26,355 nt of DNA from a virus. Numbering within the stretch: the first letter of the stretch is position 1; the number at the start of each line of letters is the position of its first letter. The notes beneath the pieces are model-generated. The model did no database searches, was not told the DNA's origin, and saw only the letters and a list, made by a program, of their open reading frames with translations. Made by a program: the position numbers and the translations under genes. This document shows positions 1 through 26,355 of this stretch, one piece after another. The DNA is taken from positions 1-26,355 of the IMG/VR virus record IMGVR_UViG_3300027621_000030, one strand, 5' to 3'.

Positions 1-900
1 ATTAAACAACCAACTTGGTGGGACGGAGAAAAAACGGCAAACACTTTGACAAAATCAAAGGGAACGCAACGGATGCCTGATAAAGATAATTTTGGCGCAT
101 TATTGCAACCCATTTATTGCGGAAGCAATCCAAATGCTTCGGACACGGTCACATCGAAGTGGCAAAAGCAAAGTGGCGGTCCAGTTGGAAGTGAATGCGG
201 TTTATTTGTGTTGCAACCAATCACCGCAATCCTGTTTGAAAACCATCCCAATGACAGCCGAATCACTGGTCCGCACGATGTTGCGCCGAGTTGCGTTTCT
301 CGATACGGGACTGGTGGTGGCAATGTGCCGCTCGTCGTTCCTGCTGTTGCAATTCAAGGCTCAATGATTAATCGTCAGGATCACAACGGACCAAGCGGTT
401 CAGGATGCTCAGATACTGGTGAAATGTATACGCTGACTAGCCAAGATACGCATGCCGTGGCGATAGTCAATATGCAAGGAAGCAAGTCAAACGCTTGCGT
501 TTCTACGGATGGCTCGTCATACACGATCAACGGACACGATGTCCATGCTGTTACGGTTGCCCCAATTGGATGCTTTAAAAGCGGTCAAGGCGCAAAATCA
601 AGAAGCATTGGATACAGCGAAACCGTATCGCCAACCCTGCCAAGCAACGCAGGTGGAAATACTGCGCCATCGCTAGTTCAAACTATGCAAGTTCGCCGCC
701 TGACTCCAACCGAATGCGAACGGCTGCAAGGATTCCCCGATGGCTGGACAGCGATCCCTTGGAAGAAAAAGAACGCAGAGGACTGTCCTGATGGACCTCG
801 CTACAAAGCCCTGGGAAATTCGATGGCAGTTAATTGCATGGAATGGCTTGGAGAACGAATTCAAAAATTTGACCAATCCTCCCTATGTCAGTTGCCGTAA
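1..900 (+). CDS. C5-cytosine DNA methyltransferase, C-terminal part (5' end outside window)
   Basis: The frame is open from base 1, so the gene starts before the window; the catalytic Pro-Cys motif is not visible. The C-terminus carries the family's closing motifs: RRLTPTECERLQGFPDGW (motif IX region) and RYKALGNSMAVNCMEWLGERI-type sequence (motif X, with the GNS triad). Upstream lies a Gly/Ser/Thr-rich target-recognition region built of degenerate repeats, each ending in a variant of Y-T-(N)6-D-x-HAV, plus an opening W-W-D-G...ANTL...QRMPDKDNFGA stretch usual in phage-encoded enzymes. Known role of the family: transfers methyl from S-adenosylmethionine to cytosine C5 in a specific DNA site. 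Inference: protects phage DNA from host restriction. The next gene, across about 220 bases, converges on it. The family call is firm; the target sequence cannot be read. Confidence 0.9.
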   Translation: MKQPTWWDGEKTANTLTKSKGTQRMPDKDNFGALLQPIYCGSNPNASDTVTSKWQKQSGGPVGSECGLFVLQPITAILFENHPNDSRITGPHDVAPSCVSRYGTGGGNVPLVVPAVAIQGSMINRQDHNGPSGSGCSDTGEMYTLTSQDTHAVAIVNMQGSKSNACVSTDGSSYTINGHDVHAVTVAPIGCFKSGQGAKSRSIGYSETVSPTLPSNAGGNTAPSLVQTMQVRRLTPTECERLQGFPDGWTAIPWKKKNAEDCPDGPRYKALGNSMAVNCMEWLGERIQKFDQSSLCQLP

Positions 901-1094
901 AGAGAAACGGGTCTCGAAGCAACATTTTCCAAATCGACGCGCAGGTGCTGGGCAAAGTCAAAAAGCCCAATTAGCGCAGATCGATTCTGAAGCGTTCTAA
1001 ATTTGGACTGACGGTAGGACTCCCGAAGCAAAAAAACGCTCCACAGTCGATCCTGCGAGACACGATTGCCAGCGTGAACGATGAGAGCAGGAAT
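901..1094. other. Gap between convergent genes, no convincing gene
   Basis: About 190 bases between the methyltransferase stop and the terminator of the - strand operon. One + frame is suggestive: ATG at 885 gives 29 codons to a TAG at 972-974, and the same frame then stays open past the terminator. No ribosome binding site precedes ATG 885 and no family is recognised, so it is not called as a gene. It could be the remains of a decayed gene. Confidence 0.5.
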
Positions 1095-1116
1095 AAAAAA
1101 AGCCCCTTGACGGGGC
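1095..1116 (-). terminator. Rho-independent terminator of the - strand operon
   Basis: Read on the - strand: GCCCC, a 5-base loop, GGGGC (arms 1112-1116 and 1102-1106), then seven T (complement of the A run 1095-1101). It starts 6 bases after the stop codon of the last - strand gene (1122-1124). On the + strand the hairpin has no T tract after it, so it should not stop methyltransferase transcription in the same way. Confidence 0.85.
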
Positions 1117-1121
1117 AGGAA

Positions 1122-1355
1122 TCATTGTGGTGCAGACACCACATACAAACCCATATTTTTTTTCTTGAGTGTCCTCCCGTGATGATCAGCCCACCGCTTC
1201 AACTCTGAAAACGATTCGGGAAACCGATCTCTGGGATGCAGGATGCTTGACCGAACATCCACCCAATGACCGATGCCTTCGCCCTCCAGCCCTGCAAAGA
1301 ATCCGAACTGTTTTCGAGCAGGAAGCCACAACGCATAAGTGATGATCTTTTTCAT
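1122..1355 (-). CDS. Hypothetical protein, 77 aa, last gene of the - operon
   Basis: Start chosen at ATG 1355: a perfect AGGAGG lies just upstream and the start overlaps the previous gene's stop as ATGA. A longer reading from 1397 would run deep into the upstream gene and has no such site. The product begins MKKIITYALWLPARKQFGFF and is small, basic and aromatic-rich, with a GEGIGHWVDVRSSILHPRDRFP stretch and a C-terminal KKKNMGLYVVS. No signal peptide or membrane segment is evident and I do not recognise the family. Its tight coupling to the operon and the terminator right behind it support a real gene. Confidence 0.7.
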   Translation of the reverse strand: MKKIITYALWLPARKQFGFFAGLEGEGIGHWVDVRSSILHPRDRFPESFSELKRWADHHGRTLKKKNMGLYVVSAPQ

Positions 1356-1579
1356 TGTGCCTCCTCCTGCCAAATTGAATTGTCGGAAGTGTCCCAATGC
1401 ACGATGTCCGTGCGAAGCATAGGAGTCTTGCGCTGACAGTCTGCTCTGTCCTCACGATGCCAATCGCAGAGCGTCTCGATCTCTTGCAAGGCTTGCGGGA
1501 TCGTCATCACGATTCCATCCTTGCGATGTTCAAGAACCATTCGCATTGCCAATGTTTCCGCAGTAAGTTTCTTGGTCAT
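1352..1579 (-). CDS. Hypothetical protein, 75 aa, - operon
   Basis: Starts at ATG 1579, overlapping the upstream stop as ATGA, with a GAGGAAT-type ribosome site upstream; its own stop overlaps the next start as ATGA. The product looks mainly helical in its N-terminal half (MTKKLTAETLAMRMVLEHRK) and contains CDWHREDRADCQRK, a Cys/His pattern too sparse to claim metal binding. No family recognised. The 3' end of the gene also contains the AGGAGG site of the next gene, so translation of the two is probably coupled. Confidence 0.65.
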   Translation of the reverse strand: MTKKLTAETLAMRMVLEHRKDGIVMTIPQALQEIETLCDWHREDRADCQRKTPMLRTDIVHWDTSDNSIWQEEAQ

Positions 1580-1809
1580 TTGGATTCCTCAATGCGGACA
1601 ATGTTCATTGCCCAAGGTTCAGGCGTGTAGTAGACATTGCGACCATCGGCGAGAGTCCCGATGTAATGATTGTCGTTTGTCAGATTCTCATCGCAGTCGA
1701 TGTAGTTGGGTAAGCAGTCGATCCAATTGCCACCGAGCGCATCTGCTTTCGCAAACGCTCTAGTGACATCGATAATGATCTGCGAGTCTGTTGGAATTTT
1801 GGTTTTCAA
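1576..1809 (-). CDS. Hypothetical protein, 77 aa, TTG start, - operon
   Basis: No ATG fits the gene boundary. A TTG at 1809-1807 overlaps the upstream gene's stop (TTGA) and has AGAGGT a few bases upstream, so I take it as the start; an ATG at 1848 would overlap the neighbour by 43 bases. The product reads about KTKIPTDSQIIIDVTRAF, then ALGGNWIDCLPNYIDCDENLTN and GTLADGRNVYYTPEPWAM. The overall look is a small alpha/beta protein of unknown family. Its stop overlaps the next gene's ATG. The start is an inference from spacing. Confidence 0.6.
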   Translation of the reverse strand: MKTKIPTDSQIIIDVTRAFAKADALGGNWIDCLPNYIDCDENLTNDNHYIGTLADGRNVYYTPEPWAMNIVRIEESK

Positions 1810-2150
1810 AGCGCACCTCTTTTTGATGCAACATAAACCTGAATCCAATCGCCACCGACAAATTTTCTATTCACAAGTGGCACTGACAATAGACCAAGAC
1901 TTTCCTGCCTCTTTGCGTCCAAGATAACTTCGTACCAACCACTACCTACATGGATTACTCCGCTGTCGTATCGCATTATGTGCTGATCCGCTTGTTCCTT
2001 TGTAAGGTTAAGACCGTGTGTGGTCAAAAGATTTTGGAAACCCTCTGGGGATGTGCGAACTGCCACATCGACCATTCGCATAATCAAAGCACACTTGTGC
2101 GAATAGATCGCAAGGGTTTGCATTTCAAAAGTTGTGTCTGTAGTTGTCAT
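1806..2150 (-). CDS. Hypothetical protein, 114 aa, - operon
   Basis: Starts at ATG 2150 with AAAGG about 9 bases upstream, in a leader (AAGAAAGGCAATACAA) almost the same as those of two other genes of this operon. The product starts MTTTDTTFEMQTLAIYSHKC and includes a helix-like segment TKEQADQHIMRYDSG followed by beta-like IHVGSGWYEVILD. No membrane segment. I do not recognise the family. It lies 18 bases after the acidic protein gene and overlaps the next gene by 4 bases. Confidence 0.7.
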   Translation of the reverse strand: MTTTDTTFEMQTLAIYSHKCALIMRMVDVAVRTSPEGFQNLLTTHGLNLTKEQADQHIMRYDSGVIHVGSGWYEVILDAKRQESLGLLSVPLVNRKFVGGDWIQVYVASKRGAL

Positions 2151-2168
2151 TTGTATTGCCTTTCTTTT

Positions 2169-2450
2169 TTAGGATTGAATGAACACAGTTGAGTCTTCAA
2201 GTTCTGCGACCACATCGCAGTTGGAATAATTTTCGAGTTCGTCGGTGTCGGAATTCTCGACTTCGACATACTCACAGCAGATGCCGACTACATCGAGTTC
2301 AATTTCTGAACCCTCGTCAGCAGGGACATCGCCTTCTGCTTCGGTGATGTAGTTGAAGATGGCTACGAGAGCCTCACGAGAGAATTGATCCGCTCTCGAT
2401 GAGGTGCGGAATTCTTCCAAGAAAATTTGTTCGGTCACGGTGATTTTCAT
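2169..2450 (-). CDS. Small acidic phage protein, 93 aa, unknown function
   Basis: Start chosen at ATG 2450 (MKITVTEQIFLEEF), which has the same AAGAAAGGCA-type leader as two neighbours. An in-frame ATG at 2546 would overlap the upstream stop as ATGA and add 32 residues, but that extension crosses a hairpin and looks non-protein-like. The product is strongly acidic (runs such as EAEGDVPADEGSEIELD and EVENSDTDELEN) and has the pattern 'SREALVAIFNYI...EIELDVVGICCEYVE...ELEDSTVF'. From memory, similar proteins of about 90 residues are common in phages and plasmids of Proteobacteria, without a proven function. Its charge would suit a DNA mimic, but that is speculation. Confidence 0.75.
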   Translation of the reverse strand: MKITVTEQIFLEEFRTSSRADQFSREALVAIFNYITEAEGDVPADEGSEIELDVVGICCEYVEVENSDTDELENYSNCDVVAELEDSTVFIQS

Positions 2451-2480
2451 TTGATGCCTTTCTTTATGTGTGTCGAAACC

Positions 2481-2534
2481 TGCGGAGTTGCAGACTCTTC
2501 CCCCCTTGGCAGGGGAGTCGAGTGCGGAACTACA
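2481..2534. repeat. Hairpin flanked by imperfect direct repeats
   Basis: CCCC 2502-2505 pairs with GGGG 2512-2515 around loop 2506-2511, extended by GACT 2493-2496 with AGTC 2516-2519 after a bulge. On either side sit TGCGGAGTTGCA (2481-2492) and TGCGGAACTACA (2523-2534), 9 of 12 identical. It lies in the 92-base gap upstream of the acidic protein gene, the only sizeable gap in the operon. No T tract follows on the - strand, so it is not a standard terminator. Confidence 0.5.
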
Positions 2535-2542
2535 CGATTGAA

Positions 2543-2779
2543 TCATTTACTTCCATCACCTCTGCGCCATAATGCGCCGTCACGGTAGCAAGCGTTCAAT
2601 TCCAATTCGATCACGATGATGTCGTCTGCGAATTCCAAAAACCAATCTCGTTTGATTCTGTAGTAGGTTGCGTGTTCCCTCAACCCGTGAATAAGGGACT
2701 TTTTCGCTTGCGCTTCGGTTCGACCGTATGCAGAGAATGAGAAATTTGGCGATTCAAGTTGTGCGTTGAATATGTTCAT
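2543..2779 (-). CDS. Hypothetical protein, 78 aa, - operon
   Basis: Start at ATG 2779, overlapping the upstream stop (ATGA) with AAGGAG five bases before it, a near ideal site. The product begins MNIFNAQLESPNFSFSAYGR and continues with TEAQAKKSLIHGLREHATYY, a beta strand followed by an amphipathic helix, then WFLEFADDIIVIELELNACY and a basic tail. This is the look of a small beta-alpha-beta protein; from memory short phage proteins with a similar 'A.G.TEAEA...L..G...H' pattern exist, but their role is unknown. Confidence 0.7.
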   Translation of the reverse strand: MNIFNAQLESPNFSFSAYGRTEAQAKKSLIHGLREHATYYRIKRDWFLEFADDIIVIELELNACYRDGALWRRGDGSK

Positions 2780-3057
2780 TTGAACTCCTTGTAGAGAAAT
2801 CGTGCGAGGACAACTGTTGAATTGTTTTCTTCCTTCCAACCCATCGAAGCCCAATCGCCAAATTCAGCGATGAAGTCGGAAACCCGATCCTGAACGGTGA
2901 TGTCGATGCAGTCCACATCTTCAAAAAATTCTTCTGTGGACATTTGTTGCGAGAGAATCGAATGAGCAAAGCCCATCCATTTTTCTTCAATGACCGCTCT
3001 GTCAAACTCTCGTTGTCGTGCGACGATGCGTGTGGAATTATTGTGTTGCTTTTTCAT
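2776..3057 (-). CDS. Hypothetical protein, 93 aa, first gene of the - operon
   Basis: Start at ATG 3057 (MKKQHNNSTRIVARQREFDR), preceded by a CACAAAGGCAACACAT leader with AAAGG about 8 bases away. The longer in-frame ATG at 3171 would place the start upstream of the candidate promoter and has no ribosome site, so it is set aside. The product has a basic N-terminus followed by an acidic middle (STEEFFEDVDCIDITVQD) and Trp-rich DWASMGWKEE. No recognised domain or membrane segment. As first gene it sits directly behind the control region. Confidence 0.7.
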   Translation of the reverse strand: MKKQHNNSTRIVARQREFDRAVIEEKWMGFAHSILSQQMSTEEFFEDVDCIDITVQDRVSDFIAEFGDWASMGWKEENNSTVVLARFLYKEFK

Positions 3058-3096
3058 ATGTGTTGCCTTTGTGTTCTCGATTCTGCCTTTTAGGCT

Positions 3097-3121
3097 TGTG
3101 TGAATTTCGTACCTGTGTGAA
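3097..3121. repeat. Direct repeat TGTGTGAA, 17-base period
   Basis: TGTGTGAA occurs at 3097-3104 and 3114-3121, perfectly repeated, just downstream (in the - direction) of the candidate -10 element. It could bind a regulator near the - operon start site; this is inference from position only. Confidence 0.4.
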
Positions 3122-3148
3122 GCATACAAGGTAATCGACTGTATGCAA
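3121..3148 (-). promoter_or_regulatory. Candidate promoter of the - operon
   Basis: On the - strand: TTGCAT (3148-3143), 16 bases, TATGCT (3126-3121). The -10 matches four of six consensus bases and the -35 three of six, so as a sigma-70 promoter it is only moderate. Its position about 60 bases before the first gene of the operon and its overlap with the inverted repeat at 3122-3146 raise the likelihood. Confidence 0.45.
3122..3146. promoter_or_regulatory. Candidate operator: perfect 7-bp inverted repeat
   Basis: GCATACA (3122-3128), 11-base spacer, TGTATGC (3140-3146). The arms lie over the candidate -10 and -35 of the - strand promoter, so a dimeric protein bound here would block it. The binding protein is unknown; the small helix-turn-helix product encoded at 3250-3480 is one local candidate. 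Confidence 0.5.
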
Positions 3149-3215
3149 GAGTATTCTTTGGTATTTATCAAGATTTATCGGAAATGCCTATTTTTATAGA
3201 TATTATTTTTTGCTA

Positions 3216-3243
3216 TTGACATCGATTTTGGGGTGATTAAAGT
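3216..3243 (+). promoter_or_regulatory. Candidate + strand promoter for the packaging genes
   Basis: A consensus -35 TTGACA (3216-3221) is followed after 16 bases by TAAAGT (3238-3243), a weaker -10. An A/T-rich tract (3186-3212) precedes it. The start site would fall near 3250, so if this promoter is used the first gene would be leaderless or start at an internal ATG (3265 or 3292). Confidence 0.4.
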
Positions 3244-3249
3244 GATTGA

Positions 3250-3480
3250 ATGACCGTCATAGGAATGAATGAGAATGGATATCGAATCGGAATGTCTCAT
3301 CAAAATTGCACTATTTCACAGGAAATCGTGGACAAAATGAGAGATATGCACGAGGATGAAATGGTTGGATATCGCCGTCTTTCTGCGATATTTGGTATCA
3401 GAAGGTCAACAGTTCAGAAGATTTGCAAGTACTACATTCGAGCGCAAACACCGAGTAAATGGAGGAGAATCAATGGCTAG
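3250..3480 (+). CDS. Small helix-turn-helix protein (up to 76 aa)
   Basis: The C-terminal two thirds read as a helix-turn-helix of the resolvase/sigma-region-4 type: ISQEIVDKMRDMHEDEMVGY, then RRLSAIFGIRRSTVQKICKY, where 'LSAIFGIRRSTVQKI' is the typical turn and recognition helix. The tail is basic (PSKWRRING). The 5' start is uncertain: ATG 3250 has no clear ribosome site, ATG 3265 has AGGA too close, and ATG 3292 leaves a 62-residue product still holding the whole domain. The stop overlaps the TerS start by 8 bases, so the two are probably translated together. Role unknown: a local regulator or an accessory to packaging are both possible. Confidence 0.6.
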   Translation: MTVIGMNENGYRIGMSHQNCTISQEIVDKMRDMHEDEMVGYRRLSAIFGIRRSTVQKICKYYIRAQTPSKWRRING

Positions 3481-3952
3481 AGTCACAAGACCGTCGAAGG
3501 AAAATGCACCAAAAAGTGCAGGAAGACCGACGAAATACAATGCGAAAATTGCCGATGAGATTTGCGAAAGATTGGCACTTGGGCAGTCTTTACGGGAGAT
3601 TTGCAGAGATCCAAAAATGGTCGGAATGGCGACTGTGATGAGATGGATAAGAGAAGATCGAGAAGATTTCGACATCAAGTACACACGGGCGAGGGAACTA
3701 CAAGCGCATACTTGGGTGGATCAAATGAAGGATTTAGCCACGAGTTTGCCTGAAAAAAATCCGCTGACAGGATCGTATGACAGCGCAAGCGTGAACCATA
3801 TTCGCAACCAAGTAATGACCTTGCAATGGCTAGCAATGAAACTAAACAGCAAGCGATACGGCGATCAGGCTCGACTGTCTCACGATGTTGCAGGTGGTCT
3901 AAATCTGCGCGTAATCACGGGCGTTCCTGATGCCAGCGACGAAACAAACTGA
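3473..3952 (+). CDS. terS: Terminase small subunit, Sf6 gp1-like
   Basis: 159 residues. Start at ATG 3473 after a strong GGAGGAG; a longer frame from 3356 only shadows the preceding gene. The protein begins with a basic linker and GRPTKYN (residues 17-23), then a helix-turn-helix (IADEICERLALGQSLREICRDP...ATVMRWIRE, about 26-60) and a helical segment DIKYTRARELQAHTWVDQM, with LAMKLNSKRYGDQ later. This order matches, from memory, Shigella phage Sf6 gp1. Known role: recognises the packaging site on concatemeric DNA as a ring oligomer and hands it to TerL. The TerS and TerL frames overlap by 23 bases, as is common for this pair. Confidence 0.85.
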   Translation: MARVTRPSKENAPKSAGRPTKYNAKIADEICERLALGQSLREICRDPKMVGMATVMRWIREDREDFDIKYTRARELQAHTWVDQMKDLATSLPEKNPLTGSYDSASVNHIRNQVMTLQWLAMKLNSKRYGDQARLSHDVAGGLNLRVITGVPDASDETN

Positions 3953-5276
3953 CATAGAAATAAAGTATTCGCCTCGACCGTGGCAGAAGAAATGTCATAG
4001 GAAATTGAAGCGATTCACTGTGCTTGCACTACATCGCCGTGCAGGAAAAACAGAACTTGCGTTGATGCAATTGATCAATTCCGCATTGAAATTCGACAAG
4101 GATCAAGGCTTCTTTTGCTACATTGCGCCGTTCCTTTCACAGTCGAAATCGATTGCTTGGGCGAGGCTGAAATTAAAACTTGAACCGCTTCGATTGTTGG
4201 ATGCGATCATCATCAATGAATCAGAATTGTCGATCAAATTCAAGCACAATTTGAGCATGATTCGCTTGTTCGGTGCTGACAATCCTAATGCTCTCCGAGG
4301 GCTTAGAATAGATGGGGTGGTATGTGACGAGGTTGCACAGTTTCGACCTCAAATATGGACAGATGTGCTTCAACCTGCCACCTCTGATCGTCACGGCTGG
4401 GCAGTATTCATTGGAACACCCAATGGCGTAAATCTATTCAGCGAACTGTTCCAAAAATCGTTGACGCTGGACGATTGGTACGGCGCAAAATATACGGTTT
4501 ATGACACGAATTCACTTGATTCTAAGGAAGTGGATCGATTGAAAAGGGATATGTCCGAGGTCGCATTTGCCCGTGAATATCTGTGCGACTTCGATGCATC
4601 CGCTGAAGATCAATTGATCAGTTTGTCCGATGCGATCACAGCGAGTCGGCGTGAATATGTCGATAAAGATATTGAATCTGCGCCTCGAATACTTGGCGTT
4701 GATCCTGCTCGATTCGGCGATGATCGAAGCGTCATCTGCAAGCGTCAAGGTCTCGTCTGCTTCGAGCCGTTGATCTACAGGGGCATCGACAATATGGATC
4801 TAGCAGGTCGAGTCGCAAGCGTCATCGAATCGTGGCAGCCAGATGCCGTGTTCGTCGATGCGGGGGCAGGGAGCGGAGTCATCGACCGACTGCGACAACT
4901 CGACTATGACCCCATCGAAGTCCCTTTCGGCGGGAAGGCGGTGATGGACAAACAGTTCGCCAATCGGCGCATGGAAATGTGGTGGCTCATGCGTGAATGG
5001 ATCGAAGGGGGGGGTGCCATCCCCGATTGCGCGAACTTGAAGCAGGAACTCGCCACACCTATTTTTTGGTATGACGCAAGTGGGAGAAAAGTTTTGGAGT
5101 CTAAGGATGACATTAAGAAGCGTTTGCAAGGCGGTGGAAGCCCTGACATCGCAGATGCTTTGTGCCTGACCTTTGCGTACCCAGTTTCAAAGCGTGTGCC
5201 ATATGACATTGCGACTCGTTTGAGGAAGAGGATTCATCACGAGTACGACCCATACGCTCCTGAGTTTCAGAAATGA
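3930..5276 (+). CDS. terL: Terminase large subunit (packaging ATPase and nuclease)
   Basis: 448 residues. ATPase: Walker A HRRAGKT (35-41), Walker B IDGVVCDE (127-134), coupling motif GTP (162-164). Nuclease (RNase H-like): D258 in ILGVDPARFGDDRS, D310 in VFVDAGAGSG and D406/D409 in SPDIADAL, the usual acidic triad. Role: docks on the portal, pumps DNA into the procapsid with ATP and cuts concatemers. The start at ATG 3930, inside the end of terS, gives the normal N-terminus (YSPRPWQKK before Walker A). An 8-G run (5007-5014) lies in the coding sequence as EGGGAIPD. Length and motifs are complete, so it should be active. Confidence 0.95.
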   Translation: MPATKQTDIEIKYSPRPWQKKCHRKLKRFTVLALHRRAGKTELALMQLINSALKFDKDQGFFCYIAPFLSQSKSIAWARLKLKLEPLRLLDAIIINESELSIKFKHNLSMIRLFGADNPNALRGLRIDGVVCDEVAQFRPQIWTDVLQPATSDRHGWAVFIGTPNGVNLFSELFQKSLTLDDWYGAKYTVYDTNSLDSKEVDRLKRDMSEVAFAREYLCDFDASAEDQLISLSDAITASRREYVDKDIESAPRILGVDPARFGDDRSVICKRQGLVCFEPLIYRGIDNMDLAGRVASVIESWQPDAVFVDAGAGSGVIDRLRQLDYDPIEVPFGGKAVMDKQFANRRMEMWWLMREWIEGGGAIPDCANLKQELATPIFWYDASGRKVLESKDDIKKRLQGGGSPDIADALCLTFAYPVSKRVPYDIATRLRKRIHHEYDPYAPEFQK

Positions 5277-5285
5277 TTGTAAATA

Positions 5286-5318
5286 GGTACCCGTAACTCT
5301 TGTGTTCGGAATAATTTT
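5286..5318 (+). promoter_or_regulatory. Bipartite intergenic motif, copy 1 (GGTACCC-N19-TAAWTTY)
   Basis: GGTACCC at 5286-5292 and TAATTTT at 5312-5318, separated by 19 bases, in the 60-base gap between terL and the acetyltransferase. Copies with the same spacing occur at 8187 and 25628. Could be a promoter (AATAAT at 5310-5315 is -10-like) or a binding site of a phage regulator. Confidence 0.5.
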
Positions 5319-5336
5319 TCAGCATTGGAAACATGT

Positions 5337-5807
5337 ATGACTGAAGTAAGACGCATTACTTTTTCTGAAATATCAACTGATGAATTTGATCAAATTGTTG
5401 ATATGGCAAAAAGGTTTCTTGCGTTTGCCCCTCACGGTTCTTTGATTAAAAACACGACAGAAGACCTTGTAAATACTGTGAAATTGTTGTTGGAATCTGG
5501 GGTTATTTTTGTTATTGATGTTGGAGGTAAGGCTGTTGGAATCTTGGCTGCGATGATGACAAATGTTTGGTATTCGCCTTCGACAAAGATGGCGCACGAG
5601 ATGATGTGGTGGGTAAATGAAGAGAATCGAGGCACAATTGCTTCAATTAAGTTGATTAAGGCTTACGAGAATTGGGCAAAAGAAAATGGCGCAGATTTGA
5701 TTGCGATGTGCGATTTGGTGATTGAAGGACAGGAACCAGTTGGTACGACATTGAACAGGCTTGGCTACGAAATGAGTGAACGAACATACATCAAAGGAGC
5801 GAAGTAA
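5337..5807 (+). CDS. GNAT-like N-acetyltransferase
   Basis: 156 residues from ATG 5337, with GGAAA about 7 bases upstream; a TTG four codons earlier is less likely. The product has the GNAT layout: N-terminal EVRRITFSEISTDEF then helices, central strands VIFVIDVGGKAVGILAAMM, a strand-helix EMMWWVNEENRGTIASIKLI where the acetyl-CoA loop would sit, and the C-terminal AYENWAKENGADLIAM...TLNRLGYEMSERTYIK. The usual Q/R-x-x-G-x-G/A loop is only partly recognisable (ENRGTIAS). Known family role: acetyl transfer from acetyl-CoA to an amine. From memory, such genes are frequent beside podovirus head genes; the substrate is unknown. Its stop overlaps the next ATG (TAATG). Confidence 0.75.
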   Translation: MTEVRRITFSEISTDEFDQIVDMAKRFLAFAPHGSLIKNTTEDLVNTVKLLLESGVIFVIDVGGKAVGILAAMMTNVWYSPSTKMAHEMMWWVNEENRGTIASIKLIKAYENWAKENGADLIAMCDLVIEGQEPVGTTLNRLGYEMSERTYIKGAK

Positions 5808-6196
5808 TGCCATTGTTTACAAGTATTGGACTTGCTGTTGGTGCATCTGCCGCTACTGCTGCTGCTACAGGTGCGGCAGTTGTAGGAGCCGCCGCCGCTG
5901 CCGCAGGTGCTGGCTACACAATCTCTGCTGGCGAAGATGCCAAGAAGAAACAAGCATCGGCATTGTCAAAGCAAGAATCAGCGCAGAAGCAAGCAGTGAA
6001 TGCGGCTCAGGGTCAGCGCAAGCAAAGCGAGATGGCAATTAATCAGGCGAACAGACAGCAACCGAACATTGCAGGGATTATGGAATCTGCCTCGGCTGCA
6101 TCGAGTGGTGGTCCCTCTGGAACTATGTTGACTGGTCCGACTGGCGTTGACCCGAATTCTCTTGCACTTGGCAAGTCATCTCTACTTGGAAGTTAA
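5807..6196 (+). CDS. Small Ala-rich phage structural-region protein, 129 aa
   Basis: Translation is coupled at both ends by TAATG overlaps (with the acetyltransferase and the portal). Residues about 5-40 are a Gly/Ala-rich hydrophobic stretch able to form one or two membrane helices, followed by a Lys/Gln-rich helix (EDAKKKQASALSKQESAQKQ) and a flexible Ser/Gly-rich C-terminus ending in LALGKSSLLGS. From memory, short proteins ending in a similar ...LLG motif lie just before the portal in several podoviruses; the function is not established. It may be a minor virion or membrane-active protein. Confidence 0.7.
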   Translation: MPLFTSIGLAVGASAATAAATGAAVVGAAAAAAGAGYTISAGEDAKKKQASALSKQESAQKQAVNAAQGQRKQSEMAINQANRQQPNIAGIMESASAASSGGPSGTMLTGPTGVDPNSLALGKSSLLGS

Positions 6197-7911
6197 TGCA
6201 GTATTCACCCGACAATCAGTCTTACAAGGGCGCACCAAAAAGGGAGCAATTGCTTACCCGTCTTGGTCACTTGAAGTCTGAACGAGCGAGTTGGATTGCA
6301 CATTGGCAGGAGATTACTTCTTACATTTTGCCTCGCAACGGTCGATATTTTCAGCAGGACAGGAATCGTGGGTATCGCCGTCACAACAACATTTACGACA
6401 ATACTGGTACTCGCGCCTTGCGAACTCTTGGCGCTGGCATGATGGCTGGTGCGACTTCTCCTGCCCGTCAGTGGTTTCGTCTAGGGACTGGGGATCCTGA
6501 TTTGAATGCATTTTCTCCAGTGAAGTTGTGGCTGGACACGGTGACGAAGAGGATGCAATCTGTTTTTCAGCAGTCAAACACCTACAGGTCTTTGCATCAG
6601 ATGTATGAGGAACTGGGAGCGTTCGGTACGGCTGTCAGTATTGTGTTGCCCGACTTTAAGAATGTCATTCACCATTATCCTGTGACTGTTGGCGAATACT
6701 GCATTGCGTCTGACTATCAGGGAATGGTTTGCACTTTGTACCGAGAGTTTGACAAGACGGTTGCCGAACTCGTTAAGGAATTTGGTTACAAGAATTGCTC
6801 TCATTCTGTCAGGAATCTGTATGACCGAGGCAGTTTGGATCAGTGGGTACCGATTATTCATGCGATTGAGCCTCGTGAGGACAGGGATTCGTCGAAGAAG
6901 GATGCGAAGAACATGCCTTTTCGCAGTTGTTACTTTGAGGTTGGTGGAGATGACGGAAAGTATCTGCGAGAGGGTGGATACAAGCACTTTCCAGTGATGT
7001 GTCCGCGCTGGAGCGTTGTCGGCGGCGACATTTACGGCAATTCCCCTGGTATGGAGGCTCTTGGCGACATCAAGCAGTTGCAGCATGAGCAGTTGCGTAA
7101 GGCTCAGGTCATTGATTACCAGACAAAGCCACCTCTTCAGGTGCCAAACTCGATGAAGAACCGAGATGTTGAGAGTTTGCCTGGCGGTATCACCTTTGTT
7201 GACGGTGGCAGCCAGGGTATTAAGACGGCGTTCGAGGTGAATTTGAATTTACAGCACCTTCTCGGAGACATTCAAGATGTCCGTGAGCGTGTTCGTGGGT
7301 CTTTTTATGCTGACTTGTTCATGATGTTAGCAAATGCGACTGATACGCGTATGACTGCAACAGAGGTTGCTGAACGACACGAAGAAAAGTTGTTGATGCT
7401 TGGTCCCGTGATCGAGCGCCTCCACAACGAATTACTTGATCCACTTATCGACATTACATTTCAGCACATGGTTCAGGCTGGAATTGTTCCGCCAGCGCCA
7501 CCAGAGTTGCAGGGCATGGAGTTGGAAGTTGAGTTTGTTTCGATGTTGGCACAGGCTCAACGGGCAATTGGGACAAATAGCGTTGATCGGTTTGTGGGCA
7601 ACCTTGGCGCAATTGCTCGGATGAAGCCTGATGTGCTAGACAAGTTTGATTCTGACAAGTGGGCAGACTCATATTCCGACATGCTTGGCGTTGATCCCAA
7701 TTTGATTGTGGCTGGCAAGCAAGTTGCGATGATTCGAGACGCTCGAAACAAGGCAATGGCTGCGAAAGAGCAGACTGCGATGATGGAACAACAGTCGGCA
7801 ACTGCAAAGAATTTGGCGCAATCACCAACAGGAAGCGGTCAACAGAACGCGTTAATGGATGTAATGAACCAATTTAGTGGGTATTCAAACCCTTCACCAA
7901 GTCAAGTTTAA
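6196..7911 (+). CDS. Portal protein (T7 gp8-type head-tail connector)
   Basis: 571 residues, close to the family's usual 520-570. Recognised by the N-terminal pattern 'LKSERASWIAHWQEITSYIL', then RNGRYFQQDRNRGYRR, IYDNTGTRALRTLGAGMMAG, TSPARQWFRL, and later MCPRWSVVGGDIYGNSPGME and 'RMTATEVAERHEEKLLMLGP'. Role: a dodecameric ring at one capsid vertex through which TerL pumps DNA and to which the tail tube binds. The C-terminus is a Gln/Ala/Met-rich helix (AKEQTAMMEQQSATAKN), likely the barrel. Start ATG 6196 overlaps the previous stop (TAATG), with GGAAG just upstream. Confidence 0.92.
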   Translation: MQYSPDNQSYKGAPKREQLLTRLGHLKSERASWIAHWQEITSYILPRNGRYFQQDRNRGYRRHNNIYDNTGTRALRTLGAGMMAGATSPARQWFRLGTGDPDLNAFSPVKLWLDTVTKRMQSVFQQSNTYRSLHQMYEELGAFGTAVSIVLPDFKNVIHHYPVTVGEYCIASDYQGMVCTLYREFDKTVAELVKEFGYKNCSHSVRNLYDRGSLDQWVPIIHAIEPREDRDSSKKDAKNMPFRSCYFEVGGDDGKYLREGGYKHFPVMCPRWSVVGGDIYGNSPGMEALGDIKQLQHEQLRKAQVIDYQTKPPLQVPNSMKNRDVESLPGGITFVDGGSQGIKTAFEVNLNLQHLLGDIQDVRERVRGSFYADLFMMLANATDTRMTATEVAERHEEKLLMLGPVIERLHNELLDPLIDITFQHMVQAGIVPPAPPELQGMELEVEFVSMLAQAQRAIGTNSVDRFVGNLGAIARMKPDVLDKFDSDKWADSYSDMLGVDPNLIVAGKQVAMIRDARNKAMAAKEQTAMMEQQSATAKNLAQSPTGSGQQNALMDVMNQFSGYSNPSPSQV

Positions 7912-7921
7912 GGAGTAAACA

Positions 7922-8185
7922 ATGGCAATCCCAACAACATTATCAATTGCGACTACACCAAACAGTTTTGAATATGCGGCGGCAATCACGACAAGTAATA
8001 CCGTTGACTTAACTGGCGTTACTCGCGCAGTATATGTTGGCGGTGCAGGAAATATTACGGCGGTCATGTCTAATGGCGATGTTGTTTTGTTTACTGCGGT
8101 ACCTCTTGGAACTGTGCTTCCAATTCGATGCACACGCATTAACGCAACTGCAACAACTGCTACTGCGCTAGTCGCAATGTATTGA
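7922..8185 (+). CDS. Small beta-rich structural protein (spike-base-like)
   Basis: 87 residues, start ATG 7922 after AAGGAG. The pattern 'VDLTGVTRAVYVGGAGNITA', 'SNGDVVLFTAVPLGTVLPIR' and 'RINATATTATALVAMY' resembles, from memory, a small beta fold found in many phages and in the gene transfer agent protein called spike base protein (RCAP_rcc01079 family). Such proteins are trimeric or pentameric head fibre/spike bases or decorations. Its place between portal and capsid genes suits a virion role. Low in charge and rich in Thr/Val/Ala. The bipartite motif copy 2 starts 2 bases after its stop. Confidence 0.65.
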   Translation: MAIPTTLSIATTPNSFEYAAAITTSNTVDLTGVTRAVYVGGAGNITAVMSNGDVVLFTAVPLGTVLPIRCTRINATATTATALVAMY

Positions 8186-8186
8186 C

Positions 8187-8219
8187 GGTACCCGTGCTTT
8201 ACAGACAATGATTAAATTT
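8187..8219 (+). promoter_or_regulatory. Bipartite intergenic motif, copy 2 (GGTACCC-N19-TAAWTTY)
   Basis: GGTACCC at 8187-8193 and TAAATTT at 8213-8219, same 19-base spacing as the copies at 5286 and 25628. It fills the 39-base gap before the Bbp19-like gene, whose GTG start (8225) lacks a good ribosome site. Confidence 0.5.
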
Positions 8220-8224
8220 TAAAA

Positions 8225-8572
8225 GTGAGTAACTACGATCCGCTAGACATTCGAGGTCAAGAGCAAACGAAGGAAAATAAAGACCTTCGAGAAAAACTAA
8301 ATAGGCAGAATGAAGAATCAGATCTGAAATGGCTGATGAGTAACAAGAAAGGTCGAAGGATCGTATGGAGGATGTTGGATCAGGCAGGAGTTTTTAGGCT
8401 TAGTTTCAGTCAGAATTCAATGCAGATGGCATTTAACGAAGGAAACAGAAACAGCGGACTAAGAACAATTTCGATGATTCACCAGACTTGCTCAGACTTG
8501 TATCAGGTAATGCTAAAGGAACAAAATGACACAAACAGAATCATTGATGACAACACCAGCACCAACCAATAA
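8225..8572 (+). CDS. Bbp19-like phage protein, 115 aa
   Basis: GTG start at 8225 chosen because the family's DPLDIRGQ signature lies right at the N-terminus (residues 5-12); no ATG does this. The body reads ESDLKWLMSNKKGRRIVWRM, LDQAGVFRLSFSQNSMQMAF, NEGNRNSGLRTISMIHQTCS, which matches from memory the Bbp19-like domain named after Bordetella phage BPP-1. It is mostly helical and basic. Function not established; its fixed place ahead of scaffold and capsid genes points to head assembly. It overlaps the scaffold gene by 47 bases. A weak start plus the regulatory motif before it suggests controlled expression. Confidence 0.8.
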   Translation: MSNYDPLDIRGQEQTKENKDLREKLNRQNEESDLKWLMSNKKGRRIVWRMLDQAGVFRLSFSQNSMQMAFNEGNRNSGLRTISMIHQTCSDLYQVMLKEQNDTNRIIDDNTSTNQ

Positions 8573-9188
8573 CGCTGCTGTTGCATCGACTGAATCTCCA
8601 ACAGGAGATGTATCAAATGCGGTTGTGACTCAAGACCAGCCAGTTGCAGATGCAACTGAGACTGGCAATACAGAGGGCGACAGTAAGGATGCTCCAAAGA
8701 CCGAAGCGGTTGGCGCACCAGAAAAGTATGAATTCAAAGCCCCAGAAGGCAAGAATTTTGACAACGAAGTCATTTCGACATATTCGCAAGTCGCCCGTGA
8801 ATTGAATTTGAGTCAGGATTCCGCGCAGAAGATGTTAGACACACTTGGTCCAAAACTCGCTGAAAGGCAGATGGCTCAGATCGATTCCATTCGACAAGGA
8901 TGGGTTGATTCGTCACGAATTGATAAGGAATTCGGCGGAGAGTCACTCGACAAGAACATGTCGGTTGCGAAGAAGGCGTTGGACACATTTGGGACACCTG
9001 AACTGCGAACTGTATTAAATCAATCTGGTCTAGGGAATCATCCTGAAGTCATCAGGTTTTTCTATAGAGCAGGAAAATCAATTAGTGAAGATGGTTATGT
9101 CGGTCCGTCAAGTGGCTCAGGTTCAAAGGGACAACCACAAGACTTTGCATCACAAGCGTCAGTGCTTTATTCAAATCAAAAATCTTAA
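8526..9188 (+). CDS. Scaffolding / capsid assembly protein
   Basis: 220 residues; start ATG 8526 with AAAGGA upstream, inside the previous gene. Residues about 1-65 are a disordered acidic, Thr/Ala-rich stretch; then YEFKAPEGKNFDNEVISTYS, a helical region ARELNLSQDSAQKMLDTLGP and RQGWVDSSRIDKEFGG, then 'AKKALDTFGTPELRTVLNQS...NHPEVIRFFYRAG'. This layout is that of phage capsid assembly proteins encoded just before the major capsid gene. Role: directs capsid protein to form a procapsid, then leaves or is degraded. No protease catalytic motif is visible. Confidence 0.75.
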   Translation: MTQTESLMTTPAPTNNAAVASTESPTGDVSNAVVTQDQPVADATETGNTEGDSKDAPKTEAVGAPEKYEFKAPEGKNFDNEVISTYSQVARELNLSQDSAQKMLDTLGPKLAERQMAQIDSIRQGWVDSSRIDKEFGGESLDKNMSVAKKALDTFGTPELRTVLNQSGLGNHPEVIRFFYRAGKSISEDGYVGPSSGSGSKGQPQDFASQASVLYSNQKS

Positions 9189-9206
9189 TTTTAAGGAACA
9201 TTTTTT

Positions 9207-10226
9207 ATGCCAACACTTGCAACAACAAATTTAACTCTCGCTGACTGGGCGAAACGAACTGATCCAAACGGATCTGTTCCAGTCGTGGCTGAACTCCTCT
9301 CGCAAACAAATGAAATTCTTCAGGACGCAGTTTTTAAGGAAGGCAATTTGCCGACTGGCGAACGCGTTGTAATCCGAACAGGATTGCCAACCGTGTACTG
9401 GAGAGCATTGAATCAAGGTATTCCAAGTAGCAAGTCAACGACTGCACAAGTTGACGAAGCATGTGGAATGCTTGAAGCCCGTTCAGAAGTGGACAAGGAT
9501 CTTGCAATGCTCAATGGCAATACGGCTCAGTTCCGTTTGTCCGAAGACACTGCGTTCTTGGAAGCAATGAACCAAACACAGGCACAAACAATGTTCTATG
9601 GCAACCCTGCCACTGAACCAAAGTCGTTCCTTGGATTGGCTGGTCGATACTCAACTTTGACTGGGACAATTGGTCAAAATGTTATCACTGCTGGCGGAGC
9701 AGATGCCACCAAAAACTCAAGCATTTACTTGGTTTGTTGGGGCGACAATACTGTGTATTGCCCATTCCCTAAGGGTTCTAAGGCTGGCTTGATTCATGAG
9801 GATCTTGGTGAGCAAACTGTGTTTAACAGTGACACGCGCATGCAAGCGTATGCAACTCGTTACCAATGGAAGAACGGGTTGGTAGTCAAGGACTGGCGTT
9901 ATTGCGTCCGAATCTGCAACATTAATTTGACGCACCTTCTTGCTGGAACTGATACGCAAACAACAGCGGTTGGAACAAACATCATCAAGTTGATGGCTCG
10001 GTCTTTGTATCGCATTCCAAACATGGCAATGGGTCGATGTGCGTTCTACATGAACCGAACAGTTCATTCTGGTCTTACTGTCCAAGCAATGGATCGAAGT
10101 CAGCAAGTTCTAAAGGTCAATGAAGGATTGTCTCAGTTTGGTCAACCACACAGTTGGTTGTCATTCTTGGGAGTTCCATGTCGCAAGGTTGATGCGTTGC
10201 TTACTACAGAAGCCGTTGTCTCATAA
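9207..10226 (+). CDS. Major capsid protein (Bbp17-like)
   Basis: 339 residues with AAGGA upstream of ATG 9207. The sequence MPTLATTNLTLADWAKRTDP, RTGLPTVYWRALNQGIPSSK, VDEACGMLEARSEVDKDLA, 'FLEAMNQTQAQTMFYGNPA' and 'NSSIYLVCWGDNTVYCPFPK' matches, from memory, the capsid family typified by BPP-1 Bbp17 (HK97 fold). Role: forms the icosahedral shell. The strand-rich middle and the C-terminal HSWLSFLGVPCRKVDALL are family-typical. Flanked by scaffold and cement genes exactly as in that phage group. No separate prohead protease is seen nearby. Confidence 0.88.
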   Translation: MPTLATTNLTLADWAKRTDPNGSVPVVAELLSQTNEILQDAVFKEGNLPTGERVVIRTGLPTVYWRALNQGIPSSKSTTAQVDEACGMLEARSEVDKDLAMLNGNTAQFRLSEDTAFLEAMNQTQAQTMFYGNPATEPKSFLGLAGRYSTLTGTIGQNVITAGGADATKNSSIYLVCWGDNTVYCPFPKGSKAGLIHEDLGEQTVFNSDTRMQAYATRYQWKNGLVVKDWRYCVRICNINLTHLLAGTDTQTTAVGTNIIKLMARSLYRIPNMAMGRCAFYMNRTVHSGLTVQAMDRSQQVLKVNEGLSQFGQPHSWLSFLGVPCRKVDALLTTEAVVS

Positions 10227-10255
10227 TTCAAATTTTAAAAAGGAAAAAACACAAA

Positions 10256-10693
10256 ATGATTACTGATAAATTACTAAGACTTTCGGATGCCCAAGCAATC
10301 TTGGGTGCGGATTTGGCAGCAACTGATGTTATTGATCTTTTGCAAGCGCGAGATATTGGCGAAGGAACTGATTTGTATATGGTGGTTACCGTGATCACCG
10401 CCTTTACTGCTGGAACATCTATTGAATTCATTGTAAAGGGTTCTACTGACGCAACTATTGTGACTGGTGATACAACACTTGGCACATCGGGCGCAATTGC
10501 ACAAGCCAATCTCACGGCTGGAGCGCAATTCTTTGTTCGCATTAACCCACAATTTGCAAGTACAGGACAGCGTTACATTGGTGCTTTCTACGATGTAACT
10601 GGAACATTTACTGCTGGTACTGTTACAACCGATATCGTTTTGGATGTTTCAGATCCAAAGAAGTTTTATTCGTCTGGGTTCTCTGTCACTTGA
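10256..10693 (+). CDS. Capsid cement (decoration) protein, Bbp16-like
   Basis: 145 residues; AAAGGA-type site before ATG 10256. The pattern LLRLSDAQAI, ARDIGEGTDLYMVVTV, GTSIEFIVKGSTDATIVTGD, LGTSGAIAQANLTAGAQFFV, NPQFASTGQRYIGAFYDVTG and the end DPKKFYSSGFSVT fits, from memory, the Bbp16 cement protein of BPP-1, a jelly-roll that sits on and between capsid hexamers and stabilises the shell. It follows the major capsid gene directly, as expected for a protein needed in near equal copy number. No membrane segment or signal. Confidence 0.85.
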   Translation: MITDKLLRLSDAQAILGADLAATDVIDLLQARDIGEGTDLYMVVTVITAFTAGTSIEFIVKGSTDATIVTGDTTLGTSGAIAQANLTAGAQFFVRINPQFASTGQRYIGAFYDVTGTFTAGTVTTDIVLDVSDPKKFYSSGFSVT

Positions 10694-10710
10694 TAATTTA
10701 AGGAGATTTA

Positions 10711-10923
10711 ATGTCAAAGGTAAAAGCAAAAGTCACATGTTTCATTGACAACTCACTCCGCAATGAGGGAGATGAATTTGAATACAACGGTCCAGAAAAC
10801 GGAAATGTCGAAATTCTCGACGGGACTGAATTTGAAAAGACCGAAGTTAAAGTAGAAGACACTCCAGTTGCAAAACAAAAGTGGACTCCAAAAAACAAGA
10901 CTGTTGCTTCTTCGGCTGACTAA
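10711..10923 (+). CDS. Small head-module protein, 70 aa
   Basis: Strong AAGGAG before ATG 10711. Begins MSKVKAKVTCFIDNSLRNEG with FEYNGPENGNVEILDGTEFE, then a charged linker and KQKWTPKNK. From memory, short proteins with this 'D N .LR..G..FEYDGP' opening are frequent after the capsid genes of podoviruses and siphoviruses; the function is unknown. The N-terminal half is likely a small beta fold and the C-terminus disordered. It is the last gene before the terminator, so it belongs to the capsid transcript. Confidence 0.75.
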   Translation: MSKVKAKVTCFIDNSLRNEGDEFEYNGPENGNVEILDGTEFEKTEVKVEDTPVAKQKWTPKNKTVASSAD

Positions 10924-10946
10924 TCTCGTTTGTAAAGATTCATACG

Positions 10947-10988
10947 AGCGAGGGGAGTCGATGAGAAATCACGACTCCTCTCGTTTTC
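10947..10988 (+). terminator. Rho-independent terminator after the capsid module
   Basis: Stem 10949-10960 pairs with 10972-10983 (12 bp, one G-U pair), loop of 11 bases, then TTTT (10984-10987). It separates the highly expressed capsid genes from the tail genes, and would lower or stop read-through into them. Confidence 0.88.
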
Positions 10989-11001
10989 ATAAGGAGGTTC
11001 G

Positions 11002-11670
11002 ATGGCTAGCGTTGTAGATATTTGTAACCTTGCGTTGGCTCATATTGGTGACGATGCAACGGTTTCGAGCATTGATCCTCCTGAAGGATCTGCACAAGCC
11101 GAACACTGCAAGCGTTTCTATGCAATTGCAAGAGACACGATGCTCCAAATGCATAATTGGAACTTTGCTTCAAAGCGCATCTCGTTGGCTCAAGTTACAA
11201 ACCCAATAACAGAATGGCTGTATGCATACGCGGCTCCTTCGGACATGTCTGTTGCCGTTTCAATTCTTGCTTCAGATGCTGGTGATGATTACTCTGCTCG
11301 TTTCGTTCCAACCGACACGCCATTCTTTCCGCCAGTTGTTGCGGCTGGGCAGTACACACCTCAACCATATTCAATTGAGGTTGACATTCTTGGCAACAAA
11401 GTCATTTACACAAATCAAGAAAGTGCCGTACTTCGGTATCAGGCTTTAGTTGTAGATCCAACAAAGTTTGATGCGTTGTTTGTTCTGTCTTTGAGTTGGC
11501 ATCTTGCAAGCATGCTTGCAGGTCCAGTCATCAAAGGAGATGCAGGATCTGCTGAAGCAAAGCGTTGCATTCAGATGATGGCTGGATACTTGCAAGCGGC
11601 GAAGCAATCTGATTCAAATCAAAGGAACATCAGGGTTGAGCATGTTGTTTCGTGGACAAGCGGACGCTAA
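11002..11670 (+). CDS. Tail tubular protein A (T7 gp11-type)
   Basis: 222 residues (T7 gp11 has about 196). Start ATG 11002 after an AAGGAGG site. The opening SVVDICNLALAHIGDDATV followed by EGSAQAEHCKRFYAIARDTM and LQMHNWNFASKRISLA is the family signature ('NxAL..IG', 'A..C...Y...R...L....W.FA.KR'). Role: forms the upper tail ring, joining the portal to the nozzle. It directly precedes the tail B gene, whose ATG overlaps this gene's TAA (TAATG). It is first after the terminator, yet no clear promoter was seen before it. Confidence 0.88.
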   Translation: MASVVDICNLALAHIGDDATVSSIDPPEGSAQAEHCKRFYAIARDTMLQMHNWNFASKRISLAQVTNPITEWLYAYAAPSDMSVAVSILASDAGDDYSARFVPTDTPFFPPVVAAGQYTPQPYSIEVDILGNKVIYTNQESAVLRYQALVVDPTKFDALFVLSLSWHLASMLAGPVIKGDAGSAEAKRCIQMMAGYLQAAKQSDSNQRNIRVEHVVSWTSGR

Positions 11671-14600
11671 TGCCAACAACCAGAACATTCAATCGTTCAT
11701 TTGCTGGTGGCGAGTTGTCGCCAGAAATGTTTGGTCGTATTGATGATCAAAAGTTTCAGACTGGTGCTGCAAAGATGCGGAATTTTATTGCGTTGCCGCA
11801 AGGTCCTGCCGTAAACCGACCAGGAACAAAGTTTGTACGCGCAGTCAAAGACAGCACCAAGAAGACTCGACTCATTCCATTTACATACAGCACCACACAA
11901 ACAATGGTTCTTGAGTTTGGCGAGGGCTACATTCGATTTCACACGCAGGGCGAAACACTGCTTGTAGGAACTCCAAGCGCATTCAGCGCAACAAAGACAA
12001 TTACGGCTGTTAATACTGCCACAGATACCGTGACAAGCAACGCGCACGGTTATGCAAACGCAACGCCAATTCAAATTGCAGCCACTACAACAATTCCAGT
12101 GGGCTTGTTGGCTCTTACAACTTATTATGTTGTTGGGGCAACCGCAAACACATTTCAATTCTCTTTGACTGTTGGTGGAGCGGCAATTGACATTACAAGT
12201 GTTGGTGCTGGAACAATTACCACAAATCAAGTTTATTCTTTGGGTGATCTTGTAAGTTACGGCGGTTCAAATTATTACTGCATTCTTACATCGACAAACA
12301 ACTTGCCGACCAATGTCACATATTGGTTTTTGATTTCAAGCCCCGCATACGAAATTCCAAGTCCATACTTGGAAGCGGACTTGTTTGACATTCACCATGT
12401 TCAGTCGTCAGATGTGTTGACATTGGTTCATCCGAATTATCCTCCACGCGAACTGAGAAGACTTGGCGCAACGCAGTGGACCTTAACTCCTATTTCTTTT
12501 GTTCCAGCCGTGACAAGTCCAACTGGCGTTGCTGTAACTGCGTCCCGCGGCGAAGCATTTAACATTACTGCAATTACGCAAGCAAACCCTGGCGTGTTGA
12601 CGCTTTCGTCTGCTCATCAATTTGTTATTGGAGACTCAGTGTATGTCAGCGGCGTTCTTGGAATGACTCAACTTACTGATGGGTTTTATGTTATAAACAG
12701 TATTCCAGCAAGTGCAATATCTCTTAAAAACTACACGACTGGCGTTCCTGTAAATACGACCGCATACACCGCATACACAAGTGGCGGCACAGTTGAATAT
12801 GGAACAAAGATATTTGACATAGTAAATTATTATGTTGTTACTGCTATTGGTGCAAATGGAGTTGACGAAAGTCTTGCATCTGCAAGCGTAAATGTAACAA
12901 ACAATTTGTATGTCAATGGAGCGTTCAACACAATTACTTGGTCTGCGGTTACTAGCGCTATTCGATACAACATCTACAAAATTCAATCTGGATTGTATGG
13001 ATACATTGGTCAGACACAGGCTTTGTCATTTACTGACGGCAACATTGCACCTGACATGGGTATTACAACTCCTATTGTTGAAACTGTTTTTAATAGTGCC
13101 AACAATTACCCTGGAGCCGTTTCGTATTTTGAACAACGCAGAGTGTTTGCTGGAACAACCTACGCTCCACAGCAATTGTGGATGACACGGTCAGGCACTG
13201 AAAGCGATATGTCTTATCGTTTGCCTGTAAAGGATGACGACAGAATTTCGTTTAAGGTTGCAGCGCGTGAAGCCAATACCATTCGACACATTATTCCGCT
13301 GCAACAATTGATGCTGTTGACCAGCGCAGCCGAGTGGCGTGTGTCTCCAGTGAACAGCGATGCCATTACGCCGACTACCATTTCAGTTCGACCACAGTCT
13401 TACATTGGCGCAAACAATGTGCAGCCATCAATTATCAATAACAGCATGGTCTATTGCGCGGCGCGTGGTGGTCACATCCGCGAACTTGGATATTCATGGC
13501 AGTCCAATGGATACATCACAGGGGATTTGTCGCTTCGAGCAGCGCACCTGTTTGACAATTATGAGATTTCTGACATGTGTTACAGCAAGTCTCCGCATCC
13601 ACTTATTTGGTTCATCTCATCGACAGGACTGTTGCTTGGATTGACCTATGTTCCTGAGCAACAAATTGGTGCTTGGCATCAGCATGACACGGACGGCACA
13701 TTTGAAAGTTGTGCAAGTGTTGCTGAAGGAGCAGAAGACCATGTGTATGTCGTTGTGAAGCGAACCGTTAATGGCAACTCAGTTCGATATGTTGAGCGGA
13801 TGTCATCAAATGCATTTGATTCTCTCGATGATTGTTTCTTCGTGGATTCAGGTTTGACATATGACGGGAACAACACGACCGCAACAACTGTGACCGTGTC
13901 AGGTGGAACTCTTTGGGGACCAACCGAAGTATTGACAATAACGGCATCGACTCCAATCTTTGCGTATCCAGCGCTGACAGACATTGGGGACGCGTTCGTA
14001 TTTACGGCAACTGACGGAACACAATACAGACTGACAATCGAAGGATGCTCATCAACGACCGTTGTTCAGGCTCGATCTGACAAGGTTCTAGCGGTGGCGT
14101 TCCGCAATGTGCCTATCTCAAATGGCGCATTTGCAAGAAATTCTGTTGGAGGTTTGTCACACTTGGAAGGCAAGACTGTTTCTATATTGGCTGACGGAGC
14201 CGTCATGCCAAGCAAAGTTGTTGTTGGCGGATCAGTTTCAATTGATCGAGCAGCAGTCAAAATACATGTTGGCTTGCAATACTTCAGCGACTTGCAGACT
14301 TTGCCACTAGCAATAAACATTGAAGCCTTTGGTCAGGGTCGAGTTAAAAACATCAACAAGGCTTGGGTTCGAGTGTTCCAATCAAGCGGTCTGTTTGTTG
14401 GACCTACCGCCGACAAGTTGACGGAAGCCAAGATGAGAACTGACGAACCATATGGATCACCGCCATCCTTGCGTAGCGACGAGATTAGCGTCAACATCAC
14501 ACCGACATGGGCGCAAGGCGGTCAGATCTACATTCGTCAGGCTGATCCACTTCCATTGACGATTGTCGGAGTAACCATTGAAGCGGTGGTAGGAGCATAA
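11670..14600 (+). CDS. Tail tubular protein B / nozzle protein with inserted domains
   Basis: 976 residues from ATG 11670 (TAATG overlap with the previous gene); a GTG 18 bases earlier is less likely. The core is the T7 gp12-type nozzle: 'FNRSFAGGELSPEMFGRID', 'GPAVNRPGTKFVRAVKDSTK', and later AVSYFEQRRVFAGTTYAPQQ and 'MTRSGTESDM', then RHIIPLQQLMLLTSAAEW. It is longer than T7 gp12 (about 794) because of apparent insertions: FCCH-like barrels near residues 110-183 and 298-376, a short carbohydrate-binding-like piece (188-221, YSLGDLVSYGGSNYYC...YW), and a fibronectin-III-like domain (about 380-465, YYVVTAIGANGVDES). Role: the distal tail tube; the inserts probably point outward and may touch host glycans or fibres. 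Confidence 0.85.
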   Translation: MPTTRTFNRSFAGGELSPEMFGRIDDQKFQTGAAKMRNFIALPQGPAVNRPGTKFVRAVKDSTKKTRLIPFTYSTTQTMVLEFGEGYIRFHTQGETLLVGTPSAFSATKTITAVNTATDTVTSNAHGYANATPIQIAATTTIPVGLLALTTYYVVGATANTFQFSLTVGGAAIDITSVGAGTITTNQVYSLGDLVSYGGSNYYCILTSTNNLPTNVTYWFLISSPAYEIPSPYLEADLFDIHHVQSSDVLTLVHPNYPPRELRRLGATQWTLTPISFVPAVTSPTGVAVTASRGEAFNITAITQANPGVLTLSSAHQFVIGDSVYVSGVLGMTQLTDGFYVINSIPASAISLKNYTTGVPVNTTAYTAYTSGGTVEYGTKIFDIVNYYVVTAIGANGVDESLASASVNVTNNLYVNGAFNTITWSAVTSAIRYNIYKIQSGLYGYIGQTQALSFTDGNIAPDMGITTPIVETVFNSANNYPGAVSYFEQRRVFAGTTYAPQQLWMTRSGTESDMSYRLPVKDDDRISFKVAAREANTIRHIIPLQQLMLLTSAAEWRVSPVNSDAITPTTISVRPQSYIGANNVQPSIINNSMVYCAARGGHIRELGYSWQSNGYITGDLSLRAAHLFDNYEISDMCYSKSPHPLIWFISSTGLLLGLTYVPEQQIGAWHQHDTDGTFESCASVAEGAEDHVYVVVKRTVNGNSVRYVERMSSNAFDSLDDCFFVDSGLTYDGNNTTATTVTVSGGTLWGPTEVLTITASTPIFAYPALTDIGDAFVFTATDGTQYRLTIEGCSSTTVVQARSDKVLAVAFRNVPISNGAFARNSVGGLSHLEGKTVSILADGAVMPSKVVVGGSVSIDRAAVKIHVGLQYFSDLQTLPLAINIEAFGQGRVKNINKAWVRVFQSSGLFVGPTADKLTEAKMRTDEPYGSPPSLRSDEISVNITPTWAQGGQIYIRQADPLPLTIVGVTIEAVVGA

Positions 14601-14602
14601 AC

Positions 14603-15346
14603 ATGTCATCATTTGCGTATGCAAATCCATATACTCAAATTAATCCTGAACTTTCCACCATACTGCAACCTTCAGGAGGTTATCAAGGTCCACCAAGCGG
14701 ATTAGTGCAGTTCGACCAAAGTGGCGCACAAATTAGTGGCGGTGGTATGGATGCCGCTGGAGCGTTTCAGGTGGCTGGCGGAATCATGGCGATCTTTGGC
14801 GCGGCAAACAGCGCCATCGGGACTTTCTACCAAGCCCAAAGCGCACAGAATCAACTGAAGGTTCAGGCTCAGAACGAACGGTTCCAATCGCAGATGTCTG
14901 CCATCAACGCTCAGAGCGCCGAGTTTAGCGCCCAGCAGAGCCTCTTGTCTGGCGAGAAGCAGATTGGGCAGTACACAATGAGGGCTGGTCAACAGAAGTC
15001 GTCAGCGGTCGCCTCAATGGCTGCAAGAGGCATCCAAGGTGGAGTCGGATCTGCCAAGGAAGTCATTGGCAGTATGGACATCGTCAAGGAAATCGACAGG
15101 CTGACGATGTCTGCAAGCAATGTCCGTCAGGCTGAGGCACTTAGAAATCAAGCGATGAACTACCGCAACCAGTCCATTATGTCTGGGCTGTCAGCCGACA
15201 ACCTCAACACCAGCGCTGGGACAATTTACCCAGGGCTTGGCGTAGCAACCAGCCTGATCGGAAGCGCAGCAGACATTGGTGGAAACTGGGCAAGAGACAA
15301 CAGGCTTGAACAGTACCTTCGCGCACAATCAACCAAGAGATTCTAA
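14603..15346 (+). CDS. Internal virion (ejection) protein, T7 gp14-type
   Basis: 247 residues; AGGAG about 9 bases upstream of ATG 14603. A Gly-rich N-terminus is followed by a membrane-like segment at residues 53-75 (GAFQVAGGIMAIFGAANSAI), then a long Gln/Ala/Ser-rich helical region with little charge (QAQSAQNQLKVQAQNERFQ, NAQSAEFSAQQSLLSGEKQI), then 'AARGIQGGVGSAKEVIGSMD'. This is the usual form of the smallest of the three ejection proteins, which is known in T7 to form an outer-membrane channel for DNA entry. Its order before the two larger ejection genes agrees. Base composition looks richer in G+C than its neighbours. Confidence 0.8.
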   Translation: MSSFAYANPYTQINPELSTILQPSGGYQGPPSGLVQFDQSGAQISGGGMDAAGAFQVAGGIMAIFGAANSAIGTFYQAQSAQNQLKVQAQNERFQSQMSAINAQSAEFSAQQSLLSGEKQIGQYTMRAGQQKSSAVASMAARGIQGGVGSAKEVIGSMDIVKEIDRLTMSASNVRQAEALRNQAMNYRNQSIMSGLSADNLNTSAGTIYPGLGVATSLIGSAADIGGNWARDNRLEQYLRAQSTKRF

Positions 15347-17476
15347 ATGCCAACAGTACCAACATCATTCGTCCCTCAAGTTTCTCCACAGGGTGATGGA
15401 GGAATGGTTCCACTTCAGGCTCCTCCAGTTGAGGGTGTACGCAACGCATTGCCAGAGCAACAGATTCGATTTGGCGAGGCAATGAGAAGCGCTGGAAATG
15501 TTTCCTTTCGGATTGGTCAGCAGTTGCAGGATTCGATTGACGAGGCGGCGGCAAAGGCTGCCGATGTGGAACTATCACAGTTCTCAAATAACATTCTTCG
15601 TGGCAAGAATGGATATCTCGGTCTTCAGGGTAAAGACGCGGACACAAGATACGAAGAGACAAACAGCGCAATCCTTTCTGCTGCAAATGGCATTCAGTCA
15701 AGACTAAAAAACAAGACTCAGGTTGAACTGTTTAATCAATCTGCGTCTCGAAACATTGTTCAGTTTCAGGGTCAGATGGGCGCACATTGGAACAATGAAG
15801 TTCCTAAATATTTGGCGATGGAATCGAATGCCCGTGCAATTCAATCGAGCCAAGACGCAATAAATTCGTATTCATCCTTTTCAAGCGCATATCTAGAAAG
15901 TATTGCAAAGGCTGAAGCGGAAACTGCAACGGGATTGTCTTATCTTGGAATCTATAAGGGATCTGCTCAATATGATCAATCAATGAAAAAGGTGCGTTCT
16001 GTAATTACGGCTGGAGTTGTCAGCAGGTTAATGGATGAAAATTCTTATCAAGATGGTTTGAATTATTTAGAAGAGCAAAACAAATCGAAGTTGATTGACG
16101 AGCCGACATATCAATCCTTGCGTTCTGGATTGATTGCAAACAGAGATCGGCAAATGCGTATTGAATTAACTTATGCCATTAGGAATGGCTATCCACTTAC
16201 AACACCTTCTGGAACTGGAAACTATTCGACTCCAGTTGTTGGAGGAGAGATTGTAAGTTTTAGCGAAAATGAATATTCCACCAAAGACGGAAAAAAGGTT
16301 TTATCAGGATTGACATTAGAAGTCGGTTCTGGGACTCAAATTAGATCCCCTGGCAGATCTACAGTAGAAGATTACAAAGAGGGTAGTAGCACAGTTACTC
16401 TTAAAAATGAAGATGGATCTCAATTTCACTTCCAAGGAATTGTCCCCTTAAACATAAAGAATGGAGACAAAATTGCCCGTAATCAAATTATTGGTGTGGC
16501 AATGGATGATAAAGAAAATCCTGGAAAAGCAAATCTTACATATTCATTTACAAAAGATGGAAAATTAAAAGATCCGCAAAATGCAAATGTTCTTGTAGGT
16601 AATGTAGATGTGCCAAAAACAAATACACTTGAAGATCAACTTGCTCGTGCAAAGCAAATTCCAAACTTAGAAATGAGAAACCAAGTTGAATCGTCACTTA
16701 GGCAGGAGTATGCACAAGATGTTAATGCGTTTAACAAAGCATACAACGATCTTAAATTTCAAATTTACAACATGTATGCGGCTGAAATTGACATTCCTGA
16801 AGAAATGTTTGCAGCCCTTAGTCCATCAGATCGAAAAGAGTTTGATGCTAAAAAACTTGAGTCGTCCTCTTTAGATGCAAAACTTGCAATCGCTGTTGCT
16901 GGAGGTGCAAATAAAGAATTGCTAATTCAATATGGAACGCAACTGACAAAGCAAGATCGTTTGGCTTATTTGAATCAAATGAACACCGCAGGGTCATCAC
17001 CAGCATCTTTTGATCAAGACATGTTTAGCATGCTGCTTCGTCAAAATAATTTTGCTGTGTATGCGGATCCAAAAAAAGATACAGACAAATTAAAAACATT
17101 GCAATTGCGTGACGATGTTAATACGAGGATTCAAAAGCAAAAGCAATCTACTGGAAAAGATCCTTCTGATGAAGAAAAGCAAAAGATTATGATGCGTGTT
17201 ATTGCAGATCAATATTATATTGACAAATCTTTTGCAATAGATCCACAAGTCCCAACTGCATCACTAACAAAAGAAGAAAAGGAAAAGGCATACAAATATG
17301 TAATGGGAACTAAAATGTCTTTTGACGATTACCAAAAATTGCCGAATATTCTTGTTGGCGGAAAAACAATTACCAAAGAAAAGTATGAAGAAATATCTAT
17401 GATTCTTGCTGAACAAGGCGCAAAAAATACAGAAGAAAATGTCTTAAAGATGCTAAAAGTAGAAGGATCTAAATGA
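15347..17476 (+). CDS. Internal virion (ejection) protein, T7 gp15-type, with degenerate M23-like domain
   Basis: 709 residues, ATG 15347 directly after the previous stop. Residues about 35-260 are helical, with the family pattern AMRSAGNVSFRIGQQLQDSI, AADVELSQFSNNILRGKNGY and 'QGKDADTRYEETNSAILSAA'. Residues about 296-410 look like a beta-barrel of the M23/LytM peptidase or 'duplicated hybrid motif' type (NGDKIARNQIIGVAM, ...SFTKDGKLKDP), but the expected H-L-H is N396-L397-T398 and the tyrosine-histidine site reads F-H-F-Q, so zinc and catalysis are probably lost. The C-terminal third is helical and charged. Role by position: periplasmic part of the ejection conduit. Its last 4 bases overlap the giant gene (ATGA). 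Confidence 0.75.
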   Translation: MPTVPTSFVPQVSPQGDGGMVPLQAPPVEGVRNALPEQQIRFGEAMRSAGNVSFRIGQQLQDSIDEAAAKAADVELSQFSNNILRGKNGYLGLQGKDADTRYEETNSAILSAANGIQSRLKNKTQVELFNQSASRNIVQFQGQMGAHWNNEVPKYLAMESNARAIQSSQDAINSYSSFSSAYLESIAKAEAETATGLSYLGIYKGSAQYDQSMKKVRSVITAGVVSRLMDENSYQDGLNYLEEQNKSKLIDEPTYQSLRSGLIANRDRQMRIELTYAIRNGYPLTTPSGTGNYSTPVVGGEIVSFSENEYSTKDGKKVLSGLTLEVGSGTQIRSPGRSTVEDYKEGSSTVTLKNEDGSQFHFQGIVPLNIKNGDKIARNQIIGVAMDDKENPGKANLTYSFTKDGKLKDPQNANVLVGNVDVPKTNTLEDQLARAKQIPNLEMRNQVESSLRQEYAQDVNAFNKAYNDLKFQIYNMYAAEIDIPEEMFAALSPSDRKEFDAKKLESSSLDAKLAIAVAGGANKELLIQYGTQLTKQDRLAYLNQMNTAGSSPASFDQDMFSMLLRQNNFAVYADPKKDTDKLKTLQLRDDVNTRIQKQKQSTGKDPSDEEKQKIMMRVIADQYYIDKSFAIDPQVPTASLTKEEKEKAYKYVMGTKMSFDDYQKLPNILVGGKTITKEKYEEISMILAEQGAKNTEENVLKMLKVEGSK

Positions 17477-20400
17477 TTAATCAGCCAGAATTAGAAGCCA
17501 TTGATTCGTCAATGACTTCTCCACCAAAAGATGTCTTGAGTTACTCCGTGTCTCAAAACCCAGTTGCAAGTGAACTTGATGGAGATTCAATTGACAGTTC
17601 AATACAAAATGCGCTAACAGAAACCGCGTCAAATCAAAGCAAGAAGACACCAATTTCAATTCCAGTTCAAGAGTTAACTCCAATTGAAAAGGCTGTAAAT
17701 GAATACGCCAAAATAAATAACGCAAGAAACAAGACGGCTTTAAATCAATCCCTTGTTTCTGCTTCTGCCAAAGATCCAGATACGGCTGCAAAGTCTCAGG
17801 CTCTTGCTACAAGTTTGAATGTTTCTACTGGGGTTGTTGACTTTGACATTGAACTTGCAAAGAGACAAAGGCTTTTGAGACAAGCGGAGGCAATGAAACT
17901 TGCCGAAAAATATCCGTCACTAGCAAGAAGTTTTTTAAATCAAGACTTTGCCGCAATTGCACATGATGACATTGACAATCTTGCAAAGACTTCAGACATA
18001 TCAAGAAGGCTTATAGCAACAGAGAAATCGCCATCTGATTCGCTTCCATTAGAATTTGATCCAATAAGGACGGCAAATTATTATGCAACCAATACATTGG
18101 AAGGATTTAAATCTGATTGGGAACGAGGTTACAAGTCTGGCGACATAACTGACAGATCATCAAAGTTAGGATATTCAGCATTCACAGCGCCAGGTTCTGA
18201 ATCAAGAGATGCATATATTTTTCAGGCTGAAAATCTAAAAAGCAAAACAGAAGAATATCTTGGAACTTGGACTGAAAGTCTTGCAGAACTTGCGGGGCAA
18301 ATGGCACCAATGACCGTAGAAGCCGCAGCAACTGGCGTTGTTGCTTCGGGCGGAGCCGCGCTTGTTGCTTCTATTTTCCCTCCTGCTGAACTCCCTCTTG
18401 TCCCTGGCGCTTTTGCGGCTGGATTTGCTGGGTCAATGAGTTATCAATCTTATGAAATTGAAACTGGCGCTTCTTATCTTGACCTAAGAAAAGGAGATGA
18501 AGATTACGAGCCAATGTCGCATGAAGAGGCTGCGGCTATAGCGCCAACCGTTGGGTTAATAAATGCTGTTTTAGAAACTGCTTCTAACTTTTTCTTTTTT
18601 ATTCCAGGAGCCAAACTTGCAAATTATGCATTAAAAAAGACAGTGAAAGAAACGGTGTCTAAAAGCCTCAGAAAGGCAACCGTTGGGAAACTCGCAAGGT
18701 CTGCTGCAATCCGTGTTTTAAAAACTGGATCACTTGAAACAGTAACGGAAGTCCTACAAACAATTGTGCCAAAGATAGTGCGTGAAGCCAATGTTCCTGA
18801 AGGTCGTGTGTCTGCATTTGATACTGAAGAAGGCAGAAAAAGATTTGCAGATGAAATTGCTGTAACTATTGAAAAAACTTTTAAAGGTGCTTTTTTACTT
18901 GGTCTTATTCCTGGCGGTGCTAAATTTATTCACGAAAGATCAATTCTTAATGAATCAATTCTGCAACAAAATGAAATTACAAATTTTATTAATATCGCAA
19001 AAGAATCAAAAGTAAATAAACGAAGCAAGATTACATACGCCTCTTATCTTGCTCAACTACTTTCTGGCGAATCTATACACATAGGTGTAGAGCAATTTGA
19101 ACAGATAAGAAAAAAGAGCGAAGTAAGCCTTGAGGAACTTGAAAAGATAATCCCTGGAATTACCAAACAGGTCGCAGATGCAAAGGCTTCTAGCAGTGAT
19201 ATTGTAATTCCAACATCTTTGTATTTGTCAGAACTTATTGATACTGAATTCGGCGTTTTGATTCGCAACGATATCCGCGCAAATGCAAAAGGAAAAAGCA
19301 TTAATGACATTGCTGAAGATGAAATCAGTAAAAAAGAGTTTCAAAAAGAATTAAAGCAAGAAATCGAAGACTTCAAGAAAACAAATAAGGACTGGGCAGA
19401 AAGTGCTGGGAACATTGAAGAAGAGGTGTTTGCAAAAATTAAGGCTGCTGGTAATTACACAGAAGAAGAAGCCCGTATGCTTGCCCAATGGCATCGAGAT
19501 ACTGCGGTAGTTCTTGCGTCAAGATTTGGAATGACACCAGAAGAATTTAACGCAAAGTTTGGGCTGTCAATTGAAAGTGCATATACGCCAGAGCAACAGG
19601 CTCCAGCGCAAGGATCGTTTGAGCAAGCATCACGCGCAGACCTAGGGCTTGGACAACAGGCTGTTCCTGCTCCTGACAGCGGAACATTCGACGCAAACAA
19701 CCCACCAGTTTCAAGCGAGGCAATCTTTGCGCTGATGGATGCAGATGGAAAAATCTACTACGACATCAATGCAACGATGCACGGCGATCTTGTCGAAACA
19801 TTTCCTGACATAACGGATACGGTCATTGACGGCGGATTCATTGTCAATGGCAAGTACATGATGGGCAAATCTGATGGTGGCTATTCAGCATTCGAGGGTG
19901 AACAAAAGCAAATTGACGCAGTTCGTAATTTTACGGAACAGGCGAACACTACAACCGATCCGAACATGTTAAGGCAGGAGTTAATAGAAGTAAATCACAA
20001 ACGAGAAAAAACAACTGGTCGATATGTTGGTGCGCCAGATTGGATTGGTGGCGACACCAAGAAATTAAATGTATTAAGAAAGAAACTTAAAGCACTTACG
20101 CTTGAAGGCGAACGCGGTCGAATGTGGTACGAAAATTCAAGCAAAGCAATTCTTGAAATTACTGGTGGTGACATTGCAGAAGCAGAAAAAATAGTTTCTC
20201 TTATTGCAATTTATTCCCCGAACGCAACAGTTCCCGCAAACACCTCAATGGCTTTAACGGCGTACTATCAATGGAAGGCTGGTCACAAAATCAAAGCAGG
20301 ATTTTCTGCCTCCGACAAGAAAGCAGAAGAACTTCTTCGAAACAATAAACCGTGGAGTGGAATTAAAACCAACTCGTTTTATCAAAACTTGATGGTTGAA

Positions 20401-23400
20401 ATTGATCCTTCACGACTTGATACTGGCGTTGCCACAATGGATATGTGGATGGCTATTGCGTTTGATTATGGCGACAAGGCATTAGATCAAGGACCTAAGT
20501 ACAAATTTAGCGAACGAGAAATGCAACGCCTTGCATCCGAACTTGGTTGGAAACCACATCAAGTCCAGGCTGCTATTTGGACAGCAATGAAAGGTCGAGT
20601 AGATGCAATACGAGGCGAACTAAAAAAGCAAGAATTAAAACTTGGAATTGGAAGACTTGTAACCAAAACAGATCCAATAACAGGCAAGGAAAGCGAAATA
20701 TACGAAGTCATTCCAGATAAAAAATATGAACATTTTAAACTTGCACACAAGATTGCAATGGAATACACGCTGACTCCAGAAGATATTAACGCAAGCAAGT
20801 ATGACTTTAGCGATGCAATACGCGAACGCACAGTTCAAATGTCATGGGAGGCTACGCCAAGCACATCGACGGGAAGATCATTGCCTGGAATTCATGGCGC
20901 TTCACTTAAACAAAAGTTTGAATATTTACAAGCCATTCAAGATGTTCTTACTGAAAACGGTCGAGATGTTATTGCTGATCTTGCAGGTCTTCCGCAAGGC
21001 ACAACTGCCAATGGTTTCAGCGCATGGCTTGGCGACATTGGCGCTGGCGCTCAAACATTTGTTCCAGTTCCATCAAGTGGGTTTGGGAAAACTAGAGCAA
21101 TAAAACCATCCGCAGTTGAGATTCTTGATTTGGCATCTGCCATTCGTGGCTATGTGCTAGAGCAAGATGCAATTGTGTATCACACTCCTGTGTGGGATGA
21201 CGCAAAAATGCGTCAAAATGGATTGCAATTATCTGCTTCTCGACCACTCACAAAAGAAGAAATGCAGACTATGTATTCTGCAATACATCAAAAGTTTGGC
21301 ACATGGGATCTTGCTCCTGGCTATCGTCCAGACGGCGCAAGAATTATTAACTTTACATCCATTCCAAATTCTGAATTTCAGAAGGGAATGATTGAAATTA
21401 TTGAGGCGTTGCCAAAATTGTTTGGTGGCGGTACAATTGAAATCGAAACTTTTAGATCAGACGGAAACTACATATCTAATGATTGGACAAAGGACACAAA
21501 TGGCGAAGGTTATCTTAAAAGAATCAAATCCAAACAGCCCGATATACAACAGCGGGTCGCAGATCTTCGTTCCCGTGTCGAAGCCGTCAACCGAAAGTTT
21601 GAAGCCAAGTATGGATGGGACAAACCAGCCTCAGGACTCCTTGAACAGTCCGCTCAAAACAAACCAGCAAGAGGATTCTTCAATCCAAAGCAACTGAAGG
21701 CAATGCTTGGTAGTAAGTCTGACATTACTACATTCTTTCACGAACTAGCACATTACTACTTGACCGTATATTCTAGAGTTGCTTCTGATCCACAATCTCC
21801 ATCTCAAATCAGAGAGGATATGGACATAATACTTTCTTGGTTTGGAATTGCTGGTGAGACTCCAGAGCAAAGACTTGCGACTTGGAACGCAATGACTTTG
21901 GAAGAACAAAGACCGCATCACGAAGCGTTTGCATACAACAAAGAAATATATGTTTCAGAAGGCAAATCACCAAGCATTGAAATGCAGGGTGTGTTTGAAC
22001 GATTCAGTCAATTCGTCAAGAGAATCTACATTTCAATTCGCGACGACCTGAACGCCATATACAAGCAGGAATTCGGGACAGATCTTCCAATGATGACTGG
22101 AGATATTCGCAGGGTCATGGACAGGATGATTGCAACCGACGAGCAAATTCGTTCTGCCGAAGAGCGAAGAAATATGGAGGACACTTTCAGGGATCAAGAA
22201 TTATCTGGAATGGATGATGCTCAATGGGCTTCATACCAGCAGATGAGAGCGGAAGCCACACAGAAATCAGTGTCGGAATTGAACGAGCAAAGTCTTGCTG
22301 CGACAACATGGGCTTCAAGACTGAAGGCAAATAAGGTCAAGGAAATACAAGCCGAGCAAGAAGAACTCCGCAGTGAAATTCGCAAGCAGGTCAAGAAGGA
22401 AGTTGAGTCTCGAAATGTGTATCGAGCAATCAAGTTTCTCAAGTATGGAATTTTGCAGACGGCTGGAGGCGAAGAAGTTGAATTTACTGGTTCAAATAAA
22501 TTGAACACGAATGCAGTCAAACTTATGGTTCCAAAGGAAAACATGGATAAGTTTGGATCTGGCAAGAATGGAATGGTTGCCCTTGATGGATACCACCCAG
22601 ACATTGTTTCAGAAAGATTCAACTATTCATCTGGCGACGAACTTATCCTTGCAATTCTTGACGCAAAGCCAATGGATGAGGTCATTGATGGAATCACTGA
22701 AGACCGTATGGAAATCGAAAACGGGGAACTCAATTCTCCACAGGCTATCGAAGCGGCGGCTGACAAGGCAGTCCATAACGAGGCAAGAGTTAAACTCGTT
22801 GCCGTCGAACTGCGGTGGCTGAGCAAAGCAACCCAGCCAGTTCGTGCAATGATTGCAGCGGCAAAGTCTGTCGCAAAGCAGATGCTTGAGACCAAGAGGC
22901 TTCGAGACATCAAGCCAGGAGATTACGCATCCGCAGCGGCAAGGGCTGCCAAAGAATCGCAGACTGCATATTTTGCCACCCAAAGCGCAGAGACGGCAGC
23001 CAAGACCGCTTACACGCGTCACTACAACAAGATGATCGCTGAGGGGGCTGAAGAGGCAAAAGCCGTTGAGATGGCAACCAAGGTCTCTGATGAGGCACTG
23101 GCAAAGGCAGAGTCTCGGTCAGAGGCACACAAGAAGAAGTACGGCAAGATGAAGCCGAGCGAGGTTGCAGCACAGGCAAAGCGTTCCCAACTCCTACAGG
23201 AGCAGTTGGCGCTAGAGGCGAACGATGCACTTGACCAAGTTAAGAAGTCGCTCAAGTACTTGAGGAATGTCCTCAGCGACAAGAATGTGCAGAAGATTGG
23301 CGCAGACAATTCAGATCAGATTGCTCTTCTTTTAGAACGATTTGAGTTGAAGAACATTTCATTGAAAGAAATGGATAAGCGGACTTCCCTTGCAGATTGG

Positions 23401-25623
23401 ATTGCAGGTCAATTGGAACTGGGTCTTGAAGTTGACATCTCTAAAGAACTCGTTGATCAAGCAAATAAAATCTCTTATCGAAATATGACGCTAAGTCAAT
23501 TTAATGATTTGGTCGATGCGGTCAAGACAATCGAGTACATGGGCAAGAATGAAAACGCAATCCTTACTGCCGCAAAGAAGGCTGCGTTTAAAGAGACAAG
23601 AGACGAGATAGTTAAAAGCATTGTTGAAAACGCTGGCGACAGAAAGGCAAGTACACGAACAGCCAAATCAGGAACAATTGACGCAGTTATTTATCCGATA
23701 AAAAGATTTATTGCTGCCCAATTTAAGGCTGCATCTGTTGTAAGAATTTTGGATGGAGGGAAAGATGATGGACCTCTATGGAATTATTTGATTCGATCTG
23801 CAAACAAAAGCGGCGACAAAGAAACAACTATGAGGGCAACTGCTACGGAAGCAGTATCAAAAATCCTTGCGCCATTTTTTAAATCTGGAAGAATGGGTGG
23901 AAAAGGAAAGATGTTTAACTCTGTAAATGAAAGCCTGAACAGAGAAGAAAAACTTGTCATTGCATTAAATATGGGTAATGAAGGAAATATCCAAAGAATG
24001 CTTGATGGATATGGATGGACTATTGAACAGGTCATTCCGATTTTGGAATCAATGACAGCGGAAGAATTGAACGCTGTGCAAGAAATTTGGGATCACTTTG
24101 AAACATACAAGAATGAAATTTCAGCCATGTCAAGAAAGTTTTTTGGCAAGGATCTTGACTTTGTTGAGCCAACTCCAATTCAAATAAAGTCTGCGAGTGG
24201 TGAGGTTGTAAGTTTGAGGGGTGGCTATTACCCAGCAAAATATGATCCAATTGCAAGTTCTAAGGCACAAAAATTAGAAGAGGCAGAAATTGCGAAACAA
24301 CCACTAAAAGCAGCGTATGTCAGCGCAACAACAAGTCGCGGATACTCAAAGCAACGAGCAGCAAAAGTAGTTGGTCAACCACTTATTAGAAATCTTTCTG
24401 CGCTTTACTCTGGACTCAATGAAGTTATTCACGATCTGTCGTGGCGTGAATGGACAATTGATGCCAATAAACTTATGCGTGACAATGCATTCGACAAAGA
24501 AATCAGGAATAGATATGGTTCGATTTTTACGGATCAATTGAAATCGTGGATTCAAGATGTTGCCGCTGGTGACAAAGCGATGGACACAGGTATGGATATC
24601 CCATTAAATTTCTTGCGACAAGGAATTAGTTCGGCTGGACTTGGATTTAATCTTCAAAGTGCAGTACTTCAGATTACGGGGTTTAATCAAAGTATTGTTC
24701 GAGTTGGTCCAAAATATATTGGTTATGGGATTATGCAGGTAATGAAACGCGGAACAGGTGCTTTTCGAGAAGTCAACGAACTTTCTGATTTTATGGCAAA
24801 CAGGTCGAGGACTCAATTTCGAGAGTTAAATGAACTCAGGAATCGAATTCAGGGTCAAAGCGCAGTAATGAAAAAAGTAAGAATGGGAACATACTTTTTG
24901 ATGATGAAAATGCAGAGAAATGTAGATGTTCCAACATGGATTGGTGCCTACACAAAGCAACTTGAAATAAATCCAGATGAACAACTAGCAATAGATATTG
25001 CAGATCAAACTGTTATTGATACGCAGGGTTCTGGTATGATTAAAGACCTTTCTGGTGTTGAACGAGGTGGCGCTGGAGCGAAATTATTTACGGTGTTTTA
25101 TGGATACATGAACACCGTGTACAACATGGCTGCTGTTGAAACAATGACAGAAAATAAAAGGGGCAAATTGGCGGCTAAGTATGTAATGCTTTTTGTTGTC
25201 CCAGTTGTTTTGGGTTATGCAATTAAGAGACTTCTCAGACCAGGCAAAGATGACGACGATGAATTTGATTTAGAGCAAATAGCAAAAGATCTTTCAATTC
25301 AGCAGATTGAATATCTGATGGGAACAATTGTTGTCGCAAGAGAATTCTCGCAAATTTCAAAAGCAATAATTGATCCTTCAGCGCCAAGTATGGAATACAG
25401 CGGACCTGCTGGACTTAGAACAATTGGAGATACATACACGGCTGCAACGCAGTTTGGTCAAGGCGAATTTGATAGTGCATTTAGAAAAAGCGCAATCAAT
25501 CTTATTGGAGATATAAGTGGTCTTCCATCGGCTCAGGTCAACAAAACAATTGATGGGATCGAAGCATTGATGGAAGACGAAACAACTGACATACGAGCGC
25601 CATTGTTTGGTGTCAGAAAATGA
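17473..25623 (+). CDS. Giant ejected polyvalent protein (gp16-position) with HELAH metallopeptidase motif
   Basis: 2,716 residues, about twice T7 gp16. ATG 17473 overlaps the previous stop and follows AGAAGGA. Visible parts: a helical N-terminus (DPDTAAKSQALATSL, typical of ejection proteins); hydrophobic stretches near 277-330 and 357-383; a region 884-1040 (RMWYENSSKAILEITGG, DMWMAIAFDYGD, KPHQVQAAIW) seen in other giant phage proteins; H1423-E-L-A-H1427 after TTFF, with E1491 in HEAFAYNKEIYVSEG as a possible third zinc ligand; coiled coil and EVESRNVYRAIKFL (about 1600-1650); SERFNYSSGDELILAILDA (about 1711); and a C-terminal domain with GLGFNLQSAVLQITGFNQ and a membrane segment at 2570-2584. 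From memory these are hallmarks of large polyvalent proteins that enter the cell with the DNA. No lysozyme or transglycosylase motif was recognised. Confidence 0.8.
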   Translation: MINQPELEAIDSSMTSPPKDVLSYSVSQNPVASELDGDSIDSSIQNALTETASNQSKKTPISIPVQELTPIEKAVNEYAKINNARNKTALNQSLVSASAKDPDTAAKSQALATSLNVSTGVVDFDIELAKRQRLLRQAEAMKLAEKYPSLARSFLNQDFAAIAHDDIDNLAKTSDISRRLIATEKSPSDSLPLEFDPIRTANYYATNTLEGFKSDWERGYKSGDITDRSSKLGYSAFTAPGSESRDAYIFQAENLKSKTEEYLGTWTESLAELAGQMAPMTVEAAATGVVASGGAALVASIFPPAELPLVPGAFAAGFAGSMSYQSYEIETGASYLDLRKGDEDYEPMSHEEAAAIAPTVGLINAVLETASNFFFFIPGAKLANYALKKTVKETVSKSLRKATVGKLARSAAIRVLKTGSLETVTEVLQTIVPKIVREANVPEGRVSAFDTEEGRKRFADEIAVTIEKTFKGAFLLGLIPGGAKFIHERSILNESILQQNEITNFINIAKESKVNKRSKITYASYLAQLLSGESIHIGVEQFEQIRKKSEVSLEELEKIIPGITKQVADAKASSSDIVIPTSLYLSELIDTEFGVLIRNDIRANAKGKSINDIAEDEISKKEFQKELKQEIEDFKKTNKDWAESAGNIEEEVFAKIKAAGNYTEEEARMLAQWHRDTAVVLASRFGMTPEEFNAKFGLSIESAYTPEQQAPAQGSFEQASRADLGLGQQAVPAPDSGTFDANNPPVSSEAIFALMDADGKIYYDINATMHGDLVETFPDITDTVIDGGFIVNGKYMMGKSDGGYSAFEGEQKQIDAVRNFTEQANTTTDPNMLRQELIEVNHKREKTTGRYVGAPDWIGGDTKKLNVLRKKLKALTLEGERGRMWYENSSKAILEITGGDIAEAEKIVSLIAIYSPNATVPANTSMALTAYYQWKAGHKIKAGFSASDKKAEELLRNNKPWSGIKTNSFYQNLMVEIDPSRLDTGVATMDMWMAIAFDYGDKALDQGPKYKFSEREMQRLASELGWKPHQVQAAIWTAMKGRVDAIRGELKKQELKLGIGRLVTKTDPITGKESEIYEVIPDKKYEHFKLAHKIAMEYTLTPEDINASKYDFSDAIRERTVQMSWEATPSTSTGRSLPGIHGASLKQKFEYLQAIQDVLTENGRDVIADLAGLPQGTTANGFSAWLGDIGAGAQTFVPVPSSGFGKTRAIKPSAVEILDLASAIRGYVLEQDAIVYHTPVWDDAKMRQNGLQLSASRPLTKEEMQTMYSAIHQKFGTWDLAPGYRPDGARIINFTSIPNSEFQKGMIEIIEALPKLFGGGTIEIETFRSDGNYISNDWTKDTNGEGYLKRIKSKQPDIQQRVADLRSRVEAVNRKFEAKYGWDKPASGLLEQSAQNKPARGFFNPKQLKAMLGSKSDITTFFHELAHYYLTVYSRVASDPQSPSQIREDMDIILSWFGIAGETPEQRLATWNAMTLEEQRPHHEAFAYNKEIYVSEGKSPSIEMQGVFERFSQFVKRIYISIRDDLNAIYKQEFGTDLPMMTGDIRRVMDRMIATDEQIRSAEERRNMEDTFRDQELSGMDDAQWASYQQMRAEATQKSVSELNEQSLAATTWASRLKANKVKEIQAEQEELRSEIRKQVKKEVESRNVYRAIKFLKYGILQTAGGEEVEFTGSNKLNTNAVKLMVPKENMDKFGSGKNGMVALDGYHPDIVSERFNYSSGDELILAILDAKPMDEVIDGITEDRMEIENGELNSPQAIEAAADKAVHNEARVKLVAVELRWLSKATQPVRAMIAAAKSVAKQMLETKRLRDIKPGDYASAAARAAKESQTAYFATQSAETAAKTAYTRHYNKMIAEGAEEAKAVEMATKVSDEALAKAESRSEAHKKKYGKMKPSEVAAQAKRSQLLQEQLALEANDALDQVKKSLKYLRNVLSDKNVQKIGADNSDQIALLLERFELKNISLKEMDKRTSLADWIAGQLELGLEVDISKELVDQANKISYRNMTLSQFNDLVDAVKTIEYMGKNENAILTAAKKAAFKETRDEIVKSIVENAGDRKASTRTAKSGTIDAVIYPIKRFIAAQFKAASVVRILDGGKDDGPLWNYLIRSANKSGDKETTMRATATEAVSKILAPFFKSGRMGGKGKMFNSVNESLNREEKLVIALNMGNEGNIQRMLDGYGWTIEQVIPILESMTAEELNAVQEIWDHFETYKNEISAMSRKFFGKDLDFVEPTPIQIKSASGEVVSLRGGYYPAKYDPIASSKAQKLEEAEIAKQPLKAAYVSATTSRGYSKQRAAKVVGQPLIRNLSALYSGLNEVIHDLSWREWTIDANKLMRDNAFDKEIRNRYGSIFTDQLKSWIQDVAAGDKAMDTGMDIPLNFLRQGISSAGLGFNLQSAVLQITGFNQSIVRVGPKYIGYGIMQVMKRGTGAFREVNELSDFMANRSRTQFRELNELRNRIQGQSAVMKKVRMGTYFLMMKMQRNVDVPTWIGAYTKQLEINPDEQLAIDIADQTVIDTQGSGMIKDLSGVERGGAGAKLFTVFYGYMNTVYNMAAVETMTENKRGKLAAKYVMLFVVPVVLGYAIKRLLRPGKDDDDEFDLEQIAKDLSIQQIEYLMGTIVVAREFSQISKAIIDPSAPSMEYSGPAGLRTIGDTYTAATQFGQGEFDSAFRKSAINLIGDISGLPSAQVNKTIDGIEALMEDETTDIRAPLFGVRK

Positions 25624-25627
25624 TACA

Positions 25628-25660
25628 GGTACCCATATTCTTTTCGAAGATTCTAAATTC
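25628..25660 (+). promoter_or_regulatory. Bipartite intergenic motif, copy 3 (GGTACCC-N19-TAAWTTY)
   Basis: GGTACCC at 25628-25634 and TAAATTC at 25654-25660, again 19 bases apart, in the 53-base gap between the giant gene and the tail fibre gene. Same arrangement as at 5286 and 8187. Confidence 0.5.
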
Positions 25661-25676
25661 AAACTAGAGGACACAT

Positions 25677-26355
25677 ATGACTATTTCTAGCACAGTACGA
25701 ATTGCGGGACCGTTCACAGGCAATGGCGTGACGACCACATTTCCTTTTTCATACAAGGTTTTTAGCACGGCTGATGTGCAAGTCATTCGGTTGACCATTT
25801 CGACTGGTATTGAGACGACTCTGACCATTGTTACCGATTACACCATCACCCTAAATGGCGATCAGGACAGCAATCCTGGCGGCAATATTGTGATGGTCAC
25901 ACCGCTGCTTGCCCTGTACAAACTGACTGCCACCAGCGACATTGCCAACCTCCAGCCAACCGATCTGACCAACCAAGGTGGCTTCTACCCTGAGGTCATT
26001 ACAGACGCTTTGGATCGAGCCACAATTCAGATCCAGCAGATTTCAGACATTGGTGATCGCACACTTAAGATCCCAATCAGCGATGGCGCGTTGAACATGG
26101 AGTTGCCAACGGCTGCGTCTAGGGCGAACTCGTTCCTAGCCTTTGGCGCAACAGGCTTGCCAACCGTAGTAACGGCTGGTTCGAGCGGTGCGCCTACGAC
26201 AATGACCCGCCAGAACTTTTCTGGTACTGGTTCGCAGGTGGCGTTTACTTTGGCAAGCGACCCAGGTGCGCTTGGCAATAGTGCTGAGGTGTTCATTGGT
26301 GGCGTGTACCAAAACAGGACTACCTACACGATCAGCGGCACGACCTTGACCTTTA
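25677..26355 (+). CDS. Tail fibre protein, N-terminal part (3' end outside window)
   Basis: The frame from ATG 25677 (AGAGGA about 6 bases upstream) is open to the window end, at least 226 codons. The start MTISSTVRIAGPFTGNGVTT, TFPFSYKVFSTADVQVIRLT, then DYTITLNGDQDSNPGGNIVM, LQPTDLTNQGGFYPEVITDA and LDRATIQIQQISDIGDRTLK is the classic T7-type fibre N-terminal domain that anchors the fibre to the tail. A second, shorter copy of the same kind of module begins near base 26200 (RQNFSGTGSQVAFTLASDPG, VFIGGVYQNRTTYTISGTTL). Role: host recognition. The receptor-binding tip, any chaperone and any diversity cassette would be further downstream. Confidence 0.88.
   Translation, partial: MTISSTVRIAGPFTGNGVTTTFPFSYKVFSTADVQVIRLTISTGIETTLTIVTDYTITLNGDQDSNPGGNIVMVTPLLALYKLTATSDIANLQPTDLTNQGGFYPEVITDALDRATIQIQQISDIGDRTLKIPISDGALNMELPTAASRANSFLAFGATGLPTVVTAGSSGAPTTMTRQNFSGTGSQVAFTLASDPGALGNSAEVFIGGVYQNRTTYTISGTTLTF

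Follow-up and report, generated by a model that had tools for sequence, protein, structure and literature searches.

The window analysed here, a stretch of 26,355 nucleotides of viral DNA (IMG/VR record IMGVR_UViG_3300027621_000030), encodes a giant protein that has fixed ends and a swapped middle slot, with exchange via shared breakpoints in linkers. The preferred reading, to which a probability of about 0.6 is assigned, is that this protein is packaged in the phage head and ejected along with the DNA as a carrier of effector domains. An LPD22 domain and a hydrophobic N-terminus at one end, and a zincin-led C-terminal block at the other, would form the fixed machinery, and the contents of the slot would be exchanged modularly through recombination in the linkers. 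Here, the slot is predicted to hold an Ogg2-like DNA N-glycosylase/lyase (DUF7178) together with a partner domain; its content in sister phages would be an ADP-ribosyltransferase, a nuclease or other domains. The ejected cargo may act at once on DNA in the host, either by repairing the incoming genome or by attacking modified or host DNA, and the zincin would work on the giant itself at the junction of cargo and core.

The giant gene occupies positions 17473-25623 on the plus strand, as do all features described below on theirs, and runs from an ATG start through 2,716 codons to a stop. Its neighbourhood, as assigned by Pfam and PHROG, is that of a short-tailed phage of the BPP-1 type, with terminase, portal, head protease, GP7 capsid protein and tail proteins. 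These are followed by a gp14-like internal virion protein (14603-15346; PHROG 418, E 8e-11; T7_gp14 E 1.6e-4, under its cut-off), a gp15-like protein of 709 residues (15347-17476) whose residues ~320-410 form a degenerate M23 domain, and then the giant. Thus, the coordinates, the length and the gp16-like position (third ejection protein) given by the first-pass annotation all agree with the present analysis. Judged by gene order, the giant probably enters the host together with the phage DNA. In PMC3863775, the passages on mass spectrometry of BPP-1 virions deal with the two major bands and make no mention of Bbp10 or Bbp11. A PADLOC scan for defence genes gave no match.

The N-terminal part carries an LPD22 domain at residues 92-182 (17746-18018; Pfam PF18834, E 7.5e-14), which is present in 31 of the 33 scanned N-terminal parts of relatives. 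A hydrophobic segment at residues 284-302 (18322-18378; 1.73 in a 19-residue Kyte-Doolittle window) might insert into a membrane, and a second one, found by the same scale, lies near the C-terminus at residues 2566-2584 (25168-25224). With LPD22, DUF7178 and a zincin-type domain on one polypeptide, the giant has the composition of a polyvalent protein.

The zincin-like domain spans residues 1391-1580 (21643-22212) and was delimited by a 57-sequence alignment, an AlphaFold2 model and VIA-align. Its HELAH motif lies at residues 1423-1427 (21739-21753) behind ITTFF, as had been claimed, and is the sole HExxH of the giant, where shuffled versions of the protein contain 0.022 on average. When viral contigs were scanned with an alignment of seven sequences, 514 encoded relatives were found, 80 of them listed; for the final alignment, 56 non-redundant sequences were kept out of 96 matches, with L001-L005 excluded. 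The zinc-site residues are kept in these homologues: H1423, E1424, H1427, E1484 and E1491 show no substitution in any of the 57 aligned sequences, many of which are only 27-55% identical to the window. The two glutamates lie on a single predicted helix (E1484 to E1491, 21922-21945), and both are candidate third ligands. The site had earlier been read as gluzincin-type with E1491 as the downstream glutamate. That the site is zincin-type and conserved, and that E1491 is present, was borne out; the term gluzincin and the ligand role of E1491 stay candidate assignments, and E1491 as sole third ligand was dropped, because E1484 (in H-E-x-F-A) is equally invariant.

The AlphaFold2 model of the domain has a mean pLDDT of 86.4, with a core at ~95-98, and consists of two short strands, the HExxH helix (model residues 33-52) and a later helix (91-111) that bears both glutamates. 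Foldseek of this model against the PDB gave no match at E <= 0.001. VIA-align, which merely re-aligns Foldseek's own candidates (623 of 638 chains compared), placed the catalytic domain of anthrax lethal factor, a zincin, in rows 1-6 of 47 with Z 4.9-5.4, over ~100 residues at an rmsd of 4.5-5.7 and an identity of up to 18%; these values are above those of unrelated rows but under the caution line of the tool. ArdC appears further down (Z 2.6). Searched by sequence, neither the giant nor the zincin profile had a convincing match among solved structures. The structural check of the HELAH region proposed in the first-pass annotation therefore came out in part: the domain is confidently modelled and its nearest solved neighbours are zincins, but at Z ~5 the match is weak. 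Since the best re-aligned neighbours are zincins, a zincin-type site is accepted for residues 1391-1580, with the fold match described as weak. In four close comparisons, dN/dS in the domain is 0.15-0.29, which indicates constraint, of a kind that a protease and a structural role would share.

The remainder of the protein, residues 1581-2716 (22213-25620), corresponds to PHROG 9880 and is a block of fixed length. Among 61 complete, distinct zincin ORFs, HExxH lies a median of 1,276 aa from the C-terminus (range 727-1,401), and the part ahead of the zincin extends from 660 to 2,976 aa. A similar length is encountered in the virion RNA polymerase (vRNAP) of phage N4. The N4 passages of PMC12633501 describe gp50 as starting with a lipid-binding N-terminus, which is followed by the RNA polymerase, by C1, a domain with an HExxH, and by C2, a helical block for which no homologues are known. 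The HExxH of N4 gp50 lies 1,272 residues from the C-terminal end, and the schitovirus median is 1,278 in 73 of 77 loci, the remaining four being without the motif pattern; in a smaller set of 22 loci, four are without the pattern and one is cut short by the locus end.

The sequence relationship between the two proteins is faint. The vRNAP Pfam domains, whose models are positive on N4 gp50, have no match in the giant, and an HMMER comparison of N4 gp50 with the giant's C-terminal block scored no better than shuffled controls. In one direction, hhalign gave a collinear alignment that reaches ~860-880 residues past the motif with a score of 29.9, which none of 80 shuffles attained (best 29.1), yet eight of the 80 were collinear too; in the opposite direction, nothing was in register. 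Because gene order, the HExxH-to-end medians and this weak collinear alignment coincide, it is tentatively suggested, at somewhat less than even odds, that BPP-1-like podoviruses and N4-like schitoviruses use a common chassis. In it, an N-terminus that binds membranes would be joined to an exchangeable enzyme and to a helical block of ~1,275 residues opened by the zincin, with the N4 vRNAP as one cargo and a DNA N-glycosylase/lyase, injected with the genome, as the cargo here.

Zincins in injected phage polyvalent proteins are already known, and so is the idea of self-cleavage: in the parts of Iyer et al. 2017 that concern them (PMC5512222), self-processing is proposed for such zincins, P1 DdrB is cited as processed and N4 vRNAP is cited as packaged unprocessed. 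In the giant, the zincin is fixed at the junction of cargo and core; for this reason, self-processing or control of the cargo is preferred over a host target, and self-processing itself is given not far from an even chance. Alternatively, the domain may no longer be a protease and might serve as a structural hinge or lock, perhaps stabilised by a metal, between the cargo and the C-terminal block. This is consistent with N4, where, in the passages of PMC12633501 on these domains, C1 touches the RNA polymerase, the C-terminal part represses it, and no evidence of degradation is reported for full-length recombinant vRNAP. As the N4 protein has the same layout, obligatory self-cleavage is disfavoured there and self-processing is weakened. 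However, the invariance of HExxH and of both glutamates throughout the alignment goes beyond the usual demands of structure, and a structural or regulatory role is considered unlikely, if one to be taken seriously.

The cargo of the window includes a DUF7178 domain at residues 855-1056 (20035-20640), for which an Ogg2-like helix-hairpin-helix DNA glycosylase fold is predicted. Pfam PF23802 (DUF7178) matches residues 867-1042 with E 2.5e-13 and 50.8 bits, against a curated cut-off of 27. Giants of other phages have only residues ~834-1384 in common with the window, so that the cassette is a mobile module; 110 relatives of it were found in viral contigs and ten in genome contigs. The 48-copy module alignment was built from 51 non-redundant sequences (L162, L165, L166 and L174 were excluded for split or long matches, and eight partial ones were skipped), and all 48 members match DUF7178. 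A helix-hairpin-helix glycosylase had been suspected ahead of folding from a GxK...TxDxW pattern.

The AlphaFold2 model of residues 845-1389 has a pLDDT of 94.8 and a pTM of 0.90. Foldseek of this model against the PDB gave no match at E <= 0.001. After re-alignment of Foldseek's own candidates by VIA-align (997 of 1000 chains compared), the best four of the 997 chains are Ogg2 8-oxoguanine DNA glycosylases (Z 10.1-10.6, 161-175 residues aligned), followed by archaeal AGOG (Z 7.9) and mammalian OGG1 (up to 6.7). Thus, the predicted model of the module has the HhH-GPD fold in these comparisons. In Ogg2, a Lys and Asp pair carries the chemistry. The candidate catalytic lysine of the module, Lys965 (20365-20367), aligns with the lysine of Ogg2 GxxYKEASHF and is invariant in 48 of 48 module copies and in all 11 rows of an alignment of stand-alone homologues. 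The candidate aspartate, Asp990 (20440-20442), is invariant in the same two sets and, in addition, in 88 of 88 iterated relatives. In an hhalign comparison with an Ogg2 alignment made from genome loci, both residues are in register with the Ogg2 pair, at a marginal score: direct comparison of module and Ogg2 gave P 0.019 and 0.036, and the first score was reached by one of 120 shuffles.

The connection to Ogg2 is clearer for the stand-alone homologues. A tblastn search of phage records with the 202-residue domain (E up to 10) gave 44 records, most of them individually weak; the whole 540-residue cassette had no match in phage records at 1e-3. Nine proteins scanned from these records are DUF7178 members (E 1e-22 to 2e-74). 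The stand-alone alignment matches the window module with 99.1% probability and, with the window row removed, matches Ogg2 with P 1.1e-4 and a score of 35.8, where the best of 60 column shuffles scored 16.9. Depositors named a function under the match in seven of the 44 records (six phages), and all of the names are glycosylase-type or endonuclease: glycosylase in Triumph, Dorin and Francesca, N-glycosylase in Kumao (two accessions), N-glycosylase/DNA lyase in prophiGD54-2 and endonuclease in prophiT49-2.

DUF7178-like domains were also detected, with an iterated profile, in 25 of 79 ORFs from a set collected by their zincin, a sampling in which DUF7178 itself had played no part. Many of the 25 form a divergent subfamily with the signature GPKIGNGFF...LTMDRW. 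The profile of this subfamily had no match when compared directly with Ogg2; its Lys-to-Asp spacing is 19 residues in 19 of 23 rows, equal to the Ogg2 consensus spacing, and 18 in two, the pattern being absent in the other two. Profile scans of the 48 module members with Pfam and NCBIfam gave DUF7178 alone with confidence, and no HhH-GPD or Ogg profile. PF22175 (Ogg-HhH) did not match the window record at E 0.001, with positive controls in three genomes, and the module is therefore called Ogg2-like rather than a PF22175 member. Among solved structures, the module profile likewise had no convincing match by sequence; one chain reached E 8.7e-10, but no stretch of it passed on its own.

The fold comparison, the conserved Lys965 and Asp990, the profile alignment and the annotations of stand-alone homologues agree, and for this reason the cargo is taken to point to an Ogg2-like DNA N-glycosylase/lyase, presumably catalytically active. 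DUF7178 could instead be a DNA-binding helix-hairpin-helix domain devoid of glycosylase chemistry, which would hold or pull the incoming DNA. The distant sequence link to active glycosylases is compatible with this, as is the ability of helical folds to yield middling structural scores. Nevertheless, the lysine and the aspartate are invariant both in the 48 module copies and in ten stand-alone homologues that are merely 20-26% identical to the window, and simple DNA binding is regarded as quite unlikely. The partner domain of the glycosylase-like cargo, residues ~1107-1380 (20791-21612; AlphaFold2 and VIA-align), contains ferredoxin-like elements; it (model residues 263-496) matches a phage SAM lyase with Z 7.5 (Foldseek probability 0.82) and, with Z of up to 8.4, RND porter domains. 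No function is claimed for it, since such elements are common.

The exchange of the cargo can be followed at base level. The variable cassette covers residues 827-1391 (19950-21645), as defined by blastn breakpoints and by unrelated sequence in relatives that match both flanks. Four contigs (L007, L009, L010 and L011) match the window on either side of it, with 84-96% DNA identity piecewise and 92-93% in the C-terminal block, and have no match within it, which amounts to outright replacement. The left breakpoint (residue 826) is at the identical base in all four; on the right (residue 1392), L007, L009 and L010 break at one shared base and L011 five bases before it. The sequence of L008 starts inside the cassette and matches the window from the shared right-breakpoint base onward, and L014 has yet another version of the cassette. 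The right break is placed in a linker because the model is disordered just ahead of the zincin (pLDDT 42). A first cargo junction, at ~residue 719 (19618-19628), was located by blastn breakpoints where L010 and L011 carry extra sequence. Cargo domains come and go: according to Pfam, the variable region holds ART-PolyVal in L009, L010 and L014, BPP-1 has PBECR1 at that place, and a survey of 33 N-terminal parts gave, besides LPD22, ART-PolyVal in 18, DUF7178 in three, PBECR1 and DUF3293 in two each, InPase and RadC in one each, and others.

This contrast between cargo and zincin bears on a further possibility, that the zincin is itself an effector and, after ejection, cleaves a protein of the host, be it a defence protein, an envelope protein or RNA polymerase, the cargo slot being incidental. 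The possibility is named in the relevant part of Iyer et al. 2017 (PMC5512222), the residues of the site are all invariant in the 57 sequences, and the nearest solved neighbours include a toxin effector protease. An effector directed at varied hosts would, however, be expected to vary or to be swapped, whereas the zincin is constant and tied to a block of fixed length, and a host target is thought improbable. That the swapped region is an assembly artefact of chimeric contigs is hardly tenable, for although every close relative is a metagenome contig, L006, a contig of 43 kb, has the identical window version, L007 and L009 share one alternative version and L008, L010 and L011 share another, the reading frame is intact over both junctions, and the layout of fixed block and variable slot is also present in named isolates.

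The first-pass annotation saw no lytic transglycosylase in the giant and asked how the cell wall is opened. A Pfam and PHROG profile search across the whole protein likewise gave no wall-lytic domain, and SLT had no match in the 43-kb record in which the window sequence recurs. In relatives, the wall enzyme, where recognised, is in the gp15-like protein (SLT in BPP-1, AF and SR18; M23 in L003); among 31 viral records, M23 was found in ten and SLT in two. The M23 domain of the window's gp15-like protein and its near relatives has lost the histidines and the aspartate of the catalytic motif, and L003 keeps them (L228, a wrong, antisense row of the alignment, was ignored). In T7-type ejection proteins, as described in the passages of PMC8954989 that concern them, the wall-lytic domain moves between gp15 and gp16.

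If these readings are correct, DUF7178, which is filed as a family of unknown function, becomes a predicted DNA glycosylase family with both stand-alone phage genes and giant-protein cargo. A base-excision enzyme that enters with the phage DNA would act ahead of phage gene expression, in genome mending or in an attack on modified DNA. Allelic cassettes separate the machinery from the payload and make the question of payload release by the zincin testable. Should the N4 polymerase share this chassis, what has long stood as an odd case would become one instance of a general delivery system. In the open PMC literature, the term DUF7178 was not found, and a search for glycosylases carried by polyvalent or injected proteins of phages gave, as relevant, only the HhH-GPD gene of Streptomyces phage Sf3. 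Likewise, we did not find there the glycosylase-like cargo, an identification of DUF7178, allelic cassette exchange or the constant zincin-to-end length. The first-pass annotation mentions neither the earlier descriptions of such zincins nor the cargo slot and its glycosylase-like DUF7178 content.

Among known systems, T7 gp16 shares with the giant the position of third ejection protein, but its size and domains differ and its N-terminal lytic transglycosylase was not found in the giant. A closer counterpart is Bbp10 of BPP-1 (Rauchvirus), which matches residues 1399-2716 at 43% identity within the same gene order. However, Bbp10 has 2,052 aa, with a PBECR1 nuclease ahead of the zincin and no DUF7178, and its gp15-like neighbour carries an SLT transglycosylase, unlike the degenerate M23 of the window. 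The cargo module resembles Ogg2 (PF22175) in its predicted fold, its Lys/Asp pair and a C-terminal W motif, but it is embedded in a giant with a partner domain and is unmatched by the PF22175 profile. Stand-alone phage DUF7178 proteins, annotated as glycosylase or N-glycosylase/DNA lyase, are like the module.

N4 gp50 (Schitoviridae) has a comparable plan, with an N-terminal membrane part, a cargo enzyme in the middle, an HExxH domain and a long, mostly helical block; it differs in that its cargo is an RNA polymerase, and homology of the C-terminal blocks is at most hinted at in sequence. The polyvalent proteins of Iyer et al. 2017, as treated in the relevant parts of PMC5512222, are like the giant in being multidomain, encoded beside virion genes, and in having LPD domains and an HExxH metallopeptidase with a downstream Glu. 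They also resemble its relatives in carrying effector domains such as ART and PBECR. The glycosylase-like cargo sets the giant apart, the word 'glycosylase' being absent from PMC5512222. Beyond that work, the present analysis adds a zincin-led block of fixed length and the exchange of allelic cassettes ahead of it.

The exchanged cassette of the giant protein, which lies just before its zincin-like domain, combines DUF7178 with a partner domain (window 20791-21612), and the predicted model of the latter is similar in fold to a phage SAM lyase, at Z 7.5, and to RND porter domains, for which Z reaches 8.4. If the partner domain had a SAM-lyase-like function, it would act in antirestriction. The SPNT...TxDxW pattern of DUF7178 is found directly before the zincin in the cassettes of two metagenome-contig relatives, L010 and L014, and BLAST detected no similarity between these cassettes and that of the window. 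Divergent members of the DUF7178 fold may persist in this slot across unlike cassettes. DUF7178 and its partner also occur together in proteins of just 822-1,059 aa (loci L154, L156, L157, L159, L169, L171 and L172), in which the zincin was not detected; this argues that the module is able to work outside the giant.

Another, small stretch that looks like an exchanged domain lies within the gene of the 982-aa tail protein (window 11995-12251). L007, L010 and L014 have no match to it, yet match on either flank, while another relative, L011, matches all the way across. In L011 the giant (L011:5914-15839) is not one continuous frame: close to its residue 2730, either a frameshift or an assembly error splits it into two open frames that overlap.

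In the gp15-like protein encoded directly before the giant, the M23 peptidase domain (window 16304-16576) lacks the catalytic His/Asp/His, as it does in near relatives; the triad is present in the relative L003. In the window and those near relatives the domain is a predicted pseudo-enzyme at the cell-wall-opening position.

The distance from HExxH to the protein end is alike in the virion RNA polymerases of schitoviruses (L232, which is N4, and L266-L342; median 1,278) and in the window family (median 1,276).
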